From Dermabacteraceae bacterium TAE3-ERU5 (GTDB lineage: Bacteria > Actinomycetota > Actinomycetes > Actinomycetales > Dermabacteraceae), in assembly GCA_019218375.1 (NCBI GenBank), contig JAHUUK010000001.1, positions 1-64,000 on the forward strand: DNA of 64,000 nucleotides, written 5' to 3'. This document shows, in pieces, positions 1 to 64,000 of the stretch (position 1 is its first letter; every line of letters begins with the position of its first letter). The translations under genes were made by a program, and so were the position numbers. A model generated the notes under the pieces. The model was not told the origin of the DNA, searched no databases, and was given only the letters and a program-made list of their open reading frames with translations.

Positions 1-307
1 AAATAAAAAGAAATAACCCTGACAGAAACAAACATCTAGCATTAAAACTAGCTGTCCAATAACTGCCAAAAAACTTTTGGCATCAATAAACAAACACGCT
101 ATTGAGATTTCAAACAACACCCGCACTTCAAGTATGACCTGCATAAACAGGCTTTCCTAGAAGGCTTGCTTTCCGAAGATTCCTCTTCGGTGCGGATCAC
201 TACGTTACCAGATTGTTTCTTTCGAAGCAACCCCGCGTAACTTTCGGTTTCCCGAACCCGGCAAGCCGGGCTGTTCCGCTCGCCAACCTCGCGGCTGACA
301 GGTAGAA
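1..307 (-). other. 5' leader of an rRNA operon (16S expected just left of the window)
   Basis: There is no credible gene in 1-524. Read on the minus strand, 117-88 contains TTGTTTGAAATCTCAATAGC, which resembles the conserved antitermination/processing leader found upstream of 16S rRNA in many actinobacteria. It is followed by a GCCAAAA/TTTTGGC stem (about 79-63) and an AT-rich stretch to the window edge, as usually precedes 16S. A GC hairpin with arms CCGG/CCGG sits near 256-269. The similarity is from memory of the family; the 16S gene is outside the window. Confidence 0.55.
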
Positions 308-336
308 ACATTACGGGGTTAGCCAGACAGCGTCAA
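308..336 (-). promoter_or_regulatory. Promoter of a leftward rRNA operon
   Basis: On the minus strand TTGACG (336-331) is separated by exactly 17 bases from TAATGT (313-308), a good vegetative promoter. It lies just after the tyrS terminator and points toward the left edge. Together with the leader motif at 88-117 it is read as an rRNA operon promoter. The 16S gene itself is not in the window, so the target is inferred. Confidence 0.6.
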
Positions 337-405
337 ACCGACGTAAAGCATCCCGCAAGTCAGCCCTCTAAGCAGACATACATGCAGGTCAGAGGCGCAT
401 GAATA

Positions 406-455
406 GCAAAAAGGCGGTGTTTTGGAGGCCCAAAAACCCACCAAAACACCGCCTT
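406..455 (-). terminator. Rho-independent terminator of tyrS
   Basis: A perfect 15-bp inverted repeat (411-425 with 441-455, arms AAGGCGGTGTTTTGG and its complement) has a 15-nt loop and is followed on the minus strand by TTTTT. It lies 70 bases past the tyrS stop. Two further hairpins occupy 461-499 and about 505-520, so the whole tyrS 3' region is structured. Confidence 0.85.
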
Positions 456-524
456 CTGTCGCCGCCGTCACAGGAAAAAGCCGTGTGACCTGCGGCGCAG
501 CCGGGCTTAAAAAAGCCCTTAAAC

Positions 525-1787
525 CTAGCTGACCTGCAGTTTTACCATTGCGGCAGTCTTGCGGCCCCGGCGCAGCAGCAGCCAACCGCCCTCTAGCGGA
601 GTGACAGAGCCCAGGGGCGCCTCCGCATCGCTCAGCTTCTCCCCGTTAACCGACAGGCCACCTTCGTTGATCGCACGCCGCACCGCACTCTTGGAATTAA
701 CGATGCCCACGCTGACGAAAGCATCCGCAAAGGAAACCTCCCCGGAAAGCTCTGCGGTAGGCAGCTCCGCGGCAACAGTGGCCAGCGCCGCCGCATCCAG
801 CTCGCGCACGTCGGCCTTACCGAACAGAACCGAAGCAGCCGCCTTCACCGCAGCCGTCGCCTCTGCCCCGTGCACCAGAGTGGTCATGTCATCGGCCAGC
901 GCGCGCTGCGCCTTGCGTGCGTGCGGTTCTTCCTCGGTCGCACGCTGCAGTTCGGCGATCTCCTCCTGCGTACGGAAGGTGAAGAACTTCAGGTACTTCA
1001 CGACGTCGCGATCGTCGGCGTTCAGCCAGAACTGGTGGAACGCGTACGGGCTGGTGAGTTCGGGATCCAGCCAGATGGCGCCACCCTCGCTCTTACCGAA
1101 CTTGGTGCCGTCGGCCTTGGTAACCAGCGGGGTGGTCAGCGCGTGTACCTCTTCACCCTGGGTGCGGCGGATCAGTTCAACCCCGCCAAGCAGGTTGCCC
1201 CACTGATCGTTGCCGCCGTACTGGAGGGTCACGCCGTAACGCTTAAACAGTTCCTGGAAATCAATCGCCTGCAGGATCTGGTAGCTGAACTCGGTGTAGC
1301 TAAGCCCCTCCCCCTGGAGACGCGAGGCCACGATTTCCTTCGCGAGCATCGTGCCCATGCGGAAGTTCTTGCCGACGTCGCGCAGCAGTTCCAGCGCGCT
1401 CATCTGCCCGATCCAGTCCAGGTTGTTCACCATCGTGACCGGGTTTTCGCCCTCCATATCGAGGAAGCGGCCGATCTGATCGCGCAGGTTATTGACCCAG
1501 CCCTCAACTACCTCGGGAGAGTTAAGCACGCGTTCGCCCGACATGCGGGGATCGCCGATCAGGCCGGTGGCACCGCCAACCAAACCGAACACCCGGTGCC
1601 CGGCCAGCTGGAAGCGGCGCATCGTAATGATCTGGGTCAGGTGTCCCACGTGGAGCGATGACGCGGTCGGATCGAACCCGCAATAGAGGCCGACCGGACC
1701 CGCCGCGAGGGCGGTGCGCAGTTCGTCGATACCGGTCGACGAAACGATCAGGTCACGCCACTGGAGTTCGTCCAGGATGTTTTCCAC
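525..1787 (-). CDS. tyrS: Tyrosyl-tRNA synthetase
   Basis: Cytosolic class I enzyme charging tRNA-Tyr, 420 residues, the usual TyrRS length. The class I signature reads HVGH (about residues 46-49) within FDPTASSLHVGH, and the KMSKS-type loop is KFGKS (229-233). A C-terminal S4-like RNA-binding region ends the protein (VNSKSAVRRAINEGG). The start is taken at GTG 1787 because AAGGAAAG lies five bases upstream; a longer in-frame ATG at 1853 would add 22 residues unlike the family. The gene is separated from argH by a terminator, so it should have its own promoter in 1788-1872, but no convincing one was seen. It is followed by a strong terminator and the rRNA operon promoter. Confidence 0.95.
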   Translation of the reverse strand: MENILDELQWRDLIVSSTGIDELRTALAAGPVGLYCGFDPTASSLHVGHLTQIITMRRFQLAGHRVFGLVGGATGLIGDPRMSGERVLNSPEVVEGWVNNLRDQIGRFLDMEGENPVTMVNNLDWIGQMSALELLRDVGKNFRMGTMLAKEIVASRLQGEGLSYTEFSYQILQAIDFQELFKRYGVTLQYGGNDQWGNLLGGVELIRRTQGEEVHALTTPLVTKADGTKFGKSEGGAIWLDPELTSPYAFHQFWLNADDRDVVKYLKFFTFRTQEEIAELQRATEEEPHARKAQRALADDMTTLVHGAEATAAVKAAASVLFGKADVRELDAAALATVAAELPTAELSGEVSFADAFVSVGIVNSKSAVRRAINEGGLSVNGEKLSDAEAPLGSVTPLEGGWLLLRRGRKTAAMVKLQVS

Positions 1788-1868
1788 GTCTTTCCTTCCC
1801 GTGGGGAGCCTTTCCCCAACCTCTCCTATTGTGCCCCATGCTGTTCCTGGCACGCCGTAACCTAAGGC

Positions 1869-1908
1869 AACAAAAGCGGGGACGCCCCCAAGGGAGCGTC
1901 CCCGCTTT
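1869..1908 (-). terminator. Terminator after argH
   Basis: A 13-bp perfect stem pairs 1873-1885 (AAAGCGGGGACGC) with 1896-1908; on the minus strand it is followed by TTTTGTTGCC. It sits 22 bases beyond the argH stop and closes the arginine operon. Confidence 0.85.
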
Positions 1909-1929
1909 CGCGATGTGTTTTAGCGCCCG

Positions 1930-4622
<2,693 letters not shown>

Positions 4623-4728
4623 AGTGTTTCTCCTCTTTGTTTTGCCACGTTTATGGTCCAGTCTGCCCTGTCTGGGCAGCAAAGTCTTGTTTTAGTTAGG
4701 CCGTATCACTACGGCCGTACGCTGCCCG

Positions 4729-5211
4729 TCAGGAGGGCTGCGCCATTTCCCGTAGCCGCTGCGCCACGCTTTCGCCCGCGCCGCCCGCTTCGGCAATCAC
4801 CATCACGGTGTCATCCCCCGCGATGGTGCCGAGCACGCCCCGCAGGCGGGAGGCATCCAGCGCGGCCGCGAGATAGTGCGCCGCACCCGGAGGGGTACGC
4901 ACAACCACCAGGTTGTCGCTCGCCTGGGCGCTTACCAGCAGTTCCTCACAAAGCCTGCGTAGGCGCTGCAGTCCCGGTTCGCCCTTATCCCGGCCGCTAC
5001 CGCGCAGCACGTATATCAGCTGACCTTTTTCGCCGCGCACGCGCTCCGCCCCCAGCTCTAGCAGGTCCCTGGAGAGAGTCGCCTGGGTGACGGCGAAGCC
5101 GTCCGCCGCGAGCGCGTCCGCCAGCTGCTGCTGGCTGCCGTAGTCGCCGCCGACCAGCAGCTCGCTGATGCGCTGCTGCCGGGAGGCCTTGGTGGTGAGA
5201 GAACGGGTCAT
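4729..5211 (-). CDS. argR: Arginine repressor ArgR
   Basis: Arginine-responsive hexameric regulator, 160 residues. The N-terminal winged-helix DNA-binding domain (about 1-75) includes the recognition segment [13 protein letters not shown]. The C-terminal oligomerisation and arginine-binding domain shows [13 protein letters not shown]. The ATG overlaps the argD stop (ATGA at 5211-5208), so it is cotranscribed with the biosynthetic genes. It presumably binds the ARG box upstream of argC (9673-9686), closing an autoregulatory loop because argR is in the operon it controls. No argF lies between argD and argR. Confidence 0.94.
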
Positions 5212-6416
5212 GCTTCCTTCCTCGCGTCGGTAATCAATTCCGCGAGCGCTTCGCAGGCCAGGGACGTTTCTGCCTCGCTGATCGTCAGCGCTGGGGCCAG
5301 CCGGATGGTGTCAGGCCGCGGCGCGTTCAGAATTAAGCCCAGCTCCGGCCGTGCCAGTCCCGCCGCGACGATATCGGCAGCTCTATCCGCCTCCAGGCCG
5401 ATCCCCAGCAACAGCCCCCGGCCCCGTACCTCGCGTACCCCCGGCAGCGTAGCCAGCGCGCGTCGGAACTGCTGCCCGCGCAAACGGGCGTTCTCCAGCA
5501 GGTGCTCATCTGCGATTACCGACAGCACGGTGAGCCCGGCCGTCGCGGCGAGCGGGTTCCCGCCGAAAGTGGTTCCGTGCTGTCCCGCCGTGAGCAGGGA
5601 GGTGTTCTCTTCCCCGTAGGCGATTACGGCCCCGATGGGGAATCCCCCACCAAGCCCCTTCGCCAGCGTCATCACGTCGGGCACGATGCCAGCCGCGCTG
5701 TGCGCGAACCAGTCTCCCGTGCGGCCGATGCCCGTCTGTACTTCGTCCACCACCAGCAGGGTTCCCGCCTGGGCGGTCAGTTCCCGCGCGGCGCGCAGAT
5801 AGTCGGCGCTCAGTTCCTGCACTCCCGCCTCCCCCTGGATGGGTTCGACAAAGAGCGCGGCGACGTCGTTAGCCGCGAGTTCCCGCGCCAGCGCCGCAAC
5901 ATCACCGGCGGGCACAAAATCCACGCTTTCCAGCAGCGGGGCGAAGGGCGCCCGGTAGGCCTCTTTCGCGGTCAGGGAAAGCGCCCCCAGGGTACGGCCG
6001 TGGAAAGAATTGGACAGCGCAAGCAGGCGGGTGCGGCCGGTGCGCCGCGCGATCTTCAGCGCCGCCTCGTTAGCCTCTGTTCCCGAGTTCGTGAAGAAAA
6101 CCCCGGACCCCGCCGGGGCCGCGGCCCGCGCCAGCAGACTTTCGGCGAGGCAAACCTGCTGTTCGGTGGTGAAAAAGTTAGAGACGTGCAGTAGCTGCCC
6201 GGCTTGCTTCGCAATCGCTTCGGCCAGGCGCGGATGGGCGTGCCCCAGCGAATTCACCGCGATACCGCCCAAAAGGTCCAGGTATTCACGGCCGTCCGCG
6301 TCCCAGACCCGGCTACCGCTGCCGCGTACCAGGGCGCGCGTCGGCTTACCGAAAACTCCGAGCAGGCTGCTTTCGTAACGATCCAGCACCTCCTGCTGGT
6401 AAGAGCGCTCACTCAT
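5208..6416 (-). CDS. argD: Acetylornithine aminotransferase
   Basis: PLP-dependent class III aminotransferase making N-acetylornithine from the semialdehyde; 402 residues. The PLP lysine is K253 in [13 protein letters not shown], and the cofactor-contacting Asp is in [13 protein letters not shown] (about 222-234). The start at 6416 overlaps the end of argB by eight bases, and the gene ends in an ATGA overlap with argR. Some homologues also act as succinyldiaminopimelate aminotransferase (DapC); the sequence alone does not decide this. Confidence 0.94.
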
Positions 6417-7383
6417 AGTTATCCGCCTTCACCATCGTGCCGATACCCTTCGAGGTAAACACTTCCAGCAGCAGCGCGTGCGGAATCCGCCCATCGATAG
6501 CCGCCGCGGTGGATACGCCCTCGTCCACGGCGGCCAGCAGCGCCCCCATCTTCGGGATCATGCCCGATTCCAGGGAGGGCAGCAGCGCACGCAGATCGCT
6601 GGCCGTGATCTCCGAGATCAGGGAGGAACGGTCGGGCCAGTTCGCGTACAGGCCCTCAACGTCGGTCAGGATGACCAGTTTCTCCGCCCCCAGGCTGCGG
6701 GCGATACCGGCAGCGGCCGTATCGGCATTAACGTTAAGCACCCGCCCGGTCGGACGCGAATTTTCGTCCACCTCAGGAGCCAGTGACGAGATCACGGGAA
6801 TCCGCCCCGCTTTCAGGGTGTTCATTAGGGCATCCCGGTGCACACCGACGATCTCCCCCACCAGGCCGACATCTACCGGCTCACCATCAACCAAGGGGCG
6901 GGTAGCACGGGCGCTGAGCAGCTGGGCGTCCTCTCCCGACATCCCCACGGCGTAGGGGCCGTGCTGATTTATCAGGCCGACCAGTTCGCGGCCGACCTGC
7001 CCCATCAGCACCATGCGCACGATATCGATGGTTTCTTCATCGGTAACGCGCAGGCCGCCCCTAAACTCGCTTTCCTTGCCGAGACGCTTCAGCATCGTGT
7101 TGATCTGCGGGCCGCCGCCGTGCACCACGACCGGGCGCAGGCCCACCGAACGCATGAACACGACATCGGCTGCGAAAGCGCGCTTCAGCTCGTCATCCAC
7201 CATCGCGTTGCCGCCGTATTTAACGACCACGATCGCGTGGCGGAAGCGCTGGATCCAGGGCAGGGCTTCAATCAGCACCTGCGATTTCAGCTCCGCGTCC
7301 TCCCGGGAGTTTTGCGGCATAGCCTCCGGCCCTTTGTTGGCATCGAGCCGCAGGGTATCGAAAGTGGTGTTCTTTAGGCTCAT
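6409..7383 (-). CDS. argB: Acetylglutamate kinase
   Basis: Phosphorylates N-acetylglutamate, the committed and usually arginine-inhibited step. The amino-acid-kinase fold is shown by [10 protein letters not shown] (glycine-rich nucleotide loop, K55 in this numbering), VVHGGGPQI and [12 protein letters not shown]. The ATG at 7383 overlaps the argJ stop (ATGA), giving 324 residues. A second ATG at 7320 (303 residues) is preceded by GGAGG only two bases away and would match the usual N-terminal length, so the first 21 residues are uncertain. Tightly packed between argJ and argD. Confidence 0.94.
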
Positions 7384-8543
7384 GACGAGTAGGCGCTGTT
7401 CTCTTCGACGTAATCGTGGGTGAGGTCATTGGTCCAGATGTCCCCGCTCGCGTCGCCATAACCAAGATCAACCTCGATCAGGCATTCGCGCGGCGTCATA
7501 TCCACCGTGGCCGGATCTGCGTCGGCAGCCCCGTCGCGGCACACGCTGACGCCGTTTACCCGCACCGACAGCGCCTCCGGCGAGAAGGGGGAATCTGCTT
7601 CGCTAACGCAACCGGCTGCCGCAACGATCCGCCCCCAGTTCGGGTCGTTACCGAAAATGGCGGCTTTGACCAGGTTGCTGCGCGCGATCTCCCGCGCTAC
7701 GGCGAGCGCGGCGGGGACGCTCGCTGCCCCGGTCACCACCACGTGCACGTCGTGGCTGGCGCCCTCGGCGTCTGCGACCAGGGCGCGCGCGAGCCTGGCG
7801 CTCACTTCCCGCAGCGCCTCGGCGAGTTCCTCTTCGGCGAGGGCAACGCCGCTCGCCCCCGAAGCCAGCAAGATTACGGAGTCATTGGTGGACATGCAGG
7901 CGTCGGAATCGACCCTGTCAAACGTGGTGGAGGTGGCCGCCGCCAGCGCGCGCTGCGCTTCCTCCGGCGTCACCACCGCGTCGGTAGTGAGCACCACCAG
8001 CATGGTTGCGAGCTGCGGCGCGAGCATGCCCGCGCCCTTTGCCATACCGCCCACGGTGACTCCGTTAGCGAGCGTCACGGAGGCCGTCTTGTGTACCGTG
8101 TCGGTGGTCATGATTGCCTGCGCGGCCTCCTGCCCGGCATCGGGCGTAGCCGCGAGCGCGGCGTGTGCGGCGCTCGCGCCCGCGAACACCTTTTCCGGCT
8201 GCAGCCGCACCCCGATCAGTCCCGTGGAGCACACCAAGACATCGTTCGCGGGCACCTCCAGCAGATCGCTGACATGCAGCGCACTGTCTAATACGTCCTG
8301 TTCTCCGCCTGTTCCGGTGCAGGCGTTCGCGCCACCTGAGTTAAGCAGCACCGCGCGGCTGGTGCCGACGCGCTCGCGCGACCATTTCACGGGCGCGGCC
8401 TGCACCCGGTTGCTGGTGAAAACGCCGGCGGAGACATGCAGCGGGCCGTCGTTGACGACCAGCGCAACGTCACGCGCGCCGGTGCTTTTAAGTCCTGCGG
8501 CCACACCTGCGGCGCGAAATCCCTTGGCTGCGGTAACGCTCAT
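7380..8543 (-). CDS. argJ: Glutamate N-acetyltransferase / amino-acid acetyltransferase
   Basis: Recycles the acetyl group from N-acetylornithine to glutamate. Members of the family self-cleave before a conserved Thr, here Thr180 in [12 protein letters not shown] preceded by [10 protein letters not shown], so the 387-residue precursor should give alpha and beta chains. The C-terminal part keeps the family ending ([16 protein letters not shown]). Whether it can also use acetyl-CoA, replacing argA, cannot be told; no argA homologue is in this window. It lies 39 bases after argC and overlaps argB by four bases. Confidence 0.94.
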
Positions 8544-8582
8544 CTGCTTACTACTTTCCGTGGGTTGAAAGGGGATAAAGGG

Positions 8583-9647
8583 TCAGGGGGCAACTGCCGT
8601 GCGCGGCAGGTAGGCGTCTTCGTCCAGCCCGAGCGCCAGCTGGGCCGACTGAATGGCGGCGCCCGCCGTGCCCTTGCCGAGGTTGTCTAGCGCGCCAATC
8701 ACGGTGAGTCTGCCCGTGCGACGATCGCTACTAATGCCGACGTGGAAAGAGTTGCTGCCCACCACGTGTTTTACGGCGGGGAACTCTCCCTCCGGCAGCA
8801 CCCGCATGAACGGTTCCTCGCCGTAGGCCTCTTCCAGGGCCGCCCGCGCCTGCGTCTCGCTCCCGTCGCTGAGCGCATGGCAGACGGACAAAATACCCCT
8901 GGTGAAGGGAACTAGCACCGGCGTGAAGGTAAGACTCGGATCCGCCGCCCCGGCGCAGCGCAGGTTTTGCAGCACCTCTGGGATGTGCCGGTGACTGCCG
9001 CCCACGGCGTAGGCTGAGGCAGATCCCATAACCTCGGATGCAAGCAAGTTTTCGGCGAGCTTCTTGCCCGCGCCGGACAGCCCGACGGGAAGCACCGCGC
9101 TGAGGTCGTGGCCGTCGATCAGCCCTGCCGTTACCAGCGGGGCCAGGCTCAGGGTGAGGGCGGAAACGTTGCAGCCGGGAACCGCGATGGCGCGGGCACC
9201 GCGCAGGCGCTCTCGCTGTTTAGTGCCGTCGGCCAGTGTCAGTTCGGGCATGCCGTAGGGGAAGGTTCCCGCGTGGTCGCTACCGTAGTAATCGAACCAG
9301 TCCTGGGCGCTTTCCAGCCGGAAATCTGCCCCGCAATCGACTATCAGCAGTTCCGGGTTGAGGGAGCGCAGCTTTTCCACGAGCGGGGCCGACACTCCGT
9401 GCGGCAGGGCCAGAAACACGACCTGGCAGGAGGCGAGGGACTGCGCGTCCGTTGCCTGCACGCTCAGGCCGCGATAGCGGTTCAGGTGCGGATGGCACTG
9501 GCCGAGGAGCTTTCCCGCGCTTGAGTTTGCGGCGGCGATGCGCAGTTCGAAGTTCGCGTTCGCCTCCAGCAGGCGCACGATCTCTCCCCCGGCGTATCCG
9601 GAGGCGCCGACAACCGCGGTTGAGACTGGGGTAGAGAAAGTATCCAT
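8583..9647 (-). CDS. argC: N-acetyl-gamma-glutamyl-phosphate reductase
   Basis: NADPH-dependent reduction of the acylphosphate to the semialdehyde. The nucleotide-binding motif GASGYAG is at 14-20 and the catalytic Cys159 is in AVPGCNVSA. The start is ATG 9647 (354 residues). A frame open further upstream is rejected because a -10 box (TATAGT, 9660-9655) ends only seven bases before this ATG and no Shine-Dalgarno is present, pointing to a leaderless transcript. It is the first gene of argCJBDRGH and is controlled from the ARG box at 9673-9686. Confidence 0.95.
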   Translation of the reverse strand: MDTFSTPVSTAVVGASGYAGGEIVRLLEANANFELRIAAANSSAGKLLGQCHPHLNRYRGLSVQATDAQSLASCQVVFLALPHGVSAPLVEKLRSLNPELLIVDCGADFRLESAQDWFDYYGSDHAGTFPYGMPELTLADGTKQRERLRGARAIAVPGCNVSALTLSLAPLVTAGLIDGHDLSAVLPVGLSGAGKKLAENLLASEVMGSASAYAVGGSHRHIPEVLQNLRCAGAADPSLTFTPVLVPFTRGILSVCHALSDGSETQARAALEEAYGEEPFMRVLPEGEFPAVKHVVGSNSFHVGISSDRRTGRLTVIGALDNLGKGTAGAAIQSAQLALGLDEDAYLPRTAVAP

Positions 9648-9654
9648 ACGAAAA

Positions 9655-9660
9655 ACTATA
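9655..9660 (-). promoter_or_regulatory. -10 box of argC (leaderless start)
   Basis: TATAGT on the minus strand, followed by seven bases and then the argC ATG, so the mRNA should begin at or next to the start codon. The -35 region is poor and is covered by the ARG box, consistent with repression by ArgR. Confidence 0.6.
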
Positions 9661-9672
9661 CATGTAAGCGTA

Positions 9673-9686
9673 TGAATATTCATTCA
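9673..9686. promoter_or_regulatory. ARG box (ArgR operator)
   Basis: TGAATATTCATTCA fits the ARG-box form TGAAT-N4-ATTCA and also contains the 12-bp palindrome ATGAATATTCAT (9672-9683). It is centred about 32 bases before the predicted argC transcription start, overlapping the -35 region, so bound ArgR would block the promoter. Only one full box is evident; many ArgR operators have two. Confidence 0.75.
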
Positions 9687-9717
9687 GGGGGTGGGGACTG
9701 TGCCCCAGACCTCCCCC
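9687..9717 (-). repeat. GC-rich inverted repeat between the oxidoreductase and argC
   Basis: GGGGG (9687-9691) and GGGG (9693-9696) face CCCC (9703-9706) and CCCCC (9713-9717). It could end transcription of the oxidoreductase gene before the argC promoter, but no T-run follows on the minus strand. Functional assignment is weak. Confidence 0.35.
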
Positions 9718-9736
9718 GGCGGCAGGCGGGTGACCG

Positions 9737-10735
9737 CTACTTACCCAGCACCAGTTTGCCGTGCGTGTGCCCGGACTCGATCATCTCGTGCGCCAGCAAC
9801 AGGTTCGCCGCGTTTAGCTCCCCCACGTGTTTCGCCAGGGTGGAAACCAGACGGCCCGAGTCGGCCAGCGCCGCCACCCGGCGCAGAATCTGCCCCTGCG
9901 AATGCGCGCGGTAATCGAAACGCGCCTTGCTGAACATGAATTCCCAGTGCCAGGAGATGCTCTTGGGTTTCAGCGGTAAAAGATCCAGCCCCACCGGGTT
10001 ATCTATCGCCACCACCGCAGAGAAAGGACGCATGACCTCGGCGAAAAACTCGGCCCGCCCGGCGCTGTGGGGGCTGAAAGCGTAATCTATTCCCTCCGGG
10101 GCCAGCTCTCGCACCCGCTGCGCGAAGTCGAGCGCGGAATGGTCCACTACCTCGTCGGCACCCATCCGCTTCGCCCAGGCAACCGATTCCGGGGTGGAGG
10201 CCGAGGCGATCACGCACACCCCGGTGAGCAGCTTCGCGAGCTGGATCACGAGCGAGCCGACCCCGCCTGCGCCGCCCAGCACCAGCAGCGTGCCGTCGCT
10301 CTCAGTGCTCAGCCGCAGCTTGTCGAAGAGGCACTCCCAGGCGGTGAGCGCGGTGAGCGGTAAGGCCGCCGCTTCGAGGTTAGAAAGGCTGCGTGGCTTG
10401 GGTGCGACGAGCCGGGAATCTACCAGCTGGCGCTGCGCGTAGCTTCCGTCCCGATCTACCGCGCCCGCGTAGAAAACCGTATCGCCGGGGGCGAATTCGC
10501 TTGCCTGTTCCCCTACCGCCAGTACCGTTCCCACGGCGTCAAAGCCGAAAATGCGCGCGGCGGCGGCATCGTTAGCCATCGCGCGCAGGCGGGCGTCGAT
10601 CGGATTGACCGAAACGGCGGACACCTCAACCAGCAGATCCGTTCCTACGGGGGCTGCGGGGTCGGGCACCTCCTCTTCGCAGAAGCTTTTTCCGGGCCGC
10701 AGCGGGCCGCCCTGCCGGGAAACTATCGCGCGCAT
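9737..10735 (-). CDS. Zinc-type alcohol dehydrogenase-like (MDR family) oxidoreductase
   Basis: Medium-chain dehydrogenase/reductase of the quinone-oxidoreductase-like branch, 332 residues. N-terminal GroES-like domain (about 1-125), then an NADP-binding Rossmann domain with LVLGGAGGVGSLVIQLAK. The cysteine/histidine zinc ligands of true alcohol dehydrogenases are absent, so a zinc-independent NADPH reductase of quinones or enones is likely. Substrate unknown. The ATG is preceded by GAGGAG nine bases upstream. The gene stands alone between the pheT terminator and the argC promoter and is not obviously linked to arginine metabolism. Confidence 0.85.
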   Translation of the reverse strand: MRAIVSRQGGPLRPGKSFCEEEVPDPAAPVGTDLLVEVSAVSVNPIDARLRAMANDAAAARIFGFDAVGTVLAVGEQASEFAPGDTVFYAGAVDRDGSYAQRQLVDSRLVAPKPRSLSNLEAAALPLTALTAWECLFDKLRLSTESDGTLLVLGGAGGVGSLVIQLAKLLTGVCVIASASTPESVAWAKRMGADEVVDHSALDFAQRVRELAPEGIDYAFSPHSAGRAEFFAEVMRPFSAVVAIDNPVGLDLLPLKPKSISWHWEFMFSKARFDYRAHSQGQILRRVAALADSGRLVSTLAKHVGELNAANLLLAHEMIESGHTHGKLVLGK

Positions 10736-10836
10736 GGTTTGCTCCTCACGAACTGTTATCGCACAGCGCCGCTCGCCTGAGCGCGAAGGCCAAGAGAGCA
10801 GCCGATAAAACCACTATATGAGCAGGTGGCAAGGAA

Positions 10837-10877
10837 AAACAGTGCGCGGCCCCGCAAAACGGGACCGCGCACTGTTT
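10837..10877 (-). terminator. Terminator of pheST
   Basis: A 13-bp perfect stem (AAACAGTGCGCGG, 10837-10849, with 10865-10877) continues inward with CCCG/CGGG; on the minus strand it is followed by TTTTTCCTT. It ends 18 bases beyond the pheT stop. Confidence 0.88.
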
Positions 10878-10894
10878 GGCGTCAGGCTTTAGGC

Positions 10895-13477
10895 TCAGGC
10901 GCGCAGCTGCGCACCGGTAGCAGCTTCCACTGCCTTAACGCAGCGGTTGCGTGCCTCCTGGATCTGCTTCGCGCTCAGGGTGCCGTCGGCGGAACGCAGG
11001 CGCACCGCGAACGCGAGCGACTTCTTGCCCTCGCCGAGCTGTTCGCCCCGGTAGACGTCGAACAGGGAAACCTCTTCCAGCTCGGCGCCGATACCGGAAA
11101 CAATGGCGGCCTCGACCTCGCTGGCCGGGACTTCCTCCGCCACCACGAATGCGAAGTCTTCCTTCGCCACCGGGAAGGTCGGCACCGGGCGGGCCGCGAT
11201 CACTCCGGGAGCCGTCAGGATCAGGGCGTCCAGATCGATCTCGAATGCCGAGGTGCGCGGGAACAGGCCGAACTGGTCGATCACCGCCGGGTGCAGTTCA
11301 CCCGCGTAACCGAGGACATCGCCGTCCAGCGAAACGATGCGGGCGCAGCGGCCCGGGTGCCAGGGGGCGCGTTCCGCCTGCTCACGCACCACCTTGGTGC
11401 CAACGGCCGCGGCCAGGCGTTCAACCGCCGCCAGGGCGTCGGTCCAGTCCGCCGTGCGCGCCTTACCGAACCAGCTGTCCGCTCCCAGCGCACCGCCCAC
11501 CACGCCGGCAATCCGGCGCGGCTGCGCGGGCATGGCCGCATGCAGGCTGGACAGCTCTTCCTCACTCGGGCGGTTATCGGTCGGGAAGATCGGAGCCGAT
11601 ACGCTGTCTTCTCCGGGGAGGGTGACCAGGCCAGATTCCATCAGCGCGATACGCTGCGCGCCGCGGGAAAGGTTCAGGCGAGCCACCGGCAGCAGGGTCT
11701 GCAGCAGTTCACTGCGCAGCAGCGGTTCCGTGTCGGCCAGCGGATTAAGCAGGCGCACGCAGCGGGTACGCGGATCGTCCTGCGCGTAGCCGAGTTCCGC
11801 AAAGCGAGACTCGGGAACGAACGGGTAGCTGAGCACCTCGGTGTAACCGTATTCCGCAAGTGCGTTCAACGCGCTGCGGCGGCCGCGCTGCACGCGGGTC
11901 AGGCCGCTGCCACCGGGGGCCTTCACCGGCAGGGAGGGGATCTTGTCGTAACCGACCAGGCGTGCGATCTCTTCGATCAGCTCTTCCTTGCCGGTCAGGT
12001 CCGGGCGCCAGCTGGGGACGGTAACCAGGTAACCGTTTTCCTCACGGGAAAGCTCGCAGCCGATCATGCGCAGGCAGGACTCGATCTGCTCTTCCGTGTA
12101 GGCGACGCCGATCAGTTTCTCCGCCGCATCAGCGGGGAGCAGGATCGGCTGCGCCGGAGAGGTTTCAAGCCTCACGTCGGTACGCTGCGGGGCGATCTGA
12201 CCGCCGCCGTATTCGGCGATCAGTTGGGCCGCGCGCAGCACCGCAACCTCGGCCAGGGCCGGGTCAACGCCACGCTCGAAACGCTTCGCCGCTTCGCTCG
12301 GCAGACGGTGGCGACGAGAGGAGCGCGCAATGCTCACCCGGTCGAAGGTAGCGCCCTCGAGCAGGATGTTCTGCGTGCCCTCGCTAACCTCGGTGTCGGC
12401 ACCGCCCATGACGCCCGCAATGGCCACGGGGCGCGCGCCCTCTCCCCCGTGCGAGTCCGCAATCAGCAGATCTTCCGCATCGAGGGTGCGTTCCTTGCCA
12501 TCCAGGCTCGTCATCTTTTCACCCTGGCGCGCGCGGCGCACAACGATCGGCCCCGTGAGGGTATCCGCATCGAAGGTGTGCAGCGGCTGCCCCAGATCGA
12601 GCATGACGTAGTTGGCAATATCCACCACGAGGCTGATCGGGCGCATACCGGCCAGCGTCAGCGCCTGCTGCATCCAGCGCGGCGAGGGACGGCTGGCGTC
12701 TACCCCGGTGACAAGCTGTGCGACGTAACGGCTGCAACCCGCGTTGCCGCGAATCGGTGCCTCATCGCGCAGCACAACCGGGAAGCCTTCTCCCTGCGCA
12801 GCGGGAACCTCTACCTGCTGCGCCGGATCGGTGAAGCTGGCCCCGGTGGCGTGGGAGTATTCACGGGCCACCCCGCGCATCGAGAAGCAGTAGCCGCGAT
12901 CGGGGGTCACGTTGATCTCGACCACCTGTTCGCCGAGGCCGAAGAGCGAGATCGCATCGTCGCCAGGCTCCGCTGTGATGCCCTCAGCCGCACCGCGCCC
13001 CAGCACGATGATGCCGTCCTCGGCGTCCTCGCCCAGGCCCAGCTCCGCGGTGGAGCAGATCATGCCGTCGGAAACGTGGCCGTAGGTCTTGCGCGCCGCG
13101 ATGGGGAACGGGCCCGGTAGCACGGTGCCCGGCAGGGAAACCACTACCAGATCGCCCGGCTCAAAGTTGTGGGCGCCGCAGATGATGCCGCGGCTCGGGC
13201 GTTCCTCGCCCGGCTGCGGATCCTTCGGGTTGTCCTTTTCCTCGTTGTGCTCCGGGCCGACGTCTACGCGGCACCAGTTGATGAGCTTGCCGTTCTTCTG
13301 CGGCTCTTTCACGAGGTCGAGCACGCGGCCAATCACCAGCGGGCCGGTGACCTGCGCGCCGTAGATGGCTTCTTCTTCCAGGCCGACGCTAACGAGCGCG
13401 GCGGCGACGTCTTCTGCCGTCACGTCTGCGGCCAGTGCGACGTGCTTGCCTAGCCAGGAAAGGGGAATGCGAGGCAT
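10895..13477 (-). CDS. pheT: Phenylalanyl-tRNA synthetase beta subunit
   Basis: Large subunit of the alpha2-beta2 PheRS, 860 residues, slightly above the common length. Order of domains: EMAP/tRNA-binding region (about 40-165, with SDGMICSTAELGLG), B3/B4 editing region, B5 helix-turn-helix region (about 410-480), catalytic-like core, and a C-terminal anticodon-binding ferredoxin-like domain beginning PTFPVAKEDFAFVV. An insert rich in charged residues near residue 75 (HNEEKDNPKDPQPGEE) lies inside the tRNA-binding domain. It follows pheS by three bases and is cotranscribed with it. Confidence 0.96.
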   Translation of the reverse strand: MPRIPLSWLGKHVALAADVTAEDVAAALVSVGLEEEAIYGAQVTGPLVIGRVLDLVKEPQKNGKLINWCRVDVGPEHNEEKDNPKDPQPGEERPSRGIICGAHNFEPGDLVVVSLPGTVLPGPFPIAARKTYGHVSDGMICSTAELGLGEDAEDGIIVLGRGAAEGITAEPGDDAISLFGLGEQVVEINVTPDRGYCFSMRGVAREYSHATGASFTDPAQQVEVPAAQGEGFPVVLRDEAPIRGNAGCSRYVAQLVTGVDASRPSPRWMQQALTLAGMRPISLVVDIANYVMLDLGQPLHTFDADTLTGPIVVRRARQGEKMTSLDGKERTLDAEDLLIADSHGGEGARPVAIAGVMGGADTEVSEGTQNILLEGATFDRVSIARSSRRHRLPSEAAKRFERGVDPALAEVAVLRAAQLIAEYGGGQIAPQRTDVRLETSPAQPILLPADAAEKLIGVAYTEEQIESCLRMIGCELSREENGYLVTVPSWRPDLTGKEELIEEIARLVGYDKIPSLPVKAPGGSGLTRVQRGRRSALNALAEYGYTEVLSYPFVPESRFAELGYAQDDPRTRCVRLLNPLADTEPLLRSELLQTLLPVARLNLSRGAQRIALMESGLVTLPGEDSVSAPIFPTDNRPSEEELSSLHAAMPAQPRRIAGVVGGALGADSWFGKARTADWTDALAAVERLAAAVGTKVVREQAERAPWHPGRCARIVSLDGDVLGYAGELHPAVIDQFGLFPRTSAFEIDLDALILTAPGVIAARPVPTFPVAKEDFAFVVAEEVPASEVEAAIVSGIGAELEEVSLFDVYRGEQLGEGKKSLAFAVRLRSADGTLSAKQIQEARNRCVKAVEAATGAQLRA

Positions 13478-13480
13478 GGT

Positions 13481-14569
13481 TTAGATCTCCGTCCCGTAGT
13501 GCTGAGTGAAACGCTGATCGCCCTCCACCATGTCGTGCATGTCTTTCACGCCGTTGCGCAGCATGAGGATGCGTTCGATACCGAGCCCGAAAGCGAAACC
13601 GCGGTATTCCTCGGGGTCGATTCCGGCCGCGCGCAGCACGTTCGGATTGACCATGCCGCAGCCGCCCATTTCGATCCAGCCGGTGCCGCCACAAACGCGG
13701 CAAGCCGGGTCAGCGTCGGTATCGATGCCCAGCTTTGCGTCGCAGGCGAAGCAGCGGAAATCCATTTCCGCGCTGGGTTCCGTGAACGGGAAGTAGGAGG
13801 GGCGCAGGCGCGTGATCGCGCCCTCCCCGAAGATGCCCTTGGCCACCGCATCGAGGGTGCCGACCAGGTTCGCCATGGTCAGGTGCTTGTCTACCGCCAG
13901 GCCTTCCAGCTGGTGGAAGACCGGGCTGTGGGTGGCATCCAGTTCGTCGGTGCGGAAAGTCTTACCGGGGCACACGATGTAGAGCGGGACACCGCGCTCG
14001 AGCAGGGCGCGGGCCTGCACCGGCGAGGTATGCGTGCGCATGATCTTGCCGCTACCTTCCGGGGCCAGGTAGAAGGTGTCCTGCATCTGGCGCGCCGGAT
14101 GATCGGCGTCGAAGTTAAGCGCATCGAAGTTGAAGAACTCCGCCTCTACCTCGGGGCCCTCCGCGACCTCCCAGCCCATGCCAATGAACAGGTCGCTCAG
14201 GCGCTCCTGCAGGGTGGAAAGGGGGTGGCGGGCACCGCGCGCAGCACGTTCCACGGCGACCGTCACATCAACGGTCTCTTCGCGCAGGCGCTGCTGCTGC
14301 TCAACCAGGGTGATTTCTTCCGCCCGTGCCGCAAAAGCAGCCCCGACGCGCCCCTTGGCCTGGCCAACCGCCTTACCGAGGACGGCTTTCAGTTCGGGGG
14401 CGACTGCGCCGATACTGCGCCCGGCGAGGGTGATTACCGACTTATCCCCCAGGTGGGCGATACGGGCCGCCTTGAGTTCTTCACTGCTACCCGCTGCTGC
14501 GACCGCTGCGAGGGCGGCTTCTACCGCCTCCGCGATCTGCGCTTCACTGGGTGCGTTATTTTCGGACAC
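13481..14569 (-). CDS. pheS: Phenylalanyl-tRNA synthetase alpha subunit
   Basis: Catalytic class II subunit, 362 residues. Motif 2 region reads DATHSPVFHQLEGL and motif 3 reads GFAFGLGIERILML. Between them is a cysteine cluster (CFACD, then CRVCGG and GGCG), a zinc-ribbon-like insert typical of actinobacterial PheS. The N-terminal coiled coil for tRNA binding is in residues 1-100. The start is GTG 14569. A strong promoter (14635-14608) lies upstream, with a predicted leader of about 30 bases. Confidence 0.96.
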   Translation of the reverse strand: MSENNAPSEAQIAEAVEAALAAVAAAGSSEELKAARIAHLGDKSVITLAGRSIGAVAPELKAVLGKAVGQAKGRVGAAFAARAEEITLVEQQQRLREETVDVTVAVERAARGARHPLSTLQERLSDLFIGMGWEVAEGPEVEAEFFNFDALNFDADHPARQMQDTFYLAPEGSGKIMRTHTSPVQARALLERGVPLYIVCPGKTFRTDELDATHSPVFHQLEGLAVDKHLTMANLVGTLDAVAKGIFGEGAITRLRPSYFPFTEPSAEMDFRCFACDAKLGIDTDADPACRVCGGTGWIEMGGCGMVNPNVLRAAGIDPEEYRGFAFGLGIERILMLRNGVKDMHDMVEGDQRFTQHYGTEI

Positions 14570-14607
14570 GAAACGCTACTTTCTCTTGCCTGTAGGCCAA
14601 CCATCCC

Positions 14608-14635
14608 ATTCTACGGGGTAGCCGATCCCTGTCAG
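14608..14635 (-). promoter_or_regulatory. Promoter of pheST
   Basis: CTGACA (14635-14630), a 16-base spacer and TAGAAT (14613-14608) on the minus strand: five of six matches in each hexamer. The -35 box overlaps the last codons of the upstream copD-ctaG gene. Confidence 0.7.
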
Positions 14636-16602
14636 CCGCGCGTGTTTAGCCGCGCCAGCCGTTCGTTGTATTCCTTTAGTTCGGCATCGCCGTCCCTGTC
14701 GGCCTTGCGATCCCACTGCCGGGCCTTTCGGGTATCGTCCCTGGTCCACTGCAGGACCACCCCGAAGCCGAGCAGCACGGTGGGGATTTCCGATATGCCC
14801 CACATGATCGAGCCGCCTATCGCCTGGTTAAGCATCAGCTGTTCCTGGCCGTACATGCCGAGCGCCGCGTACCAGGATGCGCCGATCAGGTTTACCGAGC
14901 TGATCACCGCCACCCCAAAGAAGGCGTGGAAACTCAGGGTGACAAGCAGGGTAATCAGGCGCATCGCATGATTTAACGGGTGCGGCGAAGGATCTACCCC
15001 GATCAGCACCCAGGCGAACAGGTAGCCGCTGAGCAGGAAGTGCACCGTCATGAAAACGTGCGCCGCGTGATAGAACATCGCCAGCGTGAAGAACCCCGCG
15101 AAATAGAACATGACCAGGGAGCCAGCGAAAATCACGCCCGCCACCGGGGCGTAAGAGAGCAGGCGGGCATAGCGCGAATGCAGAATGACCAGCACCCATT
15201 CGCGCACTCCCCGCGAACCGTCGGTACGGGGAGCAACCGCCCGGCTAAGCAGGGTGACGGGGGCGCCCAGCACCAGCAGCGGCGGCACGACCATCATCAG
15301 CGCCATGTGCTGCACCATGTGGGCGTGGAACAGAATCATGCCGTAAGCGGCCGGGCCGCCGTTCATGACCCAGGCAAAGGCTAGGCAGCCGAGCAGCCAA
15401 AAGATGGTGCGCTTGGGCTGCCAGGCGTCTCCCCTGCGGCGTAGCCTGCGCACCCCGAGCAGGTACAGCAGCGCCATCGTGCAGGCCGCGCCGAGCATCA
15501 TCCAGTCCGGCTGGAAAGAGGTAAACAGGGTAACGAGGGTAAAGGGCGCTTCCGGAGCGGGGTAACCGAGCAGTGATTCCACGCGCAGGTTCCCCGGCAC
15601 CGTTTGCGGCACGGGCGGCGCGGAACGGCCGAGCGCTACCGACAGCCCCACCACGGCGGCCATCACGACGGCTTCCCCCGCCGCGAGCCGCGCAAAACCG
15701 GCGTCGGCCCGCAGCTGGCGACGGCGCTGCCAGGCACCGAAGCCCGCCAGCAGCAACAGCCCGATCAGTTTCAGGAAAACCACGCGCCCGTACGGGGTTT
15801 GCAGCAGCTCTGCGGGACCGTTCATACGCACGAGGGCGTTCACTAGCCCGCTGAAGGCTATCGCGATAACGGCCGCGAAAGCCCACGGCGAGAAACGCTC
15901 CAATGCCACCTGGGCATACTCCCCGACGGTGCGGCGGTGCAGCACCATGACTGCCAGCGGGCCGACCCAAATCGCGGTTGCGGCGATATGCACGGCCAGG
16001 GCGTTTACCGCATTGGCGTGGTCCGTGCTGGAACCGGCGTGCCCGGCGAGGCCGAGCAGCAGCAGGGCCAGCATGGCGAAGGCGAGCCCCCAGCAGGCGG
16101 TGTTAATGCGCCTTGCGAAGAAAAGCAGCTGCGCGGCAAGCAAAACCAGGAACGCCGAAACTAGGTAGATCTGCCCCAGTTCGATGGTGGTGGCGAACTC
16201 CCAAAACCCGCCCAGGAAACGGGGGAAACTTGCGGTCAGGGGCGTACCCGTGCCGATCGCCTCCAGATAGCTGAGCATGTTCATCACGACCGATGCCGCC
16301 GCCCAGACAAACGCGCCGTAGGAGGCGTAACGGGTTAGCGTGGCCCGCGGGCCATCGAGCGCCCCGGCCCGGGCCCGGCCCTGGGCGGGCAGCAGCAGAC
16401 AAACCAGCCATAGGCAGCCGATCACATAGATCATCGCCGTATGGTGCACTATCCGCACCAGCGGCAGTCCCCAGGTGACCAGGGGCGAGGGGGCGATCAA
16501 TGCCCCCTGGTAAGAGAAAGCGGCCCCCGTCAATATCAATCCAAGGTAGGCCGCGAGAACAGCTATCAGGGGAGCAGACGCGCTCACCAAACGGGTTTTC
16601 AT
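14632..16602 (-). CDS. CopD / CtaG fusion: copper import and cytochrome oxidase assembly membrane protein
   Basis: A 656-residue polytopic membrane protein. The N-terminal half (about 1-310) resembles CopD, with several hydrophobic helices and conserved HHTAMIYV and STDHANAVNALAVH segments. The C-terminal half (about 370-640) is a caa3-type CtaG domain with the His/Met-rich stretch ILFHAHMVQHMALMM likely to handle copper. Such fusions are known in actinobacteria and are thought to deliver copper to aa3 cytochrome oxidase. The tail is charged and cytoplasmic. The start overlaps the upstream methyltransferase stop by four bases, suggesting coupling, though the two functions are unrelated. Confidence 0.88.
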   Translation of the reverse strand: MKTRLVSASAPLIAVLAAYLGLILTGAAFSYQGALIAPSPLVTWGLPLVRIVHHTAMIYVIGCLWLVCLLLPAQGRARAGALDGPRATLTRYASYGAFVWAAASVVMNMLSYLEAIGTGTPLTASFPRFLGGFWEFATTIELGQIYLVSAFLVLLAAQLLFFARRINTACWGLAFAMLALLLLGLAGHAGSSTDHANAVNALAVHIAATAIWVGPLAVMVLHRRTVGEYAQVALERFSPWAFAAVIAIAFSGLVNALVRMNGPAELLQTPYGRVVFLKLIGLLLLAGFGAWQRRRQLRADAGFARLAAGEAVVMAAVVGLSVALGRSAPPVPQTVPGNLRVESLLGYPAPEAPFTLVTLFTSFQPDWMMLGAACTMALLYLLGVRRLRRRGDAWQPKRTIFWLLGCLAFAWVMNGGPAAYGMILFHAHMVQHMALMMVVPPLLVLGAPVTLLSRAVAPRTDGSRGVREWVLVILHSRYARLLSYAPVAGVIFAGSLVMFYFAGFFTLAMFYHAAHVFMTVHFLLSGYLFAWVLIGVDPSPHPLNHAMRLITLLVTLSFHAFFGVAVISSVNLIGASWYAALGMYGQEQLMLNQAIGGSIMWGISEIPTVLLGFGVVLQWTRDDTRKARQWDRKADRDGDAELKEYNERLARLNTRG

Positions 16603-17462
16603 GGCAGGCTCCTGCGTTGCGCTTCAAAAAGACAGAGTGTAGCCGCCATGGCCAGGTTAAGTGACTCCGCGCTGCCGGTAATGGGGATGGCTATCCGTTT
16701 TTCGCAAGCAGCCATTACCCCGTCGGGCAGCCCGTGCGCTTCGTTTCCGAACACCCAGGCCAGGCGCTGCGGCAGCTGTGCGTGGTAGAGGCTTTCCTCG
16801 GCGTATCCGGACGCCGCCGCGAGGGTCACGCCCGCTGCACGGCAGGAGGAAATTACCTCGTCGATCTCAATACCGGTCACTAGCGGCAGGTGGAACAGGC
16901 TACCGACGGTGGAGCGCACCACCTTGGGGGCAAACGGATCGACGCTACCGGCGGTGAACACCACCGCGTCGGCACCCGAAGCATCCGCCGCGCGCAGCAC
17001 CGTGCCGGCGTTGCCGGGATCGCGGATCTCATGGAACACGGCGATGCGCAGGGGATCGTCTCCCGCGAGCAGCGCCGACAGCGGAAACACTCGCTGCACC
17101 GCCACCGCCAGCACGCCCTGCGGGTTTTGTGCTCCCCTGTCGGCCCCCTGCGCGCGCTGGTCTCGCACCATCGCACGCAGGACCTCGTCGGTCACGATTA
17201 CGGGGCGCTGCCCGGCAGCGCGGGCCAGGGAAATAAGCTCGGGCCGACGCGCGGCCTCCTGCTGCGTGATGAACAGTTCCCGCAAAGAGGAGGGCTGCTT
17301 TTCCAGCAGGGAGAGGACGCCGTGCGGTCCTTCGACCCGGTAAAGGCCGGTTTTGTTACGCGCAGAGCGCCCAGACAACGCTGCGATCTTTTTGACACGT
17401 TCGGAACGAACGTTGTCGAGGATCGCGGTGTCTGGGCGCTCTGAGAAAGCGTTATCCGCCAT
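16599..17462 (-). CDS. SpoU/TrmH-family RNA 2'-O-methyltransferase
   Basis: SAM-dependent ribose methyltransferase with the trefoil-knot SPOUT fold, 287 residues. Signature motifs are in the C-terminal domain: DPGNAGTVLRAADA, FGNEAHGLP and IPITGSAESLNLAMA. The N-terminal L30e-like RNA-binding domain covers about 20-110. It lies directly after rplT (two bases), a common actinobacterial order, which favours an rRNA substrate; the target nucleotide cannot be inferred. The first 100 bases of the coding region contain nested inverted repeats (17364-17442). Confidence 0.9.
   Translation of the reverse strand: MADNAFSERPDTAILDNVRSERVKKIAALSGRSARNKTGLYRVEGPHGVLSLLEKQPSSLRELFITQQEAARRPELISLARAAGQRPVIVTDEVLRAMVRDQRAQGADRGAQNPQGVLAVAVQRVFPLSALLAGDDPLRIAVFHEIRDPGNAGTVLRAADASGADAVVFTAGSVDPFAPKVVRSTVGSLFHLPLVTGIEIDEVISSCRAAGVTLAAASGYAEESLYHAQLPQRLAWVFGNEAHGLPDGVMAACEKRIAIPITGSAESLNLAMAATLCLFEAQRRSLP
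17364..17442. repeat. Nested inverted repeats in the 5' coding region of the methyltransferase gene
   Basis: A perfect 14-bp inverted repeat, AGAGCGCCCAGACA (17364-17377) and its complement (17429-17442), encloses GACAACG/CGTTGTC (17374-17380, 17411-17417) and ACGTTCG/CGAACGT. The outer and inner arms overlap, so alternative foldings of the mRNA start region are possible. Confidence 0.6.
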
Positions 17463-17464
17463 TA

Positions 17465-17845
17465 TCAGGCGGCGGGAGCGTTAACGTCCTTGGGAAGGGC
17501 CTTCTTGGCTACCTCTACCAGGGCGGCGAACGCAGCTGCGTCGTTGACGGCCAGTTCGGCCAGCATGCGGCGGTCTACGCCAACACCCGCGAGGGACAGG
17601 CCCTGCATGAAGCGGTTGTAGGTCATGCCGTTAGCGCGGGCCGCGGCGTTGATGCGCTGGATCCAAAGGCGACGGAACTCGCCCTTGCGCACCTTACGGT
17701 CGCGGTAGTTGTAGGTCATCGAGTGAAGGATCTGTTCCTTCGCCTTGCGGTAAAGGCGCGAACGCTGACCGCGGTAGCCGCTGGCCTGTTCAAGAATTTC
17801 TCGACGCTTCTTCTGGGCGTTTACTGCCCGCTTCACGCGTGCCAC
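17465..17845 (-). CDS. rplT: 50S ribosomal protein L20
   Basis: 126-residue basic ribosomal protein that binds 23S rRNA domain II early in 50S assembly. Recognised from [15 protein letters not shown] at the N-terminus and the conserved [20 protein letters not shown]. It has a short alanine-rich C-terminal extension. AAAGGAGA precedes the ATG. It ends the infC-rpmI-rplT run and is followed two bases later by the methyltransferase gene. Confidence 0.97.
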
Positions 17846-17879
17846 GTGAATCTCCTTTGCTGGTAATGGTTCAGGGGTT

Positions 17880-17917
17880 ACGTCGGCTCTCGTCTAATCA
17901 CGTTTCTTGGCCGACGT
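17880..17917 (-). repeat. Inverted repeat between rpmI and rplT
   Basis: ACGTCGGC (17880-17887) and GCCGACGT (17910-17917) are perfect complements 22 bases apart in the 90-base rpmI-rplT gap. In other bacteria L20 controls its operon by binding mRNA near this position; a link here is only a guess. Confidence 0.4.
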
Positions 17918-17935
17918 GTTTGGCCGATCGCTTAA

Positions 17936-18130
17936 TCAGCGACCGAGGAGACGCTTTACGCGCTTGGTGTCAGCCTTGGAAACGCTGGTGTCGTTGCCCA
18001 GGCGGCGCTTGCGAGTGGAGGACTTGTGCTCCAGGAGGTGGCGAGCGTTCGCCTTTTCGCGCATCAGCTTGCCGGACCCGGTCACGCGCACGCGCTTCTT
18101 GGTGCCACTGTGAGTCTTGTTCTTCGGCAT
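17936..18130 (-). CDS. rpmI: 50S ribosomal protein L35
   Basis: 64-residue basic protein with the family start [21 protein letters not shown] and the conserved core [13 protein letters not shown]. The start is ATG 18130, supported by GAAGGAGA seven bases upstream; the frame stays open further upstream but that part is unlike L35. Middle gene of the infC-rpmI-rplT operon; a CCCCC/GGGGG hairpin lies in the gap to infC. Confidence 0.96.
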
Positions 18131-18216
18131 GTCGCCGTTCTCCTTCGTTGTGTTCCGGCCCCGGTGGGTGATCCGTATCCGGGGCGACACCCCCTTGCGG
18201 GGGCCGCGTCGTAAAT

Positions 18217-18831
18217 CTATGCGTCCTGCGTGGTTTCGGCCGCCTGGGGGGCCTCTTCCTCGCGACGCTTCGCCTTTTCAGCGTCAGACTTGCGCTTGCG
18301 CGCTTCGGCTCGCGCCTGGGCCTTCTTCTTGGTGGGGCCGATGACCATCACCATGTTGCGGCCGTCCTGGCGCGGGTGGGATTCCACGAAGCCGTGCTCC
18401 GCGACGTCCTCAGCGAGCCGGTTAAGCAGCTTAATACCCATTTCGGGGCGGGACTGCTCGCGTCCACGGAAACGGATGGTGATCTTCACCTTGTCTCCGC
18501 CGGACAGGAAGCGTTCGATGTGACCACGCTTGGTTTCGTAGTCGTGCTTGTCAATCTTCAGGTTCATGCGGATCTCCTTGAGATCCGTGTTGGCCTGATT
18601 CTTGCGTGCCTCGCGTGCCTTCATGGCGGCTTCGTACTTGTACTTGCCGTAGTCCATGAGGCGCGCTACCGGCGGGTGCGCACCCGGGGCAACCTCTACC
18701 AGGTCAAGATCCGCTTCGCCGGCAAGGCGCAGCGCGTCCTCGAGGCGGACGATCCCTACCTGTTCCCCGTTGGGGCCCACAAGACGGACCTCCGGTACGC
18801 GGATTCGGTCGTTAATGCGTGGTTCGCTGAT
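18217..18831 (-). CDS. infC: Translation initiation factor IF-3
   Basis: Binds the 30S subunit, prevents 50S joining and rejects non-canonical start codons. 204 residues: N-domain (about 1-80, with [14 protein letters not shown] and [10 protein letters not shown]), linker, C-domain ([13 protein letters not shown]) and a basic Lys/Glu-rich tail. The N-terminal family sequence continues upstream of the first ATG/GTG and begins ISEPRIND at codon ATC (18831-18829), with AGGTGAGGAG six bases before it. No ATG, GTG or TTG fits, so initiation at ATC is inferred; an unusual start codon is the known basis of IF-3 autoregulation in E. coli. A long structured leader with an attenuator and a tiny upstream frame precedes it. 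Confidence 0.95.
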
Positions 18832-18841
18832 GGGTGGCTCC

Positions 18842-18865
18842 TCACCTAGTTTGCTGTCTGAACAT
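18842..18865 (-). CDS. Putative seven-codon leader peptide ahead of infC
   Basis: ATG at 18865 opens a frame encoding MFRQQTR and stops at TGA 18844-18842. A consensus Shine-Dalgarno GGAGG (18878-18874) lies eight bases before the ATG, within the 3' arm of the attenuator hairpin. The TGA lies inside the infC Shine-Dalgarno (GGTGAGGAG). The geometry suggests coupling of leader translation to infC, but such a short frame could arise by chance; no coding statistics are possible. Confidence 0.35.
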
Positions 18866-18895
18866 AAGAAAAGCCTCCGCGTCTAAGCGAAGGCC
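18866..18895 (-). terminator. Attenuator-like terminator hairpin in the infC leader
   Basis: On the minus strand GCCTTCGC (18894-18887), loop TTAGAC and GCGGAGGC (18880-18873) form an 8-bp stem with one G-U pair, followed by TTTTCTT. It lies only 35 bases before the infC start and would end transcription before the operon if formed. It also contains the GGAGG serving the putative leader peptide. Confidence 0.6.
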
Positions 18896-19085
18896 TATCA
18901 GTGCGTGCCGCAGCAAAACCGGGCACCCGGATTAAATCCGGTGCACTTACCCGCAGCCCTCGAGCTACAAGGTGGGAGAGACTCCACTTAAACGGGAACC
19001 GTTATGTTCCAGGGATCAACGATAGCAGGGTTGCGGATTTCCCGCAAGAGGGGATCTAACCATCGTTTATCCCCTTTGCTAGTCT
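18896..19085 (-). other. Structured 5' leader of infC-rpmI-rplT
   Basis: Hairpins in order upstream of the attenuator: GGGGAT/ATCCCC (19050-19055, 19069-19074), TTGCGG/CCGCAA (19031-19036, 19042-19047), GGAAC/GTTCC (18995-18999, 19006-19010) and a long stem with one bulge (18923-18932, 18936-18944). The promoter is not certain: TTGCAT and GATAAA on the minus strand flank a 19-base spacer near 19070-19095. The region resembles ribosomal-protein leader attenuators in design. No known riboswitch consensus was recognised. Confidence 0.5.
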
Positions 19086-19174
19086 GCCTAATGCAAGCGT
19101 GCCGGGGAAAACCGGCCACTTAGATACCTCGATGGGGAAATTCTACGCTCCGTCGAGTCGGTCTGGAGCCACCA
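19086..19174 (+). other. Divergent gap before the ABC transporter operon
   Basis: Contains the upstream end of the infC leader on the minus strand and presumably the promoter of the transporter operon on the plus strand. A GGAG Shine-Dalgarno lies seven bases before the ATG at 19175. CCGG-GGAAAA-CCGG forms a small hairpin near 19103-19116. No clear plus-strand promoter was found. Confidence 0.3.
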
Positions 19175-19977
<803 letters not shown>

Positions 19978-19981
<4 letters not shown>

Positions 19982-20631
19982 ACTGGCTAATTAATAACCT
20001 TCCGCTGGTGCAGGAAAGGCTCCTCGCGCACCTGGCCCTGACGCTGCCGCCCATCCTGCTTTCGCTACTGCTTGCGATTCCGATCGGGCTGCTCGCGCAG
20101 CGCGTGCGTCCGCTGCGCGGGGCGCTGTTGAGCGGCTTCGCCCTGCTGTATGCGATCCCGTCCCTCCCCCTCTTTATTGTGCTACCGATCCTTATCGGCA
20201 CCTCGCTTCGCTCTGAGCTAAACGTGATCGTTGCCCTAACGCTGTACGGGCTGGCGCTCCTGGTGCGCCCCGTGGCCGACGGTCTGGACGCGGTGCCGGC
20301 CGACGTCACCGCCGCGGCAACCGCGGTGGGAATGCATCCCGTCGGGCGTTTTTTCACGGTAGAGCTACCCCTAGCGGGACCCGTGATTCTGGCGGGGCTG
20401 CGCGTAGTAGCGGTGAGTACCACGAGTCTGGTTACGGTCGGTGCCGTGCTCGGCATACCTAGTTTGGGTCTGCTTTTCACCGACGGCCTGCAGCGCGGCA
20501 TCGGCGCGGAAATCGTGACCGGCATAGTCGCCACCGTGGCCCTCGCGCTGCTGCTGGATAGGCTGCTCGTTTTGCTGGGCAAGATCGCCCTGGCCTGGAC
20601 GCGCCACGAAGCCAAGGGGGCAGCAAAGTGA
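19978..20631 (+). CDS. OpuC-type ABC transporter permease (first)
   Basis: Membrane subunit, 217 residues, about five to six helices. The EAA-like cytoplasmic loop that docks on the ATPase is in DVTAAATAVGMHPVGRFFTVELP. It starts at GTG 19978, overlapping the ATPase stop, and its stop overlaps the next permease (GTGA). The protein pairs with the second permease to form the pore. Confidence 0.9.
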
Positions 20632-21311
20632 ATTACTTCGTCCTGGCATACGAGTGGCTGGCTGATAAAAGCAACTGGGCGGGCCCCGGCGGAATTGGCG
20701 CGCGCTTGCTCGAACACCTCGGCTACACCCTGGCTGTGGTTGCCATTGCCTGTCTGATAGCGGTTCCCTGCGGCTGGGCCATCGGCCATTTTGGTAAGGG
20801 CCGACGCCTCGTGCTCGCGCTTTCCACGGGTGCCCGTTCCCTGCCCACCCTGGGCCTGCTCACGCTGCTCGGCATCTGGTGGGGCATCGGGTTGGAGGCT
20901 CCTCTCGCGGCACTCGTCGTGTTAGCGATTCCCTCGGTCCTGACGGGTGCCTACACGGGTGTGGAGGCGGTCGGGCCGGAGGTGCGTGACGCGGCGCGCG
21001 CCCAGGGTATGACCGGCAGGCAACTGTTGTTTTCCGTCGAGGTTCCCCTCGGTCTTCCCCTGCTTCTAAGCGGTATCCGCGCGGCCACCCTGCAGGTCGT
21101 AGCAACCGCCACCCTGGCCGCCTACGTGGGCGCCGGGGGGCTGGGCAGGTTTCTCTTCCTGGGGCTAAAGACCCAGGATTACGGCCAAATGCTCGCGGCC
21201 TCACTGCTCGTGATGCTGCTGGCCTTGGCACTCGATCTTTTGCTGGTAGCCGTGCAGCGGCTGCTGGTACCGCGCGGCGTCAGGCCGCTAATGAAAGGAC
21301 AAACGTCATGA
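20628..21311 (+). CDS. OpuC-type ABC transporter permease (second)
   Basis: Second membrane subunit, 227 residues, homologous to the first. Its ATPase-docking loop reads EVRDAARAQGMTGRQLLFSVEVPLGLP. Start GTG 20628 within the previous stop. The two unlike permeases argue for a heterodimeric OpuC/OpuB-type channel rather than the single-permease ProW type. Confidence 0.9.
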   Translation: MNYFVLAYEWLADKSNWAGPGGIGARLLEHLGYTLAVVAIACLIAVPCGWAIGHFGKGRRLVLALSTGARSLPTLGLLTLLGIWWGIGLEAPLAALVVLAIPSVLTGAYTGVEAVGPEVRDAARAQGMTGRQLLFSVEVPLGLPLLLSGIRAATLQVVATATLAAYVGAGGLGRFLFLGLKTQDYGQMLAASLLVMLLALALDLLLVAVQRLLVPRGVRPLMKGQTS

Positions 21312-22258
21312 CCGTTAATAACAATCGGCCCCTCAACCGGGGCGGCTTCACCCTGGGCCGCCGCGCCCTGCTCGGCGCTGCCCCGCTCATGCTCCTTACC
21401 GCCTGCGGTAACAGCGACCCGCTGGCCAAGGACTCCCAGAAGACTGCGGCAGCTGCCGGCGATGAAATCGTGATCGGTAGCCAGCAGTACTACAGCAACG
21501 AGATCATCGCGGAACTGTTCGCGCAGGTGCTGGAGGCCAACGGTGCAAAGGTGAAGCGCCAGTACCAGATCGGCCAGCGTGAGGTTTATCTGCCCGAACT
21601 GAAGTCGGGCGCGATTGATCTGATGCCGGAATACGGCGGTAACCTGCTGCAGTTCCTGGACCCGAAGGAAACCGCGAAGAGCCCCGAAGAAATCCAGGCC
21701 GCGCTGCAGAAGGCGCTTCCCGAGGGGATTCGGGCGCTGCCTTACGCTGAGGCGAGCGACCAGGATTCGTTCGTGGTCACGAAGGAAACCGCGCAGCAGC
21801 ATTCCCTGGCTTCCCTGGCCGACGTTTCCCGCATGGGCCCCGTCACCATCGCCGCTAACAGCGAACTCGATAAGCGCCCCTACGGCCCCTCCGGGCTGAA
21901 AGAGGTTTACGGGATCGATGCGACCGTGCAGCCGGTCGAAGATTCCGGCGGCCCGCTCACCGTTAAGGCCCTGCTTGATGGCAGCGTGAACCTGGCCAAC
22001 ATTTACAGCGCCGATCCGAGCATCGCAGAAAACGGTTTCGTGGTCTTGCAGGATCCGAAGCTGCTGGTGCTGCCGCAGCGCGTCACCCCGCTGGCAAGCA
22101 AGAAGATCACCGACGCACAGGCCGAGCAGATCGGCCAGGTTATTGCCGCCCTGGATAGCGCCAGCCTGATCGCCCTGAACCGCGACAGCGTTAAGAGCCA
22201 GGCTCCCAGCTCCGAGGTAGCAAGCCGCTGGCTGAAGGAAAAGGGACTGCTTAAGTAA
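21308..22258 (+). CDS. OpuC-type substrate-binding lipoprotein
   Basis: Extracytoplasmic receptor, 316 residues. The signal region has a twin arginine (TLGRRALLGAAPLM) followed by the lipobox LLTAC with Cys33 as the lipidation site, so a Tat-exported lipoprotein is possible; the lspA in this window would process it. The mature part has the OpuAC fold (IVIGSQQYYSNEIIAELFAQ near the start, GGNLLQFLDP, YGIDATVQPVEDSGGPL). Ligand class (betaine, choline, carnitine) cannot be read from sequence here. Last gene of the operon, followed by a strong terminator. Confidence 0.92.
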   Translation: MTVNNNRPLNRGGFTLGRRALLGAAPLMLLTACGNSDPLAKDSQKTAAAAGDEIVIGSQQYYSNEIIAELFAQVLEANGAKVKRQYQIGQREVYLPELKSGAIDLMPEYGGNLLQFLDPKETAKSPEEIQAALQKALPEGIRALPYAEASDQDSFVVTKETAQQHSLASLADVSRMGPVTIAANSELDKRPYGPSGLKEVYGIDATVQPVEDSGGPLTVKALLDGSVNLANIYSADPSIAENGFVVLQDPKLLVLPQRVTPLASKKITDAQAEQIGQVIAALDSASLIALNRDSVKSQAPSSEVASRWLKEKGLLK

Positions 22259-22278
22259 CCCTTTTTGAGCACACACAT

Positions 22279-22317
22279 AACGGTGGGGCGGGAAGCATTG
22301 CTTCCCGCCCCACCGTT
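22279..22317. terminator. Terminator between convergent transporter operon and MFS gene
   Basis: An 18-bp perfect stem (22279-22296 with 22300-22317; core CGGTGGGGCGGGAAGC) closed by the loop ATT. On the plus strand TTGCTTTTG follows; on the minus strand no good T-run follows, so it mainly ends the transporter operon but may also stop the convergent MFS transcript. Confidence 0.85.
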
Positions 22318-22329
22318 TGCTTTTGCGCG

Positions 22330-23655
22330 TTATGCCGGATTTTGCAGCGCGTCATCGGCCAGCAGCCGACGCCGCACCCGCGCCCGGTGCACCTTGGTGG
22401 CGATGGTGCCGAACACGGCAACCAGCACACCGGCCAGGCCCGCGACGATGAATCCCCAGGCGGGCGAGGAAGCGTCGATAATCAAACCGATTACCGGAGC
22501 GCCCAGGCCCGCGCCGACGGTGATTGCGGAGCCGTGCCAGCCCATCGCTTCACCGCGTGCCCGCTCAGGCACCAGACGCGCGATGGCATCGCCCGTGGCG
22601 GTGATGATCGGGGCGCAACCGAAGCCTGCGATGAACGCCAGCAGCGCTGCGGAGAGAGCCCCCCAGGCAAACGCCAGCGGGATTGTGAGCGCGCCGAGCG
22701 CGAACAGCACCCAGAGGGGTTCGATAACACGCTTGGAGGCACCGATAGCGAAGCCGCCGATTGCCGAGCCGAGGCACCAAAGCGCCATCACCGCACCGAT
22801 GTACTGCTTTTCGTCGAGCGAAATCAGCAGGGCCGTCACCGCGACCTCGCTGCCGACCAAAATGAAGTGGCCGGTGATGGTAGCAACCAGGATCGATATT
22901 CCGGCGGGACGGGAAAGCAGCTTACGCGCAAGCCTGCGCTCGTCTTCCGTATTTTCCTCAGGCTTGGTGATCTGTTCGTAGGCGGTCTTTTCCGTGAGGT
23001 CATCGTTGCGCGCCAGCACGGCGGATTCCATCGCGTCGAAAGAGGGATCCAGCTTCGCCGGAATCACGATCTCGCTGCTCTTGGTCGGCGGGTTCACGAT
23101 CAGCAGGGCAATGCCGACGACGGCGATGGAAAGCCCCACGATCATCATCGCCGGGCGCGTGCCGATGGCAAGCGCAACCACTGTAATCGCGGCGGGGCCG
23201 ATCATGAACACAAACTCGGTCAGCACGGAATCGAGCGCGTAGGCGGTACGGCGCAGCGCGGCAGGCACCACAACGGCCAGGGAAACCCGGATCACGGACC
23301 AGATCGGCAGGCTAAAGATACCGCCGATGAACGATAGGGGCAGCAATAGCGCGTAATCGGAGTACGGCAGCAGCAGCCAAACGATAGCCTCCACGATGAT
23401 CGTCGGCACCACTGCCCGGCGCAGCCCGTAGGTATCTACCAGCCTGCCACGCCAGGGAGAAGAAATCGCGGAACCGATGGTGGAGACGGCCACCACCAGG
23501 CCGGCATCCAGGTAGCTGCGGTGCAGCGTCGTCACGATGTGCAGGGTCAGCAAAATGCCCATCGTCGAAAATGGGATGCGGGCCAGGAACCCGAGAATCA
23601 AAATGCCGGTCGCACCCGGCTGCCTAATCACCTCACGGTACTGAGAAATCGCCAC
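22330..23655 (-). CDS. Major facilitator superfamily transporter
   Basis: 441 residues with about twelve hydrophobic helices in two halves separated by a charged cytoplasmic loop of about 50 residues (roughly 200-250, with ENTEDERRLARK). The motif A-like loop after helix 2 is SPWRGRLVDTYGLRRAVV, and a second-half counterpart is weak. Proton-driven efflux of an unknown small molecule is likely. The start is GTG 23655 without a recognisable Shine-Dalgarno. It is convergent to the compatible-solute operon and upstream of the SseB-family gene's end, with no clear functional partner. Confidence 0.82.
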   Translation of the reverse strand: MAISQYREVIRQPGATGILILGFLARIPFSTMGILLTLHIVTTLHRSYLDAGLVVAVSTIGSAISSPWRGRLVDTYGLRRAVVPTIIVEAIVWLLLPYSDYALLLPLSFIGGIFSLPIWSVIRVSLAVVVPAALRRTAYALDSVLTEFVFMIGPAAITVVALAIGTRPAMMIVGLSIAVVGIALLIVNPPTKSSEIVIPAKLDPSFDAMESAVLARNDDLTEKTAYEQITKPEENTEDERRLARKLLSRPAGISILVATITGHFILVGSEVAVTALLISLDEKQYIGAVMALWCLGSAIGGFAIGASKRVIEPLWVLFALGALTIPLAFAWGALSAALLAFIAGFGCAPIITATGDAIARLVPERARGEAMGWHGSAITVGAGLGAPVIGLIIDASSPAWGFIVAGLAGVLVAVFGTIATKVHRARVRRRLLADDALQNPA

Positions 23656-23702
23656 GAGGTGTATCGTCTCACGGCCCCGCGAGTGCGCGCGCCAAAACCG
23701 CG

Positions 23703-24497
23703 TTATGCGTTTGTAACAGCGAACTTAATACTGCTCACACGCTCCGCGATTAGCTGCGAGCGGGAAACGAAATCACCGGCGGCGCGCACGCTCTGGGCGA
23801 GCCCTTCCCGGTCCAGGCCCGGCGTAATGTGCAGCACGAAATCGACCTCGCTGCTCGCGCCGGGGCGCAGCCGCACGCGCTCGATGTGTGCCACCAGTTC
23901 GGCTATCCGCGCGGCCTCGGCGATCACCTCGGCATCGTCCCAGGGCGGCAGCCAGTCGCGCCCCTGCGCGAGCGCCCACAGCTGGGCGCGCTGCAGCACA
24001 GCGGTGTGTTCGCTGCCGAGGTCCACCACCAGGCGCACGCACTCTTCCGCTACGGCGGACTGCGCGGCTTTTTCTATCAGCATCGGCACGGGGCGCGCCT
24101 CGCTGTTCCAGGCCGACAGTGCCGCGACGCTCGTAAAGACGGGCAGGGCGGCTTCCCCGCGGTTGTTTTGCAGCTTCACCATCGCCATGTCGGAGGCGTT
24201 GTCGGCGTGGTGCCCGTGCGCTCCCACCTCGGTGTCGGTGGCTACCGCAACGATGGGGACGAGCACGCGCTTACCGGGGAGCGCGGCGAGCACGCCGCAC
24301 AGGTGCGCGTCCTGCCCCGCGGCAGCGGCCTGTAGCGCGCGCAGCAGGTTTGCATCCGCCGTGCCGTCGTCACCGGCGAAGGGGTTGCTGGTGTAACCGC
24401 GCCCCTCCCAGGGCACCCCCGCCGTATCGTGCAGCGGGCTTTTTTCGCGGAAGTGCTGCGGCAGCGTGCGGGCTGCCGCGCTGTCTTTGGCAAACAC
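23703..24497 (-). CDS. SseB-family protein
   Basis: 264 residues. The N-terminal part matches the SseB fold: LLRALQAAA, RVLVPIVA and DMAMVKLQNNRGEAALPVFTSVAALSAW are the typical strand-helix pattern. The C-terminal half is less conserved. The family occurs widely next to hisA/priA in actinobacteria, but its function is unknown. GTG 24497 follows the priA stop with one base between, so it is cotranscribed with the his genes. Confidence 0.78.
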   Translation of the reverse strand: MFAKDSAAARTLPQHFREKSPLHDTAGVPWEGRGYTSNPFAGDDGTADANLLRALQAAAAGQDAHLCGVLAALPGKRVLVPIVAVATDTEVGAHGHHADNASDMAMVKLQNNRGEAALPVFTSVAALSAWNSEARPVPMLIEKAAQSAVAEECVRLVVDLGSEHTAVLQRAQLWALAQGRDWLPPWDDAEVIAEAARIAELVAHIERVRLRPGASSEVDFVLHITPGLDREGLAQSVRAAGDFVSRSQLIAERVSSIKFAVTNA

Positions 24498-24498
24498 C

Positions 24499-25227
24499 TT
24501 AGCTACCCGCCACCTCTAGGGCTTCGGCCAGGGTGAACTGGCCAGTGTAGAGCGCCTTGCCGATGATCGCGCCCTCCACGCCGTCGGCGCTCAGGGAACG
24601 CAGCGCACGCAGGTCATCAAGGCTGGAAACGCCGCCGGAGGCGACCACCGGGGCGGGGGTCTTAGCGCAAACCTCGCGTAGCAGATCGATGTTGGGCCCA
24701 GCCAACATGCCGTCCTTGGTGACGTCGGTGAGCACGTAGCGGCTGCAACCTGCGGCATCCAGGCGTTCTAGAACGTCGAAAAGATCGCCCGCGTCTTCCG
24801 TCCAACCGCGACTGGCCAGGGTGCGCCCGCGCACGTCCAGGCCGACGGCGATCCGATCGCCGTACTCCTCGATGACTTCCGCCGTCCATGCGGGCTTTTC
24901 GATCGCCGCCGTGCCCAGGTTTACGCGGCGCGCGCCGGTGGCCAGGGCACGTTCCAGGGAGGCGTCGTCACGGATACCGCCGGATAGCTCCACCTGCAGT
25001 TCCAGCTCGGCGCAGACTTCGGCCATCAGTTCGGCATTGCTGCCGCGCCCGAAAGCGGCGTCCAGGTCCACAAAGTGCAGCCACTGCGCGCCCGCCTCCT
25101 GGAATGACAGCGCCGCATCCAGCGGGGTGCCGTAGCTGGTTTCGCTGCCTGCGCGTCCCTGCACGAGGCGCACGGCCTCCCCCGCCACGACGTCTACCGC
25201 GGGAAAAATGATGAGGGGTTTATCCAT
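24499..25227 (-). CDS. priA: Phosphoribosyl isomerase A (HisA/PriA)
   Basis: TIM-barrel isomerase acting on ProFAR in histidine synthesis and, in actinobacterial PriA, also on phosphoribosyl anthranilate in tryptophan synthesis. 242 residues closely follow the PriA pattern: FPAVDV with Asp12, [26 protein letters not shown] and VLTDVTKDG with the second acid (Asp168/Asp172). The PriA assignment rests on remembered similarity to Streptomyces PriA; whether a separate trpF exists elsewhere is unknown. It follows the small membrane protein gene by 10 bases. Confidence 0.93.
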
Positions 25228-25237
25228 CGCTTCGTTC

Positions 25238-25393
25238 CTAACTAAAAATTCGCCACAGGGAAATGACGCAGCAGAGCAGGCCCGCCAAAGAAAGCAGGGC
25301 TACAGACCAAAGGGGGTGTTTTTGCTTCGCGAAAGAGTAGGCACCACCGAGCAGCATGCCCCCTACCGCCAGCATGATGTATGCGATCAGCAT
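25238..25393 (-). CDS. Small two-helix membrane protein in the his operon
   Basis: 51 residues starting [17 protein letters not shown] and ending SLWRIFS, with two hydrophobic helices (about 3-20 and 30-48) joined by the basic loop SFAKQKH. The ATG at 25393 lies inside the end of hisH, overlapping it by seven bases, and priA follows 10 bases after its stop, so it is embedded in the operon. Unnamed small proteins at this position occur in other actinobacteria, in my recollection. Function unknown. Confidence 0.65.
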
Positions 25394-26085
25394 TGCGTAC
25401 CACTCATTCCTCGCAGGCTGGCGCTGCCCGCCTCCCGGTCGTTGCGCGGCAGCGAATCGAGCCAGTTACGCAGCAGCTTGCCGCCCGCTTCGCCCGACTT
25501 TTCGGGGTGGAACTGGGTCGCCGAGAGCGGCCCGTTCTCTACCGCCGCTATGAAGCGCTGCCCGCCGTGTTCGCCCCAGGTGACAAGGGGCGCGTGCAGG
25601 CCCGGCAGCGGATCGAAATGCCACTGCGTGACGCCGTAGGAGTGCACGAAATAGAACCGTTCGTCGGCAATCCCGGCGAACAGGCGCGAATCCTGCGCGG
25701 GGGTGACGGTGTTCCAGCCCATGTGCGGCAAAACGTCGGCCGCAAGCCGGGTAACGCTCCCCGGCCACTGCGCCAGGCCTTCGCTGAAGATGCCGTGCTC
25801 GCGGCCTTCGCTAAACATGATCTGCATGCCGACGCAGATTCCCAGCACGGGACCGCCCCCAGCGAGCCGCCGCTCGATCAGGCGATCCGCCCCGCAGTCG
25901 CGAAGCTGCTGCATGGCGGCGGCGAACGCCCCGACGCCGGGAACCACCAGGCCATCGGCCTCCTGCACCAGGACGGGGTCGGCGCTCAGGGTGACTTCCG
26001 CCCCCTGGGCGGCGAGCGCGCGTACGGCCGAGCGCACGTTGCCGCTGCCGTAGTCGAGGACCACGACCCTGGGGGCGCGGCTCAT
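25387..26085 (-). CDS. hisH: Imidazole glycerol phosphate synthase, glutaminase subunit
   Basis: Class I glutamine amidotransferase that supplies ammonia to HisF (not in this window). 232 residues. Catalytic triad: Cys84 in [10 protein letters not shown], His193 and Glu195 in QFHPEKSG. The start is ATG 26085, which overlaps the upstream gene's stop (ATGA) and puts the [14 protein letters not shown] strand at the N-terminus as in the family; the frame open upstream is the neighbour's shadow. Confidence 0.95.
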
Positions 26086-26723
26086 TTCTGCCACCGCCCG
26101 AGGGTCACGTACTTCATGGCCTGCAGCTTGGTCAGGGAGCGGGGATCCAGGGAGGCTTCCTCTCCCAGATCGGCCGGGTTGACGGCCCCCAGCAGCAGTT
26201 CCTCCACCAGGTCGGCGCAGGCGCCGAGCACCAGTACCGGGGCGATGTCGTCTCCCCTTTCGCCGCTCAGGTAGCGGGTGGCGGTCATTTTGTCGCCGCG
26301 CCGCCAAAACAGCACCAGGGGGATGCCGCGCAAAGTGGCCGACACTGCCTGCGCCATCTCGTGCGCCTCGCTTTCCGTGGCGCTGGCGGTTACCAGCGCA
26401 CCGTTTTCGGTGGCGACGGTGCGGGCCTCGGCGGGGAGTACCCTATCCAGCATTTCCCCGGCGAGGGAGAGCCTGAGGGCACCGGCCAGGGAGGTGTGCC
26501 TGGCGATGGGGGTCACGATGACGGCGAGCGCAGGGGAATCGTCCCCCGCCGCCAGCACGTCTTCCACCGTGAAAGGCTTTTCCTCGCTACCGCTTGCCTC
26601 GCCGCTGATTGCCTCGGTATCGCTTTGGGCTTCCTCCGGGACCTCGATTTCGATGCCCTCCATCAGGCGCCGGAACTCGGCGTCGATGTCGTCGCTGCTG
26701 CCGTGCGTCGGTTCCGTGGTCAC
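26082..26723 (-). CDS. Uncharacterised protein of the his operon
   Basis: 213 residues, cytosolic, without membrane segments. Residues 1-50 are acidic and probably disordered (Asp/Glu/Ser-rich). Residues 55-213 alternate hydrophobic strands and helices ([54 protein letters not shown]), suggesting an alpha/beta fold. It overlaps hisB upstream (GTGA) and hisH downstream (ATGA), so it is coupled to histidine enzymes. I do not recognise the family; a role in the pathway or its regulation is inferred from position only. Confidence 0.75.
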
Positions 26724-27331
26724 AGGGCCCCCTTCGTGGACGGGATGTCGTTCATGCGCGGATCGTATTCGCAGGCGTAGCGTAGCGCCCGCGCGAGCGC
26801 CTTGAACTGCGCTTCAACGATATGGTGCGGGTCCCTCCCGGCGAGCACGCGCATGTGCAGGCAGATACCGGCGTGGTGCGCCAAAGATTCCAGCACGTGA
26901 CGGGTCAGGGAACCGGTGAAGTGGCCGCCTATCAGGTGGTATTCCTGCCCGGCCGGTTCGCCCTCGTGCACGCAGTAGGGCCTGCCGGAAACGTCTACGA
27001 CGCAGTGCGCGAGCGCCTCATCGAGCGGGATCGTGGCGTCGGCGAAGCGGCGGATGCCGCACTTATCGCCGAGGGCCTCGCGCAGCACCTGGCCAAGCAC
27101 GATCGCCGTGTCCTCTACCGTGTGGTGCACGTCGATGTGGGTGTCGCCGTGGGATTTCACGGTCAGATCGAAGCTGGCGTGGGTGCCGAGGGCGGTCAGC
27201 ATGTGGTCGTAGAACGGCACGGAGGTGTCGATCTCTACCTTGCCGCTGCCGTCCAGGTTCAGTTCCACCAGGACCGAGGATTCGCGGGTGGTGCGTTCCT
27301 TGCGCGCTATGCGCGGTGCGGGGTTGTTCAT
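26720..27331 (-). CDS. hisB: Imidazoleglycerol-phosphate dehydratase
   Basis: Mn-dependent dehydration of IGP to imidazole acetol phosphate. 203 residues, monofunctional (no phosphatase domain). Two metal-ligand repeats are visible: [15 protein letters not shown] in the first half and [16 protein letters not shown] in the second, plus [13 protein letters not shown]. Start ATG 27331 overlaps the hisC stop by four bases. Confidence 0.96.
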
Positions 27332-28455
27332 CGGGGGTCTACCTCCTCTAGGGCGGCAGTGAAAGCCGCGTTGTCTTGCGCGGTGCCGACGGAGACGCGC
27401 AGCCAGCCGTCGGGCCCCACCTCTCTTACCAGCACGGAACGCTCCAGCAGGCCCTGCCAGACGGCGTGGCGATCCGGGAAAGTGCCGAAGAAAACGAAGT
27501 TCGCGTCGGAATCCGCCACGGTGTAGCCGCGCTCTCGCAGGTGCGCGACGAGTCGGTCGCGTTCGCTGCGCAGGAAAGAGACCTGCGCCAGCAGTTCGTC
27601 GGCGCTTTCCAGAGCGGTGAGCGCCGCCGCCTGGGTGATGGCCGACAGGTGGTAGGGCAGGCGCACGATCCGCAGCGCGTCAATGATTTCCGGTGCGGCC
27701 ACCGCATAGCCGAGGCGGGTGCCTGCCATGGCGAACGCCTTGCTCATGGTGCGGGTGACGATCAGGTTCTTGTATTCCGGCAGCAGGGTGAGCGCGCTCG
27801 GCACGCCGTCGCGGCGAAACTCCGCGTATGCCTCGTCTACCACTACCAGCCCGTTGTGCGCGCGCTGCGCCTCACAGGCCGCCGTCACCAGCTCCATTTC
27901 GCTGGCGGTGCCGGTGGGGTTGTTCGGGGAGGTGAGCAGCACCAGCGTGGGGCGGTGTTCGCGGCACGCCTGTTCCACCTGCTGCGCAGAAAGCGCGAAT
28001 TCCGGCGCTGCGGTGCGCGGCACGGTGACGAAATCGGTAAAAGAGTTGCGCGCGTATTCGGGATACATCGAATAGCAGGGCGTGAAGCTGAGGGCGCTCC
28101 TGCCCGGCCCGCCGAAGGCCGCGAACAGGTGCTGCATGATCTCGTTCGAGCCGTTGGCCGCCCATACGGACTCTGCCGGGGGTGCGCTAATGCCGGACTC
28201 GCGGGAAAGGTATTCCCCGAGCGCGCTGCGCAGGGTCATAAATTCCCGGTCGGGATAGCGGTTCAGCCCGGCAGCTGCCTCGCGCACCGCATCCGCGAGC
28301 CGCGCGGCTAGTTCCGGTGAGGGCGCGAAAGGGTTTTCGTTTACGTTGAGCGGGTGTCGTACCTCAAGCTGGGGTGCACCGTAGGGTTCCAGGCCAGCGA
28401 GATCGTCACGAATGGGTGCCCGGAAAGGCTCTGCCTGCCGCTCGATAGGTTGCAT
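27328..28455 (-). CDS. hisC: Histidinol-phosphate aminotransferase
   Basis: PLP enzyme of fold type I, 375 residues, transferring the amino group from glutamate to imidazole acetol phosphate. PLP lysine K239 in [18 protein letters not shown]; cofactor Asp in [10 protein letters not shown]; substrate loop [10 protein letters not shown]. The ATG at 28455 has no Shine-Dalgarno; TAAAAT (28467-28462) lies exactly six bases upstream, so translation is probably from a leaderless mRNA. First gene of hisC-B-x-H-y-priA-sseB. Confidence 0.95.
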
Positions 28456-28501
28456 TGGTTCATTTTAGTTCAGGATAGGGAGACTGCCCTACCCTATAAG
28501 C
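28456..28501. promoter_or_regulatory. Divergent hisC / DUF3054 promoter region
   Basis: 46 bases between two divergent starts. On the minus strand TAAAAT (28467-28462) is six bases before the hisC ATG. On the plus strand TACCCT (28490-28495) is six bases before the DUF3054 ATG. Neither has a clear -35 or a Shine-Dalgarno. An inverted repeat ATAGGG (28475-28480) / CCCTAT (28492-28497) lies between and could be an operator. Confidence 0.5.
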
Positions 28502-28876
28502 ATGAAAAACAAAAGATTCCTTGGCGCGCTGGCCCTAGATTCGGTGCTGGTCACCGCTTTCGCCGCGCTGGGCCGCTCCAGCCACGCACACACCCTGGAC
28601 GTCGCCGGTATCGCCCAAACGGCCTGGCCGTTCCTTGCCGGGATGGCACTCGGCCACGCCGCCGTGCGTTCCTGGCACGCGCCCCGGCGGCTCTGGCCCG
28701 AAGGCGTGATGGTCTGGGGCACCACGGTTGTCGGCGGTATGCTGCTACGCACTCTCACCGGCGCGGGCACCGCGACCAGCTTCGTGATCGTGGCAAGCAC
28801 CTTCCTGGCGCTGTTCCTGCTCGGCTGGCGCGGCGTAGCGGCGCTGCTAGCACGCCGTAGCGCCAAGCGGGCGTAA
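28502..28876 (+). CDS. DUF3054 membrane protein
   Basis: 124 residues, four hydrophobic segments (about 9-25, 36-57, 70-88, 92-115) with basic ends, the DUF3054 layout. Conserved features include DSVLVTAFAALGRSSH and PFLAGMALGHA. Function unknown. It is transcribed rightward between hisC and hisD, which both run leftward, so it breaks the usual hisD-hisC adjacency. A short GCGC-TTAA-GCGC hairpin followed by TCTTTTCTT (28882-28901) may end its transcript. Confidence 0.82.
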   Translation: MKNKRFLGALALDSVLVTAFAALGRSSHAHTLDVAGIAQTAWPFLAGMALGHAAVRSWHAPRRLWPEGVMVWGTTVVGGMLLRTLTGAGTATSFVIVASTFLALFLLGWRGVAALLARRSAKRA

Positions 28877-28900
28877 CCCCCGCGCTTAAGCGCTCTTTTC

Positions 28901-30205
28901 TTATTCCCGAAAACGGATCGTGACGGCCTCGCCGTGGCTCGGCAGGCCCTCGGCCGCCGCCAGGGTTTCGGCGGCGCGGCGGGAAGCGGCGAGCGCGTCC
29001 CGGTCATAGTCGATCACGTGCACGGTGCGCAGGAAAGAATGCACGCCCAGCCCCGACGAGTAGCGGGAGGCTCCCCCCGTGGGTAGTACGTGGTTGCTGC
29101 CCGCGTCGTAATCGCCCAGGCTGACGGGCGAATAATCGCCGACGAAGATCGCCCCGGCGTTGGTTACCAGCGTGGCCACGGCCTGGGAGTCGGCGGTCTG
29201 GATCTCCAGGTGTTCGGCGCCGTAGGCGTTTACCACGGCAAGCCCGGCGGTGAGGTCGTCTACCAGGATCAGGGCCGACTGCTTGCCGCCAAGCGCGGTG
29301 CGTACGCGTTCTTCGTGCGCGGCCTGCGGCACCTGCCGTGCCAGCTCCGCGCGCACCGCCTCCGCGAGTTCTGCGCTGTCGGTCACGAGTACGCTCGCGG
29401 CCAGCGGGTCGTGTTCGGCCTGTGAGATGAGGTCCGCTGCCACGAATGCGGGGCGGGCGCTTGCGTCGGCCAAAATCGCGATTTCCGTCGGCCCCGCTTC
29501 GGAGTCGATCCCGACCCTCCCCTGCACCAGCCGCTTCGCGGCCACCACGTAAATGTTGCCGGGGCCGGTGATGAGGTCCACCGGTTCGATGTCGTCGCCG
29601 TCGCCGTAGGCCAGCAGCGCGATCGCCTGTGCTCCCCCGGCCGCGTAAACCTCGGTTACACCCAGCATGGCGCAGGCCGCGAGGATGGTCGGGTGTGGCA
29701 GCCCGCCGTGCTCCGCCTGCGGCGGCGAGGCCACCACCAGTTCGGGCACCCCCGCCACCAGGGCGGGGACGGCGTTCATGACTACGCTGGAGGGAAGCAC
29801 CGCGCGGCCTCCCGGCACGTAAAGGCCCACCCGGCGCACGGGGATGCGGCGGGTGCCGACGCGACCGCCGGGGATCACCTCGCACCAGTCGTCCTCGCGC
29901 AGCTGCGCCTCATCGACCTTGCGCACTCGCGAAATGGATTCCTCCAGCGCCGACTTAACCGCCGGGTCCAGGTTCTCCAGCGCCTCGCGCAGCGCGCTCT
30001 CGGGCACCCGCAAATGCTCCGGGCGCACCCCGTCGAACCGCTCCGAGGCGTCTAGCACCGCTGCCGCGCCGCGCTCGGCGACGTCCCGCACCAGCGGTGC
30101 TACCGCTTCGAGTGCTTTGGTTACGTCGAACTCGGCTCGCGGCAGGCTCCTGCGGAGCAGCGCCGGGGTAAGTTCCTGGCCTCTAAGGTCGCGCAGAGAG
30201 ATCAT
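28901..30205 (-). CDS. hisD: Histidinol dehydrogenase
   Basis: Zn- and NAD-dependent four-electron oxidation of histidinol to histidine, last step of the pathway. 434 residues. Landmarks: [30 protein letters not shown], the zinc-site AEHDP and GAEHLEIQT, and the C-terminal [15 protein letters not shown]. The ATG at 30205 is preceded by TACCAT six bases upstream (30217-30212), another possible leaderless start. It is separated from hisC by the reversed DUF3054 gene, so the two must be transcribed separately. Confidence 0.96.
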
Positions 30206-30257
30206 GCCTCAATGGTAGAGCAAGCAGTCCCGGCAGCGGCCTTTATGACATCCCTGT

Positions 30258-33200
30258 TTAGCCGCCTATGCAGCCGGGGCCAAGCAGTGCCTTAAGCGAG
30301 GCGTAGAGCGCCGTTGAGGGAGTGACGCAGAGGCGTTTTTCGAGCCGCATCACCGTGGTCCTGCCGGGCTGCTGCAAGCGGAGCCAAACCTCTATCTTGC
30401 CGGGGTGCACGTGCAGCACGTCGCGCAGTTCCTGCGCTAGTCCCGGCGTGCAACGGTTCGCGGCCAGGGAAATCACCAGCGGGGCATCGCTCGCGCTTTC
30501 GGAGACGTCGAGTATCGTCACCTCCATCGCCCGCAGCTCGGGCGTTCCCTTCCCCAGGTCGATCCGGCCCGACATCGTCACCACGAGGTCTTCCGCCAGC
30601 ATCGCCCCCACGGTCTGATAGGTGCTCGGGAAAAGCAGGCAGTCGAGAGAACCTTCGAGGTCTTCCACGGTCACGATCGCCCAGGGATCGCCCTTTTTAG
30701 TGGTTTTGCGCTGGATGCCGGTGATTAGTCCCGCCACCTTAATCTGGGCCCCGTCGCTTACCGCACCTTCTTCCGCGAGCGAAGCGATGGGATGGGAGGA
30801 GTTTTCGGCGATGACGTGCTCCAGGCCTGAAAGCGGATGGTCGGAAATATAAAGCCCGAGCATGTTGCGTTCAAAGCTGAGCTTTTCCTTGCGTTCCCAT
30901 TCGGGAAGTTCGGGCACGTTAAAGAGCGAACCCATCGGGCTTTCCGTGTCCTCCAGGGCGGCCCCGAAGAGATCGAACTGGCCGATGTTTTCCTGGCGCT
31001 TCAGTTTCACGACCGATTCGACCGCTTCTTCGTGCACGAGCGTCAGGGAGCGGCGGTTCTGCCCGAGCGAATCGAACGCCCCGCCCTTAATGAGGGATTC
31101 GATGGTGCGCTTGTTGCAGACGGCGAGCGGCACCTTGTCGAGGAAGTCCTCGAAACTGGTGAACGGCCCCTTTTCTTCCCGCGCCGCAATGATGCCCTCC
31201 ACCACGTGAGAGCCCACGTTGCGGATCGCGGAAAGCCCGAAGCGGATGTCCTTGCCGACAGCGGAGAAGTAGTGCCCGGACTCGTTTACGTCCGGCGGCA
31301 GCACGGTTATGCCCAGGTGCCGACAGTCCCCCAGGTAGAGGCCCAGGCGGTCGCGGTTGTCCTGGGTGGAGGTGAGCAGCGCGGCCATGTATTCGACCGG
31401 GAAGTTCGCCTTCAGGTACGCGGTCCAGTAGGAAACCAGGCCGTAGGCAGCGGAGTGCGACTTGTTGAAGGCGTAGTCACTGAACGGCACCAGGATTTCC
31501 CAGAGGGTGTTGATGCAGCCCTCGGAGAAGCCGTTATCGAGCATGCCCTGGCGGAAACCGGCGAACTGTTTATCCAGTTCTTCCTTCTTTTTCTTACCCA
31601 TCGCGCGGCGCAGAATGTCTGCCTGGCCGAGCGTGAAGCCCGCGACCTTCTGCGCGATCTGCATAACCTGCTCCTGATACACGATCAGGCCGTAGGTGGT
31701 GCCGAGGATCTCCGCGAGCGGCTCCTCCAGTTCCGGGTGGATCGGGGTGACGTCCTGCAGGCCGTTCTTACGCAGCGCGTAGTTCGTGTGCGAGTTCGCG
31801 CCCATCGGGCCGGGGCGGTAAAGCGCGCCGACGGCCGAGATGTCCTCGAAGTTGTCGGGCTTCATCTGCCGCAGCAGGGTACGCATGCCGCTGCCATCCA
31901 GCTGGAACACGCCGAGCGTATCGCCGCGCCCAAGCAGTTCGTAGGTTGCCCGATCGTCCGTGCCCAGGGTTTCGAGGTCGGGCGCTTCCTTGCCGTTGGC
32001 CTTGATGTTTTCCAGCGCATCGGAAATCACCGTCAGGTTGCGCAGGCCCAGGAAGTCCATCTTCAGCAGGCCGAGCGTTTCACAGGTCGGATAGTCAAAC
32101 TGGGTGATGATCTGGCCGTCCGAGGCGCGGCGCATCATCGGAATAATGTCGATCAGCGGATCGGAGGACATGATGACGGCGCAGGCGTGTACGCCCCAGC
32201 CACGGGTCAGGCCCTCCACGCCCTTCGCGATGTCGAACACTTTCTGCGCATCCGGATCGCTGGCGTGCAGCTGGCGAAATTCTTCCGCCTCACCGTAGCG
32301 CTTGTGCTTTTCGTCGAAGATGCCCGACAGCGGGATGTCCTTGCCCATCACCGTCGGGGGCAGCGCCTTGGTCAGCTTCTCCCCCATCGCGTACGGGTAG
32401 CCGAGCACGCGGGCGGCGTCCTTCAGGGAGTTCTTCGTCTTCATAACGCCGTAGGTGATTACCTGGGCTACGCGGTCGTCACCGTACTTGCGGGTGACGT
32501 ATTCGAGCACCTCACCGCGGCGGCGATCGTCGAAGTCCACGTCGAAGTCGGGCATCGATACACGATCGGGGTTGAGGAAGCGTTCGAAAATCAGGGCGTG
32601 TTCGAGCGGGTTGAGGTCGGTAATGCGCATCGCGTAGGCGACCATGGAACCCGCGCCGGAGCCACGGCCCGGCCCCACGCGAATCCCGTTTTCCTTGGCC
32701 CAGTTGATGAAGTCGGCCACGACCAGGAAGTAGCCGGGGAAGCCCATCTGGGTAATGATGCCGACCTCGTAATCGGCCTGCTTTTGCACATCGTCCGGGA
32801 TGCCGTCCGGGAAGCGGTAGTGCAGGCCGTTTTGCACCTCTTTGATGAACCAGGAGTGTTCGTCCTCCCCCGGCGGGCAGGGGAAGCGCGGCATGAAGTT
32901 GGCGCCGTCCGAGGTGGTGCAGAACTGGACGTCGCACATTTCCGCGATGCGCAGGGTGTTATCGCACGCCTCCGGCATTTCGCGAAACAGCTCGCGCATT
33001 TCTTCGGAGGTTTTCAGGTAGTAGCCCGAACCGTCGAACTTAAACCTGCCGGGCGTATCGAAGGTGGAGCCGGAGTTGATGCACAGCAGCGCGTCCTGGA
33101 TCGAGGCGTCCTGCGCGGTGACGTAGTGAAGATCGTTCGTGGCCAGCAGCGGCGCGCCGATCTTCTTGGACAGTTCCAGCAGCTGCTTGGTGACCCGGCG

Positions 33201-33806
33201 CTCTAGCTCCAGCCCGTGATCCATCAACTCCACAAAATAGTGTTCCTTGCCGAACATGTCCTGGAACTCGCCCGCGGCCTTCACCGCTTCGTCCCACTGT
33301 CCCAGGCGGATCCTGGTCTGGATCTCTCCCGACGGGCAGCCGGTGGAGGCGATCAGGCCCTGCGAATACTTCGCGAGGATCTCCCGGTCCATGCGGGGCC
33401 ACTTGCCCATCTGGCCATCCAGCGAAGCACGCGAGGCCAGGCGGAACAGGTTGTGCATGCCCTCGGTGCTGCGCGAAAGCAGGGTGAGGTGCGTGTAGGC
33501 ACCGCGCGCCGATACGTCGTCACCGGCGGCCTGCTGTTCGGGGGTGCCCCACTGCACGCGGGTACGGTCGTGCCGGGACGTGCCCGGCGTAACGTACGCC
33601 TCCACGCCGATGATCGGCTTAATGCCCGCGGCTTTCGCCTTCGCATAAAACTCGTAGGCACCGAACACGTAACCGTGGTCGGTGATAGCGATGGCCTTCT
33701 GATTCTGCTTAACGGCTTCATCGACCAGTTTGGAAATCTTGGCCGCGCCGTCGAGCAGCGAATAGTCCGTGTGGGTGTGGAGGTGAACGAAATCGCCGGC
33801 AGACAT
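30258..33806 (-). CDS. dnaE: DNA polymerase III subunit alpha
   Basis: Replicative C-family polymerase, 1182 residues, the length expected of DnaE1. N-terminal PHP domain begins HLHTHTDYSLLDG (8-20). The catalytic acid motif PDFDVDFDD is at 419-427. Helix-hairpin-helix region follows the fingers (about 830-900), then an OB-fold with ITGIQRKTTKKGDPWAIVTVED near 1010. Error-prone DnaE2 is less likely because the full PHP and OB regions and length match DnaE1. It follows the rluD-like gene by 10 bases; TAGGCT seven bases before the ATG could serve an internal leaderless start. Confidence 0.96.
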   Translation of the reverse strand: MSAGDFVHLHTHTDYSLLDGAAKISKLVDEAVKQNQKAIAITDHGYVFGAYEFYAKAKAAGIKPIIGVEAYVTPGTSRHDRTRVQWGTPEQQAAGDDVSARGAYTHLTLLSRSTEGMHNLFRLASRASLDGQMGKWPRMDREILAKYSQGLIASTGCPSGEIQTRIRLGQWDEAVKAAGEFQDMFGKEHYFVELMDHGLELERRVTKQLLELSKKIGAPLLATNDLHYVTAQDASIQDALLCINSGSTFDTPGRFKFDGSGYYLKTSEEMRELFREMPEACDNTLRIAEMCDVQFCTTSDGANFMPRFPCPPGEDEHSWFIKEVQNGLHYRFPDGIPDDVQKQADYEVGIITQMGFPGYFLVVADFINWAKENGIRVGPGRGSGAGSMVAYAMRITDLNPLEHALIFERFLNPDRVSMPDFDVDFDDRRRGEVLEYVTRKYGDDRVAQVITYGVMKTKNSLKDAARVLGYPYAMGEKLTKALPPTVMGKDIPLSGIFDEKHKRYGEAEEFRQLHASDPDAQKVFDIAKGVEGLTRGWGVHACAVIMSSDPLIDIIPMMRRASDGQIITQFDYPTCETLGLLKMDFLGLRNLTVISDALENIKANGKEAPDLETLGTDDRATYELLGRGDTLGVFQLDGSGMRTLLRQMKPDNFEDISAVGALYRPGPMGANSHTNYALRKNGLQDVTPIHPELEEPLAEILGTTYGLIVYQEQVMQIAQKVAGFTLGQADILRRAMGKKKKEELDKQFAGFRQGMLDNGFSEGCINTLWEILVPFSDYAFNKSHSAAYGLVSYWTAYLKANFPVEYMAALLTSTQDNRDRLGLYLGDCRHLGITVLPPDVNESGHYFSAVGKDIRFGLSAIRNVGSHVVEGIIAAREEKGPFTSFEDFLDKVPLAVCNKRTIESLIKGGAFDSLGQNRRSLTLVHEEAVESVVKLKRQENIGQFDLFGAALEDTESPMGSLFNVPELPEWERKEKLSFERNMLGLYISDHPLSGLEHVIAENSSHPIASLAEEGAVSDGAQIKVAGLITGIQRKTTKKGDPWAIVTVEDLEGSLDCLLFPSTYQTVGAMLAEDLVVTMSGRIDLGKGTPELRAMEVTILDVSESASDAPLVISLAANRCTPGLAQELRDVLHVHPGKIEVWLRLQQPGRTTVMRLEKRLCVTPSTALYASLKALLGPGCIGG

Positions 33807-33816
33807 GCCCCCTAGC

Positions 33817-34743
33817 CTAACCGGCGCGAAGCACCTCTAGGGCGTGCGCTAGGTCCTGCGGGTAGACAGAGGTGAAAGTAACTTTCTCGCCGCGCGTCGG
33901 GTGCGTGAAGGACAGTTCGACGGCGTGCAGCCACTGGCGTTCCAGCCCCAGGCGGGCCGCCAGGCGCGGATCGCTGCCGTACAGCGGATCGCCCGCCAGC
34001 GGGTGGCGCAGGGCCGAGAAATGCACCCTGATCTGGTGTGTGCGCCCCGTTTCCAGGTGCACCTCGCACAGCGAGGCGGCGCGGAACATCTCCAGCACCT
34101 CGTAGTGCGTCACGGAGTGTTTGCCGCTCTTCATCACGGCGTATTTGTAGTCGTGATTCATGCTGCGCCCGATGGGAGCCTCGATGGTTCCCTGCAGCGG
34201 GTCGGGGTGTCCCTGGCAGAGCGCGTGGTAGGTCTTGGAAACCGTGCGCTGGCGGAAAGCGTTCTTCAGGATGGAATAGGCAAGTTCCGATTTTGCCACC
34301 ACCATTAGCCCGCTGGTGCCGACGTCCAGACGCTGCACGATGCCCTGGCGTTCGGCGGCACCGGAGGTAGCGATGCGCACGCCCGCGGCGGCAAGGTGGC
34401 CGACAACCGTCGGGCCTTCCCAGCCGACGCTCGGATGCGCGGCCACGCCGACGGGCTTATCCACCACCACGATGTCGTCGTCCTCGAACACGATGCTCAT
34501 GCCCTCGACCATTTCGGCCTTAACGCTGAGGGCGGGCTTTTCCTGTTCGAGCGTCACGTTCAAGATACTGCCGGGGCTGAGGCGGTCCGACTTGCCCGGC
34601 ACAGCGCCGTCCACCTCTACCTTGCCCGAAAGCACCATTTCGCCCGCGCGGGTGCGGGAAACGCCGAGCAGCCGGGAAAGCCCGACGTCCACGCGTTCCC
34701 CCGCCAGCCCGTCGGGAACGGGGAGCGTGCGATATTCACTCAT
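33817..34743 (-). CDS. RluA/RluD-family 23S rRNA pseudouridine synthase
   Basis: 308 residues. N-terminal S4 RNA-binding domain (about 15-60, [20 protein letters not shown]) followed by the pseudouridine-synthase core with catalytic Asp140 in [13 protein letters not shown]. The start is ATG 34743, which overlaps the lspA stop by eight bases; a longer frame is lspA shadow. Adjacent lspA-rluD-dnaE order is common in actinobacteria. The exact uridine targets (1911/1915/1917 for RluD) are not determinable. Confidence 0.9.
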
Positions 34744-35245
34744 CGCCCGTCCCGCCCGTAGCCGAGGCCGCGGTTTCTCTGCCCGCGGGCCTGTTGGTGA
34801 GAACAAAGAGCATCACCAGGCAGCAGCCGGTGACGATGAAAATATCCGCCACGTTAAAAATCGGCCAGCGCGGCAACACGAAGAAATCGACCACGTGGCC
34901 GTGGGCGAAACCGGGGGCGCGGAAAAGACGGTCGTACAGGTTTCCTAGCGCTCCGCCGAGCATTAACCCGAGGGCGATACCCCAGCCGTAATCGTCTACC
35001 TTGCGGAAAAGATAGAAGGAAATGCCGCAGGCGAGGAGCGCCTGCAGGATCGTCACCAGCCAGGTGGAAGAACCGCCCAGGCTCCAGGCCGCACCGGGGT
35101 TGAAAACCAGCTGCAAGCCGAAGAAGCGACCCAAAATATCCACCCGTTGATACTCGATCAACGAGGAAAGCGCCCACGCCTTACTGGCCTGGTCGGCTAA
35201 AAATACGAGCAGGGCTAAAAGCAGCCCGATCAGCGAAGCCCGCAC
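34736..35245 (-). CDS. lspA: Prolipoprotein signal peptidase (signal peptidase II)
   Basis: Aspartyl membrane protease that removes signal peptides from lipoproteins after diacylglyceryl transfer. Four transmembrane helices; catalytic Asp105 in GNLYDRLF and Asp134 in FNVADIF. The start is taken at GTG 35245 (169 residues, the family norm). An alternative GTG at 35317 overlaps the divIVA stop and would give 193 residues, but the added DNA contains a 12-bp terminator-like hairpin (35264-35290). The spacing of the Shine-Dalgarno at 35245 is poor, so the start is uncertain. Short charged C-terminal tail. Confidence 0.92.
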
Positions 35246-35263
35246 TCCCCTTTTGCCACGGCA

Positions 35264-35290
35264 AACGCCGGGCGCATTGCGCCCGGCGTT
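35264..35290 (-). terminator. Hairpin between divIVA and lspA
   Basis: AACGCCGGGCGC (35264-35275), loop ATT and its exact complement (35279-35290). It has the same build as other terminators in this window, but on the minus strand only GTTTGCC follows. It may end divIVA transcription or reduce read-through into lspA. Confidence 0.5.
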
Positions 35291-35313
35291 ATGCGGTGAC
35301 GAAACTTTGCCGG

Positions 35314-36063
35314 TCACAGACCGAAGTTAGCGTGCTGTTCCTGCGTGCCGCTCGTCTCCAGTTCACGCATCTGGTTCTCCAGGTAGGTGCGCAGACGGTT
35401 GCGGTAGTCACGCTCGAAGGTGCGCAGCTGCTCAATGGTCTTTTCGAGGCCAGCCTTCTCGGTTTCGAGAGCCTGCAGGGTGCTGCGGGACTTCTCCTCG
35501 GCCTCGCCGACGATCTGGCGGGACTTCTCTTCGGCCTCGCCGACCAGGCGGCTGTATTCGACCTCGCCCTTCTGGACGTGCTCATCGTGCAGACGCTGAG
35601 CCAGGGCGATGATGCCCGCTGCGGACTGATCGGCAGCAGCCGGAGCGGCGGCCGGAGCCGGGGCGGCGGCAGCGAACGAAGCGGAGGTCTTCTCGTCAGC
35701 GGTTTCGGCCGGAACCTCAACCTCTGCCACCTCTTCGTCAGCCTCAACGACGGAAACAACCGGGGTTTCACCGGTAACGGCTTCGGAAACCGGAGCAACC
35801 ACGGTCGGCTCGTCATCAACGACGACCTCTTCGCGCTTGGCTTCGGCGGCAACCGGGGCGGCACCGGACTCGAGCTCGGCAATGCGCACACGCGCCTCTT
35901 CCAGCTCCTTCTTGAGCTGGGAGTTCTCCGCCATGAGCTCCTTCATGCACGGAATAAGCTCGTTGTCGAGGTAATCATCTACCTCGTCCATGTCATAGCC
36001 TTCGGTGAATCGCACCGTGCCGAACTCTTTATTGAAGAGCTCATCAGCAGGCGTGTGAACCAT
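35314..36063 (-). CDS. divIVA: DivIVA / Wag31 polar growth and division-site protein
   Basis: 249 residues. The N-terminal DivIVA domain shows FTEGYDMDEVDDYLDNELIP (membrane-binding and first coiled coil, about 18-60). A low-complexity Ala/Pro/Glu/Val linker (65-145) is followed by a long C-terminal coiled coil (150-240) containing the near-repeat VGEAEEKSRQIVGEAEEKSR. In actinobacteria DivIVA marks poles, recruits wall synthesis and is essential. TATAGT (36144-36139) in the 149-base upstream gap is a good -10 box. It lies downstream of yggT, the usual neighbour. Confidence 0.93.
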   Translation of the reverse strand: MVHTPADELFNKEFGTVRFTEGYDMDEVDDYLDNELIPCMKELMAENSQLKKELEEARVRIAELESGAAPVAAEAKREEVVVDDEPTVVAPVSEAVTGETPVVSVVEADEEVAEVEVPAETADEKTSASFAAAAPAPAAAPAAADQSAAGIIALAQRLHDEHVQKGEVEYSRLVGEAEEKSRQIVGEAEEKSRSTLQALETEKAGLEKTIEQLRTFERDYRNRLRTYLENQMRELETSGTQEQHANFGL

Positions 36064-36212
36064 AGGACACCTTCTCTAGTCGGTACACGATAGGAATAGC
36101 CCCGCAGGGCGGTACATCTCCTACCTTATCGGAATACAACTATACGCGACCACAGGGTCACGCACGTCACGTACTTTGTAAGCATGCCACGTAATAGATT
36201 ACGCGAAAAAAT
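36064..36212 (-). promoter_or_regulatory. divIVA upstream region with candidate -10 box
   Basis: 149 bases without a gene. TATAGT (minus strand, 36144-36139) is the best -10 candidate; no convincing -35 at 16-18 bases. The divIVA Shine-Dalgarno is GAAGGTGT close to the ATG. A repeated ACGTGAC-like motif occupies 36155-36170. Confidence 0.4.
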
Positions 36213-36515
36213 CTAGGTAAGCGAGATCAAAAAAGCCCGCAGTAGGCCCATCCCCAAGGAACAGCCCAAAAGCAGCAGCAGAATGCTCAAATCCAATGCC
36301 ACCCCGCCTAACCTAAGCGGCGGAATAATCCGGCGCAACAAAAGCACCGGCGGGTCAGTCACCGTAAAAATTAGCTCGCAAAAAACCAGCACAGGCCCGG
36401 TAGGCGCGAAAGCCGGAGCGAACGAACGGATCCAATCAATCACCAGGCGAGCAATGACCGCCATGGTAAAAAGCAGCGCCGCAATGTAGCAGACTGCGAC
36501 CAGCGCGTAGAGCAT
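36213..36515 (-). CDS. YggT-family membrane protein
   Basis: 100 residues with two hydrophobic segments (about 4-25 and 68-97) flanking a conserved amphipathic stretch with FCELIFTVTDPPVLLLRRIIPP. YggT proteins sit in the sepF-divIVA neighbourhood of Gram-positive division clusters; function is unclear, with suggested roles in membrane or ion homeostasis. It follows sepF by six bases and so is cotranscribed. Confidence 0.85.
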   Translation of the reverse strand: MLYALVAVCYIAALLFTMAVIARLVIDWIRSFAPAFAPTGPVLVFCELIFTVTDPPVLLLRRIIPPLRLGGVALDLSILLLLLGCSLGMGLLRAFLISLT

Positions 36516-36521
36516 AGGTGC

Positions 36522-37007
36522 TCAGCTCTGGTTGTAGAAGGCGCTGTCGTCTCCCGAGACGTCACCCTCGACCGAAACGTGTTCCGGCGAAAGCAGGAAA
36601 ACCTTGCTGGTGACCTTTTCGATCACGCCGTTCAGACCAAATACCAAGCCCGCGGAAAAATCAACCATCCGCTTGGCATCCGCATCGTCCATGTCGGACA
36701 GGTTCATGATCACCGGAATACCGTCACGGAAAGACTCGCCGATGGAACGCGCGTCATTGTAAGAACGCGGATGAATAGTGGTGATGCGCTGCAGGCCCAT
36801 TTCAACCTCCGGCTCGGATACAGGGGCAATCTGACGGTTACGCAGAGGAGCCACGGGTGCCTCTCGCTCATCGTTATCGGACACTCGCTCGAGCGCGCGA
36901 CCGGATGCGGAGCGTGTCGATTCCGCGGCGGGGCGCGGTTCGTAGTCCTGTTCGCTCTCATCGGCCAGACCGATAGCGACCAAGGTCTTGTGCCAGGCGT
37001 TAGCCAT
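36522..37007 (-). CDS. sepF: Cell division protein SepF
   Basis: 161 residues. An N-terminal amphipathic membrane anchor ([16 protein letters not shown]) is followed by an acidic/Arg linker and the DUF552 core (about 70-155: [45 protein letters not shown]). SepF tethers FtsZ to the membrane and is the main anchor in actinobacteria without FtsA, which is absent here. The start is ATG 37007, with GAGGGAGA seven bases upstream; the frame open further upstream is unlike SepF. Confidence 0.93.
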
Positions 37008-37186
37008 TGAAATATCTCCCTCGTATACGGTAACTGTTGACCCGGTGACGGAACCCTGCGGTCCGGGGAAGACACCTGGAGGTCGTCGAGGTCTTGCCAC
37101 GAAATTACCCGACTAGATCAATCTTACGCAGCATCCTGGCGGCGTGTCGCATCTAGAAACAAAGCAAAAGCGTAAAAGGCTGCCGT
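37008..37186 (-). other. Gap between pgeF and sepF
   Basis: 179 bases with no credible gene. In many actinobacteria a yggS (PLP homeostasis) gene lies here; none is present and no remnant was recognised. Presumably holds the sepF promoter; GTATACG near 37020-37030 is a weak -10 candidate. No terminator hairpin for pgeF was found. Confidence 0.4.
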
Positions 37187-37945
37187 TTAAAGCAGGCGAA
37201 TGGCACCCACGAAACGGCCGGTAACGTTTTCTCTCCGGTAGGAAAAATAGTCCCGGTCCTCCCCCGTGCAGGGGTAGGAATCGTTAATCGCGGACTCAGC
37301 CAGTCCTGCCGCCGCCAGCTGGGCACGTGCTCCCGCACGCAAATCAAGCGCGTGCGTGCCCCGCGCGGTACGCGCGGTAAGCTGCGGCACCTGCGCAACC
37401 GCCTGATCGTGCATCTGCTGCGGCACCTCATAGCAGCTGCCACACATGGAGGGACCAATCAGCGCCCGCATATTTTCCGGGCGCGCCCCGCGCCGCAGCA
37501 TCTCAGATACCGCGGCCGGCAGGATCTCCCCCAAAAAACCAACCCGGCCCGCATGCACCGCAGCGGCCACCCCGGCCTGGGTATCGGCCAGCAGAACGGG
37601 CATGCAGTCGGCCACCATGATCGCCAGCGCCACATCCCGCCGCGTGGTTACCAGCGCGTCCGCGTCATGGACCGCGCTAAAGTCCCAGTCTTTGCCGACC
37701 TCGATCACGCGCGCGGAATGAGTCTGGTTCACGAACGCTACGGGAGCGCCCAGGTAGGCGCTCAGCAGACGGCGGTTTTCGCGCACGGCAGCGTCTTCGT
37801 CCCCCACGTGCAAGCCCAGGTTGAAATCGCCAAAGGCATCGCGCGAAGCGCCTTCTTTGCCGACGCTGGACAGCCCGCTCCGGGAGGTAAATATGGCGCG
37901 AGCGCCGGGAATTACCCCGGCGCTCGCCTCAGAAAGCGATCTCAC
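37187..37945 (-). CDS. pgeF: Polyphenol oxidase/YfiH family (PgeF) protein
   Basis: 252 residues of the multicopper-polyphenol-oxidase-like DUF152 family. Zinc/metal ligands are visible: His76 in NQTHSARV, Cys113 in [11 protein letters not shown] and His131 in [11 protein letters not shown]. coli YfiH/PgeF edits peptidoglycan precursors carrying L-Ser instead of L-Ala after MurC; homologues also show purine nucleosidase activity. Either fits the dcw location. GTG 37945 overlaps the ftsZ stop (GTGA), so it is coupled to ftsZ. Confidence 0.88.
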
Positions 37946-39219
37946 TTAAGGAAATCCGGAATGTCGAGGTCGTCAGAGTTGCCGCGCACCGGTTCGTCGA
38001 TGCGGGGAACGCGCAGCGGCTGGGGGCCGCGGGTCGTCTCTTCTTCCTGGGTTTCCTGCTGCTGCGGAGCGCTCGGCTGCACGGGCTGTACCGGCTGCAC
38101 GGGCTGGGCTCCCCAGCTACCCCAAACCGACTGGCTGGCGGCAGGCTGCTCCTGCGGAGCGCTGGTCTGCTGCACCGGGGCGGCGTAGCTCTGCTCCTGC
38201 TGCGCGGCGGCCACGGGACGCGGTTCCGCGGGAGCCTGGCTACGCTGCTGGGGTTCTTCCGCCTGACGCGGAGAGTTTTCCTCGAACCCGGCGGCGATAA
38301 CGGTAACCCGCACCTCGTCTCCGAGGGCGTCGTCGATCACCGCACCGAAGATGATGTTGGCATCCCGGTGCGCGGCCTCCTGCACCAGCTGCGCCGCGTC
38401 GGCCACTTCCTGGATGCCGAGGTCGCTACCGCCCTGGATGGAAAGCAGGACACCGTAGGCGCCGTCGATGCGGGCCTCCAGCAGCGGGCTGGAAACAGCC
38501 ATCTCTGCCGCCTGGAGAGCACGGTCCTCGCCGCGCGCGGAGCCGATACCCATCAGCGCGCTACCGGCGTCCTTCATAACCGACTTAACGTCCGCGAAGT
38601 CCAGGTTAATGATGCCGGGGGTGGTGATCAGGTCGGTAATACCCTGCACACCGGAGTGCAGTACCTGGTCGGCGATCTTGAAGGCGTCAAGCATCGAAAC
38701 GGTCTTGTCTGCAATGGAAAGCAGGCGATCGTTCGGAATCACGATCAGGGTGTCTACCTCTTCGCGCAGCGCGGCAATGCCGGCCTCTGCCTGCGAGGAG
38801 CGACGGCGTCCCTCGAAAGTGAACGGGCGGGTCACAACGCCGATGGTCAGCGCACCCAGGCTGCGCGCAATACGCGCCACCACGGGAGCCGCGCCCGTGC
38901 CGGTGCCGCCGCCCTCGCCCGCGGTCACGAACACCATGTCGGCACCGTTCAGAACGGACTCGATCTCCTCCGCGTGGTCCTCCGCAGCGGTGCGGCCAAC
39001 CTCGGGATCTGCGCCCGCGCCAAGGCCTCGCGTAGCTTCCTTGCCGACGTCGAGCTTGACGTCGGCATCGCTACCCAGAAGCGCCTGGAAGTCGGTGTTG
39101 ATGGCGATGAACTCTACGCCCTTAAGCCCCGCCTCGATCATGCGGTTAACGGCGTTAGCACCGCCACCGCCTACGCCTACTACCTTGATTACCGCGAGGT
39201 GGTTCTGGGATTCGTCCAT
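37942..39219 (-). CDS. ftsZ: Cell division GTPase FtsZ
   Basis: 425 residues. Tubulin signature GGGTGTG at 103-109 within [25 protein letters not shown] and synergy-loop residues follow. The GTPase core ends near 315. A disordered Gln/Pro-rich linker includes a PVQ triplet repeat (encoded by 9-base units at 38074-38106), and the conserved C-terminal peptide [10 protein letters not shown] should bind SepF/FtsW. AAGGA precedes the ATG by eight bases. The 176-base gap upstream contains a hairpin, so ftsZ may have its own promoter within the cluster. Confidence 0.97.
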
Positions 39220-39275
39220 AGCCTGATCCTTGCTCTCTAGTGCCCTTGCACTTGTCTATCTCCGACGAATACACA

Positions 39276-39300
39276 AACCCTCAACCTCAACTTGAGGGTT
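39276..39300 (-). repeat. Hairpin in the ftsQ-ftsZ gap
   Basis: AACCCTCAA (39276-39284) and TTGAGGGTT (39292-39300) form a 9-bp stem with a 7-base loop about 57 bases before ftsZ. On the minus strand it is followed by a weak T-run (TTTGTG). It could be a terminator/attenuator or operator for the ftsZ transcript. TTGAGG and GATAGA with an 18-base spacer lie on its downstream side as a possible promoter. Confidence 0.45.
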
Positions 39301-39395
39301 AGGGTTTTGCTTATTCGCTCCTGTTTTTGACGCTAAAGGTCGCACCGCCCCCATGCAACTATTAGGGCGCGTGTCGGAAAAAAATCTCCCGAAAG

Positions 39396-40400
39396 TTATT
39401 TTTCGCGCGTCACCGGTGCGGTAGGTGAAGACACGTCAATTATCGGCGCGTCCACTTCCAGCAGGGCAGCCAGCACCCGGGCCTTCAGTTCTCCGTCCTT
39501 GGCATTGCCCCAGACCACCCGTTTGCGGCCGTGAGACTCACTCTCCACGATGAAACTGACGTCGTCCCGAGAAGAAGCGCTCATCTCTCGTGCACGCTCC
39601 CGCAAGGGATCCGGGAGGGCCGCCAGGGTGCCCAGCATGGTTTCGGTGGCAGCGGCGGGGTCCTGGGATTTTTCTCCGACCGTCAGCGTCGGCAGCTGCC
39701 CCGCCTTTTCCGGAGAAAGCGGGAGCCTGGCCCCCGCTTCATCGACCACGGTGGCGCCCGCTCCGGGGTGTGCCACGATCGCAACCGGTTTACGCTCGCT
39801 AATCTCTACGCGCAGCCCATCCGGCCAGGCACGGGTCACCAATGCCGATTTAACGCCCGGAAGTTTTGCTATCTCTTCCTCTACCGTGGCCGTAGGGACC
39901 CGGTAGAGGGGCGTGCCGAAAACCCGCCGGGCGGCGTTATCTACCGCGCCCGCATCGACGTAGCTAATCCCGCTGACGGCCGCTTTTTGCGCCCGCAAGA
40001 AGGGGGCTTTTTCCAGCGCCAAGCCGCTAAGTAACAGCAGCAGCAAAACCCCGGCCAGGGCCAGCCACCACTTCTTTCGCTGCAGCCAACCCTGTTTTTT
40101 TACGGGAAGGGGCAGCGGGCTATTTTTCCCCTCTCGGGCGGGCGTTTCCGGTGCCGACGCAGGCGGTGTTTCGCTCCCGCGCGCAAATGGGCGCAGCGCC
40201 CCCTCGGGTTTTTTCTGCGCTGCACGAGCCTCTTTGGGGGGCTCTTCCCGGCGCGCCTCGGCTGGCGCCTGCGGCCGCTGCGGCTTCTCTACCTGTTCAG
40301 CTTGCGGCCGCAGATGCCTGCCCCGGCTTTGTGCCGGGCGCGTCTGGCCCTTCTGCGGCGGGCGGCGCGGAGTGACCGGCCTGCGCGGAGTCGCTGCCAC
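39396..40400 (-). CDS. ftsQ: Cell division protein FtsQ
   Basis: 334 residues, bitopic. A long basic, Pro/Gln/Ala-rich cytoplasmic N-terminus (1-115) precedes one transmembrane helix (WWLALAGVLLLLLLSGLAL, about 118-137) and the extracellular POTRA domain (LRAQKAAVSGISYVDAGAVDNA, KLPGVKSALVTRAWPDGLRVEISER). It links divisome assembly with septal synthase activation. The cytoplasmic tail is longer than in most bacteria but typical for actinobacteria. GTG 40400 directly abuts the murC stop. Confidence 0.93.
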   Translation of the reverse strand: MAATPRRPVTPRRPPQKGQTRPAQSRGRHLRPQAEQVEKPQRPQAPAEARREEPPKEARAAQKKPEGALRPFARGSETPPASAPETPAREGKNSPLPLPVKKQGWLQRKKWWLALAGVLLLLLLSGLALEKAPFLRAQKAAVSGISYVDAGAVDNAARRVFGTPLYRVPTATVEEEIAKLPGVKSALVTRAWPDGLRVEISERKPVAIVAHPGAGATVVDEAGARLPLSPEKAGQLPTLTVGEKSQDPAAATETMLGTLAALPDPLRERAREMSASSRDDVSFIVESESHGRKRVVWGNAKDGELKARVLAALLEVDAPIIDVSSPTAPVTREK

Positions 40401-41840
40401 TCAGTCCCTCGCTCCGAGAGCGGCCAGCACACGCGGGCTTTCCGCGACGATGTCCCCCGCTCCCAAAAGGAGCACGATATCGCCGGGGTGCGCCAGCGCC
40501 GCGACCTCGCCAGGCAGTTGTTCGCGCGGCCCTGCCGCGCGAACGCGTTCATCGCCACCCGTGTATTCGCGCACGATGGTTTTTGCGTTCACGCTTTCGT
40601 CAAGGTCTTCCCTGGCCGCGTAGACATCCAGCACCAGGGCGGTATCCGCCAGGGAAAGCGCCTGCGCGAATTCGGCCGCGAAGGCTTTCGTGCGGCTGAA
40701 CAGGTGGGGTTGGAATGCCGCGATAACGCGGCCTTCCCCCGCCACCTGCCGCGCGGAAGAGAGCGTGGCCTGCAGTTCATTCGGGTGGTGCGCGTAGTCG
40801 TCGTACACGCTTACCCCGCTAACCTCGCCCTTTAGTTCAAAGCGTCGCGAGGCACCGTGGAAACGGGAGAGTCCCGCAAGCAGCCCCGTCACGTCCCGTC
40901 CCAGCTCAACGCAGGCAGCGAGCGCACCGACGGCATTCAGCACGTTGTGGGCGCCGGTAACGGCCAGTTCCAACACGAGTTCGCCGTGACGCGCATGGCT
41001 GATTCTGGCGCGCGCCCCCGCCGCTGCCGTAGTGACGTCGCTAATGCGCCAATCGGCATCTTCCGCGTTTCCGTAAAGGACTGTCCGGCAGGGCGCGGCC
41101 TCCGCCAGGGCACGCGCGCCGGGATCATCGGCACACGCCACCAGTACTCCGTCGCTCCCCATACCGGCCACCAGGGCCTGGAAAGCGGCGGTAACGTTTT
41201 CTGCGGTTTCGTAGAAATCTAGGTGGTCTGCTTCCTGGTTGGTCACCAAAACCACGCGGGGTCGGTAGGCCAGGAAAGAACCGTCGGATTCGTCGGCTTC
41301 AATCACGGCGCAGTTCTCCCCCAGCGCCGCGTTTCGCCCGAGGTCTGCCACGGCCGCACCCACGGCGAAAGCGGGGTCTTCCCCGCAGCCGCGCAGCGCC
41401 ATTACCGACATCGCGGTGGTGGTGGTCTTGCCGTGCGTTCCCGCGACGGCGATGGTCTCCCGCTCGCCGATCAGCCCCGCGAGCGCGGTAGCGCGATGCA
41501 CCACCGGGATGCCGGCTTCGCGCGCCGCGAGCACCTCCGGGTTATCGGGCCGTACCGCGGTAGAAACCACTACCACGTCCGCATCGGTGGGGAGCTGTTC
41601 GCGTGCGAAACCGACGTAAACTCGCGCCCCGGCTTCGCGCAGGGGCGGGAGGAACTGGCCCTCCTGCGCGTCGCTGCCGCTCACGGTGCAGCCGGCTTCA
41701 AGCGCCAGGCGGGCAACCGCCGACATTCCCGCGCCGCCGATGCACAGCACGTGCACGCGTCGCGCCTGCGCGGGCCAAACGTTAGTTGTTACTACAGCGC
41801 CGGGACGCAGGATGGTGCGTACGTGTGCGGGAATATTCAT
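40401..41840 (-). CDS. murC: UDP-N-acetylmuramate--L-alanine ligase
   Basis: First Mur ligase, adding L-Ala to UDP-MurNAc; 479 residues. The Rossmann-like N-domain begins HVLCIGGAGMSAVARLA. The ATP P-loop GTHGKTTT is at 134-141, followed by EADESDGSF and NQEADHLDFY in the central domain and YDDYAHHPNEL in the C-domain. Overlaps murG by four bases (ATGA). Confidence 0.96.
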   Translation of the reverse strand: MNIPAHVRTILRPGAVVTTNVWPAQARRVHVLCIGGAGMSAVARLALEAGCTVSGSDAQEGQFLPPLREAGARVYVGFAREQLPTDADVVVVSTAVRPDNPEVLAAREAGIPVVHRATALAGLIGERETIAVAGTHGKTTTTAMSVMALRGCGEDPAFAVGAAVADLGRNAALGENCAVIEADESDGSFLAYRPRVVLVTNQEADHLDFYETAENVTAAFQALVAGMGSDGVLVACADDPGARALAEAAPCRTVLYGNAEDADWRISDVTTAAAGARARISHARHGELVLELAVTGAHNVLNAVGALAACVELGRDVTGLLAGLSRFHGASRRFELKGEVSGVSVYDDYAHHPNELQATLSSARQVAGEGRVIAAFQPHLFSRTKAFAAEFAQALSLADTALVLDVYAAREDLDESVNAKTIVREYTGGDERVRAAGPREQLPGEVAALAHPGDIVLLLGAGDIVAESPRVLAALGARD

Positions 41841-42922
41841 GCCTTGTTCCTGCTTTCTGCGGCGGTAAGGATCAGGGTGGCCAGCTGCTCGTCTGCGTCA
41901 CGTACCCCATGTTCGCTGGCTAGACGGGACATTTCGGCTAGGCGCTGTTGATCGCGCAGCAGCGGCAGTACGGTTTCGCGTAAAACTTCGGGGGTGAAAT
42001 CGGCATCGTTCACCATCAGGGCAGCGCCTGCGGCAACCAGGTCTTTGCCGTTTAGTGCCTGTTCCCCGTTGCCAATCGGCAGGGGCACGAACATGCAGGG
42101 CAGCCCTATCGCGCTGACCTCGCAGACCGTGCCCGCACCGGAACGGGTGATGGCGAAATCTGCGGCCGCGTAAGCGTCTTCCATAGCGGAAACGTATTCG
42201 ACCACGTGGTAGCCGGGGCGGGAGGCCGCTTCCGCTTTGCCCTTGCCGGTGACGTGCAGAATCTGACAGCCACTGGCAACAACTTCGTCAGCCGCTGCCG
42301 CCACCGCATCGTTGAGGCGTTTCGCGCCGAGGGAACCACCCGTCACGAGCAGCACCGGAGCCTCCTGGGAAAGCCCAAACCTGTCCCGTGCCGCAGCGCG
42401 TGCGCTCTGCCTATCCAACTGCGAAATCGCGGTGCGCATCGGCATCCCCAGCGCCTGCGCGCCGGGAAGCTGCGTACCGGGGAAAGCGGTCGCGGTGGCT
42501 GCGGCGAAACGCGCGCCCAGACGGTTTGCCATTCCCGGCTTCCGGTTCGCTTCGTGGATCACGATTCCCAGGCCAGCTGCGCGGGCAGCCAGATAGGCCG
42601 GGGGGCAAACGTAACCGCCGAAACCGGCCACGGCAGCAACGTTTCGTTCCTTAACCAACCGCGAAACTTCACGCACCGTGTTAGCGAAACGCCACGGAAA
42701 ACGTAGCGCGTTTAGATTCGGTTTGCGCGGGAAGGGCACTTTCTCGATGGTCAGCAGCGGGTAGCCGGCGGCCGGAACCAGGTCGGCCTCCAGCCCACTG
42801 CTGGTGCCGAGCACCAAAATTTCCGTTTCCGGGCTCTGCCTACGGATCGCTTCTGCGGTGGCGAGAAGGGGCGAAACATGCCCCGCCGTACCGCCGCCCG
42901 CCAGCAGGATGGTTTTGCTCAT
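41837..42922 (-). CDS. murG: Lipid II synthase (UDP-GlcNAc transferase MurG)
   Basis: GT28 glycosyltransferase converting lipid I to lipid II at the inner membrane face; 361 residues. LLAGGGTAGHVSPLLA at the N-terminus is the donor-side G-loop, LLVTGGSLGAKRLN is the second glycine loop and ITRSGAGTVCEVSAIGLPCMFVPLP is the UDP-GlcNAc site. Two bases separate it from ftsW. Confidence 0.96.
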   Translation of the reverse strand: MSKTILLAGGGTAGHVSPLLATAEAIRRQSPETEILVLGTSSGLEADLVPAAGYPLLTIEKVPFPRKPNLNALRFPWRFANTVREVSRLVKERNVAAVAGFGGYVCPPAYLAARAAGLGIVIHEANRKPGMANRLGARFAAATATAFPGTQLPGAQALGMPMRTAISQLDRQSARAAARDRFGLSQEAPVLLVTGGSLGAKRLNDAVAAAADEVVASGCQILHVTGKGKAEAASRPGYHVVEYVSAMEDAYAAADFAITRSGAGTVCEVSAIGLPCMFVPLPIGNGEQALNGKDLVAAGAALMVNDADFTPEVLRETVLPLLRDQQRLAEMSRLASEHGVRDADEQLATLILTAAESRNKA

Positions 42923-42924
42923 GC

Positions 42925-44289
42925 TTACGACTTCCTACCTTTCGCGGCGTTCCCCGAATTCTTTTTCGTTTTTGGCGCGCGGGTCTTGCTGGCGCGCGCG
43001 GGCTTAGCTTTAGCGGGAGTCGATTTTTTTCCGCGTACACCGGAAGCAAACACCCCTACGCTGCCGCGCGCGCTCTTCCAGCTTGCCTGGATTGCGCTCT
43101 TGGCTCCGGGTTCGTTGCGGGCGAAGCAAAGCAACATGCCCAAGGCTCCCATTGATACGGTCAGTGCCGTACCGCCCGCGGAGATAAAGGGCAGGGGCAC
43201 ACCGATTACGGGCAGCACTCCCGCAACTACGCACATGTTGATGAGCGCCTGGCTAAGGAACCAGGCGGCTACGCCCGCCGTAGCTACCTGGGTGAAAACG
43301 TCTCCCTTGTAGCGCCTGATCATGTTGGTGAGGAAGAAAAACAGCGCCACGTAAAGGAACACCACGAGCAGCGTGCCGATCAGGCCGATTTCTTCGCCGA
43401 TGATCGCGAAGATGTAATCGTTATCCGGGTGAGGCAGAAGGCCCCACTTTTGGCGCGATTCCCCCAGGCCGACACCGAACCATCCGCCCTCGGCCAGCCC
43501 CATCAGGCCGTGCCGGGGCTGGTAGCAGCCCTGCGCCGAGCATTTGTAGCCGGAGAGCCAGTGCGAGATACGGTCGCGCCGGTTAGAGGTCCCGAACGTC
43601 AGGCCGATTACTGCCAGCACGCCAAAGAACGCGGGCCCGGCCAGTATTCTGCGCGGAACTCCCGCTACCCACAGGCAGGTGCCGATTAGCGCCACCAGCA
43701 CCAGGCCGGTGCCGAGGTCTTTGCCCAAGAGCACGATGCCCAAACCGATCACGGCGGGCAGTACGGCGGGAAGCAGCGCCTTTACCCGGTGCAGGCTGGG
43801 GCGGCGGTTGGCGAGGGCCAACGCCATCCACACCACGAGCGCGAGCTTGAGCATTTCCGAGGGCTGGAAGGTTTGCCCGCCGATCTGCAGCCAGTTTTTG
43901 TTACCGTTTACCTCTTTACCGATGAAGATAACGAGGGTCTGTAACCCCAGCCCGACGATCAGTGCGAGGGGCGCAATTTTGCGGTAAAAACCGGGTGGGA
44001 AAAGCGCCGCCGCGGTCATCAGAACGAACCCGATGAGCGCCAGCAGGAAGTGTTTCATCGCTGCGCCGTAGCCGGTGCCGCCCTTGGAGATATCGAGCAC
44101 CGAGGAACTGGAAAGCACCATCACGATGCCGAATACGACCAGCAGCACGCCCACGGTAAGGATGCCGTAGAAGTCCAGCACCGGGGATTTCAGCCAGGGG
44201 CCGATGGCGCTGCCGACCCTGTTCAGAAAGCCGTTTTCTGCGTTTCTTCCCCGCTGGGCTTTGGCCGACACCTGCGCGTTACGCGTCAT
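42925..44289 (-). CDS. ftsW: Septal peptidoglycan glycosyltransferase FtsW
   Basis: SEDS polymerase of lipid II, partner of FtsI; 454 residues with about ten transmembrane helices. Signature segments include GGQTFQPSEMLKLALVVW, LLGKDLGTGLVL and the C-terminal VIGVPLPFISAGGTALTVSMGALGMLL. A basic Lys/Arg/Ser-rich cytoplasmic tail of about 60 residues ends the protein. It overlaps the murD end by 11 bases. Distinguished from RodA by its place in the dcw cluster. Confidence 0.94.
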   Translation of the reverse strand: MTRNAQVSAKAQRGRNAENGFLNRVGSAIGPWLKSPVLDFYGILTVGVLLVVFGIVMVLSSSSVLDISKGGTGYGAAMKHFLLALIGFVLMTAAALFPPGFYRKIAPLALIVGLGLQTLVIFIGKEVNGNKNWLQIGGQTFQPSEMLKLALVVWMALALANRRPSLHRVKALLPAVLPAVIGLGIVLLGKDLGTGLVLVALIGTCLWVAGVPRRILAGPAFFGVLAVIGLTFGTSNRRDRISHWLSGYKCSAQGCYQPRHGLMGLAEGGWFGVGLGESRQKWGLLPHPDNDYIFAIIGEEIGLIGTLLVVFLYVALFFFLTNMIRRYKGDVFTQVATAGVAAWFLSQALINMCVVAGVLPVIGVPLPFISAGGTALTVSMGALGMLLCFARNEPGAKSAIQASWKSARGSVGVFASGVRGKKSTPAKAKPARASKTRAPKTKKNSGNAAKGRKS

Positions 44290-45775
44290 TTTGGCAATCC
44301 AGGACTGCCCGGGCGAACATTTCTCCCCGCTGCGCGTAGCTGCGGAACTGGTCCATGGAGGCGCAGGCCGGTGCTAGCAGCACGGCGTCTCCCGGCTGAG
44401 CGATATCGCGTGCGTACGCTACCGCGTCGCGCATGATGCGGGCGCAGTCTTCGCCTTCTTCCAGGGGGCTAACCTTCCGTACCGGAATGTCGGGGGCATG
44501 CTCTGCCAGGGCCGCCGCCAGTTCTTCCTGGTCCTGTCCGATCAGCACCACTGCTCGCAGGCCCTGCGCCGCATCGGCAACCAGTTCACCGAAGTGCGCC
44601 CCCTTGGCCAGCCCTCCCGCAAGCCAAACCACGCTACCGTGCGCGGGGCGGTTGCTGCGCAGCGAGGCTGCTGCGGCGTGCGGGTTGGTGGCCTTGGAGT
44701 CGTCGATGTAAAAGATTTCGTTTTGCTGGGCAACCAACTCGCTGCGGTGCCCGCCGAGGCCGTAGCTGCGCAGGCCGTCGCGTACCGCCTGTGCGGGCAC
44801 GCCGTAGCTGCGCGCGAGTGCGGCAGCCGCCAGCGCATCGAGCACGATGTGCGGCGGGGCGCCGTGCGCGCCCAGATGGGCGAGGTCTTCCAGGGTGCAT
44901 AGTTCGGCAGCGTGAGTCGCCCGGTTGTCCACGAAAGCGCGGTCCACGAGCAGCCCGTCTACTACGCCGAGTTCGGAAAGGCCGGGGCTGCCGAGAGTGA
45001 TACCGATGGCGCGGCAGCCCTCTACGACGTCCGCTTCCTCTACCGCCCGCAGGGTGCGTTCGTCCGCCTGGTTGTAGATGACGGCTTTTGCGCATTCCTC
45101 GTGAATCTTGCCCTTTGCGGCGGCGTATTCGTCCAGGCTGCCATGCCAGTCAATGTGGTCTTCGCTGACGTTTAGCACGCAGCTTGCCGCGCACATCAGG
45201 TGCTCGGTCCAGTGGAGTTGGAAGGAGGAAAGTTCCAGCGCGATTACGTCGAACGGTTCCGGATGCAGCACCGCTTCGATCAGCGGCTGGCCGACGTTAC
45301 CGGCGGCGCAGGCCCGCAGCCCCGCCGCGTTCAGGATCGCCTCCAGCATGGTCACTACCGTAGTTTTGCCGTTCGTTCCGGTGACGGCGAGCCAAGCGGG
45401 GCCGTCTACCGGCTGCATACGCCGCGCCAGTTCGATCTCCGACCAAACCGGAATGCCGCGTTCGGCTGCCTGCAGCAGCAATGGCTGATCCGGGCGCCAG
45501 CCGGGGCTGGTCACCACTACGTCAGGGGTAATGTCGGCGGGAAGCGCCTGGGTGTGTTCCTTGCCCAGACGAACATCTACTCCCAGGTTTTCCAGGATCC
45601 GCTTCTTTTCCAGGTTTTCTTCGCTCGCGTTCGCATCGACCACGACAACGCGGGCCCCGCGCTGCATGGTCTGGTCTGCCACGGCGTAGCCGGAAACACC
45701 AAAGCCGGTAACGAGGATGGTGGCACCGGAAACATCAAGTCCGGGCCAGGAGCGTTCTGCGAGCGGAGTGTTCAC
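44279..45775 (-). CDS. murD: UDP-N-acetylmuramoyl-L-alanine--D-glutamate ligase
   Basis: Second Mur ligase, adding D-Glu; 498 residues, slightly longer than the E. coli enzyme. P-loop GTNGKTT at 133-139; [21 protein letters not shown] and [13 protein letters not shown] are the central- and C-domain signatures. The ATG overlaps the mraY stop by four bases. Confidence 0.95.
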
Positions 45776-46857
45776 GAAGCCAGCCTAGGGATTGCATCGA
45801 GGTAGAAGATACCCATGCCGGTGGCCGCGCAAAGCGCCGCCACGATCCAAAAGCGCACCACGATGGTGACCTCTCCCCAGCCCTTCAGCTCGAAGTGGTG
45901 CTGCAGCGGAGCCATGCGGAAAACGCGTTTGCCGGTCATCTTGAAGGAACCGACCTGGATGATTACCGACAGGGAAATGATCACGAAAAGGCCACCGATG
46001 ATGGCGCCGAGGATTTCCGTGCGCGAAACGATGGTCAGCCCGGCCAGTGCGCCACCGAGCGCGAGGGAGCCGGTATCGCCCATGAAGATTTTGGCGGGAG
46101 AAGTGTTCCACCAGAGGAAGCCGATGCAGGCTCCCACGATGGCGGCAGCCACCACGGCGGTATCCAGCGGATCGCGCGCGGTGTAGCAGAGGCTCGAGAG
46201 GCTGGTGACGCAGCTCTGGCGCCACTGCCAGAAGGAAATCAGCACGTAGGCACCCGCGAAAATAATGGTGGCGCCGGTGGCCAGGCCGTCCAGGCCGTCG
46301 GTCAGGTTTACGCCGTTAGACCAGGCTGCCACCAGGAAGTTGGACCAGATCGCGAACAGCACGATGCCGACCCCGGTGCCCGCGAAAGCCAGGTTAATGG
46401 GCAGATCGCGAATGAAAGAGATGTTCAGCGAGGCCGGGGTGAGGCCAGCCGAATCGGGGAACTGCAGCGCGAGCACGGCGAACACGGTAGCGATCAGGAA
46501 CTGCCCCGTCAGCTTCGCTTTCGGGGTCAGGCCGAGGCTGCGCTGGCGACTGATTTTGGTGAAGTCGTCGGCAAAACCGACCGCTCCCAGCCCGGCCATC
46601 AGGAACAGCACCAGCAGGCCCGACGGAGTCGGCCAGGAACGGGTGACGGCGTGCGCTATCGCGTACCCGGTAAGCACGGCGAAAATGATTACCGCCCCGC
46701 CCATCGTGGGAGTGCCGCGTTTGGTCGAGTGCGAAGTCGGGCCGTCGTCCCTAATGAACTGGCCATACTTCTTCGCTACCAGGAAGCGAATGAACAGCGG
46801 GGTGCCCCACAGCGCTATAAACAGCGCGCAGCCACCCGCCACAAGAATGGGGATCAT
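45772..46857 (-). CDS. mraY: Phospho-N-acetylmuramoyl-pentapeptide transferase MraY
   Basis: Transfers phospho-MurNAc-pentapeptide to undecaprenyl phosphate (lipid I); 361 residues, ten helices. Catalytic/metal signatures: GTPTMGG near residue 50, [19 protein letters not shown] and the C-terminal [13 protein letters not shown]. Target of translocase inhibitors in other species. Overlaps murF by four bases. Confidence 0.96.
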
Positions 46858-48293
46858 TCCTCTGTTTCTCCGTCCATAAGTGTTGCCAGGCTTTCACCCA
46901 GGGTGAAGAGCCTTGCACCGTGCGAGGACTTGAACAAAACCACGTCCCCAGGTTTCACCGTTGTCTCTAAGATATCGCGTGCCGCGTCGTTATCGGGCAC
47001 ATAGAGAGTGCGTTCTGCGTAACCAGGGACCTCTAGCGCCCCCTCGGAAATCTCCGGCGCACCCACGCTGACCAGCAGAGAAACCCCTAGTTCGGCGGCT
47101 GCGCGGCCAATTTTGCGATGTTCCTTTGCGCTTTCGTCCCCAAGCTCCAGCATGGGGCCCAAAACCGCCACCGTGCGCCGCTCTTTGCCCAGGTGAGACA
47201 GGGTTTCCAGGGCGGCCAGCATGGATTCCGGGTTCGCGTTGTAGGCGTCGTTGATGATAGTCACGCCGTCGCTGCGTTCGCTTACTTCCATGCGATAGCG
47301 CGAACGCGGCTGCGCCTTAGCCAGCACCGCCACGGCCTTTTCTGCCGTCACTCCCGCAACCAGCGCGGCGGCAACCGCTGCCAGCGCGTTGTCCACCTGA
47401 TGCTTGCCCAGCAGGGAAAGCTGCACATGGCCACGGAAGGCGGCGATCTCCCCTCCGTGCAGGGTCTTCATTCCCGGCTCCACAACCAGCTCAAAACCGG
47501 CTGCACCGGCGGAGTTCAGCGTCACGTTTTCCGCCCTGACCGGCGAATCTTCACTGCCCCAGAAAACGACCGGGGCGGCGCAGATGTCGGCCATGGCGCG
47601 CACGCGCGGATCCGTGGCATTCAGGATCGCCCTGCCCGTGGGGGCGAGCGCAGCGACTATTTCCGACTTGGCACGCTGGGTGGCTTCGATGCCGCCAAAC
47701 TCCCCCGCATGGGCGGAGCCGATGTTGAGAGCCAGGCTGATATCGGGCGGGGCGATGCCGGTCAGGTGCGCGATATGTCCGATGCCGCGCGCCCCCATCT
47801 CCAACACCAAAAAGCGCGTGCTTTCGTTGCTGCCGAGCACCGTCAGCGGCAGGCCAAGTTCGTTGTTGAAACTACCCGCGGGAGCGATGGTTTCGCCCTC
47901 GCTAGCGCACAGTTCACCGAGTAGATCCTTGGTGCTTGTCTTGCCCGCCGATCCGGTCACCGCGAGCACCGTCAAGTCACTGCGCCGTGATCGTTCACGG
48001 CGCAGCAGTTCACGCGCCAAAACCGTGAGGGCCTCCAGCATGTCGGCCACGATGATGCTCGGAGCCTCTACCTCTCGCGTACTGAGCACCAGGCTCGCGC
48101 CCTTTTCCAGGGCTACCGGCACGTAATCGTGACCGTCCACGCGCTCCCCCACGAAGGCCGCGAAAATATCGCCCTCACGCAGGGTACGGGTATCGATGCT
48201 GACCGCTCCGGAGACGCTGGCACCGGGATTGTTCACCCCGTGGAGCCTGCCGCCTACGATCTGCGCGATCTCGGCAATGCTTGCATTTACCAT
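46854..48293 (-). CDS. murF: UDP-MurNAc-tripeptide--D-Ala-D-Ala ligase
   Basis: Adds the D-Ala-D-Ala dipeptide; 479 residues. P-loop GSAGKTST at 114-121, [10 protein letters not shown] and [19 protein letters not shown] typical of MurF, and [19 protein letters not shown] in the C-domain. The start ATG overlaps the murE stop (TAATG). No ddl lies in this window, so the dipeptide is made by an enzyme encoded elsewhere. Confidence 0.95.
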
Positions 48294-49846
48294 TACTGGC
48301 CCAGTGCCTTCCTGAGTTCTACTCGATCATCGAACGGGTACACGGTTCCCGCTACGTCCTGCCCCGTTTCGCTGCCTTTCCCCGCCACCAGCACGGTGTC
48401 TCCCGGCTGCGCCAGCGAAACGGCGTGGCGGATCGCTTCGGCACGGGAGGCCACCTCGCTTACGCGGGCGCGATCTTCGGCGGCGATTCCCGACAGCACG
48501 GCGGCGCGGATCTGCGCCGGGTCTTCGCTACGCGGATTATCGTCGGTCACCACCACCAGATCGGAAAGTTCCGCTGCCGCCGCCCCCATGAGGGGACGTT
48601 TCGTGCGGTCACGGTCGCCTCCCGCGCCCATCACCGTGATGATCTTGCCGCCGTCGCTATGGTGGCGTAGTGCTTCCAGCGCGCTGCGCAGAGCCGCCTC
48701 GGTGTGCGCGTAATCAACCACTCCGCGCACGGGCGTGCTGGATACGACTTCCATTCTGCCGGGAACGGTAGCGGCGCGCCCCACCGCATCCGCGGCCTTC
48801 GCTAACGGCACTCCCCCCAGGTGTGCAAGCAGCGTTACCGCCACCGCGTTTGCGATGTAGTGCCTGCCGGGAATAGGGCAAACCAGGGTGACCGATTCGC
48901 CGGTTTGGCGCGAGTTCAGCTGCACCCGATGCCCGGTAGGCAGCACCTCTACCCCGCTCACCGTATAGTCGGCCGCCGCGTCCTCTCCGCTCGCAAAGGT
49001 GACCGTCTCAATCTTGCTCTGCTGCGCAAGCCGTTTTCCCCATTCGTCGTCCACGCAGATCACTCCGCGTGCGGCGCGCTGCGGGGTAAAGAGGGACGCC
49101 TTGGCCTGGAAGTAATCTTCCATGTCGCTGTGGAAATCCAGGTGGTCCTGGCTCAGGTTCATGAAACAGACAGCATCGAAACGCAGTTCATCTACCCGGT
49201 GCAGCACGAGCGCGTGAGAGGAAACTTCGAACGCTGCGCTGGCCACGCCCGCTTCCGCGAAGCGGGCCAGCATGGCCTGCACGTCGGGGCTTTCCGGAGT
49301 GGTGCGCACGGTCGGGATGCGTACCGTTTCGCTGCCCTGATCGTAGAAAGTTCCGTTCGTGCCGACTACCGCGCAGGACTCCCCCAGTTCCCTGAGCGCG
49401 CCCACCAGCATGGTGGTGACCGAGGTTTTACCGTTCGTTCCGGTTACTCCCACGCAGTGCATTTTGTTTGCGGCATGCCCATAGATTGTTGCGGCCGCCA
49501 GCGCCATCACAGAACGGGGATCCGCGCACACCAGGGCGGTTAGTCCTGCCGCGCGTACGCGTTCCAACCCGGCGGCGTCCGTGAGCGCCGCGCACGCTCC
49601 CGCCTGCGCTACCTGGTCGGAGAAGTCAGCACCGTGTGCCCGCGCGCCGGGCAGGGCGCAGAAAAGGTCACCGGGAAGCACTAACCGAGAATCCAGGGTG
49701 CAGCCGGAAAAGCGCACCTCGTTTCCGACGTGATCGGCTCCCAGCAGGTCGGCCAGTTCGCGCGAAGCAACCCCTGCGGTGTGCTGCGGACGCATCTGGC
49801 GAGCCATCTGCGTGAAAGTGTTTTCTGCTGTGCTCATCTTCCTCAC
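48293..49846 (-). CDS. murE: UDP-MurNAc-L-Ala-D-Glu--diamino acid ligase MurE
   Basis: Third Mur ligase, adding the diamino acid at position 3; 517 residues. P-loop GTNGKTSVT (136-144). The substrate loop in the C-domain reads DDNPRSEDP; DNPR is the motif that recognises meso-diaminopimelate in characterised MurE enzymes, whereas lysine enzymes differ. Many Actinomycetaceae have lysine or ornithine here, so this needs care. The frame begins at GTG 49846 within the ftsI stop region; ATG 49837, three codons later, is an equally plausible start. Confidence 0.94.
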   Translation of the reverse strand: MRKMSTAENTFTQMARQMRPQHTAGVASRELADLLGADHVGNEVRFSGCTLDSRLVLPGDLFCALPGARAHGADFSDQVAQAGACAALTDAAGLERVRAAGLTALVCADPRSVMALAAATIYGHAANKMHCVGVTGTNGKTSVTTMLVGALRELGESCAVVGTNGTFYDQGSETVRIPTVRTTPESPDVQAMLARFAEAGVASAAFEVSSHALVLHRVDELRFDAVCFMNLSQDHLDFHSDMEDYFQAKASLFTPQRAARGVICVDDEWGKRLAQQSKIETVTFASGEDAAADYTVSGVEVLPTGHRVQLNSRQTGESVTLVCPIPGRHYIANAVAVTLLAHLGGVPLAKAADAVGRAATVPGRMEVVSSTPVRGVVDYAHTEAALRSALEALRHHSDGGKIITVMGAGGDRDRTKRPLMGAAAAELSDLVVVTDDNPRSEDPAQIRAAVLSGIAAEDRARVSEVASRAEAIRHAVSLAQPGDTVLVAGKGSETGQDVAGTVYPFDDRVELRKALGQ

Positions 49847-51597
49847 CAGGTGGTAGGTAGCTCGGTACCGGGTTTCCCGGTAGGTGCGATGCGCTGGCGA
49901 TCCAGCGTAAAACGCATGATGTCGGCGAAGGCGGGGGCGGCGGCGGTGTTGCCGGAAATAAATTCCTTCAGCCCGTACACGAACACGCCCACCACGATCT
50001 CCGGGTTGTCCACCGGGGCAACGCCAATGAAGGAAGCGGTGTAAGCATGGTCAGCGGTCTGGGCCGTGCCGGTTTTGCCGCCCACCGCGTAGCGGGCTAC
50101 GTAGGCGTTTTGACCGGGCTTGTCGGGCACATTCGTGTCCATCATTTGCAGCATCTGGTGCGCGGTTTCCTCGCTCACCACGCGATGACGTTCCCGCTCG
50201 GGAGTCGGCTGTAAGCCGCGCCCGTCATCGATCGCCTTGACGATGGTGGGGGTGACACGCACGCCCCCGTTTGTTAGCGCGCCGACGGCGGCCACCATCT
50301 GCACCGGGGTAACCGCATAGCCCTGTCCAAAGGTGGTGGTGAGCTTGGTGCGCCCGTGCCATTCCGAGGGCGGATGCAAAATACCGGGAGATTCGCCGGG
50401 AAGTTCGATCCCCGTCTTGGAGCCGATTCCGAATAGCTGCAGGTATTTGTAGCGTTCGTCAGGGGTGGCGCGTTCCGCCGCCATGACGGTGCCGACGTTA
50501 GAGCTTTCTTTCAAAACTCCCGCGAGTGTCAGCCGCTCAACCGGGTGGGAGTGCGAGTCCTTGATGCGTTCTCTGCCAAAGTTCTTTTCCCACGGCACGG
50601 TGTAGGTGTCATCCACCTTCCCCTTGCCGGTATCAAGCAGGCCGGAAATCGTGAATAGCTTGCCCGTGGATCCCGGTTCAAAGACGTAAGAAACCGAGGG
50701 AATCGCCAGGTTGTCCTTGCGGGTCAGACGGTTCGGGTCGTAGCTTCCCGAATCCGCCAGCGCCAGGATTTCCCCGGTGCGGGAGTTGTAGATAACTGCG
50801 CTGGCGGCCTGCGCGTTGAATTTGCGCGCGGTTTCGCTCACCACGCCCTGGGCATACCACTGCAGGTCACGATCAATGGTCAGCTGCACATCGCGGCCGT
50901 CCTGCGCCGGGGTGACCGCTCGCGCAGCGCTCGGAATCGCCTGCCCCTGCGCGCCGCTCTCATAGCTGATGGTGCCGTCCACGCCCTTCAGGGTCTTATC
51001 CAGGGACAGCTCCACCCCGGCGGCGGGTTTACCGTCTGCCTGTACAACGCCCAGCAGGCTACCGGCGACCTTACCGTTCGGGTAGATACGTATGCTGCGG
51101 TAGTCGGCGGTGACACCGGGCAGGCGCAGCGCCATAACGGCCCGGCATTCCTTAGCGTCCATGCCCTTCTTGAGGTAGCTGAAACCCTTTTTACCCGTCA
51201 GCATGGCGGTGGTTTCTTCTACCGATTTACCGATCAGCGGGGCCAGTTTGCGTGCCGCTCCGGCAATTCCCTCATCGCCGGGGGCGCGCTTTTTAGTCTT
51301 GCTGTCTACCGGGCCGAGGTACTGGCCGATTTGCAGCTGGTTGACAGCGAGGTCGCATAGCTGGCTTGAGCTCACCAGAACCTGGCCGCTGCGATCCAAA
51401 ATATCGCCGCGCGCGGCTTGAATAACCCGGTGCCGATGGCGCTCAGAGCGGGCTTCGTTAGCCAGCTCGCTGCCGCCCCACAGGCCCTGCACCCAAATTA
51501 GCCGCAACACTAAAAGCAGCACCAGCGCCATGACGGTAAAGAAAAGCAGCCTGAAACGGTTTTCAGGCTTACCTACACGCGCGGGACCAAGCTGCAT
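49843..51597 (-). CDS. ftsI: Septal peptidoglycan transpeptidase FtsI (class B PBP)
   Basis: 584 residues. One N-terminal transmembrane helix (about 17-38), the PBP dimerisation domain with RGDILDRSGQVLV, then the penicillin-binding domain: active-site Ser310 in STGK, SSN (365-367) and KTG (508-510, in VGGKTGTAQ). Crosslinks glycan made by FtsW at the septum; beta-lactam target. No PASTA domains follow. AGGAGAA lies nine bases before the ATG. Confidence 0.95.
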   Translation of the reverse strand: MQLGPARVGKPENRFRLLFFTVMALVLLLVLRLIWVQGLWGGSELANEARSERHRHRVIQAARGDILDRSGQVLVSSSQLCDLAVNQLQIGQYLGPVDSKTKKRAPGDEGIAGAARKLAPLIGKSVEETTAMLTGKKGFSYLKKGMDAKECRAVMALRLPGVTADYRSIRIYPNGKVAGSLLGVVQADGKPAAGVELSLDKTLKGVDGTISYESGAQGQAIPSAARAVTPAQDGRDVQLTIDRDLQWYAQGVVSETARKFNAQAASAVIYNSRTGEILALADSGSYDPNRLTRKDNLAIPSVSYVFEPGSTGKLFTISGLLDTGKGKVDDTYTVPWEKNFGRERIKDSHSHPVERLTLAGVLKESSNVGTVMAAERATPDERYKYLQLFGIGSKTGIELPGESPGILHPPSEWHGRTKLTTTFGQGYAVTPVQMVAAVGALTNGGVRVTPTIVKAIDDGRGLQPTPERERHRVVSEETAHQMLQMMDTNVPDKPGQNAYVARYAVGGKTGTAQTADHAYTASFIGVAPVDNPEIVVGVFVYGLKEFISGNTAAAPAFADIMRFTLDRQRIAPTGKPGTELPTTW

Positions 51598-51656
51598 CTA
51601 GACGCTTCTCCTAAACAAGGGCAGAAATGCTCGCACATTCACCATAGTGCGAAGTC

Positions 51657-52124
51657 TTAGCCGCGCTCGTTACCCATGCCGTAATAGGTCGGTCCGGTGC
51701 GGTAAATCGCAGCCACCGGCACCGTGTTGCTAACCTGACGGCGCGCCGCCTCCTGCCCCTGAGTTTCCATGATCGTGTTGCTGCTGAGATCGATGTAGGA
51801 GGCTCCGGAAGCGGGAACCATACCGATGCTTTCCGCACGGCGGGCAAGTTCCTGCGGGGTCGCGAGCCGTTCGGACTCACGCACAAGTTCAGCCTTGGTG
51901 TGTTCCAGGTTCGTGATCTGGCGCTGCAGGGAGGTCAGTTCGTAGCTGCCGTTGCTGAGCGAAATGTTTAACAGCAGGCAGATTGCGAGCGCCGCACCGA
52001 GAATGGCGGTAGCGAGAAGCGCCGTGATGGTGTTTCCCCTTTTCCGCGAAGGGGAAGAGACAACGCTCAGCCGGGGGCGCTCAGCAACCCGCAGCGGCCG
52101 TACCGTTTTGGCTGCGACTGACAT
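51657..52124 (-). CDS. FtsL-like division protein
   Basis: 155 residues, bitopic: basic cytoplasmic N-terminus (1-30), one transmembrane helix (about 33-55) and an extracellular coiled coil (58-95, LQRQITNLEHTKAELVRESERLATPQ shortened here to its pattern of heptads) ending in a Gly/Pro-rich tail. Size, topology and position between rsmH and ftsI match FtsL; sequence is too divergent to be sure. It would join FtsQ and the FtsB-like protein in activating FtsWI. Starts two bases before rsmH ends. Confidence 0.78.
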   Translation of the reverse strand: MSVAAKTVRPLRVAERPRLSVVSSPSRKRGNTITALLATAILGAALAICLLLNISLSNGSYELTSLQRQITNLEHTKAELVRESERLATPQELARRAESIGMVPASGASYIDLSSNTIMETQGQEAARRQVSNTVPVAAIYRTGPTYYGMGNERG

Positions 52125-52126
52125 GC

Positions 52127-53089
52127 CTAGTTCCTCCTCCGGTCTGCACGGATTCTTTCCACCGCACGCAAACGCACCGATGCGGAGCGCGGGTTGGTTT
52201 CCTGTTCTGTTTCGTCTGCCTGCTCCGCTCCCCTGGTGAGGGTGCGGAAAGTCGGTTTGTGTTCCTCTAGTTCGAGCGGCAGCCCGGCCGGGGCGCTCGA
52301 ACGGGTACGGGAAGCAAACGCCTGCTTTACGCGGCGGTCCTCAAGCGAGTGGTAAGACTCGATGACCAGCCTGCCGCCGACCTCGAGCGAGTCAAGCGCG
52401 CAGTTAAGCGCGCGGTCGAGAATCTCGAACTCGCGGTTTACCGCGATGCGCAGCGCCTGAAAGGTTCGCTTTGCCGGATGGCCGCCGCTGCGCTTGCTCG
52501 CTGCGGGAATGGCGCGATCCAAAAGCTCCACCAGTTGACTGGAACGGGTCAGCGGCTGCGTCTCTCGCTGCGCAACAATGCGCCTAGCGATCTTGCGCGC
52601 GAAGCGTTCTTCACCGTATTCGCTGATGATGTGGGCCAGTTCCGACTCGTCCAGTTCCGCCAGCAGATCGGCCGCGGTGGGGGTGTCCGATTCCTGGTCC
52701 ATGCGCATATCCAGCGGAGCGTCCACTCGGTAGGCGAAACCGCGCGCGTCATCATCGATCTGCAGGCTGGAAAGCCCGAGGTCCATCAGGATGCCGTCAG
52801 CCGCAGAGAAACCGGCTTCGGCCAGCGCGCGCGGGATTTCGTCGTAGGTCGCATGCACCAGGTGGAAACGTCCTTCGTGACCGGCGGCGAGCAGCCTTTC
52901 CCTGGCCACGCTCAACGCCTGCGTATCCCGGTCAATTCCTACCAAAAAAGCCTGCGGGTAAGCCGACAGCACGGCGCTGGCATGTCCCGCCAGGCCCAGG
53001 GTGGCATCGACGTAGACGCCGCCATCGCGGAGGTTTCCGCCGAGGAGTTCCACGCAGCGCTCGCGCAGCACGGGGATGTGCGTGGGCAT
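52127..53089 (-). CDS. rsmH: 16S rRNA m4C1402 methyltransferase RsmH
   Basis: SAM-dependent N4-methylation of C1402 in the ribosomal P site; 320 residues. MPTHIPVLRERCVELL is the family start, YVDATLGLAGHASAVL is SAM motif I, and GILMDLGLSSLQID, GHPAKRTFQALRIAVN and IESYHSLEDRRVK follow. The start is ATG 53089: the GAGGAGGAG just upstream is its Shine-Dalgarno, although the frame is open seven codons further. A very stable stem-loop (53138-53223) lies between it and mraZ. Confidence 0.95.
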   Translation of the reverse strand: MPTHIPVLRERCVELLGGNLRDGGVYVDATLGLAGHASAVLSAYPQAFLVGIDRDTQALSVARERLLAAGHEGRFHLVHATYDEIPRALAEAGFSAADGILMDLGLSSLQIDDDARGFAYRVDAPLDMRMDQESDTPTAADLLAELDESELAHIISEYGEERFARKIARRIVAQRETQPLTRSSQLVELLDRAIPAASKRSGGHPAKRTFQALRIAVNREFEILDRALNCALDSLEVGGRLVIESYHSLEDRRVKQAFASRTRSSAPAGLPLELEEHKPTFRTLTRGAEQADETEQETNPRSASVRLRAVERIRADRRRN

Positions 53090-53137
53090 CCGCTCCTCCT
53101 CAAGACTCACGATAGATAAATAGGTAGATATGCCAGT

Positions 53138-53223
53138 GATGCGAGATCAGATCCCTGCCGCTTCAGTCCCGCCACCGGGGAAGATGCGTCGGGGCTAAAG
53201 CGGTAGAGATCTCATCTCGCATC
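53138..53223 (-). repeat. Long stem-loop between mraZ and rsmH
   Basis: Arms of 28 bases (53138-53165 and 53196-53223) pair along their full length on the minus-strand RNA with 24 Watson-Crick pairs, two G-U pairs and two mismatches, around a 30-base loop. It begins 27 bases after the mraZ stop and ends 49 bases before rsmH. No T-run follows in the direction of transcription, so an RNA processing/stability element or pause is more likely than a terminator. Confidence 0.8.
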
Positions 53224-53249
53224 CGTTGTTGCCAACTGGCTGTTCAGTT

Positions 53250-53681
53250 TTAGAAGAGTCCCGGAACCACTTCCGTGGCGGTCTCCGCGAATTTCTCTTC
53301 CTTTTCCCGCAGGTAGGCCTCCCACGCGGTGGGCGACCAAATTTCTAGCCGGTGACCCGCGCCGATCACGGTGCATTCCTTTTCCAGCTTCGCGTAGTTA
53401 CGCAGTTCCGCCGGAATGGTGATGCGCCCCTGCTTGTCCGGAATCAGGTCCTCTGCCGCAGAAAGCAGAATGCGAACGTAATCCCGAGCATCGCCGCTCG
53501 TGACGGGAGCCTTACGCAGGTCTTCGTGGATCCGCTCGAATTCACGGATCGGATAGACGCAGATGCAGTGCTCCTGCCCCTTGGTCACCACAAGCCCCGC
53601 AGCCAGCTGGTCGCGGTACTTGGCCGGAAAGATAAGCCTGCCTTTGTCGTCCATACGGGGCGTGAAGGTGCCAAGAAACAT
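53250..53681 (-). CDS. mraZ: Transcriptional regulator MraZ
   Basis: 143 residues with two SpoVT/AbrB-like repeats: [21 protein letters not shown] (about 6-26, shortened) and [21 protein letters not shown] (about 78-98). It binds tandem GTGGG-type repeats upstream of its own gene and represses the dcw cluster in E. coli. Three such repeats lie at 53744-53768 here. GGGAGGTGA is seven bases before the ATG. Confidence 0.95.
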
Positions 53682-53743
53682 GGCGCTTCACCTCCCGGTG
53701 GATTCCTGGAGCGACTCTCGTCAGAGCCTCTCTTCCCGATGGC

Positions 53744-53768
53744 CCCACTTTACCCCACTCCGCACCAC
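53744..53768 (-). promoter_or_regulatory. MraZ operator: three direct repeats
   Basis: On the minus strand GTGGT (53768-53764), GTGGG (53758-53754) and GTGGG (53748-53744) repeat with a strict 10-bp period, i.e. five-base spacers, as in known MraZ boxes. They lie between the predicted mraZ promoter and its start codon, fitting autorepression. Confidence 0.75.
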
Positions 53769-53796
53769 TTGGTAACCCATAGGGGCAAAAAAACTT

Positions 53797-53825
53797 TCTA
53801 TAGAGCACAAAACCGCAGGTAAATC
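53797..53825 (-). promoter_or_regulatory. Candidate mraZ promoter P1
   Basis: On the minus strand GATTTA (53825-53820), 17 bases, TATAGA (53802-53797). The -10 is good, the -35 weak. The MraZ boxes follow downstream. Part of a repeated module (see 53846-53875). Confidence 0.45.
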
Positions 53826-53845
53826 GCAGGGAGTGATGTGGGGCA

Positions 53846-53875
53846 ATTATTTTTCGCGCCAACCGCAGGGAAATC
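53846..53875 (-). promoter_or_regulatory. Candidate mraZ promoter P2 (repeated module)
   Basis: GATTTC (53875-53870), 18 bases, AATAAT (53851-53846). The -35 segments of P1 and P2 share AACCGCAGG(T/G)AAATC on the plus strand at 53811-53825 and 53861-53875, exactly 50 bp apart, so the two look like a duplicated promoter unit. Confidence 0.4.
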
Positions 53876-53920
53876 TCCCCCACCCACCTCCACCACTCTG
53901 ACCTGCACTTTTATTCCCTC

Positions 53921-53968
53921 GTGGGGCTTTGTGGGGGGAATGTGGGGGAAGCGGTGGAGCACGGTGGG
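53921..53968 (+). repeat. Second array of GTGGR repeats, opposite orientation
   Basis: GTGGG at 53921, 53931 and 53942, GTGGA at 53954, GTGGG at 53964 on the plus strand, spaced 10, 11, 12 and 10 bp. They resemble MraZ boxes but point away from mraZ. Further CCCAC-type repeats, irregularly spaced, occupy 53879-53896. No gene was found in 53682-54106; the remainder is promoter, operator and the terminator at 54003. Confidence 0.5.
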
Positions 53969-53998
53969 GCGATTTTCTGCGTATCGGGCGTGCGGCAG

Positions 53999-54037
53999 CA
54001 AAAAGCGGGCGGTTCCCTAGAAGGGAACCGCCCGCTT
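53999..54037 (-). terminator. Terminator after the DUF3040 gene
   Basis: A 16-bp perfect stem (54003-54018 with 54022-54037, core AAGCGGGCGGTTCCCT) and loop AGA; TTTTT-type tract follows on the minus strand. It insulates the mraZ promoter region from the upstream DUF3040 gene. Confidence 0.88.
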
Positions 54038-54106
54038 AAGTACGTAAGAAGCGCCGGTTTAGCGTTTACCGCGCTCCACCGAAGGCCGGGGCGCGTCCTG
54101 GGGCAG

Positions 54107-54472
54107 CTACTCTCGGCTCTCCCAGCGCTTTTGCATCGTGTCCATGAAGCCGCCGCCCTGCTGTCGGCCATGCTGCTGCGTAAAGTTCGCTCCGCCAGCC
54201 GCCCCCATCACCGTGGGAGCCAGAATCGCGGTGAGCGCGCCCGCCAGCATCACCAGGAACGCCAGCATGCCAAGCCAGATCTGCTGGGTAGCCATGCCTG
54301 CGATAAGCAGACCGAACCCGCAAATCGCTATCGTTACGCCCAGCACCACCCGTTTTTTATCCTTGCGCGGGGTCGCGTCCTCGCGCAGCGCGGAGGCGAG
54401 CTCAGGGTCCTGTTCGAACAGGTGCTTTTCCATCTCGGCAAGCACGCGCTGTTCGTATTCAGACAGTGGCAT
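54107..54472 (-). CDS. DUF3040 membrane protein
   Basis: 121 residues. The conserved N-terminal MPLSEYEQRVLAEMEKHL motif and two transmembrane helices (about 42-60 and 66-88) define DUF3040, an actinobacterial family usually found next to mraZ or dinB. The C-terminal tail is Gly/Gln-rich. Function unknown. AAGGAG precedes the ATG; TTTTCT and TATCCT with a 17-base spacer upstream are a weak promoter candidate. Confidence 0.87.
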   Translation of the reverse strand: MPLSEYEQRVLAEMEKHLFEQDPELASALREDATPRKDKKRVVLGVTIAICGFGLLIAGMATQQIWLGMLAFLVMLAGALTAILAPTVMGAAGGANFTQQHGRQQGGGFMDTMQKRWESRE

Positions 54473-54573
54473 CGCAGTCTCCTTATGCGTTGACCGGGTG
54501 AGCTTCCCCCAAGGATACGCCTAACCGCCCCGCTAGAAAATGTGGCCTTAACACCAACGAAAAGGTGCGGGCT

Positions 54574-55725
54574 TCACAGCAGGGTGGAGCCGCGCCGCAG
54601 GGTCGCTTCCCCGAAACGTTGCCGGGCCTTATCCATGGCGGCCTCAAGTTCATCCCATCCTTCGCGGCTAGACAGCTCCACGCTCGTGGCCGGCCCCAGG
54701 TTTTCCCCGCGCACGCCGAGCAGCCGCACCCGCTGCCCCGCTAGGCCGAGCCGTTGCCAAAGGGCAAGCACGTGCTCACGGATTCTTTCCCCGCTAGCCG
54801 ACGGCTGCGTCATGGTGACGCTGCGCGTGAGGGTCTGCCCGTCGCCCAAACGAACCTTAATGCTGACCGTGCGGGCGGCGGTGCCGTGGCTGCGCAGCCT
54901 GGCCGCAACCGTGTCGGCCATGTCCACGAGCTGCGCGTGAATCTCGCGGTAACCGACCAGGTCTTCGTCGTAGGTGCGTTCCATGCCCATGCTTTTATCC
55001 ACCCGCTGAGTGCCTACCGGCGCATCATCGAGCCCCTGCGCGACGCGTTGCATGGGAACCGCCTGCACGCCGACTATGCGCCGCAGCGTGGGTAACGGCA
55101 CCGCAGCCAGATCCCCCACGGTGTGGATGCCCATGTTGCTGAGTTTGCCCGAGGCCACCCGGCCGACGCCCCAAACCGCGCCGACCGGCAACGGCGCGAG
55201 GAACGCGGCGCTTTCCGCCGCGGGAACCACGAGCAAGCCGTCCGGCTTCGCCTTGCCGGAGGCTATCTTCGCTATCGATTTCGCGGCGGCCACCCCCACG
55301 CTGCAGGGCAGTCCCACCTCTTGGCGTACGCGCGCACGAATCTGGGCCGCGATCTTGCCGGGAGAACCGAAGTGGCGCAGCGCCCCGGAAACGTCCAGGA
55401 AAGCTTCGTCCACGCTTACCTGCTGGATAACCGGCGTAAACGATTCCAGTATCGCCATCACCTGCGCCGAAATGGCGCGATAGTGCGCCATGCGCGGCGG
55501 AATTGCCACCAGCTTGGGGCAGCGGCTCTTGGCTATCGCCATCGCCATTGCGGAATGCACCCCGTAGGCGCGTGCCGGATAGCTGGCCGCCGCCACCACG
55601 GAACGTGGACCATCGCGGCCGACCACCACGGGCAGGCCGCGCAGGGCCGGGTTGTCGCGTATCTCTACCGACGCGAAGAAGGCGTCCATGTCTACATGAA
55701 GAATGTTGCATCCGTCGTCATTCAC
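54574..55725 (-). CDS. dinB: DNA polymerase IV (Y-family)
   Basis: Translesion polymerase, 383 residues. Catalytic acids: Asp12/Asp14 in HVDMDAFFASVE and Asp106-Glu107 in VSVDEAFLDV. Palm/fingers, thumb with a helix-hairpin-helix region (GVGRVASGKLSNMGIHTVGDLA) and little finger follow in order. No clear C-terminal beta-clamp motif was recognised. The start is GTG 55725, with GGAGGTGA four bases upstream. No LexA box was seen in the 47-base gap, so SOS control is not evident although lexA is nearby. Confidence 0.93.
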   Translation of the reverse strand: MNDDGCNILHVDMDAFFASVEIRDNPALRGLPVVVGRDGPRSVVAAASYPARAYGVHSAMAMAIAKSRCPKLVAIPPRMAHYRAISAQVMAILESFTPVIQQVSVDEAFLDVSGALRHFGSPGKIAAQIRARVRQEVGLPCSVGVAAAKSIAKIASGKAKPDGLLVVPAAESAAFLAPLPVGAVWGVGRVASGKLSNMGIHTVGDLAAVPLPTLRRIVGVQAVPMQRVAQGLDDAPVGTQRVDKSMGMERTYDEDLVGYREIHAQLVDMADTVAARLRSHGTAARTVSIKVRLGDGQTLTRSVTMTQPSASGERIREHVLALWQRLGLAGQRVRLLGVRGENLGPATSVELSSREGWDELEAAMDKARQRFGEATLRRGSTLL

Positions 55726-55772
55726 GCCCTCACCTCCCCGAATCGGCACCCTAAACAATCTACCCTGCAGGG

Positions 55773-56594
55773 GTGGCAAGAAAAGCAGAGGGAAAGAAAG
55801 CCGCGGGCGGCGCCCCGCTGGAGCAGGACATCGAGATAGGGACGGGAACGGCCCGTATTACGCGGGAAACCGACGGCACGCTCACCCTGTTCGTTAACGG
55901 CGTGCCCAGTTCGGAGGTGCACCCGGACCCGCTCACGCTTAGCTTCGAATACATGCGCTGGATCCGCTGCACGGTGGATGAACTCCACGCTCCCCCCGCG
56001 CCAGTGCGGGTAACGCACCTGGGCGGCGGCGCCTGCACGCTCGCGCGCGCTATCGCCGCGGGGCACCCCGGCTCCAGGCAGCTGGTAGTGGAGCTGGATC
56101 GCGTCCTGGCAGAAAACGCGCGTGCCTGGTTCGATCTGCCGCGCTCTCCCGAGGTACGGGTGCGCGCGGCGGACGCGATAGCCACCCTGCCGACGCTCCC
56201 GGAGGCGGGCTGCGACGTGCTGATTCGGGACGTCTTTGCGGGGGATGAAACCCCTACCGCCCTCACCACCCTGGCCGCAGCGCAGCGGGCCCGGCGCGCC
56301 GTCGGCCCGCAGGGAAGCTACCTGGTTAATTGCGCGGCCAAGCCCGGCACGACGCTGTTGGCCGACGAATACGCAACCCTTTCCGAGGCCTTTAAACAGG
56401 TGCACGTGATCGCGGAGCCGGGCGTCTTTAAGAAACGCCGCTACGGCAACTGCGTGCTGCTCGCCTCAGATATGGCGCCGCCCGAGAGCCTGGAGCGAGC
56501 GCTGCGACGGGACGCCGTCACAGTAAGGCTGCTAAGCGGCGGCGATCTGGCGCAGCTAGCGCGTCAGGGCAGCGTGATCACCGGCGCCTCGTGA
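55773..56594 (+). CDS. Spermidine-synthase-like methyltransferase-fold protein
   Basis: 273 residues. Residues 75-200 form a Rossmann SAM-binding fold: HLGGGACTLAR (82-92) is motif I and LVVELDRVLAENARAWFDLP the following acidic strand; DVLIRDVFAGDETP resembles the spermidine-synthase active region, but the aminopropyl-transfer signature is incomplete. Related proteins are annotated as fused or orphan spermidine synthases without proven activity. GTG 55773 has no clear Shine-Dalgarno; TACCCT (55761-55766) lies six bases upstream, suggesting a leaderless mRNA. Divergent from dinB. Its stop codon lies in a three-copy 17-bp tandem repeat. Confidence 0.8.
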   Translation: MARKAEGKKAAGGAPLEQDIEIGTGTARITRETDGTLTLFVNGVPSSEVHPDPLTLSFEYMRWIRCTVDELHAPPAPVRVTHLGGGACTLARAIAAGHPGSRQLVVELDRVLAENARAWFDLPRSPEVRVRAADAIATLPTLPEAGCDVLIRDVFAGDETPTALTTLAAAQRARRAVGPQGSYLVNCAAKPGTTLLADEYATLSEAFKQVHVIAEPGVFKKRRYGNCVLLASDMAPPESLERALRRDAVTVRLLSGGDLAQLARQGSVITGAS

Positions 56595-56624
56595 TCACTG
56601 GCACCGCATGATCACTGGCACCGA
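56574..56624 (+). repeat. Three tandem 17-bp repeats across a stop codon
   Basis: GTGATCACCGGCGCCTC (56574-56590), GTGATCACTGGCACCGC (56591-56607) and ATGATCACTGGCACCGA (56608-56624) are head-to-tail. Copies two and three differ at two positions only. The methyltransferase stop codon lies at the start of copy two, so the array extends the 3' UTR rather than the protein. Confidence 0.8.
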
Positions 56625-56644
56625 TAGGTCGTAGGTGGAAACAA

Positions 56645-56683
56645 AAAGCGAGCGGGGCCCGTCCTTTCGGACGAGCCCCGCTC
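56645..56683 (-). terminator. Terminator of cspA
   Basis: GAGCGGGGC (56650-56658) pairs with 56675-56683 and an inner CGTCC/GGACG (56660-56664, 56669-56673) closes on TTTC; on the minus strand CTTTTTGTTT follows. It lies 19 bases beyond the cspA stop, convergent with the methyltransferase gene. Confidence 0.88.
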
Positions 56684-56701
56684 TAAAGTCTCTGGGGTAA
56701 A

Positions 56702-56905
56702 TCAGAGTGCGCGGACGTTTTCCGCCTGCGGGCCCTTGGGGCCATCGGTTACATCGAACTCGACTCGCTGGCCCTCATTGAGCGAGCGGTAGCCGGTCAT
56801 ATCGATGCTGGAGTGGTGGACGAAAACGTCCGAGCCGCCACCATCGGTCTCGATGAAGCCGAAACCCTTTTCTGCGTTGAACCACTTAACGGAACCCTGT
56901 GCCAT
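56702..56905 (-). CDS. cspA: Cold-shock domain protein
   Basis: 67 residues, single cold-shock OB-fold. RNP1-like KGFGFIET and RNP2-like VFVHHSSI nucleic-acid-binding motifs are intact; the start [14 protein letters not shown] is diagnostic. RNA chaperone binding single-stranded RNA. Strong Shine-Dalgarno AAGGAGA and a long structured leader (56906-57066) precede it, as in cold-regulated csp genes; own terminator follows. Confidence 0.96.
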
Positions 56906-57066
56906 GACCGTATCTCCTTGCGTCTGGCGCTGCCGCCGTTCGGCGACATTCTTGCCGCATGTGTCGTCCCTGCCTGTTTCTTCCTAGACAGGGCACGAAG
57001 GTGCGACCTCAGGTCGAAACTCCGCGTGCTCTCCTTGCGAAGAACACATCACTGCAACGAGATCAA
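56906..57066 (-). other. Long 5' region of cspA
   Basis: 161 bases with no gene. Small hairpins on the minus strand: CGACC/GGTCG, CCCTG/CAGGG and CGCCG/CGGCG in order toward cspA. Long folded leaders are a known feature of cold-shock genes; no specific consensus was recognised, nor a definite promoter. Confidence 0.4.
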
Positions 57067-58053
57067 TCATTGCACGTTTTCGCCGTCCTGTCCCCCTTCA
57101 TCAGGTTTTTTGCCCATTTCAGAGCCGTTTTCGTCGTTTTCGGAGGGTTTTCCGCTCTCCTGGGAGGCGAGGAAACGCTCGAAACGGGTGGCGATTTCGT
57201 CCCCCGTAGGCGTGTCTTGCCGTACTCGCAGGGGTGCGGCGATCTCATCTTCGAGAGCCTCGTCATATATTTGCTCAAGTTGCGCCACATGGGCCGCAAC
57301 TTCCTCGTTTTCTCGCGCTGACTGATCGGCCTGCGCGAGCACCACGTCACAGTCGTCGCCGAGATCCACGAGCTGCAGATCGAGCCCGGCGGACTCGCTG
57401 AGCCTGCGCAGCAGCGCGAGGGTGGCCGGCTCAAAGTCGCGCCTGGCCATGTAGTGCGGCACCTGCGCCACATAGCCGAGGGTGTCTATCCCGTGCCGGG
57501 CCAGTTCCGTGCTGAGGAAGATGTTGAACGGCGTCGGTGCCATCATTTGGCTGAGCTGATCGAGCGAATCCGGGGGCGTATCGACCACCCCGGCGTATTC
57601 CATGACCCGAATCGGGCGTGTGTGCGGCACGTTCATCGGGAACGACATCAGGGAAACCACCCGGCGTACGTCGAAAATGTCGATCAGTTCGATGACCGCA
57701 TCGCGCAGCCCGAGCCAGCGCATGTCGGGATCGGGGCCGCTCAGAAAGAGAAACGGTTTGTCGGACTCGTCACGCATCAGCTTCAGTTCGATGCGCGGAA
57801 TCTGGATCGGGGCGAAGCCGCCGTCCACGAAATAGGCCTGTAGGTAGGTGCCGCGATAGTCGAGCAGTTCGTCGGTATCGAACTCCGCCAGGGTCTGCGG
57901 CAGGCAGGTTCCCTCAAGGAAACTGGTAAGCAGCTTGCAGGTGTTGCCCGTGTCGGTCAGTCCCGGAAAGGCGTGCACGAGCGTTAGCGGCTCATTCGGC
58001 ACGCGCGCCAAAACTTCCTGCGCCGCAAAGCGGTAGAGACGTCGGGGCTCCAT
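57067..58053 (-). CDS. PAC2-family protein
   Basis: 328 residues of the proteasome-assembly-chaperone-2-like family: LTLVHAFPGLTDTGNTCKLL near the start, FLFLSGPDPDMRW, RVVSLMSFPMNVPHTRPIRV and TPFNIFLSTELARHGIDTLG. The C-terminal 70 residues are a Glu/Asp/Gln-rich, probably disordered and coiled tail. Many actinobacteria with or without proteasomes carry it; no proteasome gene is in this window, so the role is open. Divergent from helD. Confidence 0.85.
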   Translation of the reverse strand: MEPRRLYRFAAQEVLARVPNEPLTLVHAFPGLTDTGNTCKLLTSFLEGTCLPQTLAEFDTDELLDYRGTYLQAYFVDGGFAPIQIPRIELKLMRDESDKPFLFLSGPDPDMRWLGLRDAVIELIDIFDVRRVVSLMSFPMNVPHTRPIRVMEYAGVVDTPPDSLDQLSQMMAPTPFNIFLSTELARHGIDTLGYVAQVPHYMARRDFEPATLALLRRLSESAGLDLQLVDLGDDCDVVLAQADQSARENEEVAAHVAQLEQIYDEALEDEIAAPLRVRQDTPTGDEIATRFERFLASQESGKPSENDENGSEMGKKPDEGGQDGENVQ

Positions 58054-58193
58054 TCGCTGTTCTCCTCACGACCGGGTTTCCTGGATCGGACTAATCAACC
58101 ATAATGGAACACTGCCTAAACTTACGCGCGGCCACGGCCTTTGCGCGTCGGGAGAGGCTCGCTTTCACTTCACAGACTAAGGCGGAATACCCG

Positions 58194-60425
58194 TTGGCGA
58201 CAGAGAACCGTGACCTGCCGGCTGAACAGGCCTACGTTGATCGACTCTATTCCCGGCTCGATGAGCTGACCGAAACGCTGCAGCAGCGGCTGGACGAGGC
58301 GCAGGCATCCCAGTCGGCCACGACGCACCAGAACCGTTCCGAACGCGACGCTTTCGTGGCGCGCTACGAGGACCGCCTTTCCCTGCTCGCTTCCGTGCGC
58401 GAAAGGGTGGTCTTCGGCAGGCTCGACCGCGAGGACGATTCCCGCCTCTACATCGGCCGTATCGGCCTGTTCACGCCCGAGCGTGAACAGTTGCTGGTTG
58501 ACTGGCGCGCCCCCGCCGCCGCCGCTTTCTATCAGGCGACCTCCACCGAACGCCTGGGCGTGACGCTGCGCCGCCACCTGATCACGCGCGGCCGCACAGT
58601 GCTGGGGCTGGAAGACGACGTGCTGGACGCTTCCCTGCTGGACGGGAGCGACGCCGACGGCGCTTCGCTGCAGGGCGAGGGCGCGCTGCTGGCGGCGCTC
58701 AGCAGTCAGCGCACGGGACGCATGGGCGACATCGTCTCCACCATCCAGGCCGAACAGGACCGCATTATCCGCGCCGACGTGCGCGGCGTGCTGGTGGTGC
58801 AGGGCGGGCCGGGCACGGGTAAGACCGCCGTGGCGCTGCACCGCGCCGCCTATCTGCTTTACACGCACCGCCGCAAGCTGGAGCACGCGGGCGTGCTGAT
58901 CGTGGCTCCCACCGATGGCTTCCTGCGCTACATCGAACGCGTGCTGCCCTCGCTCGGCGAATCGGGCGTGGCCATGCTGACCCCCGGCCAGTTGCTGCCC
59001 GGCATGGTGACCGACGTGCACGATTCCCCCGAGGCGCAGCGTGTTAAGGGCGATCTGCGCATGGCGAAGCTGCTTAAGCGCGCGGTTTCGCAGCGGCAGC
59101 TGCGCCTGGAGGAGCCGGTGCAGGTGGCGATTAATTCGGTGGTGCTGACCATCGAGCCGAAGGACGTGGCCGCCGCTCAGCGGGACGCGCGTTCCTCCCA
59201 CAAGCCCCATAACGAGGCGCGCGATATTTTCGTGCGCATCATGCTGGACAAGCTGGCGGATCAGTACCTGGAGCGCCTGCGCGCCGCCGGTCACGCGGTG
59301 CTGGAGGAAGACCGCGCCACCATCCTGGGCGATCTGCCGCTTAGCCGCGAGGTGCGGGTAACGCTGAACAAGCTCTGGCTGCCCTACACGCCGCAGATGT
59401 TCTTAAAGATTCTGCTGGCGCACCCGGAGCGTCTGCGCGCGGCCGATCGGGGCCTTTCTGAAAGGGACATCGCCGCGATTGTGCGGGAAAAGGACTCCCC
59501 GTTCACGGTGGAGGACGTGCCGCTGCTGGACGAACTTGCCGAACTGCTGGGCGAGGATCCGGCGGGGGCGTCGGCGCGCAACCGCGCCGAACGCGAGGAC
59601 CTGGACGCGGGCCGCGAGTACGCGCAGCAGGTGATCGATTCCTGGGACGGCGCAGCCGCGACTGTCGATGCCGACACCCTGGCAGCGCAGATGCGCCAGG
59701 GATCGCGTTACGTTTCCCTGGCGGAGCGCGCCGCTGGCGATCGCACCTGGGCTTTCGGGCACGTGGTGGTGGACGAGGCGCAGGAGCTTTCCCAGATGAT
59801 GTGGCGGCTGCTGATGCGCCGCTGCCCGACGAAATCTTTCACGGTGGTGGGCGACGTGGCGCAGACGTCCTCCCCCGCCGGGACGCGTTCGTGGCGGGAC
59901 ACTTTCGCCCCGCACGTGGAGGAGCGCGCCGTGGTGGAGGAACTGACGGTTAATTACCGTACGCCGCGCCTGGTGATGGATGCGGCGCAGCGGGTTGCGG
60001 CTGCCGCCGGCGTGGTGACGACGCCGGTGACTTCGGTGCGCGAGGGCGAGCACGAGATTGAGTACGTGCGCTGCGAGGCGGCGCGGGTGGCGGCGGAGGC
60101 CGTGGCGTGCGCGCTGCGGCAGAAGCAGGCCACGGGCGGTCGGATCGCGGTGATCTGCCCGAGCGGTGATGTGGCGGCTATCGGCGCCGAGTTCGCCCGC
60201 GCGGGGGTAAGTGCGGGCCTGGGCAGCGGCGGTATCGACAGCGAGGTCGCGGTGATGGACGCGGAGGCCGCTAAGGGCCTCGAGTTCGACGCGGTGACGC
60301 TGGTGGAGCCGGGCGCTATCGCGGCCGCGCATTCGCAGGGCGCGAGCGACGTATTCGTGGCGATGACCCGCCCCACAGCGATGCTGGGCGTGGTCTACTC
60401 CGGGGAGCTGCCCAAGGGGCTTTAG
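58194..60425 (+). CDS. HelD/HelR-like RNA polymerase-recycling ATPase (UvrD-like superfamily 1)
   Basis: 743 residues. N-terminal coiled-coil arm (about 10-85), an inserted HelD domain, Walker A GGPGTGKT (about 204-211) and later SF1 motifs FGHVVVDEAQELSQMMWRLL, TVVGDVAQ, VEELTVNYRTP and GLEFDAVTLVEP. HelD proteins remove stalled or rifamycin-bound RNA polymerase from DNA. The start is set at TTG 58194, with AAGGCGG eight bases upstream; the earlier ATG 58104 lies inside a -10-like CATAAT (58100-58105). An inverted repeat follows the gene. Confidence 0.88.
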   Translation: MATENRDLPAEQAYVDRLYSRLDELTETLQQRLDEAQASQSATTHQNRSERDAFVARYEDRLSLLASVRERVVFGRLDREDDSRLYIGRIGLFTPEREQLLVDWRAPAAAAFYQATSTERLGVTLRRHLITRGRTVLGLEDDVLDASLLDGSDADGASLQGEGALLAALSSQRTGRMGDIVSTIQAEQDRIIRADVRGVLVVQGGPGTGKTAVALHRAAYLLYTHRRKLEHAGVLIVAPTDGFLRYIERVLPSLGESGVAMLTPGQLLPGMVTDVHDSPEAQRVKGDLRMAKLLKRAVSQRQLRLEEPVQVAINSVVLTIEPKDVAAAQRDARSSHKPHNEARDIFVRIMLDKLADQYLERLRAAGHAVLEEDRATILGDLPLSREVRVTLNKLWLPYTPQMFLKILLAHPERLRAADRGLSERDIAAIVREKDSPFTVEDVPLLDELAELLGEDPAGASARNRAEREDLDAGREYAQQVIDSWDGAAATVDADTLAAQMRQGSRYVSLAERAAGDRTWAFGHVVVDEAQELSQMMWRLLMRRCPTKSFTVVGDVAQTSSPAGTRSWRDTFAPHVEERAVVEELTVNYRTPRLVMDAAQRVAAAAGVVTTPVTSVREGEHEIEYVRCEAARVAAEAVACALRQKQATGGRIAVICPSGDVAAIGAEFARAGVSAGLGSGGIDSEVAVMDAEAAKGLEFDAVTLVEPGAIAAAHSQGASDVFVAMTRPTAMLGVVYSGELPKGL

Positions 60426-60589
60426 CGGCATCGTTACGTTTGGGTGCAGAAACGTTAAGTTAAAAGGCATTTTCACAGCGTTAAATGCACCCAAACGTTA
60501 GCCCGTTAAAAATAGGCCGCCCTAACCCGGGACTGCCATTTTCTAGAATCCTGGTTAGAAAATCGCTTTAGGGGAAGGACACTGCCGAC
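60426..60589 (+). other. Intergenic region after helD
   Basis: 164 bases. Perfect 13-bp inverted repeat ACGTTTGGGTGCA (60436-60448) / complement (60486-60498) with a 37-base loop; CGTTA occurs five times in 60432-60508. A second small repeat TTTTCTA/TAGAAAA lies near 60539-60562, with CTGCCA, 17 bases and TAGAAA as a possible promoter for the next gene. Terminator or operator roles are both possible. Confidence 0.5.
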
Positions 60590-61315
60590 ATGAAGGTGGC
60601 AGACGCGAGGGCCGAGTCCCTGCTCGAATCGCTGCGGATACGGCGCTTTGTGGTGGCGGCGCTCTGCGGCGCGGCCCTGCTCTACCTACAGGGGACGTCC
60701 TACATCAACGGCGAAATCCAGATTTCTTCGCTACCCAAGCTGGGGGCGTGGACTCTGCTGGTATTTTTACCGCTGGTTTCCGCGGTGGTTTCCCCTTATG
60801 TGACGGGATGCCTGTCCCTGCGCAAATCCTCCCCACGCGATGCCTCTACTGCGTCCCTCGCGGCGCAGCCGAGCATGACCGGGCGCCTGGCAGTCTTCGC
60901 AACCACGTATCTGGCGTTTGCCGCCTTACTGGGGCTGCTGTTTTTCATCTTTCGGATAGATTTTTTACACAGTCCGAGCGGTCCAAAACAGTACCTTTAC
61001 GCCCTTAACCTGGCGATCGGGGTGGGCCTGGTAGCGCTAATCACGTATGCGATCCAATCCCGCCTACTGGATGGCGTCTGCGCAAGCCTGGTGCAAAAGT
61101 GCATAGAAGGCTTCTGCACGGCCCTGCTGGCCCCGTCCCTGGTCCTGCTGGTGGGAACATCGGCCGCCTTTCACCGCCCGCTTGCGGAAAAGACCTACCT
61201 CGCCCCGCACTCTTTAAGCGTTATCTCTGCGTCTCCACTGCTTTACGACTGCCTCTGTGCAGCGCTGTTCGGAATCCTTTTGGGATGTTCGGCGGTGCGC
61301 GCGCTGCGCTGGTAA
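60590..61315 (+). CDS. Orphan six-helix membrane protein
   Basis: 241 residues with about six transmembrane helices (roughly 19-36, 52-72, 100-124, 137-160, 168-190, 214-238). A loop of about 25 residues after helix 2 is Ser/Ala/Arg-rich and probably cytoplasmic. I recognise no family. Codon choice includes more A/T-ending and rare codons than neighbours (many TTT, TTA, CTA), hinting at later acquisition or fast evolution. GGGGAAGGA lies about ten bases before the ATG. No functional partner. Confidence 0.65.
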   Translation: MKVADARAESLLESLRIRRFVVAALCGAALLYLQGTSYINGEIQISSLPKLGAWTLLVFLPLVSAVVSPYVTGCLSLRKSSPRDASTASLAAQPSMTGRLAVFATTYLAFAALLGLLFFIFRIDFLHSPSGPKQYLYALNLAIGVGLVALITYAIQSRLLDGVCASLVQKCIEGFCTALLAPSLVLLVGTSAAFHRPLAEKTYLAPHSLSVISASPLLYDCLCAALFGILLGCSAVRALRW

Positions 61316-61332
61316 ACCCATAAAAGGCAAAG

Positions 61333-61377
61333 GTAAAGCCCGAGGCGACGGCTTCCCCTCCGCGTCCCGGGCTTTAC
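61333..61377 (-). terminator. Terminator of nrdR
   Basis: GTAAAGCCCG (61333-61342) pairs with CGGGCTTTAC (61368-61377) around a GC-rich loop; on the minus strand CCTTTGCCTTTT follows. Convergent with the orphan membrane gene. Confidence 0.75.
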
Positions 61378-61417
61378 AAAGAGAATCATACTACGCGGTA
61401 GCCGCGCAGCGGTACCC

Positions 61418-61876
61418 CTACGCCTCGGCTTCCCCCTCGGCGCGCAGCTCCGCGATCGCCTTCTCGAAATCGTCCAGTGACTCGAACGAACGGTACACGC
61501 TCGCGAAGCGCAGGTAGGCCACCAGATCAAGTTCTTTCAGGGGCTGCAGGGTAGCCAGGCCGACGTCATGAGAGTCGATCTCCGCCTGCCCCTTCTGGCG
61601 CACCGCATCCTCAACGCGCTGGGCCAGCATCGCCAGCTGATCGTCCGTAACGGGACGCCCCTGACAGGCCTTACGTACCCCGCTCACTACCTTGGAGCGA
61701 GAGAAAGGTTCGCTGGCACCGGAACGCTTAACCACCGACAGAGACGCGGACTCAACCGTGGTGAAACGCCGCGAGCAGTTGGGGCACTGGCGGCGGCGGC
61801 GAATCGAAACACCATCGTCAGAGGTGCGCGAATCGACCACGCGGCTATCTTCGTGTCGGCAGAAAGGGCAATGCAT
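61418..61876 (-). CDS. nrdR: Transcriptional repressor NrdR
   Basis: 152 residues. N-terminal zinc ribbon with Cys3, Cys6, Cys31 and Cys34 (CPFC, CPNC) and a C-terminal ATP-cone domain ([24 protein letters not shown]). Represses ribonucleotide reductase genes in response to dATP/ATP; the nrd genes are not in this window. TACGAT (61888-61883) lies six bases before the ATG with no Shine-Dalgarno, suggesting a leaderless mRNA. Confidence 0.95.
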
Positions 61877-61947
61877 ACCCCTATCGTATATGGGGCGGGA
61901 AAAGGGCCCTAATGGACAGGGAAAATCCCCGAATAATTAACGCCTAA

Positions 61948-62295
61948 TTAACGCCCCTCGACGTCGCTAGGCAGTACCAGAGTGGTGCCGGCAACCAACT
62001 GATCGCTGCGCAGATCATTTACGCTGCGCACCTTCCAGATCGCCTGTTCCGGGGCCAGATCGGGGTAATGAGAGGTGGCAATCCCCCAGAGAGTCTGCCC
62101 CTCCTGCACAACCACCTTGGCTTCACGTTCGACCGAGGCCTCGGCTGCACCGACCCCCCAGGCCAAAACCACGAACAGTGCAAGTAGCAGCGAAGCAATA
62201 GCCACTAGCGAAGACAGCACCATGCGCCCCCGGCGAGTGATGCGCAGAGCGGGACGAGCCACGTGAACATTGGCGGTGAAAGTCTGAGTAGTCAT
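61948..62295 (-). CDS. SOS-linked LysM membrane protein (putative division inhibitor)
   Basis: 115 residues: basic cytoplasmic N-terminus (1-25), one transmembrane helix (about 26-49) and an extracytoplasmic LysM domain (61-110, VVVQEGQTLWGIATSHY and LVAGTTLVLP). Divergent from lexA and preceded by LexA boxes, as for B. subtilis yneA and mycobacterial Rv2719c, small SOS-induced proteins that block septation. It is short, with no hydrolase domain, which favours an inhibitor over an enzyme. The start is ATG 62295; the frame open upstream crosses the LexA boxes and promoter. Confidence 0.85.
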   Translation of the reverse strand: MTTQTFTANVHVARPALRITRRGRMVLSSLVAIASLLLALFVVLAWGVGAAEASVEREAKVVVQEGQTLWGIATSHYPDLAPEQAIWKVRSVNDLRSDQLVAGTTLVLPSDVEGR

Positions 62296-62302
62296 AGCTT
62301 TA

Positions 62303-62383
62303 CGAACTCCTGTTCGATCGAATACGTGTTCGAGTTTAGAACGGGTGTTCGAGAAAAGCAAGCAACCCTCGAACACTTGTTTG
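62303..62383. promoter_or_regulatory. Four LexA (SOS) boxes between the LysM gene and lexA
   Basis: CGAACTCCTGTTCG (62303-62316, perfect), CGAATACGTGTTCG (62319-62332), AGAACGGGTGTTCG (62338-62351) and CGAACACTTGTTTG (62370-62383) all fit CGAAC-N4-GTTYG with zero to one deviations. The third lies in the spacer of the LysM promoter and the fourth overlaps the lexA -35 box, so LexA should repress both genes. Confidence 0.88.
62333..62361 (-). promoter_or_regulatory. Promoter of the LysM gene
   Basis: On the minus strand TTGCTT (62361-62356), 17 bases, TAAACT (62338-62333). Flanked and overlapped by LexA boxes. Predicted leader about 30 bases with AGGAG before the ATG. Confidence 0.7.
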
Positions 62384-62409
62384 CCCGGCGCGGCAAAAAC
62401 GCCTAACCT
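62381..62409 (+). promoter_or_regulatory. Promoter of lexA
   Basis: TTGCCC (62381-62386), 17 bases, TAACCT (62404-62409). The LexA box at 62370-62383 overlaps the -35, fitting autorepression. Predicted leader about 75 bases. Confidence 0.65.
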
Positions 62410-62490
62410 GGTACAGAGACAACTCCACTACAGGGGTACGACAACGTAAGGTCGCCAAACGAAAGCGGGCGTCCGGGCAAGGAGCGGTAA

Positions 62491-63189
62491 ATGGCTAACG
62501 ATCGGCTACTGGCAGATTCCGGCCTAGACACTTCTTCCAGCCTGGATACTTCCCAGCTCACCCCGCGCCAGCGCAAGATCCTCGCCGTGATCACGGCGAA
62601 CATTCGCAAGGACGGCTTCCCGCCCACCATTCGCGAGATCGGGCAGCAGGTCGGCCTCACCTCCCCCTCTTCCGTTTCCCACCAGCTACAGGTGCTGGAG
62701 AAAAAGGGATTCATCCGCCGCAACGAACGCTCCCCGCGCGCAATGGAAGTAGTTCCGCTCGACGAAACCGACGAACCGCAGGCGCGCGAGGTCCCCGAAT
62801 ACGAGTCCTCCCCCAGCGTGCGCGTGCCCGTGCTGGGCCGGATCGCCGCCGGGGTGCCGATCACCGCTCAGGAACAGGTGGAGGACACTTTCACCCTGCC
62901 CGAACAGATAGTCGGCAAGGGCGAGATGTTCCTGCTGAAGGTGGTGGGAGATTCCATGGTGGACGCCGCCATCTGCGACGGTGACTGGGTGGTAGTACGC
63001 TCCCAGCGCGAGGCCCAGGGCGGAGACATCGTGGCCGCCATGATCGACGGCGAAGCCACCGTAAAGACTTTCAAGCGCCAGGACGGTCACGTCTGGCTGA
63101 TGCCGCATAACCCGGCCTTCGCTCCCATCCTCGGGGACAGCTGCGAGGTGCTCGGCAAGGTGGTAGCGGTGCTGCGCTCGGTTAACTAA
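62491..63189 (+). CDS. lexA: SOS repressor LexA
   Basis: 232 residues. Winged-helix DNA-binding domain (about 20-90: [47 protein letters not shown]). Self-cleavage site Ala120-Gly121 in RIAAGVPI; catalytic dyad Ser155 (GDSMVDAA) and Lys192 (ATVKTFK). RecA-stimulated autoproteolysis derepresses the SOS regulon. GGAG with six-base spacing supports ATG 62491. Confidence 0.97.
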
Positions 63190-63201
63190 GCCGTTCGCCC
63201 G

Positions 63202-64000
63202 CTAGTCTTTTTCCGCAAACATTCCCGCAGACAGCCTGTGCAGGGCCGCCAGCGCGGCCTGCGCGTCGTAGGTGCGCCACAGCGGCGGCATGGCCGATAT
63301 CAGGTAGCTGCCGTAACGCTTCGTGGCGATGCGCGAATCGAGCACCGCCACCATTCCCCTGTCGCTTCTGGAACGAATCAGGCGGCCCGCGCCCTGCGCC
63401 ATCAGCAGCGCGGCGTGGCTCGCGGAAATCGCCATGAAGGCGTTACCGCGCTGGCTGGTGATGCGCTCCTGTCGGGCCGAGGTAAGCGGATCGTCGGGCC
63501 GCGGGAACGGGATACGGTCCATCACCACCAGGCGGCAGGAATCTCCCTGCACGTCCACTCCCTGCCACAGCGAAAGCGTCCCGAACAGGCTCGCGTGCGG
63601 ATCGTCCCTGAAAGCCGACACCAGGGCGTTCAGGCCGTCTTCCCCCTGCACGAACACCGGGGTGTCCAGCACCCCGCGTGCGTAATCGGCAGCTTCTTCC
63701 GCCGCGCGGCGGGAGGAAAACAGGCAGAGCGCTCCCCCGCGCGAGGCGCTAATTAGCTCGCATAGGTGGCGCAGCGTATCCGGGTGCAGCCCGTCTCGTC
63801 CCGGCGGTGGCAAATGCCGCGCCAGGTATAAGATTCCCTGCTTGTTGTAGGCGAACGGGCTGCCAACGTCTATCCCCGCCCATAGCGCGCAATCTTTGTC
63901 GGCGCTTTCTCCGCTGCGAGCAAGCTGCGTAAGTTCCCGGCGTTCCTCGGAAAACAGGCCCACCTGTCTGGCGGGCTGCTCGAAGTTGCCGCCAAGGGCC
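63202..64000 (-). CDS. DinG-family ATP-dependent DNA helicase (partial, 5' end outside window)
   Basis: C-terminal 265 or so residues of an XPD/DinG-like SF2 helicase; the frame runs open to the right edge (ALGGNFEQPARQVGLFSEER at the boundary). Visible motifs: LFSSRRAAEEAADYARGVL (motif IV region), GTLSLWQGVDVQGDSCRLVVMDRIPFPRP (motif V region, shortened) and the motif VI QGAGRLIRSRSDRGMVAVLDSR. Removes R-loops or D-loops in repair. Convergent with lexA, 12 bases apart. Confidence 0.88.
   Translation of the reverse strand, partial: ALGGNFEQPARQVGLFSEERRELTQLARSGESADKDCALWAGIDVGSPFAYNKQGILYLARHLPPPGRDGLHPDTLRHLCELISASRGGALCLFSSRRAAEEAADYARGVLDTPVFVQGEDGLNALVSAFRDDPHASLFGTLSLWQGVDVQGDSCRLVVMDRIPFPRPDDPLTSARQERITSQRGNAFMAISASHAALLMAQGAGRLIRSRSDRGMVAVLDSRIATKRYGSYLISAMPPLWRTYDAQAALAALHRLSAGMFAEKD

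Follow-up and report, generated by a model that had tools for sequence, protein, structure and literature searches.

The DNA upstream of infC in Dermabacteraceae bacterium TAE3-ERU5 probably encodes an unlisted L20-type leader RNA of Actinomycetota that works by attenuation of the infC-rpmI-rplT operon. The window analyzed here is a stretch of 64,000 nucleotides (assembly GCA_019218375.1, contig JAHUUK010000001.1, positions 1 to 64,000 of the forward strand). Within it, the region at 18842-18895 would form the 3'-terminal part of an approximately 180-nt leader RNA, which would control infC-rpmI-rplT through transcription attenuation. RNA synthesis would begin at about 19010-19016, and a conserved core, AAGUGGAG, would have two alternative partners. 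In the OFF state, the core would pair with its own downstream CUCC to give hairpin B beside hairpin C, the terminator at 18896-18871 would form, and polymerase would halt before infC. In the ON state, the core would pair with the 5' arm and loop of the terminator, so that no terminator would form and the operon would be transcribed. Free L20 would most likely bind the AA dimer and two G-C pairs of the B-C fold, shutting down its own operon when rRNA is short. The sequence support for this model is conservation, covariation of both folds, a promoter motif and genomic position, and we infer the direction of control, termination in cells and the ligand.

If the model is true, most of the actinomycetes examined place a central translation operon under the control of an RNA missing from Rfam 15. 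L20 would also gain a further, separately built RNA target, giving a testable case of the repeated origin of ribosomal leaders.

Genomic context of the leader

The operon and its leader lie on the minus strand in the order infC-rpmI-rplT. The first gene, infC (18217-18831; Pfam IF3_N and IF3_C), encodes IF3 and has an ATC start at 18831-18829. It is followed by rpmI (17936-18130; PF01632), encoding ribosomal protein L35, and last by rplT (17465-17845; PF00453), encoding ribosomal protein L20, the proposed ligand. On the other side of the infC leader, a divergent ABC-transporter gene starts at 19175.

An extended -10 promoter motif, TGCTATCGT, is found at 19019-19027 (minus strand), and transcription is predicted to start at about 19010-19016 on that strand. 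The general form of this motif, TGNTANNNT, is common before the core: it was present 10-140 nt 5' of the core in 82 of 96 non-redundant leaders, versus 4.1 expected from shuffles. The element is therefore probably transcribed whole. Folding of the leader placed hairpin A, GGAAC-AUAACG-GUUCC, at 18995-19010 (minus strand). By eye, and without a count, a hairpin of other sequence occupies that position in other clades. A second upstream frame at 19063-19016 (minus strand; 15 codons, with an AAAGGGG stretch before its ATG) was considered and rejected. It lies 5' of the predicted transcription start, and its ATG is replaced by CTG in L002, the sole other genome of the genus.

A terminator-like hairpin is conserved before infC

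On the minus strand, inspection of the infC leader gave the sequence AGGCCTTCGC-TTAGAC-GCGGAGGCTT, which is a hairpin at 18896-18871, followed by TTCTT. Together with its T-rich tail, this intrinsic-terminator-like hairpin spans 18866-18896. The sequence-only reading that first singled out this region had described an 8-bp stem; the hairpin itself is there, with a stem of 10 pairs counting G-T, 6 of them G-C. The other elements that it had named are likewise all present in the sequence. These are the T-rich tail, a GGAGG in the 3' arm (18874-18878, minus strand) eight bases 5' of an ATG, a seven-codon frame encoding MFRQQTR, and the TGA of that frame falling within the infC Shine-Dalgarno, GGTGAGGAG.

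We compared this leader with those of related genomes. The sequence-only reading had taken Actinomycetaceae as the relatives, which is probably wrong: the leader of G004, a genome in the same family as the window, is identical over 200 nt to that of NZ_CP027295.1 (Brachybacterium), a genus of Dermabacteraceae. IF3 was present in 57 of the 58 genomes from the search for relatives, plus 80 named loci, and 50 of the 57 infC-bearing relatives were used; the seven left out include the two most divergent, G038 and G054. The resulting infC upstream set of 130 regions, which includes 20 additional stretches, was aligned on the IF3 start. One entry (L031) is a duplicate of another (L021), the two coming from one genome. 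Most of the 130 upstream regions have a hairpin of the form GGCCTCCG...CGGGGGCC ahead of infC. By a scripted rule (energy at most -14 kcal/mol and at least 3 T around the hairpin end), a terminator-like hairpin precedes infC in 118 of the 129 leaders that carry the core described below, and 11 of the 129 are without one. The T-tail is poor in Brachybacterium leaders. Given that 118 of 129 leaders have such a hairpin and that folding of the 280-nt leader gives z = -3.65, we take the hairpin to be more than chance. Removal of the 11 leaders without a terminator by the rule, and of near-duplicates, left the 96 non-redundant leaders used throughout.

In many Micrococcales leaders, a stretch like GTTGC-GG(C/T)GGT could be seen by eye to recur right after the T tail. 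For some of these leaders a pseudoknot between this stretch and the terminator loop could be drawn, a suggestive pairing seen by eye in a few.

The conserved core and its own fold

The leaders share an upstream block consisting of GCAAGNGRAG, a loop of variable length and CUYCCACC, followed by a second hairpin with, in most cases, ACCYG/CRGGU as its outer helix. This core is found before infC by a strict pattern in 119 of 130 loci and by a looser pattern in 129 of 130; the remaining locus, L049, has no patterned core and was omitted from the looser-pattern set, and covariance model R1 nevertheless finds it.

In the window, the core, AAGUGGAG-UCU-CUCCC, occupies 18974-18989 (minus strand) and contains the AA dimer (18989-18988) and the consensus hairpin B, as indicated by model R1 and by pair counts over 100 leaders. 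The pairs of hairpin B are G18987-C18974, G18985-C18975, G18984-C18976, A18983-U18977 and G18982-C18978, with U18986 unpaired. Hairpin C, ACCUUGUAGC...GCUGCGGGU, follows at 18949-18973 (minus strand) and contains the adjacent G-C pairs C18972-G18950 and C18971-G18951. In the optimal fold computed for the window alone, GUGG and CCAC are paired in place of the consensus hairpin B.

Hairpin B shows a compensatory change, from GGAG/CUCC to GAAG/CUUC, in Janibacter-Phycicoccus-type leaders. The outer helix of hairpin C, a hairpin recognized through its changes between clades, goes from ACCCG/CGGGU to ACCUG/CAGGU in several Cellulomonas and to ACCCU/AGGGU in Demequina. Over 51 sequences, the ten pairs of the aptamer helices were paired in 97.6% of cells and had 18 double-sided changes versus 3.8 after shuffling, a figure that none of 500 shuffles reached. 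The model-based alignment, which took 100 of the 130 loci, was 96.1% paired with 27 double-sided changes versus 7.2 (0 of 500 shuffles reached 27); the leaders were chosen partly by the AAG and CCACC patterns, so that part of the invariance of the core is circular and the exact figures are biased. The lengths of the AAG-to-ACC stretch fall into all residues modulo 3 (47, 41 and 40 of 128), which speaks against coding.

The core can also pair with the terminator arm

Strand 1 of the putative antiterminator is GUUUAAGUGGAG (18993-18982, minus strand). Strand 2 is CUUCGCUUAGAC (18892-18881, minus strand), which corresponds to the 5' arm of the terminator plus its loop and emerged from duplex and covariation tests. 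All 12 of 12 positions pair between the two strands, 3 of them as G-U. The longer duplex between core and terminator arm in the window has an energy of -22.0 kcal/mol, and no other 19-nt stretch of the leader that was tested equals it. Core self-pairing and core-terminator pairing are mutually exclusive, which is how an attenuator that has an antiterminator is arranged.

Across the 96 leaders, duplexes with the leader's own partner averaged -19.29 kcal/mol versus -15.71 kcal/mol with exchanged partners, and 0 of 20000 permutations were as good; these partner permutations account for relatedness by thinning alone. Relative to shuffled arms, the mean z was -2.19, with 55% of leaders below -2. 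The core was the best-pairing window for the terminator arm in 36 of 96 leaders, and in 60 another window pairs as well. A second set gave a weaker antiterminator signal, with 192 of 20000 permutations equalling it, and overlaps in part with the first, since at least three of its loci (L133, L134 and L148) come from genomes already included. It consisted of 24 of 30 loci; the other 6 were dropped without a recognized terminator, the script having chosen the wrong hairpin in several.

The base N of AAGNG, which is unpaired in hairpin B, was examined separately in 95 of the 96 leaders (one gave no register), with the register set blind to N itself. In 76 of the 95 it has a pairing partner in the terminator arm, versus 54.8 expected, and none of 10000 permutations did as well. 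After thinning, the count was 50 of 65 versus 35.3 expected (again 0 of 10000). Where N is A, its partner is mostly T; C is found with G, and T with G or A.

The sequence-only reading had called the hairpin an attenuator, and this part of it probably holds. A terminator hairpin with a T tail is kept before infC across the class, and a competing pairing partner upstream covaries with it, weakly in the second set.

In computed folds of full length, the terminator was favored in 91 of 96 leaders by a mean of 8.8 kcal/mol, and in the window by 2.1 kcal/mol (-64.8 vs -62.7). In only 31 of 96 nascent RNAs, which still lack the 3' arm, did the antiterminator come within 2 kcal/mol of the best fold. 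Since the fold energies favor the terminator, the switch would need kinetics or factors. The same stability would suit a constitutive partial terminator with no sensor, fixing the ratio of leader RNA to operon RNA. We consider this very improbable, because a plain terminator has no use for a conserved core with a covarying fold, nor for covariation between an unpaired base of that core and the terminator arm.

The seven-codon frame appears to be incidental

The short frame at 18842-18865 (minus strand) reads ATG TTC AGA CAG CAA ACT AGG TGA, with its ATG at 18865-18863 and its TGA at 18844-18842. The sequence-only reading had proposed that it encodes a leader peptide: ribosomes would load at the freed GGAGG, translate MFRQQTR and be handed on to the weak ATC start of infC. 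In the window, the spacing and the stop-in-Shine-Dalgarno geometry are good, and in several relatives an ATG likewise stands eight bases past the arm. However, only 5 of 35 Dermabacteraceae leaders have a frame that ends inside the infC Shine-Dalgarno. This count began with 36 leaders, 35 of which have a recognized 3' arm (L111 was missed by the arm pattern, and L031 was dropped as a duplicate). Within the 35, the first start codon after the 3' arm is ATG in 15 and absent in 8; L003 and L114 have an ATG behind an earlier TTG, so it was not scored as the first start. The sole other genome of the genus has a near copy, MFGQQTR. In L004, L006 and L012 the frame also closes in the infC Shine-Dalgarno, with peptides unlike MFRQQTR.

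The 96 non-redundant leaders gave a similar result. A Shine-Dalgarno-like G-rich 5-mer is present in the 3' arm of 80, and a start codon follows 4-12 nt on in 58, but the frame stops before infC in 18 and inside the infC Shine-Dalgarno in 6, and the peptides are mostly dissimilar. A short frame conserved in a fixed place, as in leader-peptide attenuation, was thus found neither in the family nor in the non-redundant set. When the infC upstream regions of relatives are aligned, the stem is conserved and the short frame is not. Leader-peptide control is, in our judgment, highly unlikely, and on comparison of leaders the seven-codon frame looks like a by-product, probably incidental, with no conserved part.

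The hidden Shine-Dalgarno is a common feature of the 3' arm, as the 80 of 96 leaders indicate, but it is a consequence of pairing. The GGAGG repeats the GGAG of the core, since one and the same 5' arm is complementary both to the 3' arm and to the core AAGNGGAG. infC does begin with the weak ATC codon, which is not peculiar to this genome. ATC was found at 112 of 130 loci and ATT at 17, and the sole locus with neither at the aligned start (L105) has an ATC one codon upstream.

Five Arthrobacter-type leaders (L095, L106, L108, L110 and L124) contain, between the terminator and infC, a frame that opens with TTG and runs for 11-12 codons (LPVEYSSQPQEL and variants). Its stop codon begins 4 nt ahead of the ATT with which infC starts, which counts in favor of a translated leader and may be chance among close relatives.

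L20 as the candidate ligand

L20 is our best guess for the ligand because of the AA and G-C signature, because rplT is in the operon, and because in B. subtilis L20 and a terminator govern this operon as well. Established L20 leaders share an AA dimer and two consecutive G-C pairs, and the candidate put forward in Eckert 2020 itself has the AA dimer and G-C pairs with a helix between (Eckert 2020). In the window, an AA dimer and two G-C pairs separated by a helix lie before the L20-encoding operon. This is a short signature; 100 of 100 leaders carry the AA dimer, and the adjacent C-G pairs occur in 100 of 100 for one and 98 of 98 for the other (2 gaps), with hairpin B between, in a set that was pattern-selected and is therefore partly circular. 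In the genome's own 23S rRNA, AAGUGG occurs in a similar context, on one strand only and with no match for the partner strand, at what we take to be the L20 site.

The same switch could respond to IF3, L35 or another factor rather than L20. All three proteins are encoded downstream of the leader, and 129 of the 130 aligned loci start infC with ATC or ATT. In E. coli, IF3 limits its own synthesis through that kind of start codon. We nevertheless regard a ligand other than L20 as fairly unlikely, since the AA dimer and two consecutive G-C pairs that are near-invariant here are the published L20 signature. Also doubtful, and somewhat more so, is a reading in which a leader as old as the phylum Actinomycetota senses free IF3 (or L35) and ends transcription of the operon, its fold being unlike those of known infC leaders.

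An L20-responsive leader would have close counterparts. In B. subtilis, L20 binding stabilizes a rho-independent terminator in the leader of infC-rpmI-rplT (Babina 2018). The present leader resembles that L20 leader (RF00558) in lying 5' of infC in the same operon. Unlike it, the leader in the window has no RF00558 match and is built on a scaffold of two adjacent hairpins plus an antiterminator that uses the AAG core. RF00558-type RNA is narrowly distributed to Firmicutes (Babina 2018). L20 control in E. coli acts on translation, and the control in B. subtilis is likewise reviewed (PMC10931766). The AA dimer and two consecutive G-C pairs are also shared with the L20 leaders of Gammaproteobacteria and with a candidate from Deltaproteobacteria (Eckert 2020), the latter being the only lineage for which Table 1 of that paper lists L20. 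The helix between the AA and the G-C pairs is found in the Deltaproteobacteria candidate as it is in the actinomycete leader. The leaders in Eckert 2020 have a different scaffold and belong to a different lineage.

In Actinobacteria, almost no information on such control was available according to a 2021 paper on mycobacterial rpsO. The infC 5' UTR of M. tuberculosis is 326 nt long, with a UTR/CDS ratio that goes from 2.6 in exponential to 4.9 in stationary phase, and B. subtilis L20 control is cited as an analogy for it (Arnvig 2011). This UTR is long and abundant, and its ratio is what an attenuator would be expected to give. The M. tuberculosis infA and infC 5' UTRs resemble each other; the passages of Arnvig 2011 on the infC UTR align the two and give no structure, terminator or antiterminator.

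Distribution of the element

Model R1 matched the window at G000:C1:18939-18996 (E 6.5e-6), before infC, and this was the sole strong match in the genome. The next match (E 0.0196) was rejected as a second copy of the core, as it lies within a kinase-like ORF and is probably chance. In a survey of the class, R1 matched 247 of 296 genomes, representing 104 of 115 genera, at E <= 0.05, with about 15 chance matches expected; as read from the listing, 208 of the 296 genomes had a match with E below 0.001. For the best-scoring 30 loci, infC was directly downstream in 30 of 30. Some genomes of the class, such as G298 and G059, have 2-4 matches, the additional ones being weaker matches to the core model.

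A phylum-wide draw gave matches in 63 of 296 genomes, among them 25 of the 26 that belong to the class (misses inferred from listing order). Outside the class, 38 of 270 genomes matched, mostly with weak scores. We fetched 16 of these 38; in 4 (L166, L167, L171 and L172) the match is directly before infC, and in 12 it is elsewhere. The diverged cores of these four suggest that the element may be older than the class, perhaps as old as the phylum.

This candidate RNA is widespread in the class, absent from Rfam 15 and without a description in the literature searched. Rfam 15 gave no match up to E 5 in 18700-19200. Its search of 18 relatives yielded none over threshold and 6 sub-threshold matches, none of them a ribosomal-protein leader. 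RF00558 (L20_leader) had no match at E <= 0.001 in the genome itself; in controls, that model matched 4 of 14 genomes, B. subtilis among them, 2 of these over the cut-off. No title or abstract opening in our literature search described this RNA, and a term search found infC absent from the main text of Naville 2010, PMC13236596 and PMC3890552. Elsewhere in the window, at 53129-53228 (minus strand), mraW RNA (RF01746) was found above its gathering score; this RNA is known also from Corynebacterium glutamicum (PMC3890552).
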